The translations under genes and the position numbers were made by a program. DNA of 64,000 nt from NCBI GenBank assembly GCA_937927915.1, contig CALGKB010000010.1, positions 1 to 64,000 on the forward strand, in the 5' to 3' direction. Below are positions 1-64,000 of the stretch, piece by piece. The notes below the pieces were generated by a model. That model ran no database searches. It was not told where the DNA came from and was given only the letters and a program-made list of their open reading frames with translations. Origin of the DNA: an uncultured Pseudanabaenaceae cyanobacterium. Its GTDB lineage: Bacteria > Cyanobacteriota > Cyanobacteriia > Pseudanabaenales > Pseudanabaenaceae. The first letter of the stretch is position 1. Every line of letters begins with the position of its first letter.

Positions 1-9
1 ACTAGAACT

Positions 10-573
10 ATGGTCAGTGCCCGCCCGATCGGTAAGGTAACCCTAGCAGAGTTTGGGGAAATTTGTGCTGCCAACCCTGATTTGCGCCTGGAGTTAACAT
101 CTGAGGGAGAGTTAATTGTTATGCCCCCCGCTGGCGGTGAAGCGAGTAATTTTAATGCTTCCCTGATCGGAGAACTCTATCTCTGGAATCGCACCAAACA
201 ACAGGGAAAACTTTTTGATTCTTCGGCGGGCTTTGTATTACCTAATCAGGCAGTGCGTTCCCCTGATGCGGCGTGGATTCCGCTGGCAAAATGGCAACAA
301 TTGACCCCTGCCCAAAGACAAAAATTCCTGCCCCTCTGTCCCGATTTTGTGGTGGAATTACTCTCCCCTTCTGATAGTTGGCAAAGCGGTGTGGCGAAGA
401 TGGAGGAGTACATGAATAACGGCTGTCGCCTCGGTTGGTTAATTGATCCCAGCAGCAAAAAAGTAGCAATTTACCGTGCCAATAAACCCCCAGAAATTCT
501 AATTGCACCCCCCACTCTCCCAGGGGAAGACGTGCTAGAAGATTTCACACTGTCTCTTGCGTTCCTTTGGTAG
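10..573 (+). CDS. Uma2 family endonuclease (DUF820)
   Basis: This 187-residue protein belongs to the Uma2/DUF820 family, which has a PD-(D/E)XK restriction-enzyme-like fold and is greatly expanded in cyanobacteria; the biological role of the family is unknown. The family pattern is visible: an N-terminal leader (LAEFGEICAANPDLRLEL), the GELIVMPP strand, the SPDAAWI segment carrying the first acidic residue, PDFVVELLSPSD with the E-x-L/K type catalytic strand, and the GCRLGWLIDP strand near residue 140. The ATG lies 10 bases from the window edge and gives a full-length family member, so the gene looks complete. A second, unrelated-looking Uma2 gene lies at 29172-29849. Confidence 0.85.
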   Translation: MVSARPIGKVTLAEFGEICAANPDLRLELTSEGELIVMPPAGGEASNFNASLIGELYLWNRTKQQGKLFDSSAGFVLPNQAVRSPDAAWIPLAKWQQLTPAQRQKFLPLCPDFVVELLSPSDSWQSGVAKMEEYMNNGCRLGWLIDPSSKKVAIYRANKPPEILIAPPTLPGEDVLEDFTLSLAFLW

Positions 574-612
574 GCTTAACACCGAGCGGCAAAACTACTC
601 CCCCCCCCCTAC

Positions 613-685
613 GAGCATGGTAGGATTCGAACCTACGACCCTCAGAACCGGAATCTGATGCTCTGATCCACTGAGCTACATGCCC
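613..685 (-). tRNA. tRNA-Arg (anticodon CCG)
   Basis: Read on the minus strand this folds as a complete cloverleaf of 73 nt. The 7-bp acceptor stem GGGCATG/CATGCTC has one G-T wobble. The D arm begins GCTCAGTGG, the anticodon stem TCAGA/TCTGA encloses the loop TTCCGGT, and the T arm GTAGG-TTCGAAT-CCTAC is canonical. The anticodon CCG reads the arginine codon CGG. The 3' CCA is not encoded. The gene lies just behind the RND permease gene on the same strand. Confidence 0.95.
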
Positions 686-695
686 ACACCCTGTA

Positions 696-726
696 ATTAT
701 ATCACACAGAAGGGAAATTCTATCAA
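696..726 (-). promoter_or_regulatory. Probable promoter of tRNA-Arg (extended -10)
   Basis: On the minus strand the sequence TGATATAAT, an extended -10 element with a perfect TATAAT at 701-696, lies 10 bases before the tRNA. A TTGATA box at 726-721 would give a spacer of 19, which is long but tolerated with an extended -10. The -35 box overlaps the stop codon region of the RND permease gene, so the tRNA appears to have its own promoter. Confidence 0.5.
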
Positions 727-3700
727 GACAACTCACTGGTTTCCTGTTTGTCCTCCTCAGGCAGGGCAGGCTTATAGAGACCAGCTTGCATCCGATCGAC
801 TGCTGTCTTGACCACAATGTAGAGTACAGGAGTGATAAACAAGCTCAGGCATGTAGCTACTGCCATGCCCCCAAATACCGCCGTCCCCAAGGACTGTCTA
901 GCGGCTGCCCCCGCTCCACTGGCAATTACCAAGGGGAAAATGCCAATCATAGTTGAAAGTGCAGTCATCAAAATTGGTCGCAGGCGCAACTGGGCTGCCT
1001 CGATCGCTGCTTTCACGATCGGTAAATTAGCTTGCTGGCGCAATTGATTAGCAAATTCCACAATAAGAATAGAGTTTTTACTAGCTAACCCGATGAGCAT
1101 AACAAAGCCAATTTGGGTGTAAATATCACTTGCCATTTGGAAGGGGGGACCGACGATTATACTCAGCCAGGGTTGCCCAATGATGAAGGGTAAAATTGAC
1201 AGAAAACCGCGTCCAACTACTGCTACTAAGGCACCCAAAATTGCCAAGGGAACTGCCAGCATGATGATAAAGGGATCGATGTAGTTTTCATACTGCGCCG
1301 CCAGCACAAGGAAGACAAGAATTAGCCCAAAACTAAAGATTAAAATACCCTGACCACCAGAGTTAATTTCTTCCAAGGCTAGTCCTGTCCATTCGTAACT
1401 ATAGCCCCTAGGTAAAACTTGGGCAGCGATCGTTTCCATAGCTTTAATTGCCTGACCAGAACTAATGCCAGGGGCAGCGCTACCGCTGATGGGGATAGAA
1501 CGGAACAAATTGTAGTGGTTGATAATAGCAGGGGCAGAAACCTGGGAAACCCGCACTAAATTACTAAGAGGAATCATCTCCCCTAGCCGAGAACGGACAT
1601 AGAGGTTGAGAATATCATCGACACTCGATCGGAAGGGGGCATCCGCCTGCACATAGACCCTATAGCCACGCCCAAATCTATCAATATCATTGACATAGGT
1701 AGACCCTAAAAATGTCTGCAAAGTGGTGTAAATATCCTGGGGGGAAACTTGTAAAGTAATGGCTTTGTCCCGATCGACTTCTACAAACAGTTTAGGGGTA
1801 TTGGCACTAAAATCGACCCGTAAACCGGGGGGAGCAAAAGCCGGTCTGCCGTCAATGGTAAAGTCCTTAGCCTTGGCAACAATCTCCTGGGCATAGCTCT
1901 CCAATTCCGTAAAACTCTGCCCCTCCAAAGCCTGCAATTGAAACTCAAACCCCCCTACATTACCTAAACCTAAAATTGCCGGCGGGGGAAAAGCAAATAC
2001 CCTCGCCTCTTTGATCTGTGCCAGTTGGGGGGCAATTCTGCCAAAAATAATAGCATTTTGGGCTTGGTCAGGACGGGTTCTTTCTTCCCACCGCTTCAAT
2101 GTTGTAAACACAATCCCTTGGTTAGGAGCAGTGCCGGCAAAACTAAAGCCACCTACAGCAAATACCCCCTCCACTTCCGGCTGCTGCAGCATAATTTGTT
2201 CCACCTTCTTTAAGACATCCTCTGTATAACTGAGGGATACCCCCTCCGGTGCCCGCACGATCGTAATAAAGTAAGATTGATCCTCCCCTGGCAAAAAGCT
2301 AGTGGGCACTTTTGTAAACACAAAATAGGTAAGACCCAAAGAGGCAATAAAGAGAACTAAAACTATGCCTTTGAAGCGCGACAGGACAAACAAAGCCGAT
2401 CGGTATCTAATCCTTAAGCCATCGACAACACCATTAAACCAGCGGAAGAAACGATTAGGGCGCACTTGCCCTCGCCGAAATAATTGCGCGGATAAAGTGG
2501 GAGTAAAAGTGATGGCATTAAAAGTGGAAATAGTGATAGAAAAAGCGATCGTCAAAGCAAACTGACGATACAATTGTCCTGTAGTACCAGGGAAAAAGGC
2601 AACGGGCACAAACACCGCCATTAAAACCAAAGAAGTGGCAATTACAGCACTGACAAGGTCATTCATGGAAGCGATCGCTGCCTCAATCGGGTTTTTATTT
2701 TCCTCATTGATGCGGCGGCTAATATCTTCTACGATAACAATGGCATCATCTACCACTAAACCGGAGGCAAGGGTGAGACCAAAGAGAGTGAGGGTATTGA
2801 TATTAAAGCCTAGTAACTTAGCAAAAATAAATGTGCCCACCAACGCAACAGGAATGACGAGGGAAGGAACCAGTGTCACGCGCCAATCCTGTAGGAAGAG
2901 GTAGAGAATAACTACTACTAAAATGACTGCCAGGAAGAGGGAAATAATTACTTCCCTTGCCCCTGCTCTAATAAATCTAGTGGTGTCATAGGCAAACTTG
3001 TACTTAATGCCAGGGGGGAACTGTTTAGACAACCTTGCCATTAAACTTTGCACTTGGTCAGCAATTTCCAGGGCATTGGCATTAGCTAATTGGGATACCC
3101 CTAAACCCACCGCCCGCACACCATTAAACCGCAAAACTGTGGCGTAATTTTCTGCCCCTAATTCCACCCTGCCAATGTCTTTAATACGAATCAATTCCCC
3201 TGTCGGTGTAGCACGGACAATGATTTCTTGGAACTGTTCTGGCTCTACTAATCGCCCCTTTGCTGTCACTGTCAGTTGATATTCTAAGTCGGGGGGCGCT
3301 GGCTGTTGTCCAATTTGTCCTACCCCAATCTGTAAATTTTGCTCTTGAATAGCGCGGATAACATCCTGGGTTGTGATTCTCCTGGCTGCCATTTTGTTGG
3401 GGTCTAACCAGGTGCGAATAGCAAACCGTCTTTCGCCAAAAATCTGGACATTGCTAACTCCATTGACACGGCGAATGGGGTCAACCAAATACAAATCAGC
3501 GTAGTTGCTGAGAAAGACATCATCATAGATTGGCTCTCCCTTGTCATTTTTGTCAGAATACAAACCAATGGCAAACAAAAAACCTGATGTCTGTTTTCTT
3601 ACCCTTACTCCTGTCTGTTGCACAGGGGCTGGAAGGCGGGAAGTGACTGTGGCCACGCGATTTTGTACGTCTACGGCTGCCAGGTCCTGGTCCCGATCGG

Positions 3701-3998
3701 GTTCAAAGGTCAAAGTAATTGTACTGACACCGTCATCGGTACTAGTGGAAGTGATATAGCGTAGCCCTTGAATACCGTTGAGTTCCTGCTCTAGGACATT
3801 GGTCACCGTTGCTTCCACCACTTCGGCGCTGGCACCTATGTATACAGAACTGACTACCACCTGGGGGGGCGTGATGTTGGGATATTGCCCGATCGGTAAG
3901 GTAAAGGCAGCCCCTAAGCCCAACAAAAAGATGATCAAAGAACAGACAGTGGCAAGAATGGGACGACGGATGAACAGATCAGAGATAGAAAAAATCAT
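723..3998 (-). CDS. RND multidrug efflux permease (HAE1/AcrB family)
   Basis: This 1091-residue inner-membrane proton antiporter of the hydrophobe/amphiphile efflux-1 type is about the usual length of AcrB/MexB. It begins with the signature first helix (FIRRPILATVCSLIIFLLG) and the GQYPNITPPQVVV segment. The transmembrane block near residues 345-480 carries the paired acidic proton-relay residues (GLVVDDAIVIVEDI), and the second helix bundle lies near 870-1060 (LIGLASKNSILIVEFA). The ATG overlaps the stop codon of the upstream adaptor gene by four bases (ATGA), so the two are translationally coupled. No TolC-type outer-membrane gene is present in the window. The substrate cannot be told from sequence. 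Confidence 0.95.
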   Translation of the reverse strand: MIFSISDLFIRRPILATVCSLIIFLLGLGAAFTLPIGQYPNITPPQVVVSSVYIGASAEVVEATVTNVLEQELNGIQGLRYITSTSTDDGVSTITLTFEPDRDQDLAAVDVQNRVATVTSRLPAPVQQTGVRVRKQTSGFLFAIGLYSDKNDKGEPIYDDVFLSNYADLYLVDPIRRVNGVSNVQIFGERRFAIRTWLDPNKMAARRITTQDVIRAIQEQNLQIGVGQIGQQPAPPDLEYQLTVTAKGRLVEPEQFQEIIVRATPTGELIRIKDIGRVELGAENYATVLRFNGVRAVGLGVSQLANANALEIADQVQSLMARLSKQFPPGIKYKFAYDTTRFIRAGAREVIISLFLAVILVVVILYLFLQDWRVTLVPSLVIPVALVGTFIFAKLLGFNINTLTLFGLTLASGLVVDDAIVIVEDISRRINEENKNPIEAAIASMNDLVSAVIATSLVLMAVFVPVAFFPGTTGQLYRQFALTIAFSITISTFNAITFTPTLSAQLFRRGQVRPNRFFRWFNGVVDGLRIRYRSALFVLSRFKGIVLVLFIASLGLTYFVFTKVPTSFLPGEDQSYFITIVRAPEGVSLSYTEDVLKKVEQIMLQQPEVEGVFAVGGFSFAGTAPNQGIVFTTLKRWEERTRPDQAQNAIIFGRIAPQLAQIKEARVFAFPPPAILGLGNVGGFEFQLQALEGQSFTELESYAQEIVAKAKDFTIDGRPAFAPPGLRVDFSANTPKLFVEVDRDKAITLQVSPQDIYTTLQTFLGSTYVNDIDRFGRGYRVYVQADAPFRSSVDDILNLYVRSRLGEMIPLSNLVRVSQVSAPAIINHYNLFRSIPISGSAAPGISSGQAIKAMETIAAQVLPRGYSYEWTGLALEEINSGGQGILIFSFGLILVFLVLAAQYENYIDPFIIMLAVPLAILGALVAVVGRGFLSILPFIIGQPWLSIIVGPPFQMASDIYTQIGFVMLIGLASKNSILIVEFANQLRQQANLPIVKAAIEAAQLRLRPILMTALSTMIGIFPLVIASGAGAAARQSLGTAVFGGMAVATCLSLFITPVLYIVVKTAVDRMQAGLYKPALPEEDKQETSELS

Positions 3999-5284
3999 GG
4001 CTTCTCCTTTGCTACTATAACTTCGGCACCATCGGTCAGAAACTGAATACCCTTGCTAATCACCGTATCCTGGGGTTGTAATCCACTGAGAACTTCCTGG
4101 TTATTGCCTACAATTTTGCCCAATTCCACCATCTTCTGCCGCGCGATCGTTTTTGTCTTACCGTCTTCCACCTTTGTCTCCAGGACATAGACGAAATTTT
4201 TCCCTGCCTGGCGGGAGATAGCAGTAATCGGCACTTTCACCCCTGGACGACTGTCCCATACCAAGCGGACCCGCACAAACTGATTCTGGCGCAGTAACCC
4301 CTGTTTGTTGTCAATCACAGCTTTTACCAACACGGACTGACTTTGGGGAGTCACAGTGGGGGAGATGAAAAAGATGGTACCCGCACCGATCGGTTGACTC
4401 TGTTCATCCAAAATTTTGACTGGCAATCCCTCTTTTAACTGCGAAGCTCGATCGACGGGCACGGCAATTTCTACTTCTAGTTGGTCACTTTGGGTGATGG
4501 TCAACAACTCTGTTGCCGTATTCACAAAATCACCTACCTTGACGGGGATATTGCCCACCTGTCCTGCAAAAGGAGCAGTGACCTGGTGAAATTCTAGCTG
4601 CACTTCTTCACGGCGTTTGTTGAATTCAAACTGTTGTAGGCGTTGCTTGGCGGCGTTGAGGTCAGCTTCCGCTTGTAAAATCCGTGCCTCTGCCTGAGCA
4701 ACATTAGCCTGTTGGGCAGCAATTTCCTGATCGAGGGACTGCAGAGCAGCTTCCGCTGCCTGCAGATTAGCCAGTCTTACCTCTAACAACCGTTGGGAGA
4801 TCACCCCCTGGTCAAATAGCTCTCTATCCCGTTGTGCATCCCGTTTTTGTAAATTGAGGGCAGCTAAGCGGTCACTGCGGAGGGCTTGACGGGAACTAAG
4901 GAGTGCTTTGGCACTGTCATAGGCGGCTCTGGCGGACTCTAGGGCAGCAGCCTTGGATTGCACTTCTGCTTGGGCGGCTTGTACCTGGGCGGCATTGCTC
5001 TCCACCGTTGCCAGTTGCTGGGAGGGGTCAATCACCAGGAGGGGCGTTCCCTCGCTGACCGTATCCCCTTGCCTGACTAAAATCTCCGCTACCTGTCCTG
5101 CCACCCTGGGTTTGAGGGCTACGGACTGGCGGGAATTGAGGGCGGCAATGAAGTCTGAACTGTCCTCGATCGTGCCCAGGATTAAACTTTCTGTCTCTAC
5201 CCTAACGGGACCACTAGCAAAACGGCTGGGGGGAGTGACGCAGGCAGAGAGGAACAGCACTGCCACAATTGCCCACTTCTTCAT
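3995..5284 (-). CDS. Efflux RND periplasmic adaptor (membrane fusion lipoprotein)
   Basis: This HlyD/AcrA-family adaptor bridges the RND permease and an outer-membrane channel. The N-terminus is a lipoprotein signal with lipobox L-S-A-C (Cys 15), so the mature protein should be lipid-anchored. A biotinyl-lipoyl half (LKPRVAGQVAEILVRQGD) precedes a long Ala/Gln/Glu-rich coiled coil (about residues 75-225). The second lipoyl half and the beta-barrel (VTAPFAGQVGNIPVKVGDFV) follow. I chose the ATG at 5284 because it opens directly on the MKKW signal peptide. A TTG at 5296 in the same frame has an AGAGG 10 bases upstream and would add four residues. It is the first gene of the two-gene efflux operon. 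Confidence 0.92.
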   Translation of the reverse strand: MKKWAIVAVLFLSACVTPPSRFASGPVRVETESLILGTIEDSSDFIAALNSRQSVALKPRVAGQVAEILVRQGDTVSEGTPLLVIDPSQQLATVESNAAQVQAAQAEVQSKAAALESARAAYDSAKALLSSRQALRSDRLAALNLQKRDAQRDRELFDQGVISQRLLEVRLANLQAAEAALQSLDQEIAAQQANVAQAEARILQAEADLNAAKQRLQQFEFNKRREEVQLEFHQVTAPFAGQVGNIPVKVGDFVNTATELLTITQSDQLEVEIAVPVDRASQLKEGLPVKILDEQSQPIGAGTIFFISPTVTPQSQSVLVKAVIDNKQGLLRQNQFVRVRLVWDSRPGVKVPITAISRQAGKNFVYVLETKVEDGKTKTIARQKMVELGKIVGNNQEVLSGLQPQDTVISKGIQFLTDGAEVIVAKEKP

Positions 5285-5313
5285 GTACGCAACCAACAGG
5301 GCACGACCTCTAT

Positions 5314-5354
5314 AGTATAACGCAACAAGAGTCCAGTAGACGGCTACCGGACTC
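5314..5354 (-). promoter_or_regulatory. Candidate promoter and operator of the efflux operon
   Basis: Upstream of the adaptor gene the minus strand has a TATACT -10 box at 5319-5314. Immediately above it, at 5354-5329, is a 26-bp dyad: arms GAGTCC and GGACTC, one mismatched base, then GTAG/CTAC around a four-base centre. The dyad would cover roughly -22 to -47, where a repressor would block the -35 region. Efflux operons are commonly controlled by TetR- or MarR-type repressors bound to such dyads, but no regulator gene lies next to it. Read as RNA on the plus strand the same bases form a stable hairpin, so a role in a transcript is also possible. Confidence 0.4.
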
Positions 5355-5690
5355 CGATGATTAGAGGTTGATTCAATTTGGGGTTCACTTTACTAGACTA
5401 CAGGACACCAGTTCTCACACGATCGCTATTTTTATTTCCCCATAACCTGGGAGGCTTGTCTTTCCTAATTCCTGTCTACTTTCTTCCGTTGGCTCGTCCA
5501 GAAGGTGGCAACATTTGTTACTGACCTAACCCTAAACTTACTTACTTCTTTGTCGCGATCTGGAGGCTTCCGAAATTGGGTAAACAAGCTAGGAATTCAA
5601 GACCTTTAGTCCAATTTATAGCCGAAGGGGAGAACTGTAAGGTTTAGCTTCGGGAGGAGGCACAGCCCGATGGAGCTAAGGTTTTTTTGG
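5355..5690 (+). ncRNA. Non-coding stretch with RNA-like structure (candidate ncRNA, unassigned)
   Basis: No protein gene fits between the efflux operon and trmL, a gap of about 490 bases. On the plus strand the stretch holds a helix of AAATTGG (5573-5579) with CCAATTT (5611-5617), extended by CTTC (5567-5570) with GAAG (5624-5627). An inner CTAGG/CCTTTAG pairing is possible. The hairpin and T-tract at 5644-5688 follow directly. The signatures of tmRNA, RNase P RNA, SRP RNA and the riboswitches I know are absent. It may be a small RNA with its own terminator or a leader; the strand and the ends are uncertain. Confidence 0.3.
5644..5688 (+). terminator. Rho-independent terminator-like hairpin
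   Basis: TTAGCT (5644-5649) plus TCGGG (5650-5654) pairs with CCCGA (5666-5670) plus AGCTAA (5674-5679). This is 11 bp with a three-base bulge and an 11-base loop. Two Gs and then seven Ts (5682-5688) follow. It faces the plus strand and stands about 90 bases before trmL, where no plus-strand protein gene ends. That suggests it ends an unannotated transcript or attenuates trmL. Confidence 0.45.
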
Positions 5691-5781
5691 TTCATCTGTT
5701 GCTTTCCTTGTGCCTTGATTACATAATATAAGACCCCTCCCAAAATTGCCAATAGATTTTACATAAATTTACAGTTCTCCT

Positions 5782-6270
5782 ATGGGTATTTATCCGTTTA
5801 CGCAGCCCTTGGATAAGTTAATTATTGCGCCTTTGCAGGTGGTGTTAGTCTATCCCCAAATTCCCCCCAATACCGGCAACATCGCCCGTACCTGTGCAGG
5901 GACAAAAACACCGTTGCATCTAGTGGAACCCCTGGGCTTTGAAATCAGCGATCGGTGGCTGAAGCGGGCGGGGCTGGATTACTGGGAATATGTGCAGCTC
6001 TACGTGCACCCCGATTGGCAGAGTTGTCGGGCATTGGCACAGCGCTGGGTGTGCTTTTCTGCTAAGGGGGAGACCCATTTCCAGCAGTTTAGCTACCAGC
6101 CGGGGGATTGGCTGGTGTTTGGCAGTGAGACCAGTGGCTTGCCCCCGGAGATTTTGGCAACTAACCCGACGGTCTACATTCCCTTTGCCGAACCCAGGGT
6201 GCGCAGCTATAACCTCTCGGTGAGTGTGGCGGTAGGACTGTTTGAGGCAAGGCGGCAGTTGGGCTTATGA
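5782..6270 (+). CDS. trmL: tRNA (cytidine/uridine-34 2'-O)-methyltransferase TrmL
   Basis: This SPOUT-class RNA methyltransferase modifies the wobble base of tRNA-Leu isoacceptors in its characterised homologues. The family landmarks are all present: VLVYPQIPPNTGNIARTC near the N-terminus, PLGFEISDRWLKRAGLDYW, the GSETSGLP knot motif near residue 116, and RSYNLSVSVAVGLFEA at the C-terminus, which forms the SAM-binding trefoil knot. The 162-residue protein carries about 15 extra N-terminal residues compared with typical TrmL, so a later non-ATG start is conceivable, though no better ATG exists. Its stop overlaps the end of the convergent binding-protein gene by six bases. Confidence 0.92.
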   Translation: MGIYPFTQPLDKLIIAPLQVVLVYPQIPPNTGNIARTCAGTKTPLHLVEPLGFEISDRWLKRAGLDYWEYVQLYVHPDWQSCRALAQRWVCFSAKGETHFQQFSYQPGDWLVFGSETSGLPPEILATNPTVYIPFAEPRVRSYNLSVSVAVGLFEARRQLGL

Positions 6271-7434
6271 GATAAATTTGAATCTGCCCTTTTCGCCGCT
6301 GCTGTCCATCTCGATTTGAGCGACATAGAACTGGCTCTGCACAATTTCCCCTTCAGGCGTGAAGCTGATTTTGCCCAGGGGGGTGTCGTAACTGTTTGCC
6401 AGGATGGCGGCATTGAGTTTTTCCCTGAGGGTTTCTAGGGGCAGGCTGGTGGGATTCTCCACTTTGCCCAGGGCTTCTACAATTACTTGCACGGCGGTAA
6501 AAGCTTGCGCTGTAAATTGGGGGGGGACTTGTTGTTTTTGTTGTTCGTATAACGATCGGAAGGCTTTGTTGATGGGGCTATCTAATTCAGGGCTATAGGC
6601 TTGGGCAATGAAAATACCGTCGCAGAATTGTTTGCAGACGGAGAAGAGGTTAGAGGTGTTGAGACCATTGCCGCCAATGATGGGATTTTTGTAGTCCAGT
6701 TCCCGCAGTTGTTTGACGAGGTTACCGCCATCTGCCGCTAAACCAGAGATGATCACCAAATCGGGTTTGAATTGGAGGGCGTTCGTGATTTGCGTTTGAA
6801 AGTCCGTGTCTTTAGTTTGAAAGGTCTGCACCGTCACCAATTCCAGGTTTTTCTCCTTGACCGTTTTTTGGAAGACCTCCGTTTCAGATTTGCTAAAAGC
6901 GTCGTCCTGGGCGTAAAAAACCGCTACCCGTTTAATAGTGGGATTTTTTTGCAGCACCGCCTCGATCGCTTTCGGGGCTACCGCCGTCACAGGGGCAGAC
7001 ACGCGGCTGACAAATTTACCAATCTGGGGAATGCCTTTAGCAGTGTTGGAGGGGGCAATGACGGGCACTCCCGCCCGATCGGCAATGGGGCTGGCACTAA
7101 ACGCCTGCTGGGATAACGTAGGACCCACGATCGCTACCACTTTATCTTGGTTGATGAGGGTAGTAAAGGCATTACTGGCTCCCTGCTCATCCCCCCCTGT
7201 ATCCTGGAACACCAATTTGATAGGCGTACCCTGCACCCCGCCCCGATCATTGAAGTAGGTTTCGGCAAGTTTTGCCCCGAGCACCTGTTCCTGCCCCAAA
7301 AGAGCCACATTACTGGTCTGGGCAACGGCAATACCAATGGGAATGGCTTTCATTTCGGGAGTGGGGGACTGACAGGCAATAATTCCCAGGCAAATGGAGA
7401 GGCAGAGGGCTAAAAAATAGGAAATCTTGCGCAT
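6265..7434 (-). CDS. ABC transporter substrate-binding lipoprotein (branched-chain/neutral amino acid type)
   Basis: This periplasmic-binding protein of the LivJ/NatB/UrtA group (Peripla_BP_6 fold) has 389 residues. The N-terminus is a signal peptide ending in I-I-A-C, so the mature protein is probably a lipoprotein anchored at Cys 21. The start of the mature domain (IGIAVAQTSNVALLGQEQVLGAKLAE), the GGVQGTPIKLVFQDTGGD strand and the VAIVGPTLSQQAFS ligand loop follow the family pattern. The ligand is probably a hydrophobic amino acid, but urea or amide ligands cannot be excluded. No permease or ATPase genes adjoin it, so it must work with components encoded elsewhere. Confidence 0.88.
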   Translation of the reverse strand: MRKISYFLALCLSICLGIIACQSPTPEMKAIPIGIAVAQTSNVALLGQEQVLGAKLAETYFNDRGGVQGTPIKLVFQDTGGDEQGASNAFTTLINQDKVVAIVGPTLSQQAFSASPIADRAGVPVIAPSNTAKGIPQIGKFVSRVSAPVTAVAPKAIEAVLQKNPTIKRVAVFYAQDDAFSKSETEVFQKTVKEKNLELVTVQTFQTKDTDFQTQITNALQFKPDLVIISGLAADGGNLVKQLRELDYKNPIIGGNGLNTSNLFSVCKQFCDGIFIAQAYSPELDSPINKAFRSLYEQQKQQVPPQFTAQAFTAVQVIVEALGKVENPTSLPLETLREKLNAAILANSYDTPLGKISFTPEGEIVQSQFYVAQIEMDSSGEKGRFKFIS

Positions 7435-7617
7435 TGCACTTTAGGCACAGACTACAAATGTATTTAATTTTACAACAGCCTTTTATTTTGACAACGGCAG
7501 CTTAGTCCAAGAGCAAAAGATAGGGGAGATATTTATTAAGAAATCAGGGGGGGATGACTAACAGTCGTACCTCCAGATCAGGTAGAATGGAACAAGGTGT
7601 TACCGAGCTGACTGGTT

Positions 7618-10600
7618 ATGGCTAACCTACCGCATGGAGAGGGTGATTTGGAGTTGCCCATAATAGAAGACCTGCCTTTTGCCACGGAAGTCGATATTGC
7701 CAAGGCAGAGGAGGAATTTATTGCCCAGTACGGCGATCTCCTAGCCTCTGTGGAGGTGGAGGATATAGGTTTAACTGCCCTAATCCAGAGCGATAGTGAG
7801 CAGTCTGTAGAACCAGTCAGCGACCGCCAAAATGAAGAACAAACGATCGCCTATCCCCCGGACTTTTCCCCCGCTGTACTCGCTGCTATTTCTGGCAATG
7901 TAGATTTAGACCTGCCTGCATCCAGTGCTGACCCATCAGAACCAGAACAAGAAACAATCCTGCAATTACAAATAGATGAACCACTCCAGCGGGAGCAGAT
8001 AGATGAGCAAAGGGGAGTAGAAGAACTAGAAACCCTCTTACAGTTGGAGGAAGAATCTGCTCCTAGTGCTGATCTTTCCACTCTAGGAGAAAGTGAAACA
8101 CTGTTGCAGTTAGAAGAATTACCATTCCTTTCCCAGGCAGACAGCCTTATGGAATTGGACAACGGCGAAGCATCACTGCCAGAGATTACGGAACTGCCGA
8201 CATTATTGCAAGCAGAGGAAGAGTCAGTTGCACAGATAGGGCAGGAAGAAGAAACAGACCACCCCCCAGAGACAGAGGGAACGATCGAGGAATTAGAAAC
8301 TCTCTTGCAATTGGAAGAAGAAACCCAAGACCAAACAGAGGAAAAGACAGAGGAATTGGTAACTTCTCTGCAGCCAGATGAAGGGAGAGCAGCGGAGGTG
8401 GCAGAACCAGAGGCAAGGACTGAAGAATTGGAAACCTTCTTACAGCTAGAAGAAGAAACGCGCATCCAACAAGACAATGACTCAGTGGCAGTAATCGAAG
8501 AGTTGGAAACTCTTTTGCAGTTGCAGGAAGAAACTAGCATTCAGACAGAAGAACACCAAGAGATGGAGGATTGGGCTGCTCCCCTGCAGTCAGGTGAACA
8601 AGAGGCAGCGAGGATGGCAGAGGAGGAACCACCAGTCCTAGGGATAGAGCAAGAAGATGCTGACATAGAACCATTGCTGACGGCAGACGTTCAGGCAGCA
8701 CCATCAGAAACGATGGCAGAACTGGAAACCCTTTTACAATCAGAAGGTACTGCAGAAGAGACACCGGCAAGTATTGAGGAGTTAGAAAATCTGCTGCAAG
8801 AAGAAGAAGGCGAACCTGTAGTTGAGTCTGCTATACCGGAGGAGGAATTCCTACCCCCAGACATAGTGCAAATTTTAGATGATACGGAGGCGAGTTTGAA
8901 TGCTGTAGAAGAGAAAACGATCGATGAGTTAGAAAATCTAATCCAGGCAGAAGAAGCAGAAGACTGGCTAGCACAGGAAGAGGAATTACCAGAAGTGGGG
9001 GAGGAGGAAGCAGTGATGTCAAACGCAGAACAGGAGGATAATGTGATCAACTACGAGGAAGATGAAGAGTCGGCAATTAGTGAAATTCTCACCGCTTTTC
9101 AGACGGAAGGCAAGTCTTACCCAGAGGAGATGGAGAATGAGGATGAGGAGTATGCAGAAGAAGAACCAGAATATCAGTACCAGTATGATGAGGAATACCA
9201 GACAGAGGAGGTAGAGTGGGAAGCAGCCCTAGAAGAAAACCACGACTATCAGGAAGAGGCAGTTGCCGTTGATGATGACTATGCAGAATGGCAGTCAGGA
9301 ATTACTAACAATGAGTTTCCCATCGATGAAGAGGATGAGGACTCCATAATTGACGAAATTATCACTACCTTTCAAATGAGCAATGAGAATACCGCCACTA
9401 AGTTTGTGGAAGACGAAGAAGCGGATGCTCTGTTGACGAAGTGGCAACACGACGAAGAGGATTTAGGTGGGGTAGGAGAGTTAATTGATTGGGAAAAAGC
9501 AGCTTCGGGTAAGATGTCTGCCCTAGATATACCGCTGCCTGATTTTGAAAGCTTTACGGCTACTAATGACCCCATGGAAACCGCTATTAAGGCAAAAAAA
9601 GTACTGGAACAGAGTAAGAGTAGTATAAAGGAAAAGTTAGATTTTGACAAAGAAGAACAGGACACCTCTTTACCGCCTTTACCACCTGTGAAAAAATTGC
9701 GGACAGAGATCAAGCCGCCCCCCAGTATCAGTATGCCCACATTTACGGATGAGTTTGAAGAGGAAAGGTATCAACCTCGCTCTGGCAAAATCCAGCCCCT
9801 GCCCAAGCGCAAAGACGGCGTTGTTTTAGAGGATGATTCTGATATTTCCTATCGGTCGCAAATCAAGGGACGCTACAAAGACCCCTTTGCCGATGTGGAG
9901 GAAGATGACTGGGATGAATTGCTAGATGATATTCCCCCTGTGTCAGACGAAATTTTTGGGGTGTCGGAACAGACGGCTGCCCGCTATCAGGATGCCAGTT
10001 TACCGCCCCAGTTTGATACTCGTAGTTTTGCTGCTGGTGATACGGAACCAGCTAATTTGCCTGTAAAAAATCCCTCCCACTCTGCCCAGGCAGTCTCCCA
10101 GACAGCGCCTACTTTCCCTGAACGTCTCTCTCCCTCGGTACGTCTGCAACAGTTCTGGGAAAATAACAGTACAACGATTATAGAAATTGCCAAACGGCTG
10201 GGTGTTGTGCTTGTCCCCCTGGTGTCTCTCTGGTTGGTCTTCTCCCATCCCAGGGTCAACAAAACTATCACTGTCACAACGCTACGCACGGGGATTTGGA
10301 AGGATGCCAGAGGTAGAAACCTCCGATCGGTGGTGTTGAAGAACGCCAACCTAGAAAATGCCAACCTCGCTCAGTCTGATCTCTCTGGTTCTGACTTGGG
10401 GGGAGTTAATTTGCGCAAGGCTAACCTGCAGGGAGCAAAGCTAGAAAAAACTAATCTCAGGGGGGCACGGCTTAATCTGGCTGACCTCAATGGCGCTAAC
10501 CTTAAGGGTGCTAACTTAGAAAATGCAGAACTGAGTAAGACAAACTTTAGGGGCGCTAATCTCGCGGGGGCGAAGCTGGGTGGACGCAAGTGGGCGCAGG

Positions 10601-10668
10601 GCAATCCCCCCCTCAGTGATAAAACTACTACCTGTCCCAATGGCAAGCCTGGTCCCTGCCGTTTCTAA
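7618..10668 (+). CDS. Acidic repeat protein with one membrane segment and C-terminal pentapeptide repeats
   Basis: I recognise no named family for this 1016-residue protein. About the first 620 residues are extremely rich in Glu and Asp. They carry roughly ten degenerate copies of an E-E-L-E-T-L-L-Q-x-E-E motif at irregular intervals, with weaker relatives such as ISEILTAFQ and IIDEIITTFQ. A less acidic, proline-rich region follows. Near residues 858-878 a single hydrophobic stretch (LGVVLVPLVSLWLVF) looks like a membrane anchor. Residues about 890-995 are A(N/D)Lxx pentapeptide repeats forming a right-handed beta-helix. A short tail contains two cysteines. There is no signal peptide. The topology suggests a long acidic cytoplasmic arm that binds partners through repeated short helical motifs. 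The gene stands alone with its own upstream region. Confidence 0.75.
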   Translation: MANLPHGEGDLELPIIEDLPFATEVDIAKAEEEFIAQYGDLLASVEVEDIGLTALIQSDSEQSVEPVSDRQNEEQTIAYPPDFSPAVLAAISGNVDLDLPASSADPSEPEQETILQLQIDEPLQREQIDEQRGVEELETLLQLEEESAPSADLSTLGESETLLQLEELPFLSQADSLMELDNGEASLPEITELPTLLQAEEESVAQIGQEEETDHPPETEGTIEELETLLQLEEETQDQTEEKTEELVTSLQPDEGRAAEVAEPEARTEELETFLQLEEETRIQQDNDSVAVIEELETLLQLQEETSIQTEEHQEMEDWAAPLQSGEQEAARMAEEEPPVLGIEQEDADIEPLLTADVQAAPSETMAELETLLQSEGTAEETPASIEELENLLQEEEGEPVVESAIPEEEFLPPDIVQILDDTEASLNAVEEKTIDELENLIQAEEAEDWLAQEEELPEVGEEEAVMSNAEQEDNVINYEEDEESAISEILTAFQTEGKSYPEEMENEDEEYAEEEPEYQYQYDEEYQTEEVEWEAALEENHDYQEEAVAVDDDYAEWQSGITNNEFPIDEEDEDSIIDEIITTFQMSNENTATKFVEDEEADALLTKWQHDEEDLGGVGELIDWEKAASGKMSALDIPLPDFESFTATNDPMETAIKAKKVLEQSKSSIKEKLDFDKEEQDTSLPPLPPVKKLRTEIKPPPSISMPTFTDEFEEERYQPRSGKIQPLPKRKDGVVLEDDSDISYRSQIKGRYKDPFADVEEDDWDELLDDIPPVSDEIFGVSEQTAARYQDASLPPQFDTRSFAAGDTEPANLPVKNPSHSAQAVSQTAPTFPERLSPSVRLQQFWENNSTTIIEIAKRLGVVLVPLVSLWLVFSHPRVNKTITVTTLRTGIWKDARGRNLRSVVLKNANLENANLAQSDLSGSDLGGVNLRKANLQGAKLEKTNLRGARLNLADLNGANLKGANLENAELSKTNFRGANLAGAKLGGRKWAQGNPPLSDKTTTCPNGKPGPCRF

Positions 10669-10759
10669 TAACTATCACCGATCGCTCCCATTGGCTTTTC
10701 TAATAGGTGGCTGGTCGACTTTGGGGATAAAATAGAGGGAGATGTTACGGGGGAATGCT

Positions 10760-11071
10760 ATGAGCGAAGCAGAAACTACAGGGATTGTTAAGGTAGAGGA
10801 AAAGGAGAAGGAAGGTGCCCTTAAACCCTCCAACAAATTGCCTGGCAATCGCCCGATCGGGGCAAACGGTCTGCAAATAGCGAATGTCTATCATATTGCC
10901 GGCTCCGATCGTCCTGTGGCATCGGGGAATCTGCAAATAGTAGAGTATATTGGCGGCAATCGTCCTGTGCTGGCGACGAGCTTAAAAATTAGTGAAATTT
11001 ACTACGGCAATCGCCCCGTTGCCCCCAACACCTCGGAGGACTCCTATACCCTCATGGGGTTCATTGACTAG
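10760..11071 (+). CDS. Small NRP[IV]-repeat protein, function unknown
   Basis: This 103-residue protein has a charged N-terminus followed by four tandem units of about 20 residues. Each begins with N/D-R-P-[IV] and continues x4-L-[QK]-I-x-x-[VI]-Y, for example NRPIGANGLQIANVYHI, DRPVASGNLQIVEYIG and NRPVLATSLKISEIYY. Short proteins with such repeats occur in cyanobacteria, but I know of no assigned function. The ATG at 10760 is preceded by GGGGGAA at good spacing and is preferred over an upstream in-frame start at 10742. The gene end overlaps the convergent comEC gene by four bases. It sits about 90 bases behind the acidic repeat protein and could share its transcript. Confidence 0.7.
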   Translation: MSEAETTGIVKVEEKEKEGALKPSNKLPGNRPIGANGLQIANVYHIAGSDRPVASGNLQIVEYIGGNRPVLATSLKISEIYYGNRPVAPNTSEDSYTLMGFID

Positions 11072-13356
11072 AGGGGAGCACCGCTGTCATCGAAGTCAGT
11101 CAGGGGTTTGACTTCATCCCCAGGTCGCCACCCGATCGCCCCGTCTTTACCTGTCACTAGGACTGTGACACCCAATGCCTCTAGTTGGTCGCGGAGGGGA
11201 GAGAGAGGTTTAGAGGTGGAGGCTACTGCTACTTTTACCCCCGCTTTCTGGATTAGCTCTGGCAGGAGTTCTCCCCCTGACCACCAGAGGACAGCAGCCT
11301 TGATTTTCTCCCCTTGCCCCAGTAGTTGTCGCTGTTGGAGGAGATTCATATTGCCAATGAACAGCCACCGCTTATCCCCGATCGTTAACACCAGGGCAGG
11401 GGGATTGGACTGGAGAACCTCGATCGTGACATTGTTATCAAGGGTGATAGTTTTGCCTGGTTCCAAACTGTGGGGGGAGATGCCCGCACGGCTGAGGTCA
11501 GCTACAAATTGGCGATAGGTCTGGGGTAGGCTCAAGTCCTGGACATCGGCGAACTGTTCAATCTGGATGCCCCGATCGAGGAGAACATGCCAGCCATCAC
11601 TGACATCGGCGGTGGTTTGGGTAGCAATGCCCCAATGGAGACGGGTTATGCCCTGCCGCTGCATAAAGTTGACCAGATTAAAAGAGGCTTGGGAGCGGCT
11701 GCCGGTGTTAATAAGGATGTTTTTGCCCTGGGACTCAATTAACATGACGGGAGCAGACCCCGATTCAAGGACCGTCGCCTGTAACAGACGAGAACGCTGC
11801 CATACCTGGGGGATAAACAATATCCCTACGACCAGGAAGCCTACTAGCAACCAGCGGGGAAACTGTCTCTCCCAAAGCTGTTGTTGACGCTGCCACCAGG
11901 GGGATAACCACACCAGAATGATTAAACCGTAGGCAAGGGTCATCTGCCAAAGAGCGATCGTGCCTGTCGTCCTGAAACTGCCTGGTAAGCCCCCCACAAT
12001 TGCCACAATTTTTAACACTAGGATGGTCAAGGGTTTGAGAAACCAAGCCAGGACTGCCCCCCCTGGAATGTAAATTACACCTAGGATACCACTGATAATG
12101 CCCCCCAAAATCAGCACCACAAATAGGGGGGAAGCCACCAGGTTGGCAAGAAGAGAGTAAGCACTAAATGCCCCCATGGCGTAGAGTTGTAGTGGTAAAG
12201 TCCAAATAAAAGCAGCGATGGGGACGGCAAGACTGCTGGCTAGTAAGGGGGGTAAACCCTGCAAAATCCTATTGGTAATCGCCGTAGCTGAGGTCTGTAA
12301 TCCCAGGGTGGCTAGGAAACTAAACTGAAAGCCCAAATCCCATATCCACAGGGGGTTGTAGAGGAGGAGCAAGACAGCTGCCAAGGCTAAACCACTGAGG
12401 GGGCGACTTTTCCGATCGAGCAATTCCCCTGCTAGCAGACCAATGCCCATCACCACCGCCCGTAGGATGGAGGGACTGATCCCCGTCAGAGTCAAATAGC
12501 CCAGCAAGCCTCCTGTCCCCACAATAAAGCGTTGTAAAGGCGGTACCCCCTGATACAAAACCAGGACAAAGGCTAACACAATGGAGACATGGAAACCGGA
12601 CGCTGCTAGGGCATGGGCTAGTCCCACCTTGACAAAATCATCCTTGACGGCGGGGGGTAAATCCACAGCCCGACTGCCCAATACCAAGGAACTGAGGAGT
12701 GCTCCCTCTGGCATGCCTGCCCCCAAGACATGGGCTTTGATGATTCGATCGCGAATTTGCCATACCCCCCAGGGAGCGGGTTTGACTATCTGGAGATTGC
12801 GCCCTGCTAAGCCTGCAAAGATACCCTGGCGTTGTAAAAATTGGCGAAAATCAAACTGATTGGGGTTCCTAGGAGCACTGGGTCGGTACAAATTGCCCCG
12901 TACTTTGATAACTTGCCCCGGTCGGACTCCTGTGGCTTGATTGATAGCAACCGTGGTGTATAGTTTCCCCTCCACTGCTTCCCCTGCCTGTGATTTGGGG
13001 GGGGTGAGGGTTTCTGCCTTGAGAATAAAGCGAGCTTTGCCACTGCGGGTAAGACGGGGGCTATCCAAAACTCTACCTGTGACGATCGCTCTTTGTATCG
13101 GTGCCCTATTTGCCACATCCTGGGAGGAGGGGCGGGGCAGTCGCCAACTACTGTAAAAATAAGCCCCCCCTGCCACCAGGACAAACAAGAGCCATACCCA
13201 GGGCTTGAAGTTCTTTGCCTGTAGGCGCAATAAAACGATCGGGAGGACTACCCCTAAAAACAGCAGACATACTCCCCCTTCTGGGTTGGTCAGTCCACTG
13301 GCAAGAATACCAACAACAAAAGCAACCGCCAGCCCTAAAAACGCCAGGTCATCCAT
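11068..13356 (-). CDS. comEC: ComEC/Rec2-family DNA-uptake channel protein
   Basis: This is a multi-spanning membrane protein of 762 residues, the usual size for ComEC, which moves single-stranded DNA across the inner membrane during natural transformation. The N-terminal soluble OB-like part (RAIVTGRVLDSPRLT) precedes the competence domain with its hallmark HALAASGFHVSIV. Several hydrophobic helices follow, up to about residue 500. The C-terminal 220 residues occupy the position of the metallo-beta-lactamase-like domain. However, the nuclease motifs are not recognisable: where family members usually have D-x-G-Q-G-D and H-x-H-x-D-H, this protein reads ESGSAP and TQTTADVS. The start overlaps the end of the upstream gene by eight bases. 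Confidence 0.88.
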   Translation of the reverse strand: MDDLAFLGLAVAFVVGILASGLTNPEGGVCLLFLGVVLPIVLLRLQAKNFKPWVWLLFVLVAGGAYFYSSWRLPRPSSQDVANRAPIQRAIVTGRVLDSPRLTRSGKARFILKAETLTPPKSQAGEAVEGKLYTTVAINQATGVRPGQVIKVRGNLYRPSAPRNPNQFDFRQFLQRQGIFAGLAGRNLQIVKPAPWGVWQIRDRIIKAHVLGAGMPEGALLSSLVLGSRAVDLPPAVKDDFVKVGLAHALAASGFHVSIVLAFVLVLYQGVPPLQRFIVGTGGLLGYLTLTGISPSILRAVVMGIGLLAGELLDRKSRPLSGLALAAVLLLLYNPLWIWDLGFQFSFLATLGLQTSATAITNRILQGLPPLLASSLAVPIAAFIWTLPLQLYAMGAFSAYSLLANLVASPLFVVLILGGIISGILGVIYIPGGAVLAWFLKPLTILVLKIVAIVGGLPGSFRTTGTIALWQMTLAYGLIILVWLSPWWQRQQQLWERQFPRWLLVGFLVVGILFIPQVWQRSRLLQATVLESGSAPVMLIESQGKNILINTGSRSQASFNLVNFMQRQGITRLHWGIATQTTADVSDGWHVLLDRGIQIEQFADVQDLSLPQTYRQFVADLSRAGISPHSLEPGKTITLDNNVTIEVLQSNPPALVLTIGDKRWLFIGNMNLLQQRQLLGQGEKIKAAVLWWSGGELLPELIQKAGVKVAVASTSKPLSPLRDQLEALGVTVLVTGKDGAIGWRPGDEVKPLTDFDDSGAPL

Positions 13357-13792
13357 TTAGGACTTGGAAAGTTCCCCTTAGGAGGTCCTTGATGTCTACC
13401 AGTTTGCGGCTACCGTCACTGAGTTGGATAACTATGGGGTCAAAGAAGAGTTCCTCTTCCCGCTTCAGTGCCTCAGCGGTAGCTTCCTTAAGAAGAGTGG
13501 TGGAAGGGAAAATCAAAACCCCTGCTTTGACAGTTTCTAGGAGAACCGTGAGGGGGCGCTTAGAGTAGATTTCCTTACTATAGGCACGATTCATAAAGGC
13601 GTCAAAGCGGAAGCGGGAGATAACAGCGGTAGGTACGCCATCAAGGGTGATTAAAACACCAGGCAGGTCAGGGTTATTGGTAAATCTTTCTACAACGGTA
13701 CGCCCTTGGGTACTGGCGCCATCTACTTCAAAGGTGAAGGATGGTAATGACTCCAGGGTGGAGGTAGGGGTAAACTGAACTGATGTAAGCAT
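13349..13792 (-). CDS. Standalone CBS-like regulatory module, function unknown
   Basis: This 147-residue protein has no assigned function. Its middle part (VLITLDGVPTAVISRFRFDAF, then YSKRPLTVLLE) and its end (EELFFDPIVIQLSDGS, then RKLVDIKDLL) resemble the CBS-like segment that precedes GGDEF, histidine-kinase or SpoIIE domains in many bacterial sensors. Here no output domain follows. The frame is open to 13909, but the ATGs further upstream (13858) would run into the start of the divergent ackA gene, so the ATG at 13792 is preferred. It overlaps comEC by eight bases downstream and is probably co-transcribed with it. The resemblance is judged by eye. Confidence 0.6.
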   Translation of the reverse strand: MLTSVQFTPTSTLESLPSFTFEVDGASTQGRTVVERFTNNPDLPGVLITLDGVPTAVISRFRFDAFMNRAYSKEIYSKRPLTVLLETVKAGVLIFPSTTLLKEATAEALKREEELFFDPIVIQLSDGSRKLVDIKDLLRGTFQVLNG

Positions 13793-13856
13793 ATTCCTGA
13801 CAACGCTTTCCTTTAGCCTAGTAGCAAAGAGTACCTTAGACAAGAGGTTTCCCCCC

Positions 13857-15062
13857 ATGCTAAGTTCTGTAACAATTTTGGTGATGAATGCTGGCTCCAG
13901 TAGCCACAAAGTCTGTCTCTATCAGCTACCTGACCCTACCCCCCGCTGGCAAGGCGTAGTGGACTGGACAAAAGAAATGGGAAAAGCCCTAGTCACTACC
14001 AAAACAGCCCAAGGCAAATGGGAGGAAGTAGTGCCTGTTACCGATCGTGCTTCCGTACTGCGGGATTTTTTAGCCACCATCTGGCAGGGGGAAAGACGGG
14101 TACTCGATCGGCCAGAGGAGATTAGGGTGGTGGGGCATCGAGTAGTGCATGGGGGGCAAGTCTATCAACAGCCAGTCCCCATTGATGGGCAGGTAAAAGC
14201 GACGATCAGAGAAATGATTAAATTTGCCCCTGTGCACAATCCCGCTAATTTGGGGGGAATTGAGTTAATGGAGGAGGTGTTGCCCCAGGTGCCCCAGGTG
14301 GCGGTGTTTGATACGGCGTTCCACAGTCAGATGCCTTTGCCTGCTAAGGTGTATCCCCTTCCCTATCGCTATTTTGAGCAGGGGATTTATCGCTACGGCT
14401 TTCATGGCATCAGTCACCAGTACGTGGCGGGGGAGGCGGCTAAGTTTTTGCAGCGAGATTTAACTGACCTTAAGGTAATCACTTGTCATCTAGGCAACGG
14501 TTGTTCCCTGACGGCAGTGCGGGGCGGGATCAGTGTCAATACTACCATGGGATTTACGCCCTTGGCGGGGGTGATGATGGGGACGCGATCGGGGGACATT
14601 GACCCCGGCATTCTCATCTATTTGTTGCGGGAGGGGCTGACTGCTGATGACCTCGATCGTTTACTGAACCGCGAGTCCGGTCTGTTGGGGGTATCAGGCA
14701 TCAGTAATGATCTAAGGACGATTTTGGCTGCCGCAGATAACGATCGGGCGCAATTAGCCTATCAGATTTTTATTCATCGCTTGAGGGGGGCGATTGGTTC
14801 TCTCCTAGCGAATTTGGGTGGCTTGGATGCTCTAGTTTTTACAGCGGGGATTGGGGAAAACAGTGCCCAAGTGCGGGAGGATGTGTGTGCCAATTGGGAA
14901 TTTTGGGGTATTGCCGTTGACCCCGATCGCAATCACAGTCGCCCTTGTCCCATAGACATTTCTAGGGATAGGAGCAAAGTTAGAGTATTAGTGATTCCCA
15001 CCCAGGAGGATTGGGCAATTGCCCAGGCTTGCTATGAATTTGTCGTCAAGGGAGTGGTATAG
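13857..15062 (+). CDS. ackA: Acetate kinase
   Basis: The enzyme converts acetate and ATP to acetyl phosphate and ADP, or the reverse, in overflow and fermentative metabolism. It has 401 residues, as is usual for AckA. The ASKHA-fold landmarks are present: VMNAGSSSHKVCLY near the N-terminus, VGHRVVHGG, FDTAFHSQMP, HLGNGCSLTAVRGG (phosphate loop), the acidic GTRSGDIDPG and FTAGIGENS near the C-terminus. The ATG at 13857 opens about 10 residues before the nucleotide motif; an internal ATG at 13884 could also serve. No phosphotransacetylase gene is adjacent. The 3' end overlaps the convergent dihydroorotase-like gene by 31 bases. Confidence 0.96.
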   Translation: MLSSVTILVMNAGSSSHKVCLYQLPDPTPRWQGVVDWTKEMGKALVTTKTAQGKWEEVVPVTDRASVLRDFLATIWQGERRVLDRPEEIRVVGHRVVHGGQVYQQPVPIDGQVKATIREMIKFAPVHNPANLGGIELMEEVLPQVPQVAVFDTAFHSQMPLPAKVYPLPYRYFEQGIYRYGFHGISHQYVAGEAAKFLQRDLTDLKVITCHLGNGCSLTAVRGGISVNTTMGFTPLAGVMMGTRSGDIDPGILIYLLREGLTADDLDRLLNRESGLLGVSGISNDLRTILAAADNDRAQLAYQIFIHRLRGAIGSLLANLGGLDALVFTAGIGENSAQVREDVCANWEFWGIAVDPDRNHSRPCPIDISRDRSKVRVLVIPTQEDWAIAQACYEFVVKGVV

Positions 15063-16270
15063 CCTGTAATTGTGTGACCCCATAAAATTGTGTTTTGTGC
15101 CAAAGAAAGGGAGGTACTACTATTCAGTTGCCAGGTGTGATGGGGAAGGAAAGCAAAGTTAGCAGGGGGGGGATTGATACCTAAAATTTGGCAGGGTCGT
15201 AGGCGCATTGCCTGTAACAATTCTAGGGGGGTTAATTTCTTCGTACTCACCAAGTGCTGCCACAGGAGGGGAAAGGCAAATTGCAAACCGATCGTACCTG
15301 TAGGAGCAACTTCCAGGGGAATCATAGTTTCTTCGTAGGTGTAAGGGCAGTGGTTAATCACAATGGCATCGATCGTGCCACTTTTTACCGCTTTGATGAG
15401 GTCTTCTTGGTCAGCGGGATGGGGTAAAGGGGGCAACAAACGAAGATAGGGACTAAAAGAATGGAGGTGACCCGTATGCCAAATTAAGTGTGTCCACATA
15501 ACGCTGGCTGTAATCGGCAGGTGGTCATTTTTCGCCTGCTCTAACAGAGCAATACTCCCCTTACAAGTGATCCCCATTAAATGCACAGGGCAGCCCGTCA
15601 AACGCACCAATTCTACTATGCTAAAAACCCCGATCGTTTCTGCTATATCAGGCGTCCCCCCTAACCCCAATTTGAGAGCAGTAAAGCCCTCTCTAACTAC
15701 CCCTTCCGCCAATTGTGCCTGCAAGGGCAACAGCAACACCGGTTTTTGGTAGGGAGCAAGATATGTCAAAGCGCGGCGCAATAACAACAAATTCCCCAGG
15801 GGATCAGGACAGGCAAACCCCACCACTTTCTCCCCCAAATCCCCGTACTCACACAGCTGTTCCTCCTTAAAAAGAGCACCCCACAACAAAAAGGGAGAGG
15901 GCACGTAATTGTGGAAATAATCCACCGCCGCCAGACGATCGATCGCTTGGTAGGGCAGCAATGCCACTTGTGCAAACCCCCCCCCCTGAGCGCAATTTTG
16001 CAGACTAGTTAAAGTTTCCCGCGCCTCAAAACCAGGCTCCCCACAGCGACTAAACAGATCAACCAAAGCAGGCACAACTACCAAAGAATTAGGCTCCTTT
16101 TGCGCTGTTCCAGCAGGTAAATTGCCAGGATTGACCAAGATAGAACTCCCCTTGCCTGCTAAGCTTGTTTCCCCCTGTAGCAAAACATCTGCCAACAACA
16201 CCGATCGATCGGTGAGCACCATAGCCTGGGGATAGTAGCCTCTGATTGCCTCTAGCAGGGAATCAACCAT
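15032..16270 (-). CDS. pyrC: Dihydroorotase-like protein lacking the N-terminal metal motif
   Basis: This 412-residue amidohydrolase-superfamily protein is related to class I dihydroorotases, which close carbamoyl aspartate in pyrimidine synthesis. The region PALVDLFSRCGEPGFEARETL aligns with the family pattern P-G-x-x-D-x-H-x-H-x-R-E-P-G, but the H-x-H metal ligands are replaced by F-S-R-C. Other family regions (VHLMGITCKGSIALLEQAK, INHCPYTYEETMIPLEVAP, GTIGLQFAFPL) are kept with altered ligands. It is therefore probably a non-catalytic PyrC-like subunit, as known for bacterial aspartate transcarbamoylase complexes. It overlaps mazG upstream by eight bases. The symbol is by homology only. 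Confidence 0.75.
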   Translation of the reverse strand: MVDSLLEAIRGYYPQAMVLTDRSVLLADVLLQGETSLAGKGSSILVNPGNLPAGTAQKEPNSLVVVPALVDLFSRCGEPGFEARETLTSLQNCAQGGGFAQVALLPYQAIDRLAAVDYFHNYVPSPFLLWGALFKEEQLCEYGDLGEKVVGFACPDPLGNLLLLRRALTYLAPYQKPVLLLPLQAQLAEGVVREGFTALKLGLGGTPDIAETIGVFSIVELVRLTGCPVHLMGITCKGSIALLEQAKNDHLPITASVMWTHLIWHTGHLHSFSPYLRLLPPLPHPADQEDLIKAVKSGTIDAIVINHCPYTYEETMIPLEVAPTGTIGLQFAFPLLWQHLVSTKKLTPLELLQAMRLRPCQILGINPPPANFAFLPHHTWQLNSSTSLSLAQNTILWGHTITGYTTPLTTNS

Positions 16271-17084
16271 CTTGCCTTCTCAGTTGTTCTTTGGCATTTT
16301 GCCACAGTTGTTCTAACTCTGCTAAAGTACATTCCGCTAGAGGTTTAGGGGCATATTTTTCTAGTAACTGCCACCGATCGATAAAGCGTTGGTTTGTCCC
16401 CCTGAGGGCTTGGGTGGGGTCTAAGGCATACCAACGAGCAATCTGTAACAAAGTAAAAAGGACATCCCCCAGTTCTTCCTGCTGCCGATCGCAGTTTTCC
16501 TGTGCCAAGGCATAGCGTAGTTCTGCCATCTCCTCTTCATACTTAGCCCAGACCCCCTCAATGTTTTCCCAATCAAAACCAAGAGACGCTACCTTCTGGG
16601 AGATTTTCATCGTTGCTTCCCAAGGGGGCAGACTGCGATGGTATTTCTTTAACTTTTCCCCCAAGGGCGGATTTTGATTTTCGGCATCCTTGATCTTTTC
16701 CCAGTTCTGCGTTACTTCTTGAGCATCATTTACCTGCACATCGGCAAACACGTGGGGATGACGACGAATCAGTTTTTCGCTAATACCCTTTGCCACATCT
16801 GCCAGAGAAAAATCCCCCCGCTCCTGGGCAATCTGTGCCTGCAAAACCACCTGCAACAATAAATCCCCCAATTCTTCGCATATAGCACGACTGTCCCCCG
16901 CTTGCAGAGCATCCACCGTCTCGTACGCCTCCTCCAGGATATAGGGCATCAGAGTTTGAGGCGTTTGGGCTAAATCCCAAGGGCAACCCTGGGTCGGATG
17001 ACGTAACTGGGCAACGATCGTGATCAACTCCTGCAGAGCAGCTAAAGTAGCATCTGTGCTAGTTCCTGGTCTTGTTGCGTCCAT
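16263..17084 (-). CDS. mazG: Nucleoside triphosphate pyrophosphohydrolase MazG
   Basis: MazG hydrolyses (d)NTPs to the monophosphate and pyrophosphate, cleaning nucleotide pools and damping stringent signalling. The 273-residue protein has the two tandem MazG domains of the long form. The first begins LRHPTQGCPWDLAQTP with the metal motif LEEAYETVDAL and EELGDLLLQVV. The second has YEEEMAELRYAL and EELGDVLFTLLQIARW. The N-terminus is about 13 residues longer than usual, and the ORF overlaps the upstream gshA gene by 43 bases. It forms a tight run gshA-mazG-pyrC-like on the minus strand. Confidence 0.93.
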   Translation of the reverse strand: MDATRPGTSTDATLAALQELITIVAQLRHPTQGCPWDLAQTPQTLMPYILEEAYETVDALQAGDSRAICEELGDLLLQVVLQAQIAQERGDFSLADVAKGISEKLIRRHPHVFADVQVNDAQEVTQNWEKIKDAENQNPPLGEKLKKYHRSLPPWEATMKISQKVASLGFDWENIEGVWAKYEEEMAELRYALAQENCDRQQEELGDVLFTLLQIARWYALDPTQALRGTNQRFIDRWQLLEKYAPKPLAECTLAELEQLWQNAKEQLRRQDG

Positions 17085-18163
17085 GTAGCAATTGCCTCCC
17101 CCATAATTTCTGGCATTGATTTACCTGTTTCATACTGCCTGAGCCAGCGCTGCGCCTCATTTCCCCCCCGCAAAATTTGCAACAGCGGCGACAGAAAACA
17201 ATTTACCCCCCGATCGCAGGCTAAGGGATAGACCTGTTCGTAGAGTTCCCCAATCCAGTCCTCTGCGCGCATTTTCCCCCCCCGTTCCCAGTGGATTAGT
17301 TCCGCTGTCAGACTAGAGTGAGCCGCCGCCCTTTCATTCTCCTCTGCGATCGTCACCAGCTCCGCCGGCGTAAATTTGCCCCCCAGCGGGTCAAGACTGC
17401 TATCCGTCAACACCATCCACAGCCGCATCTCCAAAAACGTCGTAATTGCCAACAGAGCGATGGGGTCAGCGACGAGGTCAGTAATCCGCAGTTCCAGGCG
17501 ATTGAGGTCATAGGGTCTTCTATTGCCGTTAGGGCGCACGGCACACCACAGATGGCGGACATTTTGCATTGTACCCAGGCGCAGTTGTTCCTCCGTCCAA
17601 GTGATAAAATGCTCATGACTGGTAAACAAAGGCACATAGGCGGGAGTCTTAGGGAAAATCTGCCAGCGCGTGGAATGAAACCCTGTCACCCTTTGGTCTA
17701 AAAATGGCGAAGATGCACTCAAAGCCAAATAGAGAGCCGCCTCCATCCGCACTACCCGAATTGCCCGCATCAGGGTTTCCACATCCTCAATCCCCACGTT
17801 GATATGAATACTGGTGGTCACCACGTTAGTCCCGTAGGTCTGTTCAATGTAGGCATGGTAGGGGTTCTGCGGGTCCGATCGTTCAAAATGGTCACTGCCC
17901 CCCAAAGCCATTGTACTGCCAGGAAGGAGGGTATAGTCCCCTTGGGTGGCTAAAAACTGGCGTAGCTGTTGCCGAGGCAGCACTAGAGCTGGTAGAAGTT
18001 GTTCATAGCGTCCTAGGGGGGGTGTTGTGTACTCCACGTTGCGATTATCAGGCTCCCGCACAAAACCAGGTAAACGACTGACAATCAAACTAGAAAAACC
18101 CACCACCTGTCCCTGGGGCGTACCCGTGTAGACTTCTACCTCAAACCCTTTAGATAGCAACAC
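17042..18163 (-). CDS. gshA: Glutamate-cysteine ligase, cyanobacterial type
   Basis: It catalyses the first step of glutathione synthesis, ATP-dependent joining of glutamate and cysteine. The 373-residue protein matches the cyanobacterial gshA family: an MLLSKGFEVEVYTGTPQG start, PDNRNVEYTTPPLG, the STMALGGSDHFERSDP loop, TSIHINVGIED and ELRITDLVADPIALL. The start is GTG at 18163, preceded by AGAGG at short spacing, and it gives exactly the expected N-terminus. About 245 bases without a gene separate it from the divergent unknown gene at 18409. Confidence 0.93.
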   Translation of the reverse strand: MLLSKGFEVEVYTGTPQGQVVGFSSLIVSRLPGFVREPDNRNVEYTTPPLGRYEQLLPALVLPRQQLRQFLATQGDYTLLPGSTMALGGSDHFERSDPQNPYHAYIEQTYGTNVVTTSIHINVGIEDVETLMRAIRVVRMEAALYLALSASSPFLDQRVTGFHSTRWQIFPKTPAYVPLFTSHEHFITWTEEQLRLGTMQNVRHLWCAVRPNGNRRPYDLNRLELRITDLVADPIALLAITTFLEMRLWMVLTDSSLDPLGGKFTPAELVTIAEENERAAAHSSLTAELIHWERGGKMRAEDWIGELYEQVYPLACDRGVNCFLSPLLQILRGGNEAQRWLRQYETGKSMPEIMGEAIATWTQQDQELAQMLL

Positions 18164-18349
18164 CAGACCTCTGCCGCGCGATCGGGTCTATTATCCCCCA
18201 CAATTTGCCTAAATACCAAGAATTATAGAATTTTCCCCTCCCAGGCACCCTAATTCTATTGCTTCCACTTCTCTCGATGGCGATAGAAACCCAGTGATTT
18301 CTTTAGCTTATTTTTATAGTTTTTATAGCTTTAAAGCACAACCTCTGCC

Positions 18350-18378
18350 TTGACAGCACAGTGGAACAGTGTTAGGGT
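18350..18378 (+). promoter_or_regulatory. Sigma-70-type promoter
   Basis: A perfect TTGACA (18350-18355) is followed after 17 bases by TAGGGT (18373-18378), which keeps the essential T-A-x-x-x-T of the -10 box. The predicted start of transcription lies about 25 bases before the ATG at 18409. The promoter probably drives the run of closely packed genes from 18409 to at least priA. The rest of the interval 18164-18349 shows nothing else I can name. Confidence 0.5.
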
Positions 18379-18408
18379 GGGGACATATCTAATTGGGGAA
18401 CGTGGCTC

Positions 18409-19176
18409 ATGGAGGAAATGGAAATTGCCGCCAAGCTAGAGGATTTTTTGGGCATTCCTGGTCTGCAAATTCAAGTAGTATGGCAAGAGAAAGACCTTGT
18501 AGTAGTATTCAATCGACCAGATGTTGACCATTTAGAATATACCCAGCTGACGAAACGTGTAATCCAAGCATTACAAGACCTGAGAGTACCACCCCCCCAA
18601 CAAGTAGTTTTCTATTCCCGCATCCTAGGAGAGGAAGAGCCAGATTGGGATAAAATTGTCAAAGTTAAAAAGGCAGGTGTACCCAAACCCAAGGCAACAG
18701 AGGAAGAACTAACAGTAGCGCAAGCAGAAGAGAAACCAATACCGACACAAGTAATTACGAGCAAGAATCCCAAACCGCAAGAGAAAGTAAACCCCACTCC
18801 CGTCAAAGTAGAGACACAACAACCAGAACCAATTATTTCTACACCACCTAAACTTTCGGACTTTTGTTTCACTCGCAACAAGGCTTTAGTCAAGGCAGAA
18901 TTACCAGCCCCCGCCAAAAAAGTAGCAGAAAACGTTAAATTCTTCCATGAACTGAGTGAGAGAGTCCAGCTAGAATTAGCGCCTGTTTTAGAAGACTTTT
19001 TCAAGAATCCCGACAAGACTTCTCTAGTTTCTGTTACTCCCGAATTACGCACTTGGTTTGAAGACCTGAAAAAGCTCAAAGATGATGAATTCCGATCGCA
19101 ATCTATCTGGTTGAGTCGCTATTGTTACGACCCTGAAAAGACAATGGGGGAAGTTAATGCCCTCTTGGAGAGTTGA
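18409..19176 (+). CDS. Conserved-looking protein of unknown function
   Basis: I do not recognise this 255-residue protein. It has three parts. Residues 1-85 form a compact-looking N-terminal domain (LEDFLGIPGLQIQVVWQEKD, then FYSRILGEEEPDWDKIV). Residues about 90-150 are a Pro-, Lys- and Glu-rich linker that is probably disordered. Residues about 150-255 are a mostly helical C-terminal domain (FFHELSERVQLELAPVLEDF, then a WFEDLKKLKDDEFRSQS stretch). No signal peptide or membrane segment is present, so a cytoplasmic adaptor-like protein is likely. It is the first gene behind the promoter at 18350 and overlaps the next ORF by 20 bases. Confidence 0.65.
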   Translation: MEEMEIAAKLEDFLGIPGLQIQVVWQEKDLVVVFNRPDVDHLEYTQLTKRVIQALQDLRVPPPQQVVFYSRILGEEEPDWDKIVKVKKAGVPKPKATEEELTVAQAEEKPIPTQVITSKNPKPQEKVNPTPVKVETQQPEPIISTPPKLSDFCFTRNKALVKAELPAPAKKVAENVKFFHELSERVQLELAPVLEDFFKNPDKTSLVSVTPELRTWFEDLKKLKDDEFRSQSIWLSRYCYDPEKTMGEVNALLES

Positions 19177-19477
19177 TACAGTTGAAGTTATAGTTACAGA
19201 TAGTAGTATTAGTATGTCCACGACAGACATAAAGACTTCTTTTGCTATGAAAGTAAAAAATCAAGCTAGTAAAGATTGTGACATAGATATTAGCCCCCAG
19301 AGTGGAGGTGTCAGCTACACCATAACCCCTAGTTCTATAGTGAAAAGCAAGAAAACAGAAACACTAAACATACATTTATCAAATGGAGGTGTCTTCCGTT
19401 TAGACTGTGAGGGTTGGTTTTCCGAGCCAAATCTGTTATCCTTAACAGGACCGACTTTTACTGCGAAGGATGAATAG
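19157..19477 (+). CDS. Small hypothetical protein, probably beta-rich
   Basis: This 106-residue ORF has no recognised family. The alternating pattern (IKTSFAMKVKNQASKDCDID, TETLNIHLSNGG, VFRLDCEGWF) suggests a beta-sandwich domain. The ATG at 19157 is preceded by GGGGG at six bases, which favours this start although it overlaps the upstream gene by 20 bases. An internal ATG at 19214 lacks such a site. It sits between the unknown 255-residue protein and the Wzy-like membrane protein and is probably in the same transcript. Confidence 0.5.
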   Translation: MPSWRVDTVEVIVTDSSISMSTTDIKTSFAMKVKNQASKDCDIDISPQSGGVSYTITPSSIVKSKKTETLNIHLSNGGVFRLDCEGWFSEPNLLSLTGPTFTAKDE

Positions 19478-19491
19478 GTAGGCAATGGAAA

Positions 19492-20679
19492 GTGTCTGAT
19501 TTGCATTTGTGGCTAGAACTTATTTGTTTAGGTCTGCCCTTCAACAATATTCTATCCACTGCCTGGGGGTTAATTGGTATTGGTTACTCTGCTTGGTTGT
19601 ATTGGCAAGGTAAAATAAAACTCTACCCCCTTGAAAAACTTGTTCACAGACTCTGGATTGCTTTGGCTCTGTGGCTATTGCTATCCTTATTATTTGCCCC
19701 CGATCGGTTAACTGCTTTGTTGGGATTACTAGACTTTATCCCATTTATGGTTTTTGCTATAGTGGTTAGCCATTTAGCCAAGGGAGAGGAAGGGCAAGAA
19801 AGAATAGCCAGAAACTTAGTCATCAGCAGCATTCCTATCAGCCTGTTTGGTTTATTCCAAGTCATATTTAATCGTCCTGATTTACATCTACCCCGCCTCT
19901 TTTCTAGTTACATTATCCCCCTCGGTAAAAGTTCTGATGGCAGAATTCTCTCCCTATTTGGTCACTTCAACGAACTAGGTATTTTCCTGGTGATGGTTTT
20001 ACCTTTGATGGTTTACTTTATTAACCACAGCAGCGGCAAAGACAGATGGATTGGCTTAGTGGCTTTACCGATCGGTCTTATTTGTCTATATTTCAGTGGT
20101 TCCCGTAATGCTTGGGCTGTGGCGACAATAGGTTGTTTAATTCTTAGCCTCTACTACCGATTTTGGTTAGGAACAGTAGCAATTTTAAGTATAGTAGTTA
20201 CCCTTGTAGCGGCAGTATGGCTACCCTGGGCTGAGGGCTTGAGGGTGTTATTTCCTAGGAGTTTAGTTGCAAGATTAGCTAGTACATTTGACCCCAGTAG
20301 AACTGACTTTTTCTCTACTTCTAGTCGCTGGAATGCTTGGCAGATAGCAGTTGACTTGATTAATCAGCGTCCAATTACAGGTTGGGGATTACGCAACTTT
20401 CCTATAGTCGCCAAAATGCAGGGTAAAGATTTAATGGGATTACCCCATGAACATAATTTGTATCTATCTATTGCTACGGGCAGTGGTTTGATTGGTCTAG
20501 GCTTATTTCTAGCATCTGTTTTGTTACCTTTATTGCCCAAGCGAGAAGAATTACCCCTGCGGTTTATGTTTCGTTGTAGTGTTGGACTTTACTTACTTTC
20601 CTGTATATTAGATATTACCCTCTACGAACCCCGTATTAGTCTATTATTCTGGTTATTCCTGGGAGTTTTAACAGCATGA
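19492..20679 (+). CDS. O-antigen ligase / Wzy-like membrane protein
   Basis: This 395-residue polytopic membrane protein has about ten hydrophobic segments and a large loop with the Wzy_C-type signature: SSRWNAWQIAVDLINQRP, then GWGLRNF, then LPHEHNLYLSIATGSGLIGL. Proteins of this superfamily transfer or polymerise glycans at the outer face of the inner membrane. The cyanobacterial IctB proteins are relatives, so the exact substrate is open. The start is GTG at 19492. Its stop overlaps the menC start by four bases (ATGA). No other glycan genes adjoin it. Confidence 0.8.
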   Translation: MSDLHLWLELICLGLPFNNILSTAWGLIGIGYSAWLYWQGKIKLYPLEKLVHRLWIALALWLLLSLLFAPDRLTALLGLLDFIPFMVFAIVVSHLAKGEEGQERIARNLVISSIPISLFGLFQVIFNRPDLHLPRLFSSYIIPLGKSSDGRILSLFGHFNELGIFLVMVLPLMVYFINHSSGKDRWIGLVALPIGLICLYFSGSRNAWAVATIGCLILSLYYRFWLGTVAILSIVVTLVAAVWLPWAEGLRVLFPRSLVARLASTFDPSRTDFFSTSSRWNAWQIAVDLINQRPITGWGLRNFPIVAKMQGKDLMGLPHEHNLYLSIATGSGLIGLGLFLASVLLPLLPKREELPLRFMFRCSVGLYLLSCILDITLYEPRISLLFWLFLGVLTA

Positions 20680-21641
20680 AATTAGAGTATTACCCTGTTA
20701 GGCTAAGCAACGATCGGTTAGTTTTTTTAGTCAATATTGCTACGGGCTGGGGAGAAATTGCCCCCCTACAAATGGACAGTAATATTTATCAGAGTATAGA
20801 GCTAGAATTACAACAGTGTAGATACATACTAGAACCAATTGTCAATCTCTCTCTCTCGGAAATAGGGGATTGCATTGCTAATATGAGCTGTAATAACTCT
20901 GTGAAATGCGGCATAGAACAAGCTCTGTTACATCATTTGGCTAATCAGCAACACAAAGCCCTAGCTGAATTACTTTGTTGTAGCGGTCAACCTACAAGGG
21001 ATGTGGAGATAAATGCTCTAGTCCCCAGAGTGACGGCAGCAGAAGCGGAAAAAATGACAAAGCAACTACTCGATCGCTCTTTTGTTGCTATCAAAGTTAA
21101 AGTTGGCAGTCCTGACATACAAGCAGACCTCGATCGTGTACAAGCAGTAAGACAAACAGCAGGTAAGGATATCAGTCTGCATTTAGATGCCAACAGCGCG
21201 TGGACAGCAGAACAGGCGATCAGAAATTTGGAACTTTTGGCAGAATTTGATATTAGTTATATCGAACAACCAGTTAAAACAATAGCAGAACTGGCACAAA
21301 TAAAGGGGAAAAGCAAAATTCCAATAGCGATCGATGAAGCAGTTAGCTGCAGTGATGACCTCTACAAAGCGATCGAGTATAATTGCTGTGATATAGTAGT
21401 GATTAAGCCTATGTTATGGGGGGGGCTGTTAGCAGCCCAGCGGGGAATAGAGATAGCCAAGCAACATAAACTAGTAGTAGTATTAACTGGTACATTAGAG
21501 GGCACAATTGGGAGATGGGGAGTATATGAATTGGCGAGGGCTAATCACATCGATCGGGCTTGTGGTCTTACGGGTTATGATTACTTAAAGTTGTCAGTGG
21601 CAGACAAAGTGATAGGCATACCAGCGAAGTTATGGCAATAA
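20676..21641 (+). CDS. menC: o-Succinylbenzoate synthase
   Basis: This enolase-superfamily enzyme dehydrates SHCHC to o-succinylbenzoate in menaquinone/phylloquinone synthesis, which supplies the quinone cofactor of photosystem I. The 321-residue protein shows the K-x-K acid/base motif (VAIKVKVG), the metal ligands in HLDANSAWT, YIEQPV and AIDEAV, and the second catalytic lysine in VVIKPMLWGG. Dipeptide epimerases share this fold, but the length, the loop sequences and the cyanobacterial setting favour menC. It overlaps the Wzy-like gene by four bases and priA by ten. Confidence 0.85.
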   Translation: MKLEYYPVRLSNDRLVFLVNIATGWGEIAPLQMDSNIYQSIELELQQCRYILEPIVNLSLSEIGDCIANMSCNNSVKCGIEQALLHHLANQQHKALAELLCCSGQPTRDVEINALVPRVTAAEAEKMTKQLLDRSFVAIKVKVGSPDIQADLDRVQAVRQTAGKDISLHLDANSAWTAEQAIRNLELLAEFDISYIEQPVKTIAELAQIKGKSKIPIAIDEAVSCSDDLYKAIEYNCCDIVVIKPMLWGGLLAAQRGIEIAKQHKLVVVLTGTLEGTIGRWGVYELARANHIDRACGLTGYDYLKLSVADKVIGIPAKLWQ

Positions 21642-24019
21642 GAATAGCCCAGGTTTTAGTAGACTGTCCTGGCATTGAAGACTGCCTAAGTTACGAGATA
21701 CCAGTGGATTTACCCGTCGATGTAGGGGATATTGTCACTGTGCCCCTAGGCAAGCGGTTTGTCAATGGCTTAGTCATGGCAATAGATGCACAAAGAGATG
21801 AGAAATTAACTAATTTGAAACCGATCGCTGCCTGTGTTAGTACCTCAATTTTACCTGAATCCTATTGGAAGCTATTGCAATTTACCAGTGAATATTACTG
21901 CACTCCCCTACTGCAAACAGTACGTGTTGCTCTCCCTCCCAAACTCCTACAGACACCTTCCGATCGGGTAATTCTTACGACAAACACCCCCCCCAATAAC
22001 CTATCAGAAACTGCTAGGGAAGTTTTTATCTTTCTGCAGTCCTATCCCCAGGGAGTCAGTAAACGCTATTTACAACAGAAATTACCCCAAGCTACCCAAG
22101 GCTTACAGGAGTTAAAGAAAAAGCAAATTATTAGATTTCTGCCGACTATGTCCCAACCCATAAAACCCCGCACAGAGTCATTGGTTATTCTCTGCAAGTC
22201 ACCGGATGAAAACTTAACACCCCGACAAATAGAGGTTATACATATCCTGGAGAGATTGGGGGGAGAGGCTAGGAGAAATGATCTAATTAAAGTTGCCCAA
22301 ACTAGTAATGGTATGATTGCTAAGTTAGCAAAACTAGGCTACATTACTGTAGAAGAGAGGGAAGTATTGCGATTTAATAAGTTACCTAGCCAGGATAGAG
22401 ATTCCCCTAAACAACTAAACGAAGCCCAACAGCTAGCCCTAGACAAAATTTGCTACTATCTGCAGCAGTCACAAACAATCTTATTAGAGGGAGTGACGGG
22501 TTCAGGAAAAACAGAAGTCTATCTGCAGGCAATTGCTAAAGTTCTAGCGATGGGTAAATCTGCCCTTGTCCTTGTGCCCGAAATTGGTTTAACTCCCCAA
22601 CTCACCGATCGGTTTTCCCAGCGTTTTAGTACGGATCAGGTTTTGGTGTATCACAGTAATTTGTCGGAGGGGGAGAGATTTGATACTTGGCGCTATTTAT
22701 TACTAGGTGAACCAAAGGTTATCATTGGTACAAGATCGGCAGTTTTTCTCCCCATAGCTAACCTGGGCATGATCGTTTTAGATGAAGAGCATGACCCTAG
22801 TTTCAAACAAAATCAACCCCAACCCTGTTACCATGCCCGCACGATCGCTCAATGGCGAAGTCAGACAGAAAATTGCCCATTAGTTTTAGGTTCTGCCACC
22901 CCCGCCGCAGAAACTATTGCCCGTTCCGATGTCTTGGTTTTGTCCTTACCCTATAGGATTGCCCATCGTCCTTTGCCCCCCATACGAATTGTGGATATGC
23001 GCCAGGAATTTAGCAGTGGTAACCGATCGGTTTTCAGTTATGTTCTGCAAGAGGCAATAAAAACCATGCAAGGGGATAACAAACAAGGTATCCTTTTTGT
23101 ACCAAGACGGGGTTACAGTACCTTTGTCAGTTGTCGCAATTGTGGCTATGTTGTCATGTGTCCCCACTGCGATGTGTCCCTATCTTATCACCTTAACCAT
23201 GAATTTCCCAATGGTCAGTTAGTCTGTCATTACTGTAACTACCGTCAAATGCAGCCCCAGGAATGCCCCCAGTGTGGCTCTAAAGCCTTCCGTTATTTTG
23301 GTGCAGGTACACAAAGAGTTGTGGAAGAAGTAAACAAACTTTTTCCTACCCTCCGTATCATTCGTTTTGACAGTGACAGCACTAGAAATAAAGACCAACA
23401 TCGGCATCTCTTAACCAAATTTCAACAGGGAGAAGCAGATTTACTGGTGGGAACGCAAATGGTAACAAAGGGATTGGATATTGCCAATGTGACTTTAGTA
23501 GGAGTCCTAGCTGCAGATAGCCTATTATACTTGTCTGACTACAGAGCAGGGGAAAGAACTTTACAAATGCTTTTACAAGTAGCGGGTAGAGCAGGCAGAG
23601 GAGAAGACCCTGGTCATGTAATCGTGCAAACTTACAATCTTGAGCATCCCGTCATGGAAGCTGTCCTACAATACGCATATCGTTCTTACATAGCAGAAGA
23701 GATTGAACATCGCCTGCAGTTTAACTATCCCCCCCAATGTCAGATGGCGGTCATTCATCTGAGCAGCACAGAACCCGATCGGGTAGAAAAAACAGCCCAT
23801 GAGCTAGCGCAATCTCTACACAAGCCCGACTGTTGGGAATTACTGGGACCAAGCCCTGCCCAGATTCCTCGTTTAGCAAATCGTTATCGTTGGCAAATTT
23901 TGTTAAAGCGTCCTCTTTCTTCTGTTTGTCTCTTCCCTAACTACACAGAGTTGCGGCATCTTGTGCAAGATAAAAACGTCAAGGTTATGATAGACATTGA
24001 TCCTCTGGACATACTGTAG
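21632..24019 (+). CDS. priA: Primosomal replication-restart helicase PriA
   Basis: PriA reloads the replisome at stalled forks and D-loops. The 795-residue protein has the N-terminal DNA-binding region (ARIAQVLVDCPGI-like start and GDIVTVPLGKR), a Walker A motif LEGVTGSGKTEVY near residue 285, the DEEH box (LDEEHDPSFKQ) and helicase motifs. Eight cysteines in the C-x-x-C pairs CRNCGY, CPHCDV, CHYCNY and CPQCGS form the zinc-binding insert near residues 495-550. The ATG lies inside the end of menC, so the two are translationally coupled. Confidence 0.95.
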   Translation: MAIRIAQVLVDCPGIEDCLSYEIPVDLPVDVGDIVTVPLGKRFVNGLVMAIDAQRDEKLTNLKPIAACVSTSILPESYWKLLQFTSEYYCTPLLQTVRVALPPKLLQTPSDRVILTTNTPPNNLSETAREVFIFLQSYPQGVSKRYLQQKLPQATQGLQELKKKQIIRFLPTMSQPIKPRTESLVILCKSPDENLTPRQIEVIHILERLGGEARRNDLIKVAQTSNGMIAKLAKLGYITVEEREVLRFNKLPSQDRDSPKQLNEAQQLALDKICYYLQQSQTILLEGVTGSGKTEVYLQAIAKVLAMGKSALVLVPEIGLTPQLTDRFSQRFSTDQVLVYHSNLSEGERFDTWRYLLLGEPKVIIGTRSAVFLPIANLGMIVLDEEHDPSFKQNQPQPCYHARTIAQWRSQTENCPLVLGSATPAAETIARSDVLVLSLPYRIAHRPLPPIRIVDMRQEFSSGNRSVFSYVLQEAIKTMQGDNKQGILFVPRRGYSTFVSCRNCGYVVMCPHCDVSLSYHLNHEFPNGQLVCHYCNYRQMQPQECPQCGSKAFRYFGAGTQRVVEEVNKLFPTLRIIRFDSDSTRNKDQHRHLLTKFQQGEADLLVGTQMVTKGLDIANVTLVGVLAADSLLYLSDYRAGERTLQMLLQVAGRAGRGEDPGHVIVQTYNLEHPVMEAVLQYAYRSYIAEEIEHRLQFNYPPQCQMAVIHLSSTEPDRVEKTAHELAQSLHKPDCWELLGPSPAQIPRLANRYRWQILLKRPLSSVCLFPNYTELRHLVQDKNVKVMIDIDPLDIL

Positions 24020-24079
24020 TTGTGTGACAAAACGACGATAAAATGCTTAAATATGACATAGCTGGTGTCGGAGGAGTTT

Positions 24080-24799
24080 ATGCTTTGGCGAACTGGACTA
24101 TTGTTGCCCCTCTTATTACCCCTGTGGTACGCCCAGGCGGCTACAGTAGAGGCAAGCTATGCCCCCCCTGTGGAAGTGGTGATTGAAACTAACGATTACA
24201 CTGCCCCAACGATCGTGCGGGGAGAAGAAATCCTAGAGCCTGTGCCCCAGACCGCCTATACCTATGAAGAGGTGTATACCCCTGCCGTCCAGGTAGCTGT
24301 GCGTTCTCTTTCCCCCCAGGAAATACAGGAAATCAAGGCACTCAATGTCCCAGGCGGAATGCAATTCCCCTTGCCCATGCCAGCTTGGATTAGTTCTGTG
24401 TTTGGCTATCGCATCCATCCCATCACAGGGGAAGAGCGGTTCCACCAGGGTACAGATATTGCTGCCCCCGAAGGTACACCAGTTTTGGCTGCCTGGGAAG
24501 GTAGAGTGGAAATTGCGGGGTGGTTAGGAGGATTAGGTTTTGCTGTGGTCATCTCCCACGACAACGGTAGCCGTGAAACCCGCTATGGTCATCTCTCCCA
24601 AATTTTGGTAGAACCAGGACAGACTGTCAGCAAGGGACAACCGATCGGTTTAGTAGGAAGTACTGGTATGTCTACTGGTCCCCACCTCCACTTTGAAATA
24701 TGGGAGAAGGAGGGAGAACAGTGGATCGTCAAAGACCCCACACCCGCCCTACTGGCTGCCCTCAGTCGTTTGGAAACCTACTTAGCTAGTAAATCCTAG
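24080..24799 (+). CDS. M23 family metallopeptidase (LytM domain), secreted
   Basis: This 239-residue exported cell-wall hydrolase or its regulator begins with a cleavable signal peptide (LLLPLLLPLWYAQAA). After a linker of about 80 residues comes the LytM fold: VFGYRIHPITGEERFHQGTD supplies the first His and Asp zinc ligands and GPHLHFEIW supplies the H-x-H motif. I chose the ATG at 24080 because GGAGG lies five bases upstream; the GTG at 24065 would put that site inside the gene. It ends four bases inside the convergent DnaJ-like gene. Confidence 0.9.
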   Translation: MLWRTGLLLPLLLPLWYAQAATVEASYAPPVEVVIETNDYTAPTIVRGEEILEPVPQTAYTYEEVYTPAVQVAVRSLSPQEIQEIKALNVPGGMQFPLPMPAWISSVFGYRIHPITGEERFHQGTDIAAPEGTPVLAAWEGRVEIAGWLGGLGFAVVISHDNGSRETRYGHLSQILVEPGQTVSKGQPIGLVGSTGMSTGPHLHFEIWEKEGEQWIVKDPTPALLAALSRLETYLASKS

Positions 24800-25776
24800 T
24801 TGCCACCCCTTAACCAGCTGAGCCACCCAGGGAGATTCTTTTTCTGCTCCTGGGGCTTTGTGTCCTTCGTGCGAGAGACTTGGGGTAGATACTGCAAAGC
24901 GATCGGTTCTCTGGGGTTACACTTGAGAGCTTCTTCAAAGGCAGATTTTGCCATGCCAGGCAATTTTTGATTGAGGTACACCAGACCGATGAGAGCGTGA
25001 CAGCGACTATCGCGATTATTCAGCTTCAAAGCCTGCTTTAGTTCCTTGAGAGCGATCGACCACTCCTGCCGTTTGATTGCTACTTCCGCCCTCTGCATAT
25101 GCATAGCAAAGTCTCCTCGATTGATAGGGGCAGCAGGGGCAGGTATAGCCTTTTGTATGCGTGTGTCTGGTAATTGAACCCTAGTATCATCACCTTTACT
25201 TTTCACTGTTTGCCACTGTTGTTGGGGTGGGGCAGTCTGCAGTTTTGTCTCCTCATCTCCCCGCTCAATCAAGTGGGTACAGCCCTCCTTCGCCAGCAGG
25301 TAGACCAAATTTAGTTCGCTAATGTCCCCCGCATGGTCTAGGATGCGTCCAATCTTTTGGTACTGCACCGCTGCCACCATCCGTACCGCTTTTTCGTAGT
25401 TCTCCTGGGTGGGGGCTTTAGCCAGTGCCTTGGCAATATCAGAATAGATCACCACTTTTTGCGCCCGCTTGATCATGCGCTTCGCCACCAGTTTCATCAC
25501 ATTGGAGTACTCCGCCCGCTCCCTCGCCTTGTTGAGAGCAAAGTAGGCAGGGTTGACCATACGGGCAAAGTAGCGGTTCCCCACCTCTCGCTCTTCAGGG
25601 CTAAGGTTAGATACGTCAGGGTGAAGTTTTTTGGCAATTGTGAGATAGCGATCGCGTACCTGTAAAGGCGTTGCAGTGATTGGCACACCCAAAACAGCAT
25701 AGTGATCGTCGAGACCTTGCTGGGCAATACCCCGATCAATCTTCATAGATTTACTGATTTGGAGTACAGTGTGCAT
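24796..25776 (-). CDS. J-domain protein with TPR-like C-terminus
   Basis: This 326-residue protein has an N-terminal J domain (DHYAVLGVPITATPLQVRD with the HPD motif in KKLHPDVSN) that should stimulate an Hsp70 partner. The C-terminal part (AEVAIKRQEWSIALKELKQA, then CHALIGLVYLNQKL and AFEEALKCNPREPIALQYL) reads as two to three TPR units for protein binding. J-TPR proteins of this kind are common in cyanobacteria. The start is uncertain: the ATG at 25776, another ATG at 25746 closer to the J domain, or an upstream TTG at 25794. It is not a full DnaJ, since the zinc and C-terminal client domains are missing. Confidence 0.8.
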   Translation of the reverse strand: MHTVLQISKSMKIDRGIAQQGLDDHYAVLGVPITATPLQVRDRYLTIAKKLHPDVSNLSPEEREVGNRYFARMVNPAYFALNKARERAEYSNVMKLVAKRMIKRAQKVVIYSDIAKALAKAPTQENYEKAVRMVAAVQYQKIGRILDHAGDISELNLVYLLAKEGCTHLIERGDEETKLQTAPPQQQWQTVKSKGDDTRVQLPDTRIQKAIPAPAAPINRGDFAMHMQRAEVAIKRQEWSIALKELKQALKLNNRDSRCHALIGLVYLNQKLPGMAKSAFEEALKCNPREPIALQYLPQVSRTKDTKPQEQKKNLPGWLSWLRGGN

Positions 25777-25852
25777 TGCACTCTGGGGACGCAACTAGTA
25801 GATAATAATATACCACCAAATATGGGATGTGGGGGAGTTCTTGGGACAGAGC

Positions 25853-26841
25853 TTAATACAGCCAGCTGTTGCAGTATGAATGTGCTTTGCCTGTGGTTGC
25901 CGTGTGCTCAACTTCATCGAGGTTAAATTGCAAGTGCACAGCTTTGGGGCATTGTTCCGTGTGACAGGATGAAGTTGCATAGCCAGGTTTTATCAACAAG
26001 GCTTCTTGCATCAAGTTTCTGTGATTTACAGTCGCACCTACATGATCAAAGTGAGAAAAAGTTCTTTCAATTAATCCATCACAATATCTAGTAACATAAT
26101 AATTTATACGATACTTATTTTCCTTCCACATTGACATTGCAAAGCTACAGGGCAGATCGCGCGCAATTCTGACCAAATCTGCTGCATCGTCTTCTGACCA
26201 TTGTTGATAATAATCTGTATGTCTGCCAATGTAAGGCGGGTCAAGATACACAAAATCATCTTCCGTCACGTTTTCAAGAACATTTCGCCAATCTCCAACA
26301 CGAAACTCCCAATCTTTGTCATGCATTATTTTACGTATTTGTGAAATTTGATTGACTATCTTGGTCACATAAGCTTGACGAAAGCGGTCTGGTTTGCGAC
26401 AAAAAGGCACATTGAACTCCCCTTTACTGTTAAAGCGCATCACCCCGTTGAAACACGACCTGTTAAGAAAGATAAAGTCTAGCGGATTTCGACTTTTATT
26501 GAAGCGCTCCCTTACTTCATAATAGTAATCTTCACCCCTTGATAACAATTTTTACCTTCTGATGTCAAATATTTCCTTACTTCTTCAGGTGACAAACTTC
26601 CATCGTAAATCATCTGATATAGCCTGATGATATGGGGGTTAATATCATTGACTAATGCATGTTCTGGCTGTACATTGAACAAAACTACCCCTGAACCAAG
26701 GAATGGCTCAATCCATCGCCCCTTTCCTTTCCAAGAAATATTGCTTAAAATGAATTTGACAAGTTTGGTCTTGATCCCCTGACATTTTATCGGGGGCACA
26801 ATAACTTGTTTTACTGTGCGAGGTAAAACCTGAACAATCAC
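25853..26841 (-). pseudogene. EcoRV-type DNA adenine methyltransferase, frameshifted
   Basis: Two abutting frames make up one Dam-related (D12 class) N6-adenine methyltransferase that closely follows M.EcoRV as I remember it. The first frame (26841 to 26512) has VPPIKCQGIKTKLV and the SAM motif PFLGSGVV. The second (26548 to 25853) has DYYYEVRERFN, FLNRSCFNGVMRFNSKGEFN, the catalytic DPPYIGRH and HVGAT. Adding one A to the five-A run at 26549-26553 joins them exactly, through E-G-K-K-L-L-S-R-G-E-D-Y. The C-terminus runs about 45 residues past the last family-like part. It lies 50 bases behind the matching endonuclease. The shift could be a phase-variable tract, an assembly error or decay. Confidence 0.85.
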
Positions 26842-26891
26842 TTTGCCAAGCCTTTATATTTCAAGTAACTGCGTAAATTAGTGTACGGTGG

Positions 26892-27620
26892 TCAGTTTAA
26901 TTCCAATGCTCTTGCCATATCTTTGGTCAGGTAATACATCTAGTAGTCATCAAAAATATCTTCTCCTAAAGAACCGAACGGACCAGAACCACTTACAAGT
27001 TTATCAATCTCCGTAACCGAACCAATATTCTTGGTATTACCACTTCCTGGACAATCAGATGCAATGCGATATTTTTCCTGCGCAAAGAATTGAAAGTCCT
27101 TAATGACAGAGGTAATCCGCTCCAGTTCATCGAGGGTATATCTTCTTCGCTCATCAATTGCCTTATCTGTCTTTGAGTAGATTACACCAAGAACAAAGTG
27201 ACCGCTATAAGAGCCATAAGGAAAAGTTATGTTTTTGGTGCTATTTCTTTCTCGAAAGTATCCAGTAAAAGTGCCGAGTATCATACCATTCACGCGGTTG
27301 CCATCAATTCTATAGGTGCTCTTCAAATCGAGCGCGAAACGATGACCATCGTCGTCTACAAAACTTATATCTGGGTAAAAGTTCTGTTGTTCCGATAACA
27401 CCATCTTTAAGCGATGCTTTTCGGCGAAGGGTGCCAGTTCTGGGAACAATCAAAGTTCCATAATCTTTGAGATAACTTTGGTGTCCACAGAAATAGTGTA
27501 GATGTTCTTAGATATATCAATAAAGCCTTTGATAATCCAGTCACCCCTTGGAGTTGCAACTCTTGTATTGAAACTTCCTATTTCTGTCTGGGGTACGGTC
27601 AAAAAATCTTGCTTATTCAT
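26892..27620 (-). pseudogene. EcoRV-like type II restriction endonuclease with two in-frame stops
   Basis: Read from the ATG at 27620 (inside the end of purN) one continuous frame of 242 codons ends at 26892, close to the length of EcoRV. It is interrupted by TGA at codon 57 (27452-27450) and TAG at codon 227 (26942-26940). The homology runs across both stops: DTKVISKIMEL before the first, then EQQNFYPDISF and FALDLKSTYR with the P-D...D-x-K active site (Asp 84, Asp 98, Lys 100). The core also has STKNITFPYGSYSGHFVLGV and GSGNTKNIGSV. The TAG sits where EcoRV has the Trp of its D-Y-W motif. The enzyme would cut GATATC, by family inference. It is almost certainly inactive. Confidence 0.88.
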
Positions 27621-28206
27621 TTAACTGCCTCAACCGTTGCAGATATGCACCGATCGTTTTAGGATATATCTTATGCTCTGCCTGTTGAATGCGCTGATGT
27701 AGGGTTTCTACCGTATCTCCTGGTAGAACCGGCACGGGGACTTGGGCGAGAATGGGTCCCCGATCGACTTCCAGAGTGACAATGTGCACAGTACATCCCG
27801 TGATTTTTACGCCATACTCCAGGGCTTGTTGGACGGCACGATGACCGGGAAAACTAGGCAACAAACTGGGATGAATGTTGAGAATGCGATGGGGAAAGCG
27901 ATCGATTAAAACCTGGGTGACAATGCGCATCCAGCCCGCCATAACTACAAGGTCAACCTGGTACTGTTCTAGGGTATGGGCAAGGCGATCGTCTAATAAT
28001 TCCCTGCTGGCAAATTCCCGATGGTTGAGGAGGACATGGGGAATACCACGTTCTTGGCATCTCTCCCGCACAGGGGCATCGGGGTTGTTGTAGATGACCA
28101 CAGCAATTTGGGCGTTGAGTTCACCAGCAGCGATGGCGTCAGCGATCGCCACCAAGTTACTGCCCTTACCAGAAGCGAGAATACCAAGTTGCGGCACAGA
28201 GTACAT
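27613..28206 (-). CDS. purN: Phosphoribosylglycinamide formyltransferase
   Basis: PurN transfers a formyl group from 10-formyl-tetrahydrofolate to GAR in purine synthesis. The 197-residue protein has the substrate loop LASGKGSNLVAI at the start, VVMAGWMRIV, the catalytic ILNIHPSLLPSFPG with its Asn and His, and TVHIVTLEVDRGPILAQ near residue 150, which includes the conserved Asp. The decayed restriction gene starts inside its last codons, so the foreign pair was placed directly behind it. Confidence 0.95.
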   Translation of the reverse strand: MYSVPQLGILASGKGSNLVAIADAIAAGELNAQIAVVIYNNPDAPVRERCQERGIPHVLLNHREFASRELLDDRLAHTLEQYQVDLVVMAGWMRIVTQVLIDRFPHRILNIHPSLLPSFPGHRAVQQALEYGVKITGCTVHIVTLEVDRGPILAQVPVPVLPGDTVETLHQRIQQAEHKIYPKTIGAYLQRLRQLNE

Positions 28207-28256
28207 CGGGATGGCGAATAAATGGGGTATTTTAGAATTTTGGCAGGAAGATGACT

Positions 28257-29168
28257 ATGGAGCAACTAAAAGGTAGAGATTTGCTAAGTATTGCTGACCT
28301 CAACCGCGAGGAAATCCTGGGGCTACTGCAGCGGGCAAAGTCCTACAAAGGGGGAGGGGAGACTCCTAATTACAGGGGGAAAACCCTAGGTCTATTGTTC
28401 CGCAAAGCCTCAACACGTACGCGGGTTAGTTTTTCTGTGGCGATGTACCATCTGGGGGGGCAAGTGATTGACCTCGATCCCAATGTCACCCAAGTCAGCC
28501 GCGGGGAACCGATCGCTGATACCGCCAGAGTCCTCGATCGCTATGTTGATATTCTCGCCATTCGCACCTTCGACCAGGAAGAACTCGTCACTTTTGCCCA
28601 TTACTGCCGTATTCCTGTGATTAACGCCCTTACCGATCGGGAACATCCCTGTCAAATTTTGGCGGACTTGCTCACCATGGAGGAAAATTTTGGCAGCTTC
28701 CAGGGATTGACGGTCGCCTATTTGGGAGATGGGAATAATGTGGCGCACTCTTTGTTGCTAGCTTGTGCCCTGGTGGGGATTAACATTCGTTTAGCTTGTC
28801 CCCCGCGATTTTACCCCCTACAAGAGATTGTGGAATTAGCACAAGGTTATGCCAAGGGCACGGAAATTACACTTACCCCAGACCCCCAGGTAGCGGTGAA
28901 GGATGCCCATGTCCTCTATACCGATGTTTGGGCTAGTATGGGGAAGGAGCAGGAGCAGAGCGATCGGATGCCAATTTTTATGCCCTACCAACTCAATCAG
29001 CAACTCCTGGACCTAGCGCGCCCCGATAGTATAGTCCTGCACTGTCTCCCCGCCCACCGCGGCGAAGAAATTACTGCTGAAGTCTTGGAAGGCTCCCACT
29101 CCCGTGTCTGGGACCAGGCAGAAAACCGTATGCACGTGCAGAAAGCCCTCATTGCCTCCCTCCTGTGA
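28257..29168 (+). CDS. argF: Ornithine carbamoyltransferase
   Basis: It makes citrulline from ornithine and carbamoyl phosphate in arginine synthesis. The protein has about 303 residues and the motifs STRTR (carbamoyl-phosphate site, near residue 52), HPCQ (DREHPCQILADLL), the DVWASMG loop for ornithine binding and HCLPAHRG near residue 263. I chose the ATG at 28257 because AGGA lies eight bases upstream; the ATG at 28251 is directly abutted by AGGAAG, which leaves no spacing. It is divergent from purN. Confidence 0.95.
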   Translation: MEQLKGRDLLSIADLNREEILGLLQRAKSYKGGGETPNYRGKTLGLLFRKASTRTRVSFSVAMYHLGGQVIDLDPNVTQVSRGEPIADTARVLDRYVDILAIRTFDQEELVTFAHYCRIPVINALTDREHPCQILADLLTMEENFGSFQGLTVAYLGDGNNVAHSLLLACALVGINIRLACPPRFYPLQEIVELAQGYAKGTEITLTPDPQVAVKDAHVLYTDVWASMGKEQEQSDRMPIFMPYQLNQQLLDLARPDSIVLHCLPAHRGEEITAEVLEGSHSRVWDQAENRMHVQKALIASLL

Positions 29169-29171
29169 CCT

Positions 29172-29849
29172 ATGCTGGACACTACTAGCCTGCCCTCTAG
29201 TTCCGACGATACCCCTGTGGATAACGAGGCGCAAAATTTGCTTCCCAACATTCTCCTGTTTGTCCTACGCACTATCTGGCACGATCGGCAGGATTGGTTC
29301 TTTGGTGTAGACATGGCAATTTACCACACCACCGGCGCTAACCCCCGCATCCCCGTTGTCCCCGATGCTTTCCTAAGTTTAGGCGTTCCTCGCAAAAAGG
29401 GGGGCAAGACCCGTCTCAGTTATGTTCTGTGGGAGGAGAACTATATACCACCTATTCTGGTGCTGGAGATGGTTTCCCATACCCCTAAAATGGCAATCTA
29501 TCAACGTCTGGGCGTTCTCTACTACACAATCTATAACCCTGAGTATTGGCAGGGGGACCGCCATCAGCCCTTTGAGGTGTATAAGCTCCAGGTAGGTGAA
29601 CCCTACTGGCTGGAGGAGGTAGAGTTAGGGATAGGGCGTTGTGTAGTTGGAGGGGAGGAACAACTGGCTTGGTTCGATCGCAATGGGCAACGCTTTCTGA
29701 CCCCCGATCAATTGCTAGCACAGGAACGCCTGGAGAAAGAAAAAGCCCTCGCAGAGGCATTGCAAGCTCTACAAGAAAAAGAAAGATTAGCCCAGTACCT
29801 GAGAAATATGGGGATTGACCCCGATAAAGAGGTCGCCAAGCTGTCCTGA
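29172..29849 (+). CDS. Uma2 family endonuclease (DUF820)
   Basis: This 225-residue Uma2/DUF820 protein has the PD-(D/E)XK-like core: NPRIPVVPDAFLSLG gives the first Asp, and PPILVLEMVSHTP with the following K-x-x-x-Y gives the second catalytic strand. GVLYYTIYNPEYW and the PYWLEEVELGIG strands complete it. The C-terminal 45 residues are a charged helix (LEKEKALAEALQALQEKERL) ending in LRNMGIDPD, a tail common in cyanobacterial members. It starts three bases behind argF and may be read through from it. The function of the family is unresolved. Confidence 0.85.
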   Translation: MLDTTSLPSSSDDTPVDNEAQNLLPNILLFVLRTIWHDRQDWFFGVDMAIYHTTGANPRIPVVPDAFLSLGVPRKKGGKTRLSYVLWEENYIPPILVLEMVSHTPKMAIYQRLGVLYYTIYNPEYWQGDRHQPFEVYKLQVGEPYWLEEVELGIGRCVVGGEEQLAWFDRNGQRFLTPDQLLAQERLEKEKALAEALQALQEKERLAQYLRNMGIDPDKEVAKLS

Positions 29850-29891
29850 GGTGCATCCCCCCTGGGCTGGAACAAAATTTTCTAGAATCCC

Positions 29892-29920
29892 TTGACAAGC
29901 TGGGGAGTACGACCTAAAAT
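29892..29920 (+). promoter_or_regulatory. Promoter of tRNA-Asp
   Basis: A perfect TTGACA (29892-29897), a 17-base spacer and TAAAAT (29915-29920) form an almost ideal sigma-70 promoter. It stands 20 bases before the tRNA-Asp gene and predicts a leader of about a dozen bases. Confidence 0.8.
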
Positions 29921-29940
29921 AACAAAGCTACAAAACGCAA

Positions 29941-30014
29941 GGGACTGTAGTTCAATCGGTTAGAGCACCGCCCTGTCACGGCGGAAGTTGCGGGTTCGAG
30001 CCCCGTCAGTCCCG
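29941..30014 (+). tRNA. tRNA-Asp (anticodon GTC)
   Basis: A full cloverleaf of 74 nt is visible. The acceptor stem is GGGACTG/CAGTCCC with discriminator G. The D arm begins GTTCAATCGG, the anticodon stem CCGCC/GGCGG has the loop CTGTCAC (anticodon GTC), and the T arm is GCGGG-TTCGAGC-CCCGT. CCA is not encoded. The gene ends one base before the stop codon of the convergent pentapeptide-repeat gene, so any terminator for it must lie inside that gene. Confidence 0.96.
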
Positions 30015-31745
30015 TCAGCCCTGCAGAGCGTCTAAGAGGAGATGGAAGAGAGGGTGTTCTAGGAGGGGTTGTAACTCAGGGCAGTCCCCGTTTTCCACCG
30101 CTGTTGCTAGGGTCTTGCGGAGGGAGGGATGCCGTTGTACCAGCTCCACTGCCTTTGCGATCGCCGCCATCCGATCGGCTATAGGCTGTTCACTATAGAC
30201 GGCAAGCACCTCATCCAAAATGTGTTTGACCTCAGTGATAGCGATCGTTATGTCGTCCTCAGGTTGGAGGGTAGTCACCTGTTCAATCACTGTGGCTTGG
30301 GGAGTCGCCTCCACCATACTAGCAACAGTACGGCGTTGTTTGACAAATTCATTGGTGCGGTTGAGGGCACGGTTGACAGAATTGAGGCGATTGATCCCCA
30401 AAAATAGGGTATTAATGTACTCACTGTAGGGTAGGGGTTCACGGGAAAATCCCACCACCTCAATCCAATCTTGGTTAGCCCTTGCCTGGTACTCCTCCTC
30501 TAAAGCCTTCCGCAGTAGTTCGTAGGAGAGCATAAATTCATCGTGTAGCCGCGACCGATCGGTTTCTGCCGCTACCGTCATTTTCACTACGACCGTGCCG
30601 TTGCCTTTGTTTTTAATACTGGTAATAGACATCTTAGCTTCGGGGTTGTAGTCCCGCATATCCTGAAAGGTCTGGGAAAATGCCTCCCAGTCTACCCCCT
30701 GCTGAAACACCAGGGACACATAGCTCATCGTCTTTTGGAACATGAGCACAAATTCCTCTGGCTTGAACTTGTCATTGGGGGGATAGCGGTCTTCGTACAG
30801 ACGGGTGAGCAAACCCTGGGGGCGCTCTACCTTAGATTTTAAGTAAATATACTCACATTCCACATCCTTAAGGCGGGTATCGCTATCAATGTCCCAGTTT
30901 TCTAGGCAGACGCCTGTAAATTGGGTGCCCGTGAAGTTGGTTCCCATTGCCTGGGTACCACAGATGTAAGCCTTCATCAGGTCACAGTAGCTGAGGTCGG
31001 CGTAGCGCAGGTCGGCATCGAGGAAATTTGCCCCCGTCATATCCGTATAACTGAGGTCAGCAAAGCGCAGGTCGGCATGGCTAAAATCCACACTGCCCAG
31101 GTAAGCGCGACTCAACCTTGCCCGCACCAGGGTAGCGCTGGAGAGATTGCTCTTAAATAAATTTGCCCGCATTAAATTGGCACGGGTGAGGTCCGCCGCC
31201 CGCAGGATAGCTTCATTGAGGTCAGCGCCGTAGAGGTTACTGCGGATGAGATTGCAAATACTGAGGTCAGCCTGGGTGAGATTGGCGCTCCCTAGGTCGG
31301 CATTGTAGAGGTTAGACCCAAACAGATTGGCATTGGCGAGATTAGCCTTGGGAAAGTGGGCATTGCGGAGGTGTGCTTCGCTTAAATCTGCTTCCGAGAG
31401 GTCAGCCTCGCTTAGATCTGCCCCAAACATATAGGCACCCCGCAGATAGGCACCATGGAGGGAAGCGCCAAACAAATTAGTGCCACTGAGGTCCGCTTCC
31501 CCCAAAAAACAGCCGTTTAGGTTAGCATGGCTGAGATTGGCAGTACTTAAATTGGCGCTGCGGAGATTGGCACCACTTAGGTCTGCCCCTGACAGGTCGA
31601 CGTCAATCAAATCAATGTAACTTAAATCCCTGTCACTGAGGTCGGCGCTTCTGAGGTCAACAGGGGTATCGGGATGCTCCTGCCGCCAGCGATTCCATTC
31701 ATCTAGTCCTTGTTCCAGTAGCTGCAGGTACTCGGCTTTTGCCAT
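30015..31745 (-). CDS. Pentapeptide-repeat protein with conserved C-terminal domain
   Basis: In this 576-residue cytoplasmic protein a short N-terminal region ([20 protein letters not shown]) precedes about 48 tandem A(D/N)Lxx pentapeptides (residues about 30-275), which should form a right-handed quadrilateral beta-helix. The C-terminal 270 residues are a non-repetitive domain ([60 protein letters not shown]) with an all-helical end that finishes [17 protein letters not shown] know no function for it. There is no signal peptide and no membrane helix. The stop codon abuts the convergent tRNA-Asp. Confidence 0.82.
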
Positions 31746-31908
31746 TCAAAACTCCGCAAGGGTACTGCTACTATAGGGTAGCTTAACGGCACAAGGAGCT
31801 GTGGTCAATATACAGTATATCTCCTTTGGGCGCAAAAGGGAGGGGATTGTCCAGGCTTGTATTTGGTGAAAAATTGTGCTACAGAATCATGGGAGCTTGC
31901 TACTTTGT

Positions 31909-32427
31909 ATGTCTTTTGTCTCCATTGACAGTGTCCTTGACTGCCTGCAATCCCAGGAAAAGTGGGCACAGGGGAGGCTATGGCGCAAAATTTTTCGTTA
32001 CTGGGAGCAAGCTGTGGGGGATTTGGTCGCTCCCCATACTCGCCCTACGGGTCTGCAGCGACGGATTTTGCAGGTGGCGGTCTCCAGTCCTGTGTGGGCA
32101 CAAACTCTGTCCTTCCAACGCCGATCGATTCTGCAGAAACTGAACCAGCTCATAGAAGAGGACCTCATTGTCGATATTCATTTTTCCACTGCCCGTTGGG
32201 AAAAGATTAACAGTGATAGAAAGATAACAAAGGTGTTAATGCCGACGGATAATATTATTCCCACTACCCCCCAAGAAGCCCTTGATCGCTGTCGTTCTGT
32301 AGTTCAACAGCATAAGAACAAACATCGTTGTCCTCGCTGTGGTGCTCCTGCTGCTGCCTGGGAAATTGCTAGATGGCGACTGTGTCAGCACTGTGCTGTG
32401 CAGTTATTTTTTGCCCATCGGCGATGA
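31909..32427 (+). CDS. DUF721 (DciA-like) protein with zinc-ribbon tail
   Basis: This 172-residue protein has a DUF721 domain in its first 100 residues (WEQAVGDLVAPHTRPTGLQR, then ILQVAVSSPVWAQTLSFQRR). The family includes DciA, a loader or partner of the replicative helicase in bacteria that lack DnaC. The C-terminal 40 residues carry two C-x-x-C pairs (CPRCGA and CQHCAV) that probably bind zinc. I chose the ATG at 31909 because it gives the usual N-terminus; a GTG at 31876 is in frame. The stop overlaps the start of the next gene (ATGA). Confidence 0.72.
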   Translation: MSFVSIDSVLDCLQSQEKWAQGRLWRKIFRYWEQAVGDLVAPHTRPTGLQRRILQVAVSSPVWAQTLSFQRRSILQKLNQLIEEDLIVDIHFSTARWEKINSDRKITKVLMPTDNIIPTTPQEALDRCRSVVQQHKNKHRCPRCGAPAAAWEIARWRLCQHCAVQLFFAHRR

Positions 32428-33542
32428 AGAAGTACTGGCTCAAACTGCTGGTGGTCTGTTTGGTGATCTTCTGTCTGGTGCCATCGGTGGCAGCGATCAC
32501 TGACTTAGAGCAATACCAACGTTTTTTACAATACCAACGGCAACAGATTCAGCAACGCCGAGACCGCCTCGATCGCTTGACCGCCCCTGCCCAAAAACGT
32601 CTAGAGGAACTGCAGTCTAACATCCGCAAAACGGAGACTTATCTAGCAGCCAATGAACAACGCTTATCCCAAATTCGGGCTGAGCTGCAAGAGGTGACAG
32701 AGCGTTATCAGAATCTCAAAGGTGTATTTCAAAGGGCAAAAGCGAGAACGATCGCGCGTCTGCGGTTTCTGCAACGCCAACCTCCTGGTACTTGGTGGCT
32801 TGCCCTCTTGGGTAGTGATAACTTGCAGGAATTTCTCGATCGTCGTCATCAACTCCTTTATTTGCACAAAAAAGACAAAGACTTACTAGCACAACTAAAA
32901 GCCACTGCTGACCAAGTGCTTATGGAGTGGGACAGGATGAAATCCCTGGAAAATGAGGCTCTGTTAGTGCAACAACAACTCAACTACCAAAAACAACTCT
33001 ACACCGCTGAGGCAGAGACACAAAAACAGATTATCGATCGGTTGCAGAAAGACCGTGCTGCCCTAGAAAGAGCAGAAGAACGACTCCTGGAAGACTCGCG
33101 GCGTTTGGCAGGTTGGATTCGTGCCCGCAGTGGCGATAGCTATACCCTACCCCCTGGCAATGGCTACCTTGGCTATCCCACCTATGGCATTGTTACAAGT
33201 CCCTACGGTTGGCGCATCCACCCCATCCTGGGCTATGAAAAATTCCACACGGGCATTGATTTTGGCGCCGACTACGGCACTCCCATTTACGCCGCCCAGG
33301 CAGGTACTGTGATGTGGGCAGACTGGTACGGGGGCTACGGCAATACGATCGTTATCGATCACGGCAATGGCATTGCTACCCTCTATGCTCATTTGCAAAA
33401 CTTTTATGTGCAAGCAGGCGATAGGGTAGAGAAAGGGCAGGTAATTGGCGAAGTGGGATCGACAGGCTTTTCCACTGGACCCCACCTCCACTTTGAACTG
33501 CGGGTGCAAGGTGAACCGATCGATCCCGCTCCCTATCTGTAA
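32424..33542 (+). CDS. Murein hydrolase activator-like M23 peptidase with coiled coil (EnvC/NlpD type)
   Basis: This exported protein of 372 residues opens with a signal peptide (WLKLLVVCLVIFCLVPSVAA). A long coiled coil follows (residues about 25-230, with many Gln, Arg, Leu and Glu). The C-terminus is a LytM domain: SPYGWRIHPILGYEKFHTGID and GPHLHFELR carry the full set of zinc ligands. EnvC-like proteins activate amidases at the septum, but the intact ligands here allow direct peptidase activity. The ATG at 32424 overlaps the stop of the DUF721 gene, which shows coupling; an upstream in-frame ATG would lie inside that gene. Confidence 0.88.
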   Translation: MKKYWLKLLVVCLVIFCLVPSVAAITDLEQYQRFLQYQRQQIQQRRDRLDRLTAPAQKRLEELQSNIRKTETYLAANEQRLSQIRAELQEVTERYQNLKGVFQRAKARTIARLRFLQRQPPGTWWLALLGSDNLQEFLDRRHQLLYLHKKDKDLLAQLKATADQVLMEWDRMKSLENEALLVQQQLNYQKQLYTAEAETQKQIIDRLQKDRAALERAEERLLEDSRRLAGWIRARSGDSYTLPPGNGYLGYPTYGIVTSPYGWRIHPILGYEKFHTGIDFGADYGTPIYAAQAGTVMWADWYGGYGNTIVIDHGNGIATLYAHLQNFYVQAGDRVEKGQVIGEVGSTGFSTGPHLHFELRVQGEPIDPAPYL

Positions 33543-33569
33543 ACATTTGTTATTTGGGAGTCCCCTATA

Positions 33570-35402
33570 TTATCTCTCTGTCGCCAGGTTGCTAGCTTGC
33601 AGTTTGCCATTTTTACTAGCAATGATGGTGCGCTCCCCGTACTGTAATATCCGCTCGATCGCCAGTAAGCGGTTACTCCAGGTGTTGACACGGTAAGGGC
33701 GTTCCAGGGCTTCCAGGCGCAGCCACTGCGGTAAATCCTGACTGAGACTGCGCAGAGCGATAACGGCGGTTTGATAAGTGCTATTGTTGGGATTATTTTG
33801 CAAATTCACGAGGGCAGTCTGCACAGCTTGGGTTTTGCTCTGCATGGCTTGTAAAGTCGCTCCCCGCAGCCACAGGCGTTCTCCCGCTAAAAAGGGCTGC
33901 CATTCTTTTAACAGCAATTCGTAGCGCATCAGAGCCGCTTGAAAAGGACTGCGATGGGGTAGGATTTTGCCTGCTGCACTCGATCGGGTGTACTTCAGCA
34001 GTTCTTCATGTTTCGTGTTGAGATACTCCGCCGCAAACAGGGAAAAGCCCCCCGCCGGTAAATCTCGCACTGCCTGCAGTTTGTCTAGGAGTTCTCCTTC
34101 ACTGACGTTTTTGATCAAGACCCCTGGCAAAAATAGCCCTGGGGCAGAACCCATACCCGTTAAAGCAGGCTGCACCTTTTCCTGCAAAAAGCGGCTGGTT
34201 TCCGGGGCATAGGTCATGGGGACAAGCCAATCCACGTGCCCTTCTGCTACCCAGGTCTCCCAGTTTTGCTGAATGCGATTGAGCCGATCGATCTGCTTCC
34301 AGGGAAAAACAGCAGCGGAAATGACTAAGTTAGGGCGCAGGGGGCGCAACTCCCTAGCCACTCTGGCAACAAATTGATTGACCTGCTGGGCGCGGTACTG
34401 AGTCCACAGCCACCACAGGGAACGATCGCTAGGAGTAATATTGACGGGATCAACCCCAGTCAGTTGCTTGAAGCCTTCGCGGGAAGCCTGCCCATAGCTG
34501 GCACTATGCCAACCACTCTGCCGGGGATAGCGGATATAGTCCAAATGTAGACCGTCCACCTCGTAGCGGGTGATGATTTCGCGATAGAGCCTGAGGAGAT
34601 AGTCCTGTACCTGGGGGTTAGCAGGGTCGAGGAAGGGTTTGTTCTCCGGCGGGAAAATATCCCCCTTGGCACTGGCATCCCCCCACTGGGGATACAGACT
34701 TAAAATGGGACCAGGGTAGTTGGCATCTTTTCCTACTAGGGCATTGTGACGACGATTCCCCGCTGCAAATACCCACACCCAGGCATGAATCTCCATCTTG
34801 CGCTCCTGGGCTAGTTTAACTGCTGCCTCCAGGGGGTCCCAACCCTTAGTAAGGGGGTTTTGTTCCGGGGCAACAGTACTGGGGTAGATGGGATAGCCAG
34901 CATTGACAGTCTCAATGAAAACAGTGTTTACCCCTGCTGCCGCCAGGCGGTCAAAAATCACCCTTAGCCCTGCAGGAGACTTTGCCGCCACGATCGTGCC
35001 CCGATCGAGCCAAATTGCCCGCACCTCTGGCAGAGAAGCTAGTGTATCAGTGGGATAAGCCCGCCACAGATTTTGGCGTAGTTGTTCCCATTGGGTACGC
35101 ACCTGCAGGTCTTTGCCCTGGGCAATCAAGCTAGGCATCTGTTTCAGGAAATTCTTTGCCTCTGATAGAAGGACATTTTCCCCCTGGTTGCCCCCCGTAA
35201 GCAGTGCGCTCTCCACCCTGCCAATTAGATCCTGCAGTTCCTGGCGCATAGCGATCGCCTCTAGGGTATTGATGGGCAGGGCAGTTACAGGGGGGGGATC
35301 GCCCAACACATCCCGATCGATGTCATCCGGCGTTTTTAGGGGCTGTGCCATCACCCCCAGTGTCCACACACCACTCAGTAAAAATAGCCAGAGGTATCTC
35401 AC
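33570..35402 (-). CDS. GHL10-like (DUF187) glycoside-hydrolase family protein, exported
   Basis: This 610-residue protein begins with a GTG and a signal peptide (YLWLFLLSGVWTLGVMAQ). The central TIM-barrel region fits the DUF187/GHL10 group: EVRAIWLDRGTI, NTVFIETVNAGYPIYPS, EIHAWVWVFAAGNRRHN, DGLHLDYIRYPRQSG and HVDWLVPMTYAPETSRF. Members resemble glycoside hydrolases of the GH13/GH-like superfamily, and activity has rarely been shown. N-terminal (about 45-110) and C-terminal (about 490-600) helical regions flank the barrel. Its natural substrate is unknown; envelope polysaccharide is a reasonable guess. It is convergent with the M23 gene. Confidence 0.8.
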   Translation of the reverse strand: MRYLWLFLLSGVWTLGVMAQPLKTPDDIDRDVLGDPPPVTALPINTLEAIAMRQELQDLIGRVESALLTGGNQGENVLLSEAKNFLKQMPSLIAQGKDLQVRTQWEQLRQNLWRAYPTDTLASLPEVRAIWLDRGTIVAAKSPAGLRVIFDRLAAAGVNTVFIETVNAGYPIYPSTVAPEQNPLTKGWDPLEAAVKLAQERKMEIHAWVWVFAAGNRRHNALVGKDANYPGPILSLYPQWGDASAKGDIFPPENKPFLDPANPQVQDYLLRLYREIITRYEVDGLHLDYIRYPRQSGWHSASYGQASREGFKQLTGVDPVNITPSDRSLWWLWTQYRAQQVNQFVARVARELRPLRPNLVISAAVFPWKQIDRLNRIQQNWETWVAEGHVDWLVPMTYAPETSRFLQEKVQPALTGMGSAPGLFLPGVLIKNVSEGELLDKLQAVRDLPAGGFSLFAAEYLNTKHEELLKYTRSSAAGKILPHRSPFQAALMRYELLLKEWQPFLAGERLWLRGATLQAMQSKTQAVQTALVNLQNNPNNSTYQTAVIALRSLSQDLPQWLRLEALERPYRVNTWSNRLLAIERILQYGERTIIASKNGKLQASNLATER

Positions 35403-35523
35403 AATATTTTCATCTCCAAGACAGAGCCATTGTAGCGGAATTTAACTCCCGATCGAGAGGTTTCCGCCAGAGTTGGTCCATCTGTGTTAAGATTAGCCCT
35501 AAGATTAACCAAATGCCCAGAGC

Positions 35524-36672
35524 ATGACCACTGAACTCAGCCAACTAAAGGTAGCGAGTGAACTACGCGAGCTGCAGAATCGAAATGTCTCAGGCATCCT
35601 GCGGGTGAAGCACGAAAAACCCAACTATCCAGAGTGGGAACTCTACGTCTATCTGGGGCGTTTGACCTATGCTACGGGGGGAGGGCATCGCGCACGCCGC
35701 TGGATTCGGGCAGTCCGCCTGCACTGTGACATCAATAAACTGAGCAAGGACTGGTTTGCCACTATCACTGACCTGCAGTCCCCCTGGGAAATAGATGTGT
35801 TAACAAGGGCGGTGATCCAAAACAAGATCACTTCTGAGCAGGCAAAGCAGGTCATTCAGTCCTCCATTCGGGAAGTCTTTTTAACCATTGTCGACCAAAA
35901 AATTACGGAGACGCACTGGGAGGAAAAGGAAACTAGTTTTCGCCCCCTTGTGGTTATTTCCGCTGACCAGGTGTTGCAGAATATCGCCGCTGCCAAGGCA
36001 AAGTGGCAGGAAGCAGGGCTATCCCATGTACAAAATATGATTCCAGGGTTCAGCTTTGAATTAGCGCCAGTGGTGGTGGATAACGATCGGTTTCAGCAGG
36101 TGATCACCACCGGTGCCTACCCCAACCTGGACAAACTGGTGACGGGGAAAAATACCCTGTGGGACCTGTCCTTCCTCATGCAAAAGTCCATGATTGCGGT
36201 CATGCGTTCCCTGCTGCCCCTAGTGCTAGATGGCATTGTGGAATTTCGGGAGGTACCGGACATTCCCCTGCCCTTCTTGACCAAGACTGCCACTAAGATG
36301 GCGAAAAGGGGAGTAATAGCTTGCATCGACGACAGCCCCCAAATTGGGCAAACTCTGGCAGCTATCTTAAACCCCCACGGCTACGAAACTATTGTCATCA
36401 CCGACCCTCTACAGGGAGTGAGCACCCTGCTGCAGAAAAAACCTGACCTTATTTTCCTCGACCTGGTGATGCCCAATACCAATGGCTACGAGCTGTGTAC
36501 TTTTCTGCGCAAAACTTCCCAGTTCCAGGAAATACCGATCGTGATCTTGACAGGGCATGATGGCGTAGTCGATCGGGTACGAGCAAAGTTGGCTGGCTCA
36601 ACAGATTTTATGAGTAAGCCCCCTGAAGAGGAAAAAGTGCTGCAAATTGTTCAAAAATATATCAAGAAATGA
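35524..36672 (+). CDS. PatA/PixG/PilG-type response regulator (DUF4388 + REC)
   Basis: This 382-residue protein has an N-terminal PATAN/DUF4388-type domain (residues about 1-110: ASELRELQNRNVSGILRV, WELYVYLGRLTYATGG) and a C-terminal receiver domain (about 258-380). The receiver has the acidic pair (ACIDDSPQI), the phospho-accepting Asp in FLDLVMPN, the LTGHD threonine and the SKPP lysine. Such proteins head the taxis-like operons that control type IV pili and phototaxis in cyanobacteria. It is the first gene of a three-gene taxis unit with the next two genes. Confidence 0.88.
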   Translation: MTTELSQLKVASELRELQNRNVSGILRVKHEKPNYPEWELYVYLGRLTYATGGGHRARRWIRAVRLHCDINKLSKDWFATITDLQSPWEIDVLTRAVIQNKITSEQAKQVIQSSIREVFLTIVDQKITETHWEEKETSFRPLVVISADQVLQNIAAAKAKWQEAGLSHVQNMIPGFSFELAPVVVDNDRFQQVITTGAYPNLDKLVTGKNTLWDLSFLMQKSMIAVMRSLLPLVLDGIVEFREVPDIPLPFLTKTATKMAKRGVIACIDDSPQIGQTLAAILNPHGYETIVITDPLQGVSTLLQKKPDLIFLDLVMPNTNGYELCTFLRKTSQFQEIPIVILTGHDGVVDRVRAKLAGSTDFMSKPPEEEKVLQIVQKYIKK

Positions 36673-36687
36673 CTGAGGAGTTTGGCT

Positions 36688-37050
36688 ATGGCGACAATTT
36701 TGGTAGTGGAAGATACCCTCACCCAGGCAGAACTGATTGCGGGGACGCTGCGAGAGGCTGGCTATACAGTCATCATTGCCACCAGTAGCGAAGATGCTAA
36801 GAGTAAATTAGCGCAGCAAAAGCCTAACCTCCTAATCTTGGATGTGGTGTTGCCGGGGGAGAGCGGGTTTGAATTCTGCCGCGAGCTAAAGGAAAACGCT
36901 GATACCAAGGATATTCCCGTGGTGATGTGCTCCACCAAAAGCGGCGAGATGGACAAATTCTGGGGCATGAAACAGGGGGCAGCCGCCTATCTCACTAAGC
37001 CAGTGGATACCGAAGAACTGTTGCGCACCGTCAAGCTGCTGATTAAGTAG
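36688..37050 (+). CDS. CheY-like single-domain response regulator (PilH/PixH type)
   Basis: This is a 120-residue receiver domain only. It has the acidic residues of ILVVEDTLTQ, the phosphorylated Asp in LILDVVLPGESGFEF, the S/T switch in VVMCSTKSGEMD and the Lys of YLTKPVD. It lies 15 bases behind the PilG-type gene and one base before the CheW-type gene. The order matches cyanobacterial pilG-pilH-pilI or pixG-pixH-pixI. The ATG at 36688 follows GGAG at suitable distance; another ATG in frame lies two codons upstream. Confidence 0.9.
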   Translation: MATILVVEDTLTQAELIAGTLREAGYTVIIATSSEDAKSKLAQQKPNLLILDVVLPGESGFEFCRELKENADTKDIPVVMCSTKSGEMDKFWGMKQGAAAYLTKPVDTEELLRTVKLLIK

Positions 37051-37051
37051 G

Positions 37052-37486
37052 ATGGCAGAGCAGTTTCTCACTCTGGTTTTACCCAGCCAGCGGGTGATGT
37101 TGCCCACGCAGCAACTCCTGGAGGTAGTCTTTCTATCTGCCGATCGCTTGTCCCCCATTCCCGACACTCCCCACTACACGATGGGGGTGACCAACTGGCG
37201 GGGGGAAGTCCTGTGGGTAGTAGATTTGTCCGCTCTCCTGGGCTTGGAACCCCTCTACAATCAGCCAGCCCACCTGCGCCGCTTTCCCGTGGTGATCAGT
37301 ACCTATGGGCAGAACCCGATCGGACTAGCAGTGGTGGCAGTGGGCAAAATGGTGTGGTGTGAACCCCAGGAACTGCGGTCTGACACCCCCGAACTGGTCA
37401 AATTTGGGCAGGGAGCCTGGATTTCCCCCGAAGGACAGACAATTTTAGCCCTCAGGGCTGAGAAACTTTTACCAATGTCAGCTTAG
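37052..37486 (+). CDS. CheW-like scaffold protein (PilI/PixI type)
   Basis: This 144-residue protein has a single CheW domain: FLTLVLPSQRVMLPTQQLLE, then DTPHYTMGVTNWRGEVLWVV, VDLSALLGLEP and NPIGLAVVAVGKMV. CheW proteins link chemoreceptors to the CheA kinase. No receptor (PilJ/PixJ) or CheA (PilL/PixL) gene follows, so these must lie elsewhere. The ATG is one base after the stop of the CheY-like gene. Confidence 0.85.
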   Translation: MAEQFLTLVLPSQRVMLPTQQLLEVVFLSADRLSPIPDTPHYTMGVTNWRGEVLWVVDLSALLGLEPLYNQPAHLRRFPVVISTYGQNPIGLAVVAVGKMVWCEPQELRSDTPELVKFGQGAWISPEGQTILALRAEKLLPMSA

Positions 37487-37525
37487 TTGTGGCAGGATGT
37501 ATTTTATTGCTGAGGAAAAGAGTTG

Positions 37526-37861
37526 ATGACAGCTAGAATTCAATTAGCACGGGGTATTGACGAAGACGTATCCGATGTAAGAATTACCCGCTCGCGGGAC
37601 GGGGCATTTAGCGTGGCGAAATTTTATTTCCAAAAGCCCAAGTGTCTAGAAAATGGCGAGCAAAACATTACAGGTTTGTATCTCATCGACGAGGAGGGGG
37701 AACTGATCTCCCGATCGGTCAATGCCAAGTTTCTCAACGGCGAGGCAACGGGCATTGAGGCAGAGTACAAGATGCGAGGAGAAGCAGAATTTCAGCGCTT
37801 TTTACGCTTCATGGAGCGCTTTGCGGCGGAAAATGGCTTGGAGTTGACCCGTAATTCCTAA
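37526..37861 (+). CDS. psb28: Photosystem II assembly protein Psb28
   Basis: Psb28 is a small cytoplasmic-face protein that binds PSII assembly intermediates near CP47 and helps repair and chlorophyll-protein assembly. The 111-residue sequence follows the family throughout: ARIQLARGIDEDVSDVRITR, RDGAFSVAKFYFQKP, ITGLYLIDEEGELISR, and the end FLRFMERFAAENGLELTR. I chose the ATG at 37526; a TTG three bases earlier is also in frame. The stop overlaps the start of the phosphoesterase gene by one base. Confidence 0.92.
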   Translation: MTARIQLARGIDEDVSDVRITRSRDGAFSVAKFYFQKPKCLENGEQNITGLYLIDEEGELISRSVNAKFLNGEATGIEAEYKMRGEAEFQRFLRFMERFAAENGLELTRNS

Positions 37862-39021
37862 TGCGACGGCGGCGGTTTCTGTTTCTAGCTGGTGTAGCCT
37901 GCGGAGGAGTAGCCCTGGGGGCAGGGGTAGCAAGGCGCTTCCAGACCAAGCCTACAATTACTAATCCTGGTTCTCCTTTGCCTGGGCAAACTCCCAGTCC
38001 CACAAGAGTCACCTCTCCCAACCCTGCACCGCCGGGGATGTATGCCCCCCCTAGGGGAGACCTGCGCATTGCCGTAATTAGCGACCTTAACAGTCAGTAC
38101 GGTTCTACTACCTATGAGCCAGAGGTACTCAAAGCGGTGGAGTTAATTCCCTACTGGGAGCCTGACCTGGTGTTGTGCAGCGGGGACATGGTGGCGGGAC
38201 AATACCCTAGTTTGACAGAGCCAGAGATCAAGGCGATGTGGGATGCCTTTGATGCCAATGTGGCGGCTCCCCTGCGCAAAGCAAAGTTACCCTACGGATT
38301 TACCCTGGGGAACCACGATGCCTCCAGTGCCCGCAGTTTGAGTGGGGGGTTTCTGTTTCAGAAGGAACGGGACTTGGCGGCTGCCTACTGGCGTGATCCC
38401 AGCCATCCGACGGGGTTAAATTTTATCGATCGGGGAGACTTCCCCTTCTACTACTCTTTCATGGTGAAGGAGGGATTCTTCCTGACTTGGGATGCCTCAG
38501 GCAATATTGTGCCCCAGGAGCAGATTGAGTGGGCGGAGCGCAGTCTTGCCAGTGAGATTGCCCAGAAGGCAAAGGTGCGGATTGTGGTGGGGCATTTACC
38601 CCTCTACGCCATTACCTACGGGCGGGAATTTCCAGGGGAGTACCTCGATCGGGCGGAGGAGTTACGGGCACTGATGGAAAAGTATCGCGTGCACACCTAC
38701 ATCAGTGGCCATGACCATGCCTACTATCCTGCCCACAAGGGCAAGCTGGAATTGTTGAATATGGGAATTTTGGGGAGTGGGGTACGGCAGTTGCTCAATG
38801 GCAATACGCCCCTGTTTAAGGCAATGACGATTATTGATGTGAAAACGGACTCTGAGACTGTGACCTACACTACTTACAACATGAACACTCTCCGGGTAGT
38901 AGAGTTACAGGAGTTGCCCCGCCTCATTGCCACTCCCACAGGACAAATTTACCGCCTAGACATCCAGGAGTCTGACCTGACGCCGGAGGAGCGGGCTATG
39001 AAGTTTATCCCGACCTACTGA
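37861..39021 (+). CDS. Calcineurin-like metallophosphoesterase, exported
   Basis: This 386-residue protein has the binuclear metallophosphatase signatures: IAVISDLNSQYG (first metal site, with Asn in the usual His position), VLCSGDMVAGQYP, FTLGNHDASS, VVGHLPLYA and SGHDHAYYP. It resembles purple acid phosphatase-type esterases. The N-terminus reads RRRRFLFLAG followed by a small-residue hydrophobic stretch, which looks like a Tat signal. A proline-rich linker (residues about 35-60) follows. It starts on the last base of psb28. The substrate is unknown. Confidence 0.85.
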   Translation: MRRRRFLFLAGVACGGVALGAGVARRFQTKPTITNPGSPLPGQTPSPTRVTSPNPAPPGMYAPPRGDLRIAVISDLNSQYGSTTYEPEVLKAVELIPYWEPDLVLCSGDMVAGQYPSLTEPEIKAMWDAFDANVAAPLRKAKLPYGFTLGNHDASSARSLSGGFLFQKERDLAAAYWRDPSHPTGLNFIDRGDFPFYYSFMVKEGFFLTWDASGNIVPQEQIEWAERSLASEIAQKAKVRIVVGHLPLYAITYGREFPGEYLDRAEELRALMEKYRVHTYISGHDHAYYPAHKGKLELLNMGILGSGVRQLLNGNTPLFKAMTIIDVKTDSETVTYTTYNMNTLRVVELQELPRLIATPTGQIYRLDIQESDLTPEERAMKFIPTY

Positions 39022-39024
39022 GTT

Positions 39025-40146
39025 ATGTGGCGCTGGCTGGAGTTCCACTTTAGTACGCCTGAATACAGTGGTGGCTTGCTGTTTTGGTTGAGTATCTTCT
39101 TCTTCGCTGCTGCTACTAATACTCTCTCCGGCTGGCTCTACGTCATCAGTGGCATCAGTATTGGTCTCCTGATTACGGGAGCAACTCTACCACCGCGCTC
39201 CCTCGCGGATATTGTCATTAGCCGCCCCAAATTAGAACCCGTCAGCGCAGGGGACTTCCTAGAGGGGGTATTACTGGTGGAAAATCGGGGCAAGGTTAGC
39301 CGCAAGCTAATTCAAGTGTGGGACCTCCTCCCTGCTGGTTTTACGGTGCAGCCCCAAACTACGATCGAGGTATTGCTCCCTAAGCACACCTGGACATGGC
39401 GCTACAGCGTACCCACAACTAAACGGGGAATTTATCAATTCGATCGGGTGGATATTATCACTGCCAGTCCTTTAGGGCTATTCCGCAGTCGCCGCAAGCG
39501 ATCGGTGCCCCGTCCTGTAGTAATTTATCCCTTGATTCTGCCCCTTAGTTATTGCCCCATTTTAGACCGTTTAGGTACAGACACCAGTCCCCGTCCCCAC
39601 ACAGCGGAAGTAAATTTCAGCCATGCCACCGAAGGTTTGACGAAAAATTTGCGCCCCTACCGTTGGGGTGACCCTATTCGATTAGTCCATTGGCGTACCA
39701 GTGCGCGGTACGGAGAATTGCGGGTGCGGGAGTTGGAGGTGACCACAGGGGGACAGCAGTTTGTAATTGCCCTGGATACCCGATCGGGTTGGCTGGAGCA
39801 CTGTTTTGAACAGGCAGTGATTGCCGCTGCTTCTCTCTATAACTACGCCCTCAAACACAATTTGGCGGTCTCCTTTTGGTCTCCTCCCAGTGGTTTACTC
39901 ACGGATGCGGCTGCTGTCTATGAAACTTTAGCGGGGATCACCGTTGACGACAGGGAGGAAGAATTACCCAATCTCCCCCTTGTATGGTTGACCCATCAAA
40001 CGGAAGACTGGCATAACTTACCCCCTGGCAGTTGTTGGTTATACTGGGGGGAGACAGAACCCCGTACTAATCTGCCTGGATTATTTGCTGGGGTTGCCCG
40101 CCCCGACAGTGAGCTAGTCAGTTGGTTGCAGTCCTATCCTAACTAA
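39025..40146 (+). CDS. DUF58 domain protein
   Basis: This 373-residue protein has two N-terminal transmembrane segments (residues about 18-55), a beta-rich middle (RPKLEPVSAGDFLEGVLLVE, FDRVDIITASPLGLFRSRRK) and the DUF58 core RPYRWGDPIRLVHWRTSARY followed by GELRVRELE. DUF58 proteins are distant von Willebrand A-like proteins, usually found next to MoxR AAA ATPases and transglutaminases. None of these partners is here. It follows the phosphoesterase gene by three bases. Confidence 0.86.
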   Translation: MWRWLEFHFSTPEYSGGLLFWLSIFFFAAATNTLSGWLYVISGISIGLLITGATLPPRSLADIVISRPKLEPVSAGDFLEGVLLVENRGKVSRKLIQVWDLLPAGFTVQPQTTIEVLLPKHTWTWRYSVPTTKRGIYQFDRVDIITASPLGLFRSRRKRSVPRPVVIYPLILPLSYCPILDRLGTDTSPRPHTAEVNFSHATEGLTKNLRPYRWGDPIRLVHWRTSARYGELRVRELEVTTGGQQFVIALDTRSGWLEHCFEQAVIAAASLYNYALKHNLAVSFWSPPSGLLTDAAAVYETLAGITVDDREEELPNLPLVWLTHQTEDWHNLPPGSCWLYWGETEPRTNLPGLFAGVARPDSELVSWLQSYPN

Positions 40147-40167
40147 AGGAAAATCTGAGCACTTGCA

Positions 40168-40755
40168 CTAAGCTGATTCTCTCAATAGAAATACCACATC
40201 GAACTCATATTCCCAATTAAAGTGTCTGTAGCAGATAAATTTGGGGAATATATCTAAAATATCTTGCAACTTAAAATCATGGAAATGAAAAGGATTGTAG
40301 TGGGTGGTTTTTTTAGAAGGGTATGTCAGGATTACGTGATTAATCTTATTCCTATCACAAAAATTAGGTAAAACCTGAGTTTCAGGGATGTGCTCAATGG
40401 TTTCTACAGAAATCAACATATCTATTGGGCGATCGCTAGTCCATTTGTTCAGATCACCCTGTACAAAACTTACTTTGGAGTTAGCATATTCTTGATTAGC
40501 GAAATCAATAACTTCTCGGTCAGAATCAATACCAATCACAGAATGTACATCAGGATTGGTTGCTAACAAGTAACTACCATAGCCACAACCACAAGCTGCA
40601 TCACAGACTACTCCCTTAGCAAACTGCCTTAATAGAGCATAGCGTTCTACGTGACGTTGAATCCGAATGCGATTCTCAATTTCCAGTAGCTCCGGCTTGG
40701 TTAAGAAGATATGTTTCTCGACTTTCTTGGAACTATCTTTACCAGTCGTACTCAC
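40168..40755 (-). CDS. SAM-dependent methyltransferase (class I)
   Basis: This 195-residue Rossmann-fold methyltransferase of the Methyltransf_11/23 type has motif I in VCDAACGCGYGSYLLA, the acidic residue of VIGIDSDREVIDFA, and the SVETIEHI stretch. The start is GTG at 40755, with a strong AGGAGG six to eight bases upstream, and it overlaps the stop of the glycosyltransferase gene (GTGA). The two probably act together on a glycan or a lipid-linked sugar, judging only from pairing. The base composition is more AT-rich than the flanks. Confidence 0.8.
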   Translation of the reverse strand: MSTTGKDSSKKVEKHIFLTKPELLEIENRIRIQRHVERYALLRQFAKGVVCDAACGCGYGSYLLATNPDVHSVIGIDSDREVIDFANQEYANSKVSFVQGDLNKWTSDRPIDMLISVETIEHIPETQVLPNFCDRNKINHVILTYPSKKTTHYNPFHFHDFKLQDILDIFPKFICYRHFNWEYEFDVVFLLRESA

Positions 40756-41837
40756 ACGTTTCCTCCTTTTTGTCTACGAATTTCTATATCTGCACAAATT
40801 TCATCCCACACTTTGTTAAAAATAGTCTCCCAGCTGTGTTCGCGCAAGATTTGCTCTCTTATTAACTGACTCCTCTTCAGTAACTCAGACTCTGGTAGAT
40901 TTAGTGCCCACTGGATAATTTTTCGATTTTCATTAGGGTCATTGGTTAAATAGATAGCATGATCACTAGCAAATCCACTCTCAGGAGTAACTAGAGGAAT
41001 TAAACCCCTAGCACAATTTTCCAGAATTACCGTAGCCTGGGCATCCATAGTAGCTGTGTGGATGTAAAAGTCATAATTGTCTACAATCCACTGATTAGTA
41101 AATGGATCACTATTGTCAATGTACCCTAAGTTATTGAAAACAAACTCTTCTCCCTGGATAGATATCTTTATTAAACCTTCAGCAAGTCTTTCCATAGTCC
41201 CTACGTGCAAAAGTACATCTAAGCCCATTAAACTAGCACAGGTAATATCAAAACCTTTGTAAGTACCTAAGTTGCTGATGTGTAAAATTCCTCGCTGACC
41301 AATCGGGTTAAAGGCGGTCTTATAGGGAGAAATGTTCTGTGCCGCTACGCCCATGTTGATATGTACTAACTTATGCTTAACTTGAGATTGAATGGAATCA
41401 TCCTCTAAAGCCATAGTACGATCGTACCAAATTTTGCCACAAATGCCAAAAATTTTCTGAGCTGATAATAACTGTGACTCCCAAAAAGGCATCCTCGATG
41501 TCCATTCTAACGGAAAAGATGGCACCCAAGGCATAAAAATGTAAGTGTTAGGATGACATATGTTATGAGGCGTTAAAGCATTATCCTTTACCCAGTTACG
41601 AATAAATTTACCTAGGTTTGGCTTATCAACCTTGTCAATGTACGTGGGATGACCTAAAAGAATATCGTCAGGATGTTCAGTCACTTTACCAGCACAGCAA
41701 TTAGACATATGAAAGTTTTCTCGCTTACCCAGATAAAACTCTGCCCACTTATTTATCTCTCTGTTTGAGAGTTCATAAACTTCATAGCTGTGTTCGCATA
41801 AAAAATAACCATCTAAAGTATAAAAGAAGTGAAGCAT
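40752..41837 (-). CDS. Glycosyltransferase (GT4-like)
   Basis: This 361-residue protein has a C-terminal half typical of GT-B glycosyltransferases: GILHISNLGTYKGFDI, then VLLHVGTMERLAE, FVFNNLGYIDNSDPF, YDFYIHTATMDAQATVILEN and GLIPLVTPESGFASD, where the acidic/E-x7-E-like nucleotide-sugar site would lie. The N-terminal half is less typical (YFLCEHSYEVYEL, WVPSFPLEWTSRMPF). No membrane segment is present. It is the first gene of the GT/methyltransferase pair. Acceptor and sugar are unknown. Confidence 0.7.
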   Translation of the reverse strand: MLHFFYTLDGYFLCEHSYEVYELSNREINKWAEFYLGKRENFHMSNCCAGKVTEHPDDILLGHPTYIDKVDKPNLGKFIRNWVKDNALTPHNICHPNTYIFMPWVPSFPLEWTSRMPFWESQLLSAQKIFGICGKIWYDRTMALEDDSIQSQVKHKLVHINMGVAAQNISPYKTAFNPIGQRGILHISNLGTYKGFDITCASLMGLDVLLHVGTMERLAEGLIKISIQGEEFVFNNLGYIDNSDPFTNQWIVDNYDFYIHTATMDAQATVILENCARGLIPLVTPESGFASDHAIYLTNDPNENRKIIQWALNLPESELLKRSQLIREQILREHSWETIFNKVWDEICADIEIRRQKGGNV

Positions 41838-41995
41838 ATAATTGATTCTATGCTAGTCCCTAAGTATAGTACCACAAGTTTTGTAAAAATGCAACAAGTA
41901 AGTGGGTCCTGGGTATTGCAGCTAATAATTGCTGACTAGATTTTGGTAAATGCAGTAAGTTTGTGTCTAAGAAGAGGTTATAGGTCGTTAAAAAT

Positions 41996-42004
41996 TGATA
42001 TAAT
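41996..42004 (+). promoter_or_regulatory. Extended -10 promoter before the SUI1 gene
   Basis: TGATATAAT (41996-42004) contains a perfect TATAAT with the upstream TG of an extended -10 element, 32 bases before the ATG at 42037. No good -35 box lies at normal spacing. The rest of the AT-rich interval 41838-41995 holds nothing I can name. Confidence 0.5.
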
Positions 42005-42036
42005 TTGCGCAGTATTTAGAAGTAATATCTCTGTCC

Positions 42037-42351
42037 ATGAGCAAGCGGGTAGTTTATCGTGAATTTGGGGAAGAGCCAGAACCTACACCGGAGCCAAGTC
42101 TGTTACCGATCGCCCAGCAAAAAGTGAGGGTACAAATTTCCCGCAAAGGGAGGGGGGGGAAAACTGTGACAGTGATTGCAGGCTTGCAAGGGACAGAAGA
42201 CACCTACAAAGACCTGTTGAAAAAACTTAAAACTCTCTGTGGGGCAGGGGGGACAGTAAAAGACGACACGATCGAAATCCAAGGGGAGCATGTCGATAAA
42301 ATAGTCACTGCCCTGGTGGGATGGGGCTACAAACAGTGCAAGAGGGGATAA
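42037..42351 (+). CDS. SUI1/eIF1-like translation factor (YciH family)
   Basis: This 104-residue protein has a charged N-terminus and then the SUI1 domain: [40 protein letters not shown] and the end [15 protein letters not shown]. Bacterial YciH resembles eukaryotic eIF1 and can influence initiation fidelity, though it is not essential. It is followed at one base by folD, which suggests one transcript. Confidence 0.9.
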
Positions 42352-42352
42352 A

Positions 42353-43213
42353 ATGACCGCCCAGATCATCGATGGTAAAGGCATTGCCCGATCGCTACAG
42401 GCAAAAATTGCCCAGCGTATCCAGGAGTTAACCCCAGAGTATGGTCGTCCACCGGGGTTAGCGGTGATTATGGTGGGGAACAATCCTGCCAGTGCGGCTT
42501 ATGTCGCTAACAAAGAAAAAGCCTGTCTCAGAGTAGGGATTACTTCCTACGGCAAACATCTGCCGGGAAATACCACCCAGTCAGAGTTAAAGGCAATCAT
42601 CGAGGAACTAAACGACAACCCTTTGGTGGACGGCATTCTCCTACAGCTACCTGTGCCCCCCCACCTCGACAGCAGTGAACTCATTAACACGATCACGCCC
42701 AGCAAGGACGTAGATGGTTTACATCCTGTCAATCTCGGCAGGTTGGTGAGAGGGGAAGCAGGGCTAAGAAGCTGTACTCCCGCTGCGGTCATGGAGCTGT
42801 TAAAAACTATCCCCCTTGATCTAGCTGGCAAACGGGCAGTAGTGGTGGGGCGGAGTATCCTAGTGGGGAAACCCCTCGCCCTTATGCTCCTGGAGGCTAA
42901 CGCTACCGTCACGATCGTGCATTCCCGCACTGTCCAGCCCCAAGAGATCACCAAGGCGGCGGATATTTTGGTGGTAGCAGCGGGGCAGCCCAATTTAATC
43001 AAGGGAGAGATGGTCAAGGCAGGGGCAGTGGTGATTGATGTGGGAATTAACCGCCTAGGCGATAAATTAGTAGGAGATGTAGATTTTGCTGCCGTTTCCC
43101 AGGTGGCGAGCTACATTACCCCCGTCCCTGGCGGAGTTGGACCAATGACCGTTACCCTTTTGTTGCAAAATACATTATGGAGTTACTGCCGGCGCTATGA
43201 CACTCACCTTTGA
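42353..43213 (+). CDS. folD: Bifunctional methylene-tetrahydrofolate dehydrogenase/cyclohydrolase
   Basis: FolD interconverts 5,10-methylene- and 10-formyl-tetrahydrofolate and so feeds purine synthesis and formylation. The 286-residue protein carries the catalytic lysine region ([17 protein letters not shown]), [27 protein letters not shown] and the NADP motif [17 protein letters not shown]. It ends with [18 protein letters not shown]. Its last 17 bases overlap the start of crtE. Confidence 0.96.
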
Positions 43214-44093
43214 CCTCAAAACCTATCTCGATCGTTACCGCCAGCAGGTAGAAGCTGCCCTGGATGCCTATTTACCCCTGGGCTATCCCCCCAAAATCTA
43301 TGAAGCCATGCGCTATTCCCTATTGGCAGGGGGGAAACGTTTGCGTCCCATTCTAGTCCTGGCTAGCTGTGAACTCTGTGGGGGGAACCCAGATTGGGCA
43401 ATGCCGACCGCAGTGGCAGTAGAGATGATCCACACCATGTCTTTAATTCACGACGACCTGCCGGCTATGGACAACGATGACTACCGTCGCGGTAAGCCCA
43501 CCAATCACAAGGTCTTTGGGGAAGACATCGCCATTTTAGCGGGGGACGGACTGCTTGCCTATGCTTTTCAGGTGATTGCCGATCGTACACCCCTGGAGGT
43601 ACCAAGGGAGAGAGTCGTGCGCGTGATTGCCCTAGTTGCCCGATCGGTTTCCGCCGAAGGTTTGGTGGGAGGTCAGGTAGTAGATTTAGAGATGGAGGGC
43701 AATCCCCATGCCACAGAGGCAATGCTGGACTATATTCACAAACACAAAACCGCCGCGCTGTTAGAAGCGGCAGTAGTAGGGGGAGCGATCGTGGCGGGGG
43801 CAAATGAGGAACAGATAGAAGGGTTGCGACAGTATTCCCAGAATATCGGTTTAGCCTTTCAAATCATTGACGACATTTTAGATATCACCTCTACCCCTGA
43901 AGAACTAGGCAAAAGTGTGGGCAAAGATGAGAAGGCGCAAAAACTGACCTACCCTAAACTATGGGGCATTGCAACTTCCCAACAAAAGGCAAAAGCCCTG
44001 GTGCAAGAGGCAAAGCAACTCCTGGCAGCCTTTGGCGATCGGGCAACCCCCTTGCAGGCACTAGCAGACTACATTGTAGAGCGTACCAACTAA
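43197..44093 (+). CDS. crtE: Geranylgeranyl diphosphate synthase
   Basis: This 298-residue trans-prenyltransferase makes the C20 precursor of carotenoids, chlorophyll phytol and quinones. The first aspartate-rich motif is [15 protein letters not shown], the second is [10 protein letters not shown], and [16 protein letters not shown] and [15 protein letters not shown] fit the family. Short-chain synthases share these motifs; in cyanobacteria the single gene of this type is crtE, and its place behind folD is common there. It is co-directional with the DUF212 gene, six bases later. Confidence 0.9.
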
Positions 44094-44099
44094 CAGAAT

Positions 44100-44528
44100 A
44101 TGGAACATCTCCTCGATAACCGTGTGTTATTGATAGCTCTGGGTGCCAGTTTGGTGGCACAGTTGATCAAAGTCATCATTGAAAGTATTCGCCACCGTTG
44201 TTTGAAATTGCAGGTCTTTTTTGAAACAGGGGGAATGCCCAGTTCCCATGCGGCGTTAGTATCAGCTTTGGCAACGGGAATTGGTTTGACCCAGGGCTGG
44301 GACAGTGGACTATTTGCGATCGCCTGTGTGTTTGCTGTGATCGTTATGTATGATGCCACAGGCATTCGGCGGGCGGCGGGGCAACAGGCACAACTCCTCA
44401 ATCAGATTGTGGTGGAAATATACGAGAACTCTCCCCCTGATCCCCTCAAAGAATTGCTAGGACACACACCTGTCCAGGTCATAGTGGGAGCGATCGTGGG
44501 CATTTTCCTCATGTGGTGGCTACTCTGA
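44100..44528 (+). CDS. Divergent PAP2 family membrane protein (DUF212)
   Basis: This 142-residue membrane protein has four hydrophobic segments. The family signature GGMPSSHAALVSALATGIGL and YDATGIRRAAGQQAQLLN define the divergent PAP2/DUF212 group, distant relatives of membrane phosphatases. A role on isoprenoid or lipid phosphates is suggested by the family and by crtE directly upstream, but that is inference. Confidence 0.88.
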   Translation: MEHLLDNRVLLIALGASLVAQLIKVIIESIRHRCLKLQVFFETGGMPSSHAALVSALATGIGLTQGWDSGLFAIACVFAVIVMYDATGIRRAAGQQAQLLNQIVVEIYENSPPDPLKELLGHTPVQVIVGAIVGIFLMWWLL

Positions 44529-44620
44529 TGCTAGGAAGTCTTGATATTGAGGATGACACCCAAGACCTGTAACTCGTGAGCACCGCCGAACGACAGGCTG
44601 TGTAGAATAAATTTCAGATT

Positions 44621-44897
44621 TTACAGGCGTATCTTGCCGCTCACAGTATTTTTCACACCAGCTACTTTTTCGCTCAGAGCTTTAACATCCCCCGACAAGC
44701 TAGAAACTTTCTCGTTCAGCATACTGTCTGTCTACCTTTTGGTCAAGCTTAGCAGTTTCCTGTTTGAATTGTGTTCTCAGGTCGGCAATGTCCTGTTTGA
44801 GTTCTATTCTCAGTTCGCTGAACTGTCGATCGATCTTTTGCTGAAACCGTATCAAGAATTCTGCCAGGGTGTAAGTAATAGTGGGGAATGTGGTCAT
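44621..44897 (-). pseudogene. Coiled-coil protein gene, broken by a GACA duplication
   Basis: From the ATG at 44897 the frame encodes a cyanobacterial coiled-coil protein (TITYTLAEFLIRFQQKIDRQ, then LRTQFKQETAKLDQKVDR) but stops early at 44700. The minus strand here reads GTAGACAGACAGTATG. Removing one GACA from the tandem pair restores the frame through DQKVDSMLNEKVSSLSGDVK to a stop at 44621, giving 90 residues with uninterrupted heptads. The repair is exact, so this is a fresh 4-base slippage mutation or a rare assembly error. Short proteins of this kind are frequent in cyanobacteria and have no known function. Confidence 0.75.
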
Positions 44898-44980
44898 AGA
44901 CAGGTAATGATTTGAGAGGGTGCTTAAATTTTACTCTGTCTGGGTAAAGTTAGGTAGAGGGTGGTAGTAGGTTGAAATCT

Positions 44981-45327
44981 ATGGCTTTTCTTTACGAAGA
45001 AGATTGCATTTGTGGCTAGCTGAGACAGTGGCGGGTAGAGATAGAGGGGAACTGTGCAGTTGTTTAATTACTTTGTATGAACATTTACTAAAACGCGAAT
45101 TTGTCAATATGCCAGAATGTTTTAGGGGTTGGGAGAGTACGATCCTGGGATCAAAAATTGAACTGAAAGCTTTGTTAAAGCAGTCTCCCAGCTTGGGGAG
45201 TTATTTTGATAATGTAGCAGAGGAATATTACAGAGATACCCTAGAAATTGTGAGGTCGGAGTACAGTGACTACTTCCCCGATGAACGTCCTTTTACTCTC
45301 AATAGTCAGCTTTTGTTAGAAGAGTAA
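44981..45327 (+). pseudogene. DUF29 family protein, frameshifted and internally shortened
   Basis: The ATG at 44981 opens the usual DUF29 start (AFLYEED) but hits a stop within 13 codons. Adding one T after GAAGAT restores D-L-H-L-W-L-A-E-T, and the frame then runs to 45327. The middle is also shorter than family members: the segment with the conserved acidic I-E-E-I-E region, about 25 residues, seems lost between the LAETVAG and ELCSCLITLYEHLLK stretches. The end (SPSLGSYFDNVAEEYYRDTL) is typical. DUF29 proteins are abundant in cyanobacteria and of unknown role. Confidence 0.7.
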
Positions 45328-45443
45328 GACATCCCGCTTAATACAGACGGGAAACTGAAGCCTTGCTTATGGTAACGATCGTTACATTTATGTTCAGGGG
45401 CATCTTGTAGCGTAAAATTTAGTTGTAGCGGTGGAGATGAGGG

Positions 45444-46661
45444 TTGGATTTATCAGTTCTGATTTTGCTGTCCCTGGTGGCAGGGATTGTGTTTGGGGGA
45501 GTGGTGCATGAGTTTTTACCGACTTGGATATACCCCCTCGATCGTTATCTACTCACTCCCCTAGGGCAAATATTTCTGCGATTGATTCAATTTGTTGTGG
45601 TACCGATCGTTTTTTGTTCTCTGTTAATTGGTCTTACACGCATCAAGAATGCCCAGCAGGTCGGTCGCTATTTGATTAAATTATTTTCCACCTATCTAGC
45701 TAGCAGTTTTGTCGCTATCAGTTTGAGTTTAGTAATTGTCCTGCTTACTCAGCCGGGTTTGGGGTTAGTTGGTCTACAGGGAACAGAAACAGCCCCTGTT
45801 ACAGCTAATACAAATTTACTGGATTGGTTAGTTAGTCTGGTGCCAACGAATCCTTTTCAAGCTCTTAGTGAAAGTAATTTGTTGCAGGTAATTATCTGCG
45901 GGGCATTAGTAGCGATCGGCATTCAAAAAAGTGGAGCTAAGGCGAACAGCTTTGTCGCCCTCATAGAAAGTATCTATGCTATCAGTGAAAACATACTTTC
46001 CTTTATTCTCTATCTTGCTCCCTTCGGCGTGTTTGGTCTCATTGGCTCCATTATTGCTAACCAAGGTATTCATATCCTGCTGCAACTATTTAACTATATG
46101 GCGGTGGTTATTCTTGCGATCGGGTGTATGTTTAGCTTCTATCTTGTGGTGTTATTTTTAATTCGGCGGCCCCCTATTGATTTTCTGCAAAAATTTTTCC
46201 CCAGTCTATCTCTTGCCTTTGCTACTGCTAGTTCCAACGCCGCTCTGCCCATTGCTCTCAATGATGCTATGAGCTTTAATCTTCCCCCTGAAATTGCTAA
46301 CTTTGCTATTCCCCTTGGTACAGCCCTCAAGCGGGATGGCATGGCAGTTGGTCAGATAGTAAATGCCCTATTCATTGCCCAGCTTTATCAAATTCCTGTT
46401 GATACTACTCTCCTAGTTAGCGTTTCCCTCAGTACCCTGTTAGTATCTTTTAGCACTGCTGGTGTACCAGGAGCAGGTATTGTGATGATGACTACTATTT
46501 TCAGTGCCGCTGGACTGCCTTTGGAAGGAGTAGCTCTGTTAGCAGGAGTCGATCGGTTGATGGACAGTTTTCATACTATCTTGAACTTACAGGGGAATTT
46601 AGTTAATGCGATATTCCTGGATTGGTGGGAAAATGGCAAAACGCAAACTGTAAAACAATAA
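45444..46661 (+). CDS. Dicarboxylate/amino acid:cation symporter (DAACS, GltP/GltT family)
   Basis: This 405-residue transporter for glutamate, aspartate or C4-dicarboxylates is driven by H+ or Na+. It has the eight-helix topology with re-entrant loops. The serine-rich loop appears as FATASSNAALPIALNDAMSF (the first hairpin). The second hairpin and last helix are STAGVPGAGIVMMTTIFSAA and DRLMDSFHTILNLQGNLV, with the substrate-binding Asp. The start is TTG at 45444; a GGAG seven bases upstream supports it, and no in-frame ATG lies nearby. Confidence 0.9.
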   Translation: MDLSVLILLSLVAGIVFGGVVHEFLPTWIYPLDRYLLTPLGQIFLRLIQFVVVPIVFCSLLIGLTRIKNAQQVGRYLIKLFSTYLASSFVAISLSLVIVLLTQPGLGLVGLQGTETAPVTANTNLLDWLVSLVPTNPFQALSESNLLQVIICGALVAIGIQKSGAKANSFVALIESIYAISENILSFILYLAPFGVFGLIGSIIANQGIHILLQLFNYMAVVILAIGCMFSFYLVVLFLIRRPPIDFLQKFFPSLSLAFATASSNAALPIALNDAMSFNLPPEIANFAIPLGTALKRDGMAVGQIVNALFIAQLYQIPVDTTLLVSVSLSTLLVSFSTAGVPGAGIVMMTTIFSAAGLPLEGVALLAGVDRLMDSFHTILNLQGNLVNAIFLDWWENGKTQTVKQ

Positions 46662-46728
46662 CAGCCGTCAAGATGCCCGATTATCAAATTAAAGTTAAAA
46701 TAAATACTGAGTCTTTGTCAAGTTTAGT

Positions 46729-47268
46729 ATGTTGATTTATCAAGTCGGTGCACCCATTCTTAGACAAGTGGCACAGCCTGTTGATCCCAGTGAGCCTGCT
46801 GTGCAGAAATTGGCGCAGGAAATGTTGCAAATCGTCAAAAAAAAGGGGGGTATGGGCTTGGCATCTCCCCAGGTAGGCTATCCTTGGCAAATAATAGTAA
46901 TTGCTTCCCATCCCAACGATCGGTATCCCTATGCACCCTTACGAGAACCTTTTGTGATCATTAATCCGCAACTCATCTCCCATACATCAGAGGTGGAAAC
47001 TGATTGGGAAGGCTGTCTGTCAGTGCCGAACAAAAGAGGACAAGTAGACCGCTATCGTCAAGTAGAAGTGCATTATTTGGATATACAAGGCAGAGAGAAG
47101 AAGGAGGTATTTTCTGACTTCATTGCCAGGATTTTCCAGCATGAATTTGACCATCTGCAAGGTCAGTTGTTTATTGACAAAGTCCCTCCTCAATCCCTAG
47201 TTTCTGAAGCAGAATATCGCCAGATTGTGCAGTCAAAAATGAGTGCGACACGCCGTAACTTGCCATAG
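46729..47268 (+). CDS. def: Peptide deformylase
   Basis: It removes the formyl group from new proteins. The three catalytic motifs are present: GMGLASPQVG (motif 1, residues about 44-53), EGCLSVP with the metal Cys (motif 2) and QHEFDHLQG with the two metal His and catalytic Glu (motif 3). The length of 179 residues is normal. The ATG at 46729 opens four residues before the conserved start G-x-P-I-L-R. It is convergent with the rhomboid gene, with a gap of one base. Confidence 0.96.
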   Translation: MLIYQVGAPILRQVAQPVDPSEPAVQKLAQEMLQIVKKKGGMGLASPQVGYPWQIIVIASHPNDRYPYAPLREPFVIINPQLISHTSEVETDWEGCLSVPNKRGQVDRYRQVEVHYLDIQGREKKEVFSDFIARIFQHEFDHLQGQLFIDKVPPQSLVSEAEYRQIVQSKMSATRRNLP

Positions 47269-47269
47269 T

Positions 47270-47869
47270 TTAGTCTGACGGTGGTTGTGAGGTTTTTTTT
47301 GCTAGTAACTTAGCAGCGATCGCTCCGCCAATGAAGCCAAATAGATGCCCTTCCCAGGAAATGTAAGGTTGGTTTGGGAAAATACCCCAGATCATGCCGC
47401 CGTAACTAAGACCTACAAACAAGGAAATGAAAATTGATGGAATACTGCGCTCAAAATAACCACTTAGTAATAAATAACCGAAGTAGCCGAAGATCATGCC
47501 GCTAGCGCCGATATGGAGAGCGGGTCTGCCAAATAGCCATGTCCCCAAACCACTGACAAACCCAGAAATAAGAGAAACTGCCCAGAAATCTTTGGTGTTG
47601 CGCAACATTACCAGCCAGCCCAGTATTAAAAAAGAAACAGTGTTAGCAGCAAGATGGATAAAATTGGCATGTAAGAAAGGAGCAAAGAGAATTCCTCTTA
47701 AACCTATTATTTCCCTGGGATAGATGCCGAATTGATCTAATCTCTGACGAAAAACTGTTTGGTCTACAATCTCAATTAACCACATCAAGACTAAAAAGCC
47801 CCCCAGAATATTGACCTGTTCTTTTATTTCCGCCAGTATTTCGGAGAACACCGATCGTTGCTTAGCCAT
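47270..47869 (-). CDS. Rhomboid family intramembrane serine protease
   Basis: This 199-residue membrane protein has six hydrophobic segments. The catalytic serine lies in IGASGMIFGYFGYL and the catalytic histidine in WEGHLFGFIGGAI. The HANFIHLAANTVSFLILG segment carries the conserved H-x-x-x-N oxyanion residues. Substrates are unknown. Confidence 0.92.
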   Translation of the reverse strand: MAKQRSVFSEILAEIKEQVNILGGFLVLMWLIEIVDQTVFRQRLDQFGIYPREIIGLRGILFAPFLHANFIHLAANTVSFLILGWLVMLRNTKDFWAVSLISGFVSGLGTWLFGRPALHIGASGMIFGYFGYLLLSGYFERSIPSIFISLFVGLSYGGMIWGIFPNQPYISWEGHLFGFIGGAIAAKLLAKKTSQPPSD

Positions 47870-48099
47870 ATTTGTACCCCTGTAGCCACAAAGCTAGGCT
47901 TATTCTAGCCTGCCCCAGAACCTCTTATCAACACCCAACTAGGGGGAACGATCGGTTAACTACTAATATTTATGTTGTTTTCAAGGAGGGATACATTACT
48001 GTTTCCATTCGATATGATCGTTAATACGATGTTTTGCAAATATTGCCAGGATGTCTGCACAGAAACACATAGCTCCTATGGGGAAATAAACATCTTTTT

Positions 48100-48773
48100 G
48101 CCAGTTTCAGTCTGTTTGCAGTTCTTCTTCCTCAAGTTCTAAAAGGCTGCAGATTACTTACTTCCAGCCCCATTTTTCGGAATAATAATGATGTCATAGC
48201 CATCTTCCCTGCCACGTCCACAGATTAGACGGCAATACTTGTCTTTTGGTGCAATTTTCCAATGTGCATTTGTTGCAGTAATAAACTCTGCTGTAATAGT
48301 TCTGGAGCGGAGAGAATTCGCTTTTTAGCTAGTTCACAATACTAAGGGTCAATTTCAAATCCTATCCCAATTCTGTTTAATATTGCTGCGGCGATCAAAG
48401 TAGTGCCACTACCAGCAAACGGGTCTAATAGGGTGCGGTAACCCAAGGGGAAATGACGTTGGATGTCTCACTGCTAAAAGTCCAAAGCCGATTTGTCCAA
48501 CTCATAAATCCCAATCTAGTTATATCTGACTTTCTGCTCCCAATCATCCGAGAACCCCATGCCCTAGGGCGCGACATATTTCCTTCTTTCTATAGGATCG
48601 TGGAGTGATACTGAAAGCCAACTTCCCTAGCGATCGTTGTAATATCAGCCCCTAAGCTTTATGTTCAGGCAAAATCTCCCCTCATCCTGCAGGAATTCAA
48701 AACATCTTGGGAGCCAGGCTATGAAATATTGTCCTGATGGGAGCGGATATACAAACTCCTTGCCGACGACCCT
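48100..48773 (-). pseudogene. Decayed DNA methyltransferase (N4/N6 amino type)
   Basis: The 900-base gap after the rhomboid gene has no intact ORF, but its minus strand still reads as pieces of an amino-methyltransferase. In order they are GQYFIAWLPRCFEFLQDEGR with FCLNI; ADITTIAREVGFQYHSTIL, ending at a TAG; a degraded [21 protein letters not shown]; then after a one-base shift [20 protein letters not shown], with the SAM motif, and FEID before another TAG. A further frame gives TATNAHWKIAPKDKYCRLIC and GYDIIIIPKNGAGSK, ending at 48154. The 5' end, with the catalytic PPY, is cut off at the aminotransferase stop codon. At least four lesions are visible. The interval 47870-48100 shows nothing. 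Confidence 0.75.
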
Positions 48774-49973
48774 TCAGAGCAGTGGAGTATCTCCATTTTC
48801 CTTCAACTGCAAAAGGTTGTGGATAGCAGCAATTAATGTACTCTCTTTTTTGGCAAAACAGAAGCGGATATAGGGCACAACAGACCGATCGGGATTGGCA
48901 AAACACTTCCCTGGTACAGCAGCAATGCGTGCCTGTTCTGCTAGGTAGCGGGCGGCTTGGTCACCATCGGGGGCAATAGCACTGGTCTCCGCCCAAATGT
49001 AGTAGGCACCCTGGGGTAGAACAGGTTTTAAGCCGATTTCTGCAAGGGCGGGAAAGAGTAAATCCCGTTTGTGGCGGTATTCCTTACCTAGGTTTGTAAA
49101 GTAATCGGGACTAAATTGCAGGGCAGTCAGAGCAGCTATTTGTAGGGGAGCAGGAGCGCAGATCGTCAGGAAATCGTGCAGTTTGCGCATAGCAGTCGTA
49201 AGGGTTGCACAAGCGATCGTATAACCTAACCGCCAGCCCGTCACACAGAAGGTTTTAGAAAAGCCACCGACAACAATGGTGCGTTCCCGCATTCCTGGCA
49301 CCGACAGCATGGAGATGTGCTTGCCCTCATAAATGATATACTCGTAAATCTCATCGGTGATCACGTAGGCATCATATTTTTGGCAATAGCGTGCCAGTAC
49401 CTCCAGTTCCTCGTAGCGCCACACCTTACCAGTGGGATTGGCAGGGCTATTGAGAATCACTGCTTTAATGCCCTTCCTAAAAACTTGTTGCAAAATATTT
49501 TCATCAATTTGCCAGTGGGGAGGTTCCAGCAGGAAAAATTCAGGTATGCCGCCGCAGGTGATCAAATTGGGCAAATAATTTTCATAAAAGGGTTCAAACA
49601 CCAACACCCGATCGCCGGGGTCAATCAAGCTGAGCAGAGCTAGGTTCAAGCCCTCCGTGGCACCACAGCAAACCGTCACCTCCCGATCGGGGTCAACTAC
49701 TACATTCTGTTCCCTTGCCATTTTTTGCGCGATCCCTTGGCGTAAATCTGCCAAACCCCAGGGGTCACAGTACTGATTGTGGTCAGCTAAAATAGCCTCC
49801 ACTGCTGCCTGCTTCAGGGCTTCGGGGGCAGGGAAATCAGGTAAACCCTGGGCTAGATTGATCGCACCAAATTGGTCACAATAGCGAGAGGCTTCCCGTA
49901 TTTGCGATTCTTGGGTGAGTTGTGCCCGCTGGGCGATGCTATGCCTGTTGACTGCAGTGTTGGTTGATGGCAT
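48774..49973 (-). CDS. Pyridoxal-phosphate aminotransferase (class I, fold type I)
   Basis: This 399-residue aminotransferase is near the aspartate, methionine and kynurenine aminotransferase group. It has INLAQGLPDFPAPEALKQAA at the N-terminus, the VCCGATEGLNLAL substrate loop, NSPANPTGKVW, the cofactor Asp and Tyr in DAYVITDEIYEYI, the Schiff-base lysine in GGFSKTFCVTGWRLGY and the C-terminal arginine in VPYIRFCFAKK. The donor cannot be set from sequence. The ATG at 49973 lies 35 bases inside the end of the upstream lipoprotein gene. Confidence 0.9.
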   Translation of the reverse strand: MPSTNTAVNRHSIAQRAQLTQESQIREASRYCDQFGAINLAQGLPDFPAPEALKQAAVEAILADHNQYCDPWGLADLRQGIAQKMAREQNVVVDPDREVTVCCGATEGLNLALLSLIDPGDRVLVFEPFYENYLPNLITCGGIPEFFLLEPPHWQIDENILQQVFRKGIKAVILNSPANPTGKVWRYEELEVLARYCQKYDAYVITDEIYEYIIYEGKHISMLSVPGMRERTIVVGGFSKTFCVTGWRLGYTIACATLTTAMRKLHDFLTICAPAPLQIAALTALQFSPDYFTNLGKEYRHKRDLLFPALAEIGLKPVLPQGAYYIWAETSAIAPDGDQAARYLAEQARIAAVPGKCFANPDRSVVPYIRFCFAKKESTLIAAIHNLLQLKENGDTPLL

Positions 49974-50346
49974 TGACGATCGGTTCTTCCCGTTGACGTA
50001 GCTGTTCTATTTTAGCGATGGCTTGGTTACGCGCGCGATTATTTTGGGTCTGAATTGCCTGTCCTAGTGCCGCCGCCGATCGGGCTGCTTCTGTGGTCAG
50101 CTCCACCAGCTTCTGTCTGCCTTCTACCAGTAGGGGGTCTTGTAGCTTTAGTCCCTTTAGTTCTGCCCCGATCGCTTCCATCTGGCTAGATAGCTGTATC
50201 CATTCTTGCGCCGTTTGGGGAGTAGGGAGAGCGCTGATTTTGTTCACCACTTGGTTAAGGCGGTTGCACTGGGAGACTCTAGTTTCGCCACAGGACACGA
50301 TAGCGATGACCATGATGACAAACAGCAAGAAGGAGGGCAGACGCAT
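49939..50346 (-). CDS. Small lipoprotein of unknown function
   Basis: This 135-residue protein starts with a lipoprotein signal (LPSFLLFVIMVIAIVSC) and a lipobox-like I-V-S-C. The mature part is a helical, Gln-rich sequence (CNRLNQVVNKISALPTPQTA, then EWIQLSSQMEAIGAELKGLK and ARSAAALGQAIQ), with a C-terminal Cys. I know no family name. The ATG at 50346 is preferred over an upstream in-frame ATG at 50373, because it opens directly on the signal peptide. It may be co-transcribed with the aminotransferase that overlaps its end. Confidence 0.7.
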   Translation of the reverse strand: MRLPSFLLFVIMVIAIVSCGETRVSQCNRLNQVVNKISALPTPQTAQEWIQLSSQMEAIGAELKGLKLQDPLLVEGRQKLVELTTEAARSAAALGQAIQTQNNRARNQAIAKIEQLRQREEPIVNAINQHCSQQA

Positions 50347-50423
50347 AACAAAAGAGCCAAAAACTGAAGGCATTTTAGCCTGCTGAGCCGATACAATGAA
50401 GAGAGATTTGGAAGATATGACAT

Positions 50424-50639
50424 ATGGCGATCAAAAAAGGCACGAAGGTACGGGCAGTGCGGGAAAAGTTAGAGGGGAGCTTGGAGGCACAGGCTAACGA
50501 CCCCCGTTTCCCTGACTACATCTTCAATACAGACGGGGAGATCATCGAACTGCGGGGCGACTACGTGCAAATTTTGTTCGGTCAGGTGCCTACCCCCCCC
50601 ATCTGGCTCCACAAAGACCAGGTGCAGGAAGTTAAGTGA
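50424..50639 (+). CDS. ndhO: NDH-1 complex subunit NdhO
   Basis: NdhO is a small peripheral subunit of cyanobacterial and plastid NDH-1, which runs cyclic electron flow and CO2 uptake. The 71-residue sequence matches the family: [60 protein letters not shown]. The ATG at 50424 gives the expected start. Its end overlaps the convergent recG gene by eight bases. Confidence 0.92.
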
Positions 50640-53061
50640 AAATCGCTCCCCCCTGTAACCGATCGTAGTGATAGGCAAACGCCTCTTGGAGGGCCGGAAA
50701 GGTGGCAAGGGTGGGGTCGGCGTGCAAGACTTGTTGGGCAGCTTCGCGGCTGCGGGTGTAAATTTGTTGACGGAGGGCACTGTCTTTGATGCGGTCATCG
50801 ATCGTAAAACCCCCATGACCAGATTGTTCTTTCCCTTCGTCTTTTCCCTTCCCCCGCATTTCGTAGTCCCGTTCGGCAATGTAAAAACCATCCTGGGATT
50901 GCACTAGTACCTGCAGTCTTTCTAATGCTGTCTCTGAGTTGGTGTCTGTACAGAGAAGACAGTAGGCTTGATGGGCACCCCTGCCCACCCGCCCCCGCAA
51001 TTGATGTAGTTGGGCAAGACCAAACCGATCGCTGTGTTCGATCAGCATCACTGAGGCATTAGGCACATCCACTCCCACTTCCACCACAGTTGTGGCAACC
51101 AGAATATCAGTTTTATGCTCACGGAAGTCACTAATAGCCTGGTCTTTCTCCGCCGCTGTCATCTGTCCATGCAAAAGACCGATGCGAAAGTTGGGAAATA
51201 CCTGCTGCCGTAAGCGCTCCCACTCCTGCACTGCCGCTTTGACATCTTCTAACTTCTCTGACTCTGCCACCAAAGGTAGAACAACATAACACTGTCTGCC
51301 CTGCACTACTTCCCTTTTGATCAAATCATAGGCATAACGGCGCTGACTGGGGCGAATGAGGACAGTTTGAATGGGTTTTCTGCCAGGGGGCAATTCATCA
51401 ATGATACTGACATCAATTTCGGAGTTGGTGAGATAGAGAGTGCGGGGAATGGGAGTAGCAGTCATAATTAAGACATGGGGACTCTCTCCTTTTTTCACAA
51501 GTTGTAGCCGTTGGTCTGTACCAAAGCGGTGTTGTTCGTCAATGATGACTAAACCCAAGCGTTGAAATTCCACATCCGCCTGAATGAGGGCATGGGTGCC
51601 AATGACCAAGGGCAATTCCCCTGTGCTGAGTTGGCGTAAAATCTCTTTTCTTTTGCTGGCTTTCGTAGAACTGGTCAACAGCTCCACTGGTAAAGCTAAC
51701 TGGGCAAACCAATGCACAATCTTTCTGTAGTGTTGTTCCGCCAGAACCTCTGTGGGAGCCATTAATGCTGTCTGCCAACCGTTTTCGATCGCTAACAAAA
51801 TGGCATAGACTGCCACGATCGTTTTGCCTGACCCCACATCTCCCTGTACTAGACGGTTCATAGGTTTGTTTTTTTGCAGGTCTTGGTGAATTTCTTGAAT
51901 TACGCGTTTTTGGGCATTGGTGAGGGAAAAGGGTACAACCCGATCGAATTGGGCTATGAGTTTGCCTGTGGCGATGAGGGCGGGGGAACTCTGCTGCTGT
52001 TGGCGGTAAAGGGCAATCAAACGGCGGAAGAAATATTTATCAAAGGTGAGACGGTAGATGGCTGCTTCTAACTTTTCCCGATCGGGAGGATAGTGAATAA
52101 ATTTGATGGCACTGGGCAGGGCAAGGAGTTGATATTGACTGCGGATGGCGGGGGGCAAGGGGTCAACAATTTGGTCAGCGAGGGGCAGACAATCAATCAC
52201 CAATTGGCGAATTTGGGCAGGACTGATGCCCTCTGTAAGGGGATAAATAGGGACTAGGCGACCAATACGATTGGACTCAATTTGATCGTGACTGTGGTCA
52301 AGAATTTCCACCTCAAAATCTTCCAAACTTAAGCCGTATTTCCCTTTTTTCACTACCCCGGAAGCCGCCACTGTGGCACCAATGGGATACATTTTCCGCA
52401 GTTGTCCTTGCCAGGCGTGAGAACTATAGCGTTTCCCCGTCCAAAAGCGTTGTAATTTAATTTGTCCCGTATTATCCCACACCCACACCTCCATAATTGT
52501 CAGATTGGGATTTTTGGGGCTAGTGAAACAGGAAAAACGACGAATTTTGCCAATAATAGTTACAGTATCGTGTTCCCGCAATTCCCTGATGGGGATTTGT
52601 TTGGCGTAGTCCACATGGTCGCGGGGGTAGTAATGGAGGACATCCCCGATCGTTTTTAGTCCCAATCTTTGCCATTTTTTCCCCCTTTGTCCCTGCCATG
52701 CTTCTAGGGTAGTGTGCAGACTCAAACTATCAGGTGGGGCGGGGGGAGTTTTAGGTTTCTCTAAGACAGAAGGATGGGTCAATTGCTGGCGGCGGATCGT
52801 GTATAAAAATTGTTTGGTTTCTGCAATTAAATTCTGTCTTTGCGCCAGGGAAAAGGCATTGTATTGCTGATAGTTTTGTGCTAACTTGCGGGCTTGTTCC
52901 CGATCGGTTTTACTGAGGTTATCTAAGTTGGCAAATTGTGCTAGCAGATTGTGGGCTAAAAAATCAGCAAAATAGGCAGTTTTCCCCCGCAAATTGGGAC
53001 AGCCGTAGCGGGTTTCTACTTCCAAAGCCTCTTGTAATTTAAGGATGTCAGCAGCCACCAT
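50632..53061 (-). CDS. recG: ATP-dependent DNA helicase RecG
   Basis: RecG remodels stalled forks and Holliday junctions. The 809-residue protein has an N-terminal region, a wedge/OB domain ([18 protein letters not shown]), Walker A in [20 protein letters not shown], the DEQHRFG box, [12 protein letters not shown], and the C-terminal helicase motifs ([20 protein letters not shown], then [12 protein letters not shown]). I chose the ATG at 53061; a TTG at 53121 would run into the end of ispD. It is the last gene of the operon TIGR02652-DUF2839-GIY-YIG-ispD-recG. Confidence 0.95.
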
Positions 53062-53071
53062 AATACACTCA

Positions 53072-53770
53072 TTATGCCATATCCCCCTTTGCTTTTCTCT
53101 GTTGCAATATAGTTGCGGCAAAGACTAAATCCTGGGGGGTGGTAATTTTGATATTTGTCTCTTCCCCCTCTACGATCGCTACTGCTATGCCTAGTTTTTC
53201 CGCCAGGGCACTGTCATCTGTCACAGTCCAATGATGTTGTTTTGCCTGCAGATGGGCATCTTTGATCATCTGCACATGAAACCCCTGGGGTGTTTGAGCA
53301 CTCCACAACAAAGAGCGATCGGGCGTATCCACCACCTGTCTGTCTTGCACTACTTTGATCGTGTCTTTCACAGGCACCGCACAGATGAGGGCAGGATGTT
53401 CTAGCAAAGTAAGGGCACACCGATCGATTAAAGCCGGAGAAATAAGACAGCGAGCGCCATCATGGATTAGCACATAGGACGCCTCTGGGGGCAATGCCTG
53501 CAGACCGTTAAACACCGAGTCCTGGCGCGTTTCCCCCCCCTCAATCCACTGCCAAGGTTTCGACAACCGCTGCAGCATAGGCAAAATAACAGCCCGATCG
53601 CATTCCTGTCCAATCACGCCAATCCACACCACCGTCCTCGCCTGTTCCGCCGCTTGCAACGTCCATTCCAAAACCGTCTTGCCCTGCAAAGGAATCAGGA
53701 GTTTGTTGTAGTCCAAGCCCATGCGCTTCCCCTTGCCCGCTGCAGCAATTAAAAAATGACAAGCCACCAT
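53072..53770 (-). CDS. ispD: 2-C-methyl-D-erythritol 4-phosphate cytidylyltransferase
   Basis: IspD is the third step of the MEP pathway of isoprenoid synthesis. The 232-residue protein has the nucleotide loop FLIAAAGKGKRMGLDYNKLL, the HDGARCLISPALIDRC substrate region, VPVKDTIKVV and TPQGFHVQMIKDAH. The ATG at 53770 lies five residues before the AAAGKGKRMG loop and follows the GIY-YIG gene by two bases; the frame stays open to 53827, but that part lies inside the previous gene. Confidence 0.95.
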   Translation of the reverse strand: MVACHFLIAAAGKGKRMGLDYNKLLIPLQGKTVLEWTLQAAEQARTVVWIGVIGQECDRAVILPMLQRLSKPWQWIEGGETRQDSVFNGLQALPPEASYVLIHDGARCLISPALIDRCALTLLEHPALICAVPVKDTIKVVQDRQVVDTPDRSLLWSAQTPQGFHVQMIKDAHLQAKQHHWTVTDDSALAEKLGIAVAIVEGEETNIKITTPQDLVFAATILQQRKAKGDMA

Positions 53771-53772
53771 AA

Positions 53773-54288
53773 CTAGTACAACTTCAAATCCAGTAAACCC
53801 TCTTCTTTCCGTTTGGGATGAAAGCACACTGCAAACTTCACCCCCCGTGCTGCCAACTTCTGTAGAATCTCTTGTTCTACCCGCCGTGCCGCTCCCTTGA
53901 GAACCCGATTGACTGCGATTTCATCCTCTGCTCGCTGTAAATTCTCTTGCTCTTCTGGCGTCAGCAACAGACGACAATCGATCGGTTTTTCCCACTTATC
54001 TCTGTCGATCACCAAGTCCCCCTGCCAATGATTCTGTATCTGCTCTAGTAAATCCCTGTCCCAAGTGTCCATCGTCCACACCTTGTAGAAATGACAACGA
54101 TCGGGGACACGCACCAAATGTTGCTGCAAACTAGTAGCGATATTGCGAGAAATACCCACATAAGCCAGGCTAACTTCCCCATCAAAGATAGCGTAGACCC
54201 CCCTCTTGCCTTCCAGGGTTCCATCAATCAATCCCGCTTGCGTCAGATAGGGGTAAAGAGGCAGGTCCGCCAAATGGGGATAGGTCAT
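53773..54288 (-). CDS. GIY-YIG nuclease family protein
   Basis: This 171-residue protein has a GIY-YIG-like core: RGVYAIFDGEVSLAYVGISR, in which GVY and YVG stand for the name motif, followed by an Arg and a His on the next helix (ATSLQQHL). The rest is helical (LTPEEQENLQRAEDEIAVNR) and ends in FAVCFHPKRKEEGLLDL. Many cyanobacteria have such a gene. The start overlaps the DUF2839 stop by one base. The biological role is unknown. Confidence 0.8.
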   Translation of the reverse strand: MTYPHLADLPLYPYLTQAGLIDGTLEGKRGVYAIFDGEVSLAYVGISRNIATSLQQHLVRVPDRCHFYKVWTMDTWDRDLLEQIQNHWQGDLVIDRDKWEKPIDCRLLLTPEEQENLQRAEDEIAVNRVLKGAARRVEQEILQKLAARGVKFAVCFHPKRKEEGLLDLKLY

Positions 54289-54509
54289 TATTGATTCACC
54301 AACGTCCACCAGCCCAAGCTAGGACCGATAAAGCGTACCGTTACCCATATCACCACCATCGCAGCAATGCCAATCCACGCTCCTGTCGTAGTGATTTTAA
54401 CAAACTGCTCTGCCTTATCCTTGGTTAGCCAGGGCAACCAGGAGAGGATCGGTTGGGGCTTACCATAGTTCTCCCCCAAAATCTCCTTGCGCCGCTTTGA
54501 GTCCCCCAT
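54288..54509 (-). CDS. DUF2839 family small membrane protein
   Basis: This 73-residue cyanobacterial protein has a charged, conserved start (MGDSKRRKEILGENYGKPQ) and one clear hydrophobic segment (GAWIGIAAMVVIWVTVRFIG), followed by PSLGWW. It is typical of DUF2839, a family of unknown function. The stop shares one base with the start of the GIY-YIG gene; the TIGR02652 gene lies eight bases upstream. Confidence 0.88.
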   Translation of the reverse strand: MGDSKRRKEILGENYGKPQPILSWLPWLTKDKAEQFVKITTTGAWIGIAAMVVIWVTVRFIGPSLGWWTLVNQ

Positions 54510-54517
54510 AACACCTC

Positions 54518-55006
54518 CTACAACTGATGTAAATAAGGATACCTGATGGGAATACCTGGTTCTTTAGTCAACTCAAAATTGATACATTGCCAGCGTTCGT
54601 CCTCCTCCTCATTGAACTCCACCTGCAGACCAAACAGCCGCGGTGTACTGTAGTCAGGGAATCGCTCTAGGAAGGGCATCAACAAATCCTTGTAGCGTTG
54701 GGCAATGATCACCTTCAGCGCCCGATAACCCTGAGTGTAGAGATAGTCCAACTGTTCGTGAATTTCAAAGCGAATACTGTCAGGATGGGTGTGTTGCCGA
54801 TACCAAACTCCATTCCACAGCCGCCAGCGCCGCCCTGACTGTAAATGTACCAACTCCTGTCGATCGGGGTCCACTTCAAAAGCACCATGGCGGGGGCAGA
54901 GATAAGTATCCGTTAGGACCAGCGCGGGGATGGTTTGACGGCAGTGGGGGCAGGCAATTTCTGGACCGAAAGCAGGGTAATGCACGGGAGAAGTACCTAT
55001 CTTCAC
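54518..55006 (-). CDS. TIGR02652-like cyanobacterial protein with zinc ribbon
   Basis: This 162-residue protein has an N-terminal zinc-ribbon-like region: IACPHCRQTIPALVLTDTYL followed by CPRHGAF, with C-x-x-C and a later Cys/His. A compact domain follows (YLYTQGYRALKVIIAQRYKD) with the end PGIPIRYPYLHQL. The sequence fits the uncharacterised cyanobacterial family TIGR02652 as I remember it. It is the first gene of the operon that runs to recG. Confidence 0.75.
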   Translation of the reverse strand: MKIGTSPVHYPAFGPEIACPHCRQTIPALVLTDTYLCPRHGAFEVDPDRQELVHLQSGRRWRLWNGVWYRQHTHPDSIRFEIHEQLDYLYTQGYRALKVIIAQRYKDLLMPFLERFPDYSTPRLFGLQVEFNEEEDERWQCINFELTKEPGIPIRYPYLHQL

Positions 55007-55063
55007 TCGCTACACCCCTATCATAGTACCCCCTCCCCCTAATTGCCAAAGGGGAAGGAAAAA

Positions 55064-56734
55064 CTAAGATTTGCGCGTCAGGGCACTGTAGGGCAATACC
55101 CGCACCAACTCCTCATAGGTAGTAATGCCTTTGCAGACCTTCTCGATCGCTGCCAACCGAAAGGAGGGATAGTCAATCTTACGAAGATAGCGCATTAACT
55201 GACTGGGCGTCCCCTCATAGATCAACTCGCGGATGTGATCATCCACATCGACAATTTCCACCACTGCCTCCCGCCCCAGGAAACCACTGCCAAAACACTT
55301 ATCGCAGCCCTTACCTTTGCGCCACTGCATATTTTCGGGAATGGGGGGGATGCCCAACCTGTCCAACTCCTCTGGAGTAGGGGTATAGGGAACGGCGCAG
55401 TAGGGACAGACCTTGCGCACCAGGCGTTGTGCCACGATCCCCAAGAGAGCATCACTAATTAGACCAGGGTCAGGTCCCAAATCCTTCAAGCGGGGAATGG
55501 CACTGGGGGCATCGTTCGTGTGCATAGTAGTCAAAACCAGGTGACCCGTCAAAGCTGCCCTGACTACCGTTTCTGCCGTTTCTGGGTCTCGCACCTCCCC
55601 CACCATGACAATATCGGGGTCTTGGCGTAGAATTGCCCGCAGTCCCGCCGCAAAGGTCATGCCCGCCGCTTCATTCACCTGGGTCTGGGTGATATTGGGC
55701 AACACATACTCGACGGGGTCTTCTACCGTCACCACATTCACTTGTTCCTTGGCAATCAACTGCAGGCTAGTGTAGAGGGTACTGGTCTTCCCCGAACCCG
55801 TCGGACCTGTGATGATAATCAAACCCTGGGGCTGATAGAGCCATCGCTTGTAAATCTCTAACGTCCTCTTACTAAAGCCCAAGCCATCTAACATCTCCTG
55901 GGAGAAGGGATTTTCCCTGGGCAAGAGACGGATCACCGCCTTTTCTCCCCCCACACAGGGCAACGTACTCACCCGCATATCCAGCCCCGCCGCCATGCTA
56001 TCACCACTGGTATATTCCCGGTTGATGCGTCCATCCTGGGGACGACGACTCTCCGCAATGTCCATGTCGCACATCACCTTGAGGGCAACGATAATCTTGC
56101 GGCTCAACTCCAGGGGCAGAACTTTCACATCCCGTAAAATCCCGTCAATGCGATAGCGCACCCGTAAGCCCTGGGGTGTCGGTTCCAGGTGAATATCACT
56201 GGCACGGTTCTGCAGCGCCACGGAAATTAGAGCATTGATCCGCCGCGTCTGGTCTGCTGCCTGGGAGAGATAGAGATTGGTGACTTCAGCAATATCCGCC
56301 TGTTCCGCTTCCCCCGTCAGAGGATTGATCAAGGGAGCAGAGGTAATGCGACTGGGGTCAGGGACATTCTGGGTGCGAAACCATGCCTTGTAGCTCTCCG
56401 AGGAGATGGGGATGATTTTAATTTCCGTCAACGTCCGATCAGCAAGCATCCGCACCACATGGTCCGGCAATTTCGTGGGGCAGCCGAGGTAGTAACAATT
56501 CCGCCACAGCAGCAGGGGGATAACAGGGGGGAGGAGGCTACGGTCTTCAAAGGAGCGGAAGAAGCGCTGATTTAGCTCACTGTCTAGGGCATCAATATTG
56601 ACCCGACCTTCCCCATCTACCAGCAGGCTCAGTGCCTCTTGGCAGGAAGTAATCTCATTGGTTTGTAACTGTCGCCAGATAGACTTACGAGAGGGCAAGA
56701 GCTGCATAGCAAAATATGCTACAGAACCATCCAA
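55064..56734 (-). CDS. GspE/PilB-family secretion or pilus ATPase
   Basis: This 556-residue hexameric ATPase of type II secretion or type IV pilus assembly has Walker A ([20 protein letters not shown]), the Asp box and Walker B ([20 protein letters not shown]), a His box ([13 protein letters not shown]) and a C-terminal zinc site with C-x-x-C pairs (CPYC, CDKC). The N-terminal domain precedes [20 protein letters not shown]. It is shorter than typical PilB, so a second PilB/GspE paralogue is likely. The start may be the ATG at 56734 or one at 56707. No pilus genes adjoin it. Confidence 0.9.
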
Positions 56735-56796
56735 ATCTTAACGGAAAAGCAGGGCAGTTGGGTATAATCAGGGGAAGACTAAGAGGAGGGGCATCT

Positions 56797-57075
56797 ATGA
56801 GCACGCCAAAGCTGACGGAAGGGGAAATTCAAGCCGCGCTTACTACTCTGACGGGATGGCAGTTGGTAGAAGGTAAACTGCACAAGGTCTACCAGTTCCC
56901 TAACTTTGTTTCTGCCTTTGCCTTTATGACCAAAGTAGCGCTCCTGGCAGAAAAGATGGACCATCACCCTGAATGGTCTAACGTCTACAACCGTGTGACT
57001 ATCAATCTCACTACCCATGACGCTGGTGGCATCACAGCTAAGGATGTAGAGTTAGCCCGTCAAATTGATCAATAG
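56797..57075 (+). CDS. 4a-hydroxytetrahydrobiopterin dehydratase (pterin-carbinolamine dehydratase)
   Basis: This 92-residue protein has the dehydratase signature: a [20 protein letters not shown] start, the helix [18 protein letters not shown], and the active-site [20 protein letters not shown] with the paired His and Asp. It recycles pterin cofactors or has moonlighting roles. In photosynthetic organisms homologues have been tied to RuBisCO assembly, but those belong to a diverged branch. The ATG at 56797 follows GGAGGGG at six bases. A TATAAT at 56763-56768 may be its -10 box. Confidence 0.93.
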
Positions 57076-57083
57076 ACCTGTTT

Positions 57084-60000
57084 ATGTCCCTCCGCAAGTT
57101 GGCTGTGCCATTGCTGTCTCTCTTTTTAGTTGCGATGGGAGGGATAAGTTTGTTCTACTGGCGTCTATCTGCCAGTTATCAGAGCCGCATTAACCGCAAG
57201 CTCACCCAGGTAACCAGAACCTTGCCCTACATCTTGGGACAGGGCTACCTTGACAAAATCCAGGATGCCCATTCTGTCACCCCAGCAGAATATGCTGAAC
57301 TGGTTCACCGCCTAGACGCTTATCGACAAGCGATCGGGGAGGTTGTTTATATCTATGCCTATACCCTGGACGAGGAGGGACGGGTGGTGGAGGTTGTGGA
57401 TTCCCTACCCCTCAATCAGCGTGTCGGCAAAAGTGGCTTTTTTACAGAGTTTCAGTCCGCTACCCCCACGATCGTGGCTATGTTGCAGGGGACGACGAAT
57501 AAACGATCGGTTTTAGCAGCGGGTGGGGATGAGTTTGGTGATTTTTTTAGTTATTTAGAAGTTTACGAAAACAAGCAGGGCAAGCGTTTTGTTTTGGGGG
57601 CAGACATAGAAGTCAAGCAGTACCGCCGCAGATTACAACAATTATTCCTCCTCAGTGCGGCAATGGCGATCGTTTCTATGGTCAGCTATATCTTCCTGAT
57701 CAGCAGGGTGCATAATGTTTGGCAGAGACGTTTACTGCTGCCTTTCCTAGGTCTGGTTACCTTAGTTATTCTTTACACCGTCATTCGCTTAGAAAGACAG
57801 AAATACTGGCATGACTCTTTCTTTATGGCAGCCCGCGCCCTACCCGCTATCCTGGGGGATGACTACATTGCCCGCACTAGCAAACCAGGGGGCATTTCCA
57901 GCCAGGAATATGCCGACACTCTCCATCTTCTTAGCCAATTTGCCCAGCGTATTGATATTACCTATGTCTATGCTCTACGCAAAATTAACGATCGGGTTGT
58001 CTTGGTCATTGATAGAGGTCTTCCCACCGCTGCCCAGGGGGGTCTAGCTACTTCCTACTGGAGGGTCCCATCTCAAATCCTGCCTTTGTTTGATTTACCA
58101 GGTCAGATTACCCTCTCTTACAGCGACGCCTATCGCTCTTTCTACTCCCTCTTTTTTTCGGAATACGATCGGCATCAAAACCTGATAGTATTTGCTGCTG
58201 AACAGGAGCAAAAACGAATTTGGCTGCAGGAATTGCTCACCCTGACATTAGCGGTGGGGGCAGTGGGAATTTATATCTTGGGTTTGAGGATTTGGGAACG
58301 GTACTTTGGTCATGTCTTGGCAGTCCTGCCAGCAGCGGAAGTCAGACCAATTGGGCAATCTCTATTTTGCAAAACTGCCCTCATCAGCAGCAGCGCGATC
58401 GTTATTTTTATCTTTAGTTTCTATCTTTACGCCAGGCTTATTCTCTACACCAACTATGAAAAATTAGAAAAACGGGAAATCCAGGCGGACATCGATCGGT
58501 TACAGCAGGCAATTAGAGAAGAGAGTTATTATCTTGCCAGCCGCTATGCTGATTGGTCAGCTTGGGATGATGCCTATCAATTTGTACAGGATAGAAATAC
58601 TAACTTTCAAAAATCTAATCTTGTACCTGATAGTTTAGTTAGCTTAGATCTCTCCCTCGTGATGTATTTAGGACTAGACCAAGAATTGATCGGTGGCATT
58701 GCTAGAGATGAGAGTTTACTATGGCAATTTAGGGATTATATTCATAGTCACCCAGAGCTGTTAGTGTTTAAGCAAACCACAGCCCGCAAGAGCAATGTTG
58801 GTTTAGTCGAGGTAGGGGATAGTATTTTCCTATTAGCAATTTATCCAGTGGTGCGTTCTGATTTAAGTGGTGAACCCAAGGGTTACTTTGTGATAGCTAG
58901 GGCAATTGATCAAGCTTTTATCAATCGCATTGGTCGGCGTCAAAACTTAGATTTACGCGTACAGAATCTCAAAGATGCAGCTGTCATCAAATCCCTAGAA
59001 CCTATCATAAGAGAACTGCGAGAAACAGGCAAAGATGTGATTGTGCCTAAGACGAAAAACTTTACCTATGGCTACACTGTTTTACGGGATATAAAAGACC
59101 AGCCTGTAGCGCTAGTCCGCCTGGTGAAAAAGCGGGAGATATCCCTGACGGGACGAAATGTCATCAGTACAACGCTGTTGGTGGGATTTATTAGCTTTGG
59201 TCTAGTCATTCTAGTTACCAACCTCCTGATTCTGCAGCGCATAGTTACGCGTAGATTGTTAGCCTTAGTGGATAACTTACAGGAGCCAAAAGATGATGGT
59301 TTCCCCCACCAGTTGCCAGTGTTAGGAAATGATGAAATTGCCTACCTTGCCCGAACTTTTAACCAACTCCTAGAGGCTAATTATCGCAGCAATGAGAAGT
59401 TTCGTAAAATCTTCCGCGCCAGTCCCACTGGAATTATGATTGTGCGGGCTAAGGACGGCACTATACTAGATGCTAACCCTGGCATTGAGAATTTGTTCGG
59501 TTACAGTTCAGAGGAACTAATTGGCAAAAATATTGCCGAGTTGGGGGGATGGTGTTTTGGTCATGATATTGGTAAATTTTTAGTTAGTCAGGGAAAATGT
59601 GATTATCTGCGCAACATTGAAGTAGAAATAAAAGACCGCTACGGCCGGGAAATTGCCTGCAGAATTTGTGTAGAAGTTATTGAAATTGGTCAAGAGATTT
59701 GCCTACTCTATAATATATTTGATATTTCCGATATTCAAGAACTAAATGCAGCGATCAGTCGGGCTAACTCTCTGCTGCGGGCACAACAGGAGACCTCGAT
59801 CGAAGGCATTTTAGCCGTAGATGAACAGGGAAGGATTGTGTCCTTCAACACCAGATTATGTAAGATGTGGCACCTCAAGCCTGCTCAACTCAGTGGCAAC
59901 AAGTTAATCCACGAACTCCTAAACAAAATAGAACTGACCCATGGCTTCCGAGAAGCGATCGAGCGTGCCTACGATGTTGAGGGGGGAGAATATTGCGATG

Positions 60001-60962
60001 AAATTCCCCTGCCAGATGAGCGAGTATTTGATGTACGGGCACAGCCAATCAACGGTATAGACAAAAAATACTATGGGCAAATTTGGTATTTTCGTGATAT
60101 TACTCCCCTGGTGGAAATAGAAAACAAATTACGGGAGCAGTACAAGAAACTAGAAATAGCTAATGCTGAAATCGCTAAACTAAACCAACAGTTGATGGCA
60201 GAAAATTTGCGCATGGGTGCGGAATTAGATGTAGCCCGTCGCCTGCAAGAAAGGCTATTACCCCATCCCACTGATTTACATAAACTCCTAGGCGTAGATG
60301 TGGTGGCTTTCATGCAACCAGCTGAGGAAGTGGGGGGAGATTACTACGATGTGTTTTGCATCGATCGGGCAGTCTACATTGCTATTGGGGATGTGACGGG
60401 GCATGGTTTAGACAGTGGTATTATTATGTTAATGGTGCAAACAATTGTGACCGCTTACATGGAACTGCTCCTATCCCCTGATCAACTAATTACCTATTTG
60501 AATGCCACCCTTAGGAAAAATTTGGACCGCATTGACTCCGACAAAATCTTGACTTTTGCGCTCCTTCGCTGGCTAGAAGGGAAGTTAGAAGTGATTGGTC
60601 AACATGAAGATATTTTAATTCTGCGCACTGACGGCACCCTGGAAATAATTGACACCTTTGAGTTGGGATTCCCCTTGGGTTTGGAAGCTGATATTTCTCC
60701 CTACCTGCATTATTACTGCACTGAATTGTTACCAGGGGAAGCTGTGGTTATATATACTGACGGGGTGACAGAAGCAGAAAGCCCCACAGGGGAACTCTAT
60801 GGCATCGATCGGTTATGTGAAGTTGCTCTCAAACACAGACACCGCACTAGTCAGCAGATACTAGATGAGATTGTGGCTGATATTAAAAGCCATATAGGCA
60901 ATGCCAAAGTATTAGATGATATTACCCTCATTGTCTTCAAACAGAAGTGTGACTCAGGCTAA
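57084..60962 (+). CDS. Large membrane sensor with HAMP, PAS and SpoIIE-type PP2C phosphatase domain
   Basis: This 1292-residue protein has, in order: a TM helix near residue 10; an extracellular region (about 28-185); two TM helices (about 187-233); a second, similar extracellular region (about 235-380, repeat of the RALPAILGDDY / VYIYAY-type pattern); TM helices near 385 and 430; a CHASE4-like sensor (SRYADWSAWDDAYQFVQDRN); a TM near 700; HAMP; two PAS domains (from about 773 and 897); a coiled coil; and a PP2C domain (from about 1050). The PP2C motifs ARRLQERLLP, EEVGGDYYDVF, IGDVTGHGLDSG and VIYTDGVTEAE are complete with metal aspartates. It should be a signal-driven phosphatase for an anti-sigma antagonist-like partner. 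It lies eight bases behind the dehydratase. Confidence 0.88.
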   Translation: MSLRKLAVPLLSLFLVAMGGISLFYWRLSASYQSRINRKLTQVTRTLPYILGQGYLDKIQDAHSVTPAEYAELVHRLDAYRQAIGEVVYIYAYTLDEEGRVVEVVDSLPLNQRVGKSGFFTEFQSATPTIVAMLQGTTNKRSVLAAGGDEFGDFFSYLEVYENKQGKRFVLGADIEVKQYRRRLQQLFLLSAAMAIVSMVSYIFLISRVHNVWQRRLLLPFLGLVTLVILYTVIRLERQKYWHDSFFMAARALPAILGDDYIARTSKPGGISSQEYADTLHLLSQFAQRIDITYVYALRKINDRVVLVIDRGLPTAAQGGLATSYWRVPSQILPLFDLPGQITLSYSDAYRSFYSLFFSEYDRHQNLIVFAAEQEQKRIWLQELLTLTLAVGAVGIYILGLRIWERYFGHVLAVLPAAEVRPIGQSLFCKTALISSSAIVIFIFSFYLYARLILYTNYEKLEKREIQADIDRLQQAIREESYYLASRYADWSAWDDAYQFVQDRNTNFQKSNLVPDSLVSLDLSLVMYLGLDQELIGGIARDESLLWQFRDYIHSHPELLVFKQTTARKSNVGLVEVGDSIFLLAIYPVVRSDLSGEPKGYFVIARAIDQAFINRIGRRQNLDLRVQNLKDAAVIKSLEPIIRELRETGKDVIVPKTKNFTYGYTVLRDIKDQPVALVRLVKKREISLTGRNVISTTLLVGFISFGLVILVTNLLILQRIVTRRLLALVDNLQEPKDDGFPHQLPVLGNDEIAYLARTFNQLLEANYRSNEKFRKIFRASPTGIMIVRAKDGTILDANPGIENLFGYSSEELIGKNIAELGGWCFGHDIGKFLVSQGKCDYLRNIEVEIKDRYGREIACRICVEVIEIGQEICLLYNIFDISDIQELNAAISRANSLLRAQQETSIEGILAVDEQGRIVSFNTRLCKMWHLKPAQLSGNKLIHELLNKIELTHGFREAIERAYDVEGGEYCDEIPLPDERVFDVRAQPINGIDKKYYGQIWYFRDITPLVEIENKLREQYKKLEIANAEIAKLNQQLMAENLRMGAELDVARRLQERLLPHPTDLHKLLGVDVVAFMQPAEEVGGDYYDVFCIDRAVYIAIGDVTGHGLDSGIIMLMVQTIVTAYMELLLSPDQLITYLNATLRKNLDRIDSDKILTFALLRWLEGKLEVIGQHEDILILRTDGTLEIIDTFELGFPLGLEADISPYLHYYCTELLPGEAVVIYTDGVTEAESPTGELYGIDRLCEVALKHRHRTSQQILDEIVADIKSHIGNAKVLDDITLIVFKQKCDSG

Positions 60963-60996
60963 AACTATGAAATAATAGAGGGACTAGTTAACGTCT

Positions 60997-61698
60997 ATGA
61001 CTATGGAAGTTTTGGCAAACTTAGAAGAGATTGTAGAGCGGGCAAAACTGCTCCTCTTGCAGGCAATCAAGCAGAAAAAAGGAGATATATTTTCTCTAGT
61101 AGTGGCGGGGGGTAGCACGCCCAAACCTCTCTACGAGGCACTGGCAAAGGAAAAGTTAGATGGCTCTCAGTTGCATATTTTTTGGGGAGACGAACGCTAT
61201 GTGCCCCCCACTGACCCCCAAAGTAATCAAAAGATGGTGAAAGAAGCCTGGCTCGATCGGGTAAATTTGCCAGCCGCAAATATTCACCCCATGCCCACCT
61301 ATTTTGCCTCTCCTGCAGAGGCAGCTATGGAATACCAACGGCATTTAGAGTCTTTCTTTGCTCTGACACCCCCTGCTTTTCCTGTCTTTGATTTTGTCCT
61401 CCTGGGAATGGGTGATGACGGACATACTGCCTCTTTATTTCCCCACACAGAAGCCTTGCGGGTGACCGATCGGTGGGTAACTGTAGGGCAAAAAGATAAC
61501 CAACCCCGTCTGACTTTGACTGTACCTGTGCTTAACAATGCTAAACAAATTGTCTTTCTGGTCAGTGGTGCCAGCAAACAACAGGCATTACAAGCTGTCC
61601 TTGCTCCTACAGGCGATAACTATCAGTATCCTGCACGATTGATCAAAGGGAATGTGCTGTGGTTGGTCGATCGGGCGGCTTTTGGTAAAAATGAATGA
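60997..61698 (+). CDS. pgl: 6-Phosphogluconolactonase
   Basis: This is the second enzyme of the oxidative pentose-phosphate pathway, important for night metabolism in cyanobacteria. The 233-residue protein has the SugarP isomerase-like fold with VVAGGSTPKPLYEALAKEKL, IFWGDERYVPPTDPQSN and FVLLGMGDDGHTASLFPHTE, which carries the catalytic Asp and His. An ATG two codons later is an alternative start. Confidence 0.95.
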   Translation: MTMEVLANLEEIVERAKLLLLQAIKQKKGDIFSLVVAGGSTPKPLYEALAKEKLDGSQLHIFWGDERYVPPTDPQSNQKMVKEAWLDRVNLPAANIHPMPTYFASPAEAAMEYQRHLESFFALTPPAFPVFDFVLLGMGDDGHTASLFPHTEALRVTDRWVTVGQKDNQPRLTLTVPVLNNAKQIVFLVSGASKQQALQAVLAPTGDNYQYPARLIKGNVLWLVDRAAFGKNE

Positions 61699-61710
61699 CC
61701 GCAAAATTAT

Positions 61711-63282
61711 TTAATAATAGCCAATTTGTTCCAGACGATAGCGCCTGAGTTCTTCCTGTAAGATGGGGTCATTGGATGCCAAGCGTGCACCTGTTTGTGC
61801 CGCCCAAGCCTTAAGGGCAGTAATTTGCGGAGCAGCAATGCGGGCTAGGGGTACGGTTTCCTCGATCGCTGTCAGTATGTCCGCCGTTGTAAAATCCTGG
61901 CGCTGACCGGGGGTGCCACGACCAAAGGCAATGTGCATAGCATCGAGAATGACTTGGGCAATTTCTGCACCACTAAAGTTAGCAGTGCGTTGGGCAAGGA
62001 GGGGGAGGTCAAATTCCCGCAGGCGACTAGGGCGCAGCCGTTGTAAATGGACGCGAAATATCTCTTCTCTTTCTGTTTCAGTGGGGAGACTTAAAAAGAA
62101 AATCTCGTCAAAACGCCCTTTGCGCAGTAATTCTGCTGGCAGGATATGGACATTATTAGCCGTAGCCACAATAAACACAGGACTCTCTTTCTCCTGCATC
62201 CAGGTCAACAGAGTACCAAATACCCTTCTACTAGTGCCACTGTCGCTGTCTACCCCCCCTGTCATATTGCCAAATCCCTTATCAATCTCATCAATCCAGA
62301 GGACACAGGGGGCAACTGCCTCTGCCAATTGCATCATCTGACGCGTGCGTTCTTCACTTTCGCCAATATAGCTACCGAACAGACGACCGACATCCAAACG
62401 TAAAAGCGGTAACCGCCATTCATAGGCAATGGTTTTGGCAGACAGAGATTTGCCCGTCCCCTGGATGCCCACTAGTAACAGCCCCTTGGGGTGAGGAATG
62501 CCATAGCTGCGGGCTTCTTCTGTGAAAGCATCTCGGCGGGTGCGTACCCACTGTTTGAGATTAGCTAGTCCTCCCACATTTTTCAAGGATTCTTTGGCTG
62601 TATGAAACTCTAAAAACTGCGTCTGGCGGATGGCTGCCTGTTTTTCTGTGAGCATTTCTTCAATGTCTGTCTCATCAATCTGTTGTTTGGCAGCTAAGGA
62701 ACGGGCTAATACCCGCTGAATACGGGTGAGACTCAATCCCTGGCAGGCTTTGATCAGTTGCTCCCATGCCAATCCCCGCAGTTTTATCTTCTCCGGTGCT
62801 ACGGTTTGGCGAATGAGATGGTCAATTTCAGCCGCTGTGGGCAGAGGATAATAAATGACGTGGGTTTGTTGTTTTAATTCCTCGGGTAAAACAAGGGTGT
62901 GACTCAACAAAACAATTGTGGAACGGGAACGACTTAATTCCCTTGCCAGATGCCGTAATTCCCTGATGATCGCTAGATTGGTGGGGTTGGTGGGGGTCTC
63001 TAAGAAAGGAGAGACATCCTTGAGGACAAAAACAGAGTTTTCTTTGCTATAGGATTGGCTAATTCTAGCGAGGGCATCCTCAATGCGACCCTTGGCAGTG
63101 CCGTTATCCTGCCACCCCCGCGCTATATCCCAGTATTTGAGGGCACGGGGGGGATTACTCTCTCTGGTGACGGCATCTAAGAGTGCCTCGATCGGTTCCT
63201 CTTCCCCACTGACGATGTAGAGCAGGGGATAGCGCGCCCGCAGCATCAGGTCAACTGTTTGCCGCACCTGACGGTTGATCAT
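61711..63282 (-). CDS. ycf46: Ycf46-like AAA+ ATPase
   Basis: This 523-residue protein belongs to the plastid/cyanobacterial Ycf46 group of AAA+ ATPases. The N-terminal half (ARYPLLYIVSGEEEPIEALL, then RSTIVLLSHTLVLPEELK) is a degenerate ATPase-like domain. The C-terminal half has Walker A (LVGIQGTGKSLSAKTIA), Walker B (CVLWIDEIDKGF), sensor 1 (VFIVATANNVHILPAELLRK) and the arginine finger in GRFDEIFFLSLP. Links to inorganic-carbon regulation have been reported for the family. It follows ycf3 by six bases. Confidence 0.92.
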   Translation of the reverse strand: MINRQVRQTVDLMLRARYPLLYIVSGEEEPIEALLDAVTRESNPPRALKYWDIARGWQDNGTAKGRIEDALARISQSYSKENSVFVLKDVSPFLETPTNPTNLAIIRELRHLARELSRSRSTIVLLSHTLVLPEELKQQTHVIYYPLPTAAEIDHLIRQTVAPEKIKLRGLAWEQLIKACQGLSLTRIQRVLARSLAAKQQIDETDIEEMLTEKQAAIRQTQFLEFHTAKESLKNVGGLANLKQWVRTRRDAFTEEARSYGIPHPKGLLLVGIQGTGKSLSAKTIAYEWRLPLLRLDVGRLFGSYIGESEERTRQMMQLAEAVAPCVLWIDEIDKGFGNMTGGVDSDSGTSRRVFGTLLTWMQEKESPVFIVATANNVHILPAELLRKGRFDEIFFLSLPTETEREEIFRVHLQRLRPSRLREFDLPLLAQRTANFSGAEIAQVILDAMHIAFGRGTPGQRQDFTTADILTAIEETVPLARIAAPQITALKAWAAQTGARLASNDPILQEELRRYRLEQIGYY

Positions 63283-63288
63283 AAAAGA

Positions 63289-63801
63289 CTAGAAGAAGGC
63301 GTTGATGTCTGCTCTGCCTGTGGTCTTGAGCCAGTTTTGCGCTTCAATGTAGTTGTTGGGGGCAAGGCGGATTGCCCGAATCCAGTACTCCGCTGCCAGG
63401 GAGAAATATTCTTCTGCCTTTTCAGGGTCATCTTCTTTGTCCCCCAAAAAATGATAAATGACAGCAGTGTTGTTGAGGGCTTGGGGCAGACGGGGATTGA
63501 GTTCGATCGCTTGGGCGTAGAGTTCCAGGGCTTTTTGATGGTCGCCGTTACTTTGATGAATCAACCCCATGTTGTAGAGGATATAACTGCGGTCGTAGTC
63601 GTTTTCCTCCAATTTGAGGGCTTCTTCGTAGTTCTGCAGTGCCTCGGCGTAGTCTCCGTCCGCTTGGGCTGCCATACCATCGCGGTAGTAGGCAAAGGCT
63701 TCCTTCTCCTTTTTGCTGGCAGGGAGGAGCTTCAAAATTGTGTCGGCAATAACTGTAAAGGTTTGGTCAACAAAGTTGTCATTCCGTTGTGAACGCGCCA
63801 T
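63289..63801 (-). CDS. ycf3: Photosystem I assembly factor Ycf3
   Basis: Ycf3 is a TPR chaperone that helps insert PsaA/PsaB into PSI. The 170-residue protein has the family start ([20 protein letters not shown]) and three TPRs: [40 protein letters not shown] and [20 protein letters not shown]. The end ([20 protein letters not shown], then [15 protein letters not shown]) also fits. It is the first gene of the ycf3-ycf46 operon and is divergent from the partial gene at the window edge. Confidence 0.95.
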
Positions 63802-63842
63802 AAAATTTAAGCTAAGCTACAAGTTAAGATTATTGTACTCCT

Positions 63843-64000
63843 ATGACTACTCCCCTGCACTACTTGCAAATTGGTCTCCCGCCTGAACTCTACCAGCTCC
63901 TCTGTCAGCGGGCGCAGGCTCTAGGGCAGTCCCCTGAAGGGGCTGTTCTGGAAGCAGTGCAGTCCTGGCTTGACCCCCAGGGGTTGGTAAGTTTGGAAAA
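63843..64000 (+). CDS. Partial ORF at the window edge, hypothetical
   Basis: An open frame starts at the ATG at 63843 and runs without a stop past the last base, giving at least 52 residues (TTPLHYLQIGLPPELYQLLC, then QALGQSPEGAVLEAVQSWLD). The pattern of a short strand followed by two helices resembles ribbon-helix-helix or antitoxin-like proteins, but this is weak. It is divergent from ycf3. Confidence 0.45.
   Translation, partial: MTTPLHYLQIGLPPELYQLLCQRAQALGQSPEGAVLEAVQSWLDPQGLVSLE

Follow-up and report, generated by a model that had tools for sequence, protein, structure and literature searches.

The window analysed here, a stretch of 64,000 nucleotides from an uncultured Pseudanabaenaceae cyanobacterium, carries on its forward strand an open reading frame (7618-10668) that encodes a protein of 1016 residues. 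The anatomy that an earlier note had read from the letters is borne out, with a long acidic arm that carries an array of short motifs being followed by a single membrane anchor and a pentapeptide beta-helix; the protein ends in a tail with a pair of cysteines (Table 1). Library families match only residues ~895-995 and are always pentapeptide repeats, and besides the pentapeptide models there is no Pfam match at E <= 1. A named family covering the full length, which the earlier note had said would tell against its reading, was looked for in the family libraries, in Pfam and among solved chains, and none was found. Literature on Pseudanabaena and on cyanobacterial pentapeptide, disordered and membrane-anchored proteins yielded no description of the protein, and that on bacterial multivalent motif scaffolds nothing relevant to it; it is also unnamed in the passages concerned with SepJ, including its Pseudanabaena PCC 7367 homologue (PMC12096826), and in those on the thylakoid lumen proteome (PMC7880944).

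Table 1. Features of the gene and its protein (positions are those of the window)
Feature	Residues	Position	Strand	Basis or remark
Whole gene: acidic arm, transmembrane segment, pentapeptide rod, Cys tail	1-1016	7618..10668	+	ORF and homologues
Conserved N-terminal arm stretch, DLELPIIEDLPFATEVDIAKAEEEF...	~10-45	7645..7752	+	nearly identical in G002
Motif 1, EELETLLQ	135-142	8020..8043	+	motif scan
Motif 2, TELPTLLQ	191-198	8188..8211	+	motif scan
Motif 3, EELETLLQ	224-231	8287..8310	+	motif scan
Motif 4, EELVTSLQ	245-252	8350..8373	+	motif scan
Motif 5, EELETFLQ	269-276	8422..8445	+	motif scan
Motif 6, EELETLLQ	294-301	8497..8520	+	motif scan
Motif 7, AELETLLQ	367-374	8716..8739	+	motif scan
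Motif 8, EELENLLQ	387-394	8776..8799	+	motif scan
Motif 9, DELENLIQ	436-443	8923..8946	+	motif scan
Motif 10, SEILTAFQ, outside variable array	488-495	9079..9102	+	kept in all three species of the genus
Motif 11, DEIITTFQ, outside variable array	579-586	9352..9375	+	kept in all three species of the genus
Membrane-proximal arm	481-840	9058..10137	+	best-conserved arm part in the genus, 71% identical to G002 when motifs are excluded
Pro tract LPPLPP	685-690	9670..9687	+	such a tract in 34/35 family proteins
DWxxLL motif, DDWDELLDDIPPVSDEI	763-779	9904..9954	+	family-wide, 35/35
Transmembrane segment	~857-875	10186..10242	+	hydropathy; helix 842-876 in model
Pentapeptide beta-helix	~901-989	10318..10584	+	PF00805 match, structure model, fold searches
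Cys-pair tail, TTCPNGKPGPCRF region		10630..10665	+	C1007 and C1015, sole cysteines of the protein

The fold of the C-terminal rod is a known one. The match to PF00805 is strong (E 7.5e-23, 80.2 bits against a cut-off of 20.2, with 910-949 as the best stretch) and the tandem A(D/N)LXX repeats number eight or more. An AlphaFold model of residues 842-1016, built on an alignment with 14 relatives, has a mean pLDDT of 88 and consists of a helix at 842-876, a second helix at 878-891, a right-handed quadrilateral beta-helix from ~896 and a confident tail that contains both cysteines; a full-length model from the single sequence (pLDDT 40.7), in which even the rod fails, was uninformative and has not been used. 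With Foldseek and VIA-align the best PDB matches of the rod are pentapeptide repeat proteins (PRPs), including synthetic solenoids, the lumenal 2g0y (Z 17.5), 3n90 (Z 16.7) and many others; likeness to lumenal PRPs reflects a shared fold and not a location. The two tail cysteines are kept in all of 20 proteins compared, 14 of which are otherwise free of cysteine over the translated frame, and probably form a disulfide.

It is the arm that is unusual. Residues 1-840 contain 28.6% D+E and only 4.8% K+R, giving a net charge of -200, and their Uversky index is negative (-0.23), suggesting that the arm is disordered; a PDB search with it matched no solved chain. The 48 ORFs of at least 150 residues in the window, this one included, average 11.1% D+E (sd 3.3), with the arm protein the highest, and the acidity is therefore not that of an acidic proteome.

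Relatives were found with the C-terminal alignment as query; the full-length protein, whose patterns lie mostly in the variable arm, recovered none in the genome contigs, and no relatives were found in viral contigs. Among 39 genomes searched, the organism's own included, two of the same genus (G002 and G001) match along much of the length and the others match C-terminally, with some of these matches falling within long frames; G001 does not show the conserved N-terminal stretch, as a contig edge falls there. A model of the transmembrane junction (388 genomes, E <= 1e-5) matches 36 of 38 genomes of the same genus or family, again including its own, once in each, and none of 350 other cyanobacterial genomes, a count that should be read with the proviso that profile searches score only a subset of the first-look candidates and may have missed a distant copy. 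The two genomes without a match are G007, which is 77% complete, and G310, where 23 codons of the tail lie at the start of a contig. A model of the tail matches 37 of the 38; its best matches outside the family are small rods in G027 and G098, the complete frame being one (L106) with a CPDGERGPC tail and, by eye, a lipoprotein-like signal (lipobox). Most of its weak matches fall in frames of 509-575 residues, two of which were read (L107 and L108) and are PRP kinases without the Cys pair, presumably SpkB-like; Pfam finds no N-terminal protein kinase domain in the arm protein. The gene thus encodes a real membrane protein specific to the Pseudanabaenaceae.

The layout is near-universal in the family, with a long acidic arm, a Pro tract, a single DWxxLL motif, a transmembrane segment, a pentapeptide rod and a T-x-CPNGxxGPC tail, yet the arms themselves differ, and proteins not cut by a contig edge range from 598 to 1694 residues with 18-28% D+E in the arm. 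Counts were made on 35 proteins, three of them (L044, L053, L056) cut by a contig edge, leaving out eight duplicates (L058, L060, L061, L064, L067-L070), the non-family L059 and a broken copy in G012. Each of the 35 has W-x-x-[LI]-[LN] in acidic or polar surroundings, 78-124 residues ahead of the hydrophobic peak and mostly as DWSGLLDS or DWSGLLES, and each ends in a C-x7-C tail; a Pro-Leu tract lies upstream of DWxxLL in 34, in some as a loose match only. What is conserved across genera is hence an acidic arm as such, the Pro tract and one DWxxLL motif. The G012 copy (L110, G012:C218) is a family gene that appears to be split into different frames in a draft genome. Outside the family, a protein of Oscillatoria sp. 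SIO1A7 (L059:6435-8819) has a related transmembrane-rod-CPNGKNGPC module that matches a family member in G004 (E 4.6e-5), but it carries an N-terminal Cys-rich ribbon (by eye) and a coiled coil, and no acidic arm.

The loci compared, in which few neighbours were typed, contain no partner gene common across genera. Within the genus G002 shares only the upstream genes with the locus in the window, and Pseudanabaena loci have a common aminotransferase upstream (Pfam on L042). Other features of these loci were noted in passing. At 10742-11071 (+) of the window lies a gene for a 109-residue protein that contains GNRPI/GSDRPV repeats and matches nothing in Pfam; related frames occur in 16 of 20 genomes searched and do not adjoin the arm gene in G002 or G001. 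Further along, at 30912-31658 (-), is a 576-residue open frame with several pentapeptide stretches. Directly downstream of the arm gene in G002 is a DUF4135 plus LanC-like protein (L057:9942-13133), a layout that we take to be that of a lanthipeptide synthetase.

The motif array was the most distinctive claim of the earlier note. Within residues 1-850, eleven sites fit the core [LI]x[TN]x[LIF]Q of an E-[LI]-x-[TN]-x-[LIF]-Q type (2000 shuffles gave a mean of 0.29 and a maximum of 4) and seven fit the strict E[LI]E[TN][LF][LI]Q (shuffle mean 0.00, maximum 1); a degenerate DNA pattern for the motif has six matches in the 2.4-Mb genome, all within the arm gene, and none when read backwards. The motif had been called amphipathic, and as an ideal helix it is moderately so, but its hydrophobic moment ranks only at the 50th-91st percentile when the motif's own residues are shuffled. 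It was also asked whether the number of motifs varies between strains, and it does: the three species of the genus differ in the count and positions of the motif but all retain it, a looser single pattern finding 12 sites in the window's protein, 11 in that of G002 and 6 in the truncated protein of G001. Conservation beyond the genus did not hold, which by a condition that the earlier note had itself set counts in part against its reading: the other genera scanned within the family have no strict copy (zero in all 40 additional entries, some of which repeat a genome and one of which, L059, is not of the family). When eleven proteins were searched for over-represented patterns, two from this genus gave p values of 7e-17 and 5e-15; outside it the best was 8e-11, and shuffles reached 9.8e-10 in one case. 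Two broader ideas were considered and rejected: a specific array in every genus is unsupported, being strong only in this one, and a general hydrophobic-xx-LL motif uniting the arms has counts that are not above shuffles elsewhere. G016, G004 and a few others have short tandem or Pro-rich repeats near the shuffle level, those of the Pseudanabaena protein L043 (G016) being of the type DxxWSxxLEAEI. The EELETLLQ motif is thus an elaboration at the level of one genus, and the signal at the level of the family is the DWxxLL site with its conserved chassis.

We tentatively favour a reading in which the protein is a single-pass membrane scaffold of the Pseudanabaenaceae, with a client-binding cytoplasmic arm and an exoplasmic, disulfide-capped rod, and this may quite possibly be correct. 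The rod, closed by its Cys-pair tail, would sit outside the cytoplasm, in the periplasm or the thylakoid lumen, and fix the protein there, and the disordered arm would reach into the cytoplasm and hold clients near the membrane via the juxtamembrane DWxxLL site and the LPPLPP tract before it. In the genus of the window alone, some eleven ELxTLLQ copies may multiply weak binding of one partner. Docking of many copies of one partner, as the earlier note had proposed, agrees with a motif that is kept while its number and position vary, but the array is confined to one genus; as a multivalent docking device it is plausible, unproven and genus-specific. The suggestion that the membrane is the thylakoid found no backing, as nothing favours it over the plasma membrane.

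The strongest competitor sees in the arm a charge brush or an entropic spacer, selected for length, acidity and disorder, with local repeat turnover having spread EELETLLQ in a single genus. It is mainly composition that is kept across genera, as the range of lengths and of D+E contents illustrates, and neither the array nor an enrichment of hydrophobic-xx-LL is seen elsewhere, as such a spacer would have it. Against this stands the single DWxxLL motif in every family protein counted, together with the membrane-proximal arm, which at 237 of 336 identical residues between the window's protein (G000) and that of G002 exceeds the array zone in conservation. The motif copies also keep their protein sequence despite scrambled synonymous codons (mean pS 0.89 and pN 0.26; strict copies 0.98 and 0.07), the low pN being due in part to the copies having been picked by motif; because they differ so widely at synonymous sites they are not fresh duplications and must be old or independently gained. 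Between G000 and G002, identical positions number 71 of 132 in the motif 12-mers and 147 of 372 in the remainder of residues 1-480, with gaps taken as differences; in the array zone alone and without gaps the figures are 36 of 59 for the motif 8-mers and 96 of 200 for the linkers. The copies therefore change position although the motif persists, in agreement with a multivalent array and also with repeat turnover. A pure spacer seems to us rather unlikely, whilst deserving serious weight.

A bolder version of the scaffold would have the ELxTLLQ array, tunable and rapidly rewired, gather a single cytosolic machine at the membrane site that the rod fixes, which would make the protein a clade-defining and previously undescribed membrane-tethered counterpart of CsoS2. 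The N-terminal domain of CsoS2 binds Rubisco with low affinity through four helical repeats (PMC11365436), and the likeness lies in a long disordered chain whose short repeated motifs bind one partner multivalently, where for the arm protein such docking is conjectural. CsoS2 is however soluble, has other motifs and lacks both a membrane anchor and a pentapeptide rod; Pfam finds none of its sequence domains in the arm protein and no other sequence relation to it, and the arm protein is not a member of its family. We regard this version as unlikely.

By architecture the nearest described pentapeptide proteins are HglK and YjbI, each of which differs in a defining feature, and they raise the idea that the rod acts on the septal wall or outer membrane with the arm merely regulating or placing it. 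Pseudanabaena, the best-sampled genus here, is filamentous, in keeping with a septal role. HglK of the filamentous Anabaena/Nostoc PCC 7120 is a septal membrane protein whose C-terminal domain is of the pentapeptide type, but it has four predicted transmembrane segments before that domain, where the arm protein has a single hydrophobic segment preceded by 856 residues, and the passages on it describe no acidic motif arm (PMC8145042). Secreted PRPs of the YjbI type, with Cys pairs flanking the helix, and the lumenal Rfr32 likewise share an extracytoplasmic rod with a Cys pair at its end (PMC12864828, PMC8145042); as described there, they have a cleavable signal peptide in place of a transmembrane anchor and no arm, and YjbI has two Cys pairs, whereas the arm protein has no N-terminal secretion signal and cysteines at one end only. 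No septal or envelope gene was recognised beside the arm gene among the few neighbours typed, and a septal or envelope role of this kind appears quite improbable.

The scaffold that we favour presupposes a type II topology with a cytoplasmic arm and an exoplasmic rod, and this orientation is likely. In the 35 proteins the membrane segment is mostly flanked by one K+R on the arm side and three on the rod side, which by the positive-inside rule weakly favours the opposite orientation; the rule is, however, weak for long domains. Tails of the CPNGxxGPC type occur on exported rods, namely on pentapeptide proteins with signal peptides (by eye) from Lysobacter (L063, L075) and Terriglobia (L073), the CPDGERGPC tail sits on L106 with its lipoprotein-like signal, the corresponding tails of the two kinases lack cysteine (TTMPNGKAG in L107, TIRPNGKRG in L108) and the family keeps its Cys pair, which taken together would place the rod outside the cytoplasm. 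The signal-peptide proteins (L063:6882-8387, L075:6705-8273, L073:7857-8243) carry CxGC ahead of the helix and have CPNGKPGPC as their tail, with a second similar tail in mid-protein in the two from Lysobacter. A cytoplasmic rod with the acidic arm exported, either into the periplasm or onto the cell surface, an arrangement to which the charge bias would point, is very improbable given that tails of this type sit on exported rods in unrelated proteins and that an N-terminal arm of ~380-1430 residues without a signal peptide is unlikely to be exported.

Finally, pentapeptide proteins are commonest in cyanobacteria, yet very few of them have a known job (PMC8145042). A membrane protein found in almost all species of a family, with a candidate docking motif in 35 of 35 members and a countable array in one genus, offers a direct handle for naming its client, for which DDNTDWSGLLDSGDLSDSI-type peptides in Pseudanabaena and tandem EELETLLQLEEE peptides in the window's organism would serve. 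If multivalent docking is true, this would be a bacterial membrane scaffold in which the client motif has been amplified in one genus while the chassis has stayed.

Follow-up and report, generated by a model that had tools for sequence, protein, structure and literature searches.

A decayed EcoRV-type restriction-modification module and GATATC avoidance in a Pseudanabaenaceae cyanobacterium

Introduction

The EcoRV restriction-modification (R-M) pair is carried by E. coli plasmids such as pLG13, where the endonuclease (R) and an adjacent D12/Dam-like adenine methyltransferase (M) are encoded divergently around a regulator. The roles of the catalytic, Q-loop and GSGNT residues have been established for this enzyme, in which the QQN and GSGNT segments contact the DNA. 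Another pair of the EcoRV family, located on the plasmid pRMAR01 of the thermophile Rhodothermus marinus, is annotated with complete genes in the order R then M, which overlap by 4 bases. On the evolution of EcoRV homologues, a literature search has remained without result. In R-M systems, loss of the methyltransferase before the nuclease exposes the cell's own genome to cutting. It has further been reported that genomes avoid the recognition sites of orthodox type II systems that have resided in them for long, and that this avoidance can outlast the system itself (Rusinov et al., 2015, PMC4687349).

We have analysed a stretch of 64,000 nucleotides from an uncultured Pseudanabaenaceae cyanobacterium (contig CALGKB010000010.1, positions 1 to 64,000), here called the window. 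The R encoded on its minus strand belongs to the same endonuclease family as EcoRV and shares its catalytic residues, Q-loop and GSGNT loop, at about 36% identity over the matched stretch, and a D12/Dam-like adenine methyltransferase adjoins it, as on pLG13. Unlike the divergent genes of pLG13, R and M follow each other in one direction with a 4-base overlap, which is the arrangement of pRMAR01, whose R is about 51% identical to that of the window. Intact modules of the same gene order have been found in Anaerolineae, with DNA identities to the window module of 84% (CFX8), 81% (Nak19) and 83% (Roseilinea NK_OTU-006). Whereas these consist of open reading frames over the stretches compared, the window copy carries four inactivating lesions, and both of its genes are broken, in contrast to the EcoRV pair. 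With high confidence, we read the locus as a decayed EcoRV-type R-M module (type II, two genes, M following R), which has been long resident and only recently inactivated, and whose imprint on GATATC sites persists.

Three nonsense codons in an EcoRV-type endonuclease gene

The R pseudogene (26838..27620, minus strand) extends from an ATG at 27620-27618 over an ancestral frame of 260 codons to the ancestral stop at 26840-26838. The initial annotation had described a frame of 242 codons with two stops, and translation from 27620 to 26892 indeed yields 242 codons that are interrupted by TGA at codon 57 (27450..27452, minus strand; Leu in the aligned close relatives) and by TAG at codon 227 (26940..26942, minus strand), which according to the alignment does fall on the invariant Trp of the D-Y-W motif. 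The frame does not end there, however, as a third nonsense codon, TGA at codon 243 (26892..26894, minus strand), stands where intact relatives have a sense codon, mostly for Arg. Beyond it, the homology runs on as PPYTNLRSYLKYKGLAK, through which the intact relatives read in an open frame, and the window has the same residues after codon 243. An ancestor rebuilt by mending both stops, as had been suggested, would therefore still end at codon 243 and give no full-length protein; nor is such a reconstruction needed, because natural intact relatives of about 90% identity exist. No indel has been found in the alignment of the R frame with these relatives.

The assignment to the EcoRV family and the presence of conserved sequence around the stops have both been borne out. 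The whole frame matches the Pfam profile Endonuc-EcoRV (PF09233) with E=2.4e-106, and on the two sides of codon 57 the profile is matched separately by residues 1-56 (E=2.8e-14) and by the 169-aa remainder (E=3.1e-77), while homology continues past codon 243. The 169-aa piece also matches solved EcoRV structures in a PDB search; among the NCBIfam models, no EcoRV model has been matched, not even by an intact relative. All catalytic residues are conserved, since Glu55, Asp84, Asp98 and Lys100 align with E45, D74, D90 and K92 of EcoRV, and the active site of codons 84, 98 and 100 (catalytic core, 27321..27371, minus strand) is intact, as the initial annotation had stated. The QQN segment (Q68-Q69 loop of EcoRV) and the GSGNT segment (G182-S-G-N-T DNA-recognition loop) have been kept as well. 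Interrupted by three nonsense codons, R is nevertheless left with no complete open reading frame and is, judged by its sequence, a pseudogene of the EcoRV family (PF09233) and no working member; the present locus would yield no functional endonuclease.

As the frame is otherwise unbroken across 260 codons, it could be imagined that the stops are recoded as amino acids and that R is functional. The stops replace different residues, however, TGA standing for Leu at one site and mostly for Arg at another and TAG for Trp, so that no single meaning fits, and we regard recoding as close to impossible. For the longest remaining open stretch (26940..27449, minus strand; 169 aa, from which the first 57 codons and the C-terminus are missing), retention in a new function, e.g., as a regulator, also appears extremely unlikely. 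This piece comprises the conserved middle of the protein and has changes at only 2 of 106 invariant columns, but such low divergence would be expected anyway if the decay is recent, and the piece lacks both the protein start including Glu45 and the D-Y-W end. No such conserved fragment has been seen among the relatives.

A frameshifted partner methyltransferase

The cognate methyltransferase that adjoins R is of the D12 class (Dam/M.EcoRV-like, adenine-specific) and is likewise a pseudogene (25978..26841, minus strand; the DNA homology ends near 25978). It starts with a GTG at 26841, with an overlap of 4 bases at the ancestral R stop, and aligns along its length with the methylase beside EcoRV on pLG13. 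Relative to the intact relatives, one base has been deleted in the region that separates the FLGSG motif from DPPY, at an A run (26549..26553, minus strand; a -1 frameshift), and M is open in one frame over 26841-26512 and in another over 26548-25853, both of which match PF02086. The loss of a costly nuclease that had been proposed is correct as far as R has been inactivated, but because its partner is frameshifted too, the whole pair has been lost. The death of R would have preceded or coincided with that of M, as an earlier loss of M would have exposed the genome to lethal cutting.

There are known cases of split and of orphan methyltransferases, and both halves of M remain open with the FLGSG and DPPY motifs retained. 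M might hence be alive as an orphan beside a dead R, either through slippage at the A run or as two associating pieces. The run consists of just five A, however, and four positions near the M C-terminus at which the intact relatives compared are uniform have changed, among them a W that is now C and a Y that is now D. The omega of M alone is raised on the window branch (0.126 vs about 0.046 for the intact relatives, P=0.977), and the M of a congener carries an in-frame TAG, so that a live orphan methyltransferase seems quite unlikely to us. Most likely, the R-M locus has no present function at all, as a full-length endonuclease would be impossible and the methyltransferase broken or failing.

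A different objection would be that the module is intact and working and that sequencing or assembly has introduced the lesions. The genome may derive from metagenome assembly, a short homopolymer is the site of the M frameshift, and the single frameshifts that seem to divide the genes of three distant relatives (L028, L033 and L040) into two pieces could be errors of this sort. At any one lesion, above all at the one-base deletion in the A run of M, an assembly error may indeed have occurred. As an account of the whole locus we consider error very unlikely, in agreement with what had been argued from two stops: three separate nonsense codons and a frameshift lie inside 1.1 kb, no comparable break has been noticed in the long open reading frames elsewhere in the window, the raised dN/dS is consistent with decay, as are the changes at invariant columns, and the related pair of a congener is broken as well.

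Origin of the module

The decayed module (25978..27621, minus strand) is flanked upstream by an intact purN (27613..28206, minus strand), whose last codons overlap the R start, and on the other, downstream side by an intact DnaJ-like gene (24796..25794, minus strand). Its GC content of 39% has been found to be well below the 48.6% of the window and the 52-53% of the neighbouring purN and argF. Homology to relatives covers 27621 to 25978 and in several of them, among these Anaerolineae with the same edges, ends near there on both sides. By its composition, the R+M pair is a compact, AT-rich module that is foreign to its surroundings and has been horizontally acquired. The C-terminus of the window purN is unlike those of the two congeners G002 and G001, and the insertion may have rewritten the end of this gene.

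Cyanobacterial homologues had been proposed for comparison, but the nearest sequences are metagenome-assembled genomes of Anaerolineae (Chloroflexota), the best with about 90% protein and 84% DNA identity, and the protein tree has placed the window R inside an Anaerolineae clade (96/81). Nor are relatives of EcoRV few, as the initial annotation had assumed: a short-pattern scan alone has found 38 genome loci, 12 plasmid records, and matches in 12 of 390 genomes of the host's class. Relatives on genome contigs that read as one piece contain no internal stop. One genome of the same class as the host (G276, L070) and Microcystis aeruginosa LEGE 91341 (L025) share an identical EcoRV protein, and as GATATC is not depleted in G276 (1327 vs 755 for the control), a recent acquisition is suggested. 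A further candidate for decay has been noted in another family, where the EcoRV gene of G163 (L071, L074) is split over two frames.

A second broken pair in the genus

It had been proposed that the same stops be looked for in close relatives. The intact ones have sense codons at these positions, and in the congener G002, where a related R-M pair occupies another locus, between an aldolase-like gene and murG (gene names assigned by eye), all lesions differ from those of the window. Its R contains a frame-shifted stretch with two TAG codons across the DxK core, by which DxK has been removed, as well as another TAG and a short duplication, and an in-frame TAG interrupts its M. No R-M pair has been found beside the purN or the DnaJ-like gene of G002, and none beside murG in the host genome (G000). 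In the congener G001, a contig end cuts off a different, more distant EcoRV-family gene after its first 90 codons (L062, G001:C124, 1-209).

The DNA tree joins the window and G002 modules, if weakly (76/81). At 1.13, the synonymous divergence between them falls within the range for core genes (0.8-1.7) and fits vertical descent with subsequent relocation, while the lower divergence of 0.82 between the window and CFX8 fits separate or back transfers.

Timing of the decay

For R and M together, an omega of 0.106 (bootstrap 0.066-0.168) has been determined for the window branch. The branches that lead to two intact relatives have values of about 0.05, and the window value is the higher one in 99.7% of resamples (bootstrap P=0.997); with a third intact relative, L007, no such rise has been seen. 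Since omega on the window branch is about twice that of the intact relatives, most of the branch has passed under constraint, with purifying selection acting on the module for long, and the decay is late, which supports the recent loss that had been proposed. If the excess were entirely due to neutral evolution, about 6% of the window branch would have been neutral, a value that is meant as an order of magnitude.

Avoidance of GATATC

In the host genome (2.4 Mb), GATATC occurs 74 times vs 384 times for the reversed control CTATAG. The corresponding counts are 56 vs 394 in G002 and 41 vs 348 in G001, in which, by this ratio, depletion is strongest among the three congeneric genomes, and 326 vs 774 in a member of the family without EcoRV, G003. 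A maximal-order Markov estimate, based on 464 kb of the host genome and 416 kb of G002 (only 63 kb for the control G003), has given observed/expected ratios of 0.145 (14 vs 96.4) and 0.056, respectively. The R of G002 is more damaged, yet GATATC is more depleted there than in the host genome, so that depletion is not a simple function of how far the genes have decayed. The host ratio lies below the Kr of 0.78 under which a site has been regarded as underrepresented (PMC4687349), although the Markov statistic is perhaps not identical to the one used there.

Across the 390 genomes of the class, with the table read by eye, the ratio of GATATC to its control is below 0.2 in 12, and the next value is 0.34. 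The 12 genomes represent three clades only, namely the host genus, part of f17/g24, and f36, and EcoRV genes occur in each of them. A match to EcoRV has been found in 7 of the 12, vs 5 of the 378 others (Fisher P=2e-9, with kinship ignored). The remaining five (G050, G178, G323, G352 and G361) combine strong depletion with no EcoRV match, while their clade-mates have the gene; they may have lost their systems or contain another enzyme with the same specificity.

From homology and site avoidance taken together, the ancestral system most likely cut unmethylated GATATC, with the host protected by adenine methylation: M would have methylated the host GATATC sites, and R would have cleaved unmethylated GATATC in incoming DNA. 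The genus would then have harboured the system for long, and the avoidance would be its imprint. Another GATATC system could also be the cause of the avoidance in the host genome; besides the window R, no second profile match to PF09233 has been obtained there, and two further D12-class methyltransferase genes are present. GATATC has only the fifth lowest ratio of 64 palindromes in the host sample, which indicates that several systems may have left imprints. In this sample (loci L075-L094 and the window), GAGCTC has been counted once vs 40.5 expected, TTTAAA 11 times vs 117.6, ACATGT 3 times vs 21.3, and GGATCC not at all vs 7.0. These palindromes probably owe their avoidance to further R-M systems, either still present or lost.

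In the described traces of lost R-M systems, a palindrome is avoided in the absence of a working system while relatives have or had one (PMC4687349), and the same applies to the host genome. The case thus fits that account and is a known phenomenon, not a new one. It differs in that the dead genes are still present in the window, and cause and imprint can be seen together.

Implications

Lost R-M systems have usually been inferred from missing genes and avoided sites. Here, the genomic imprint is in view together with the broken genes, with intact relatives of about 90% identity and with the wreck in a congener that has other lesions, and from this combined evidence the loss of the enzyme can be roughly timed against the recovery of the site. 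Tentatively, and at somewhat less than even chances, we propose that the genus kept EcoRV-type systems long enough to purge GATATC and that at least two species have since lost their system independently, which would make them natural clocks. If this is true, the genomes of the genus would time how fast restriction-site avoidance fades after the enzyme has been lost.
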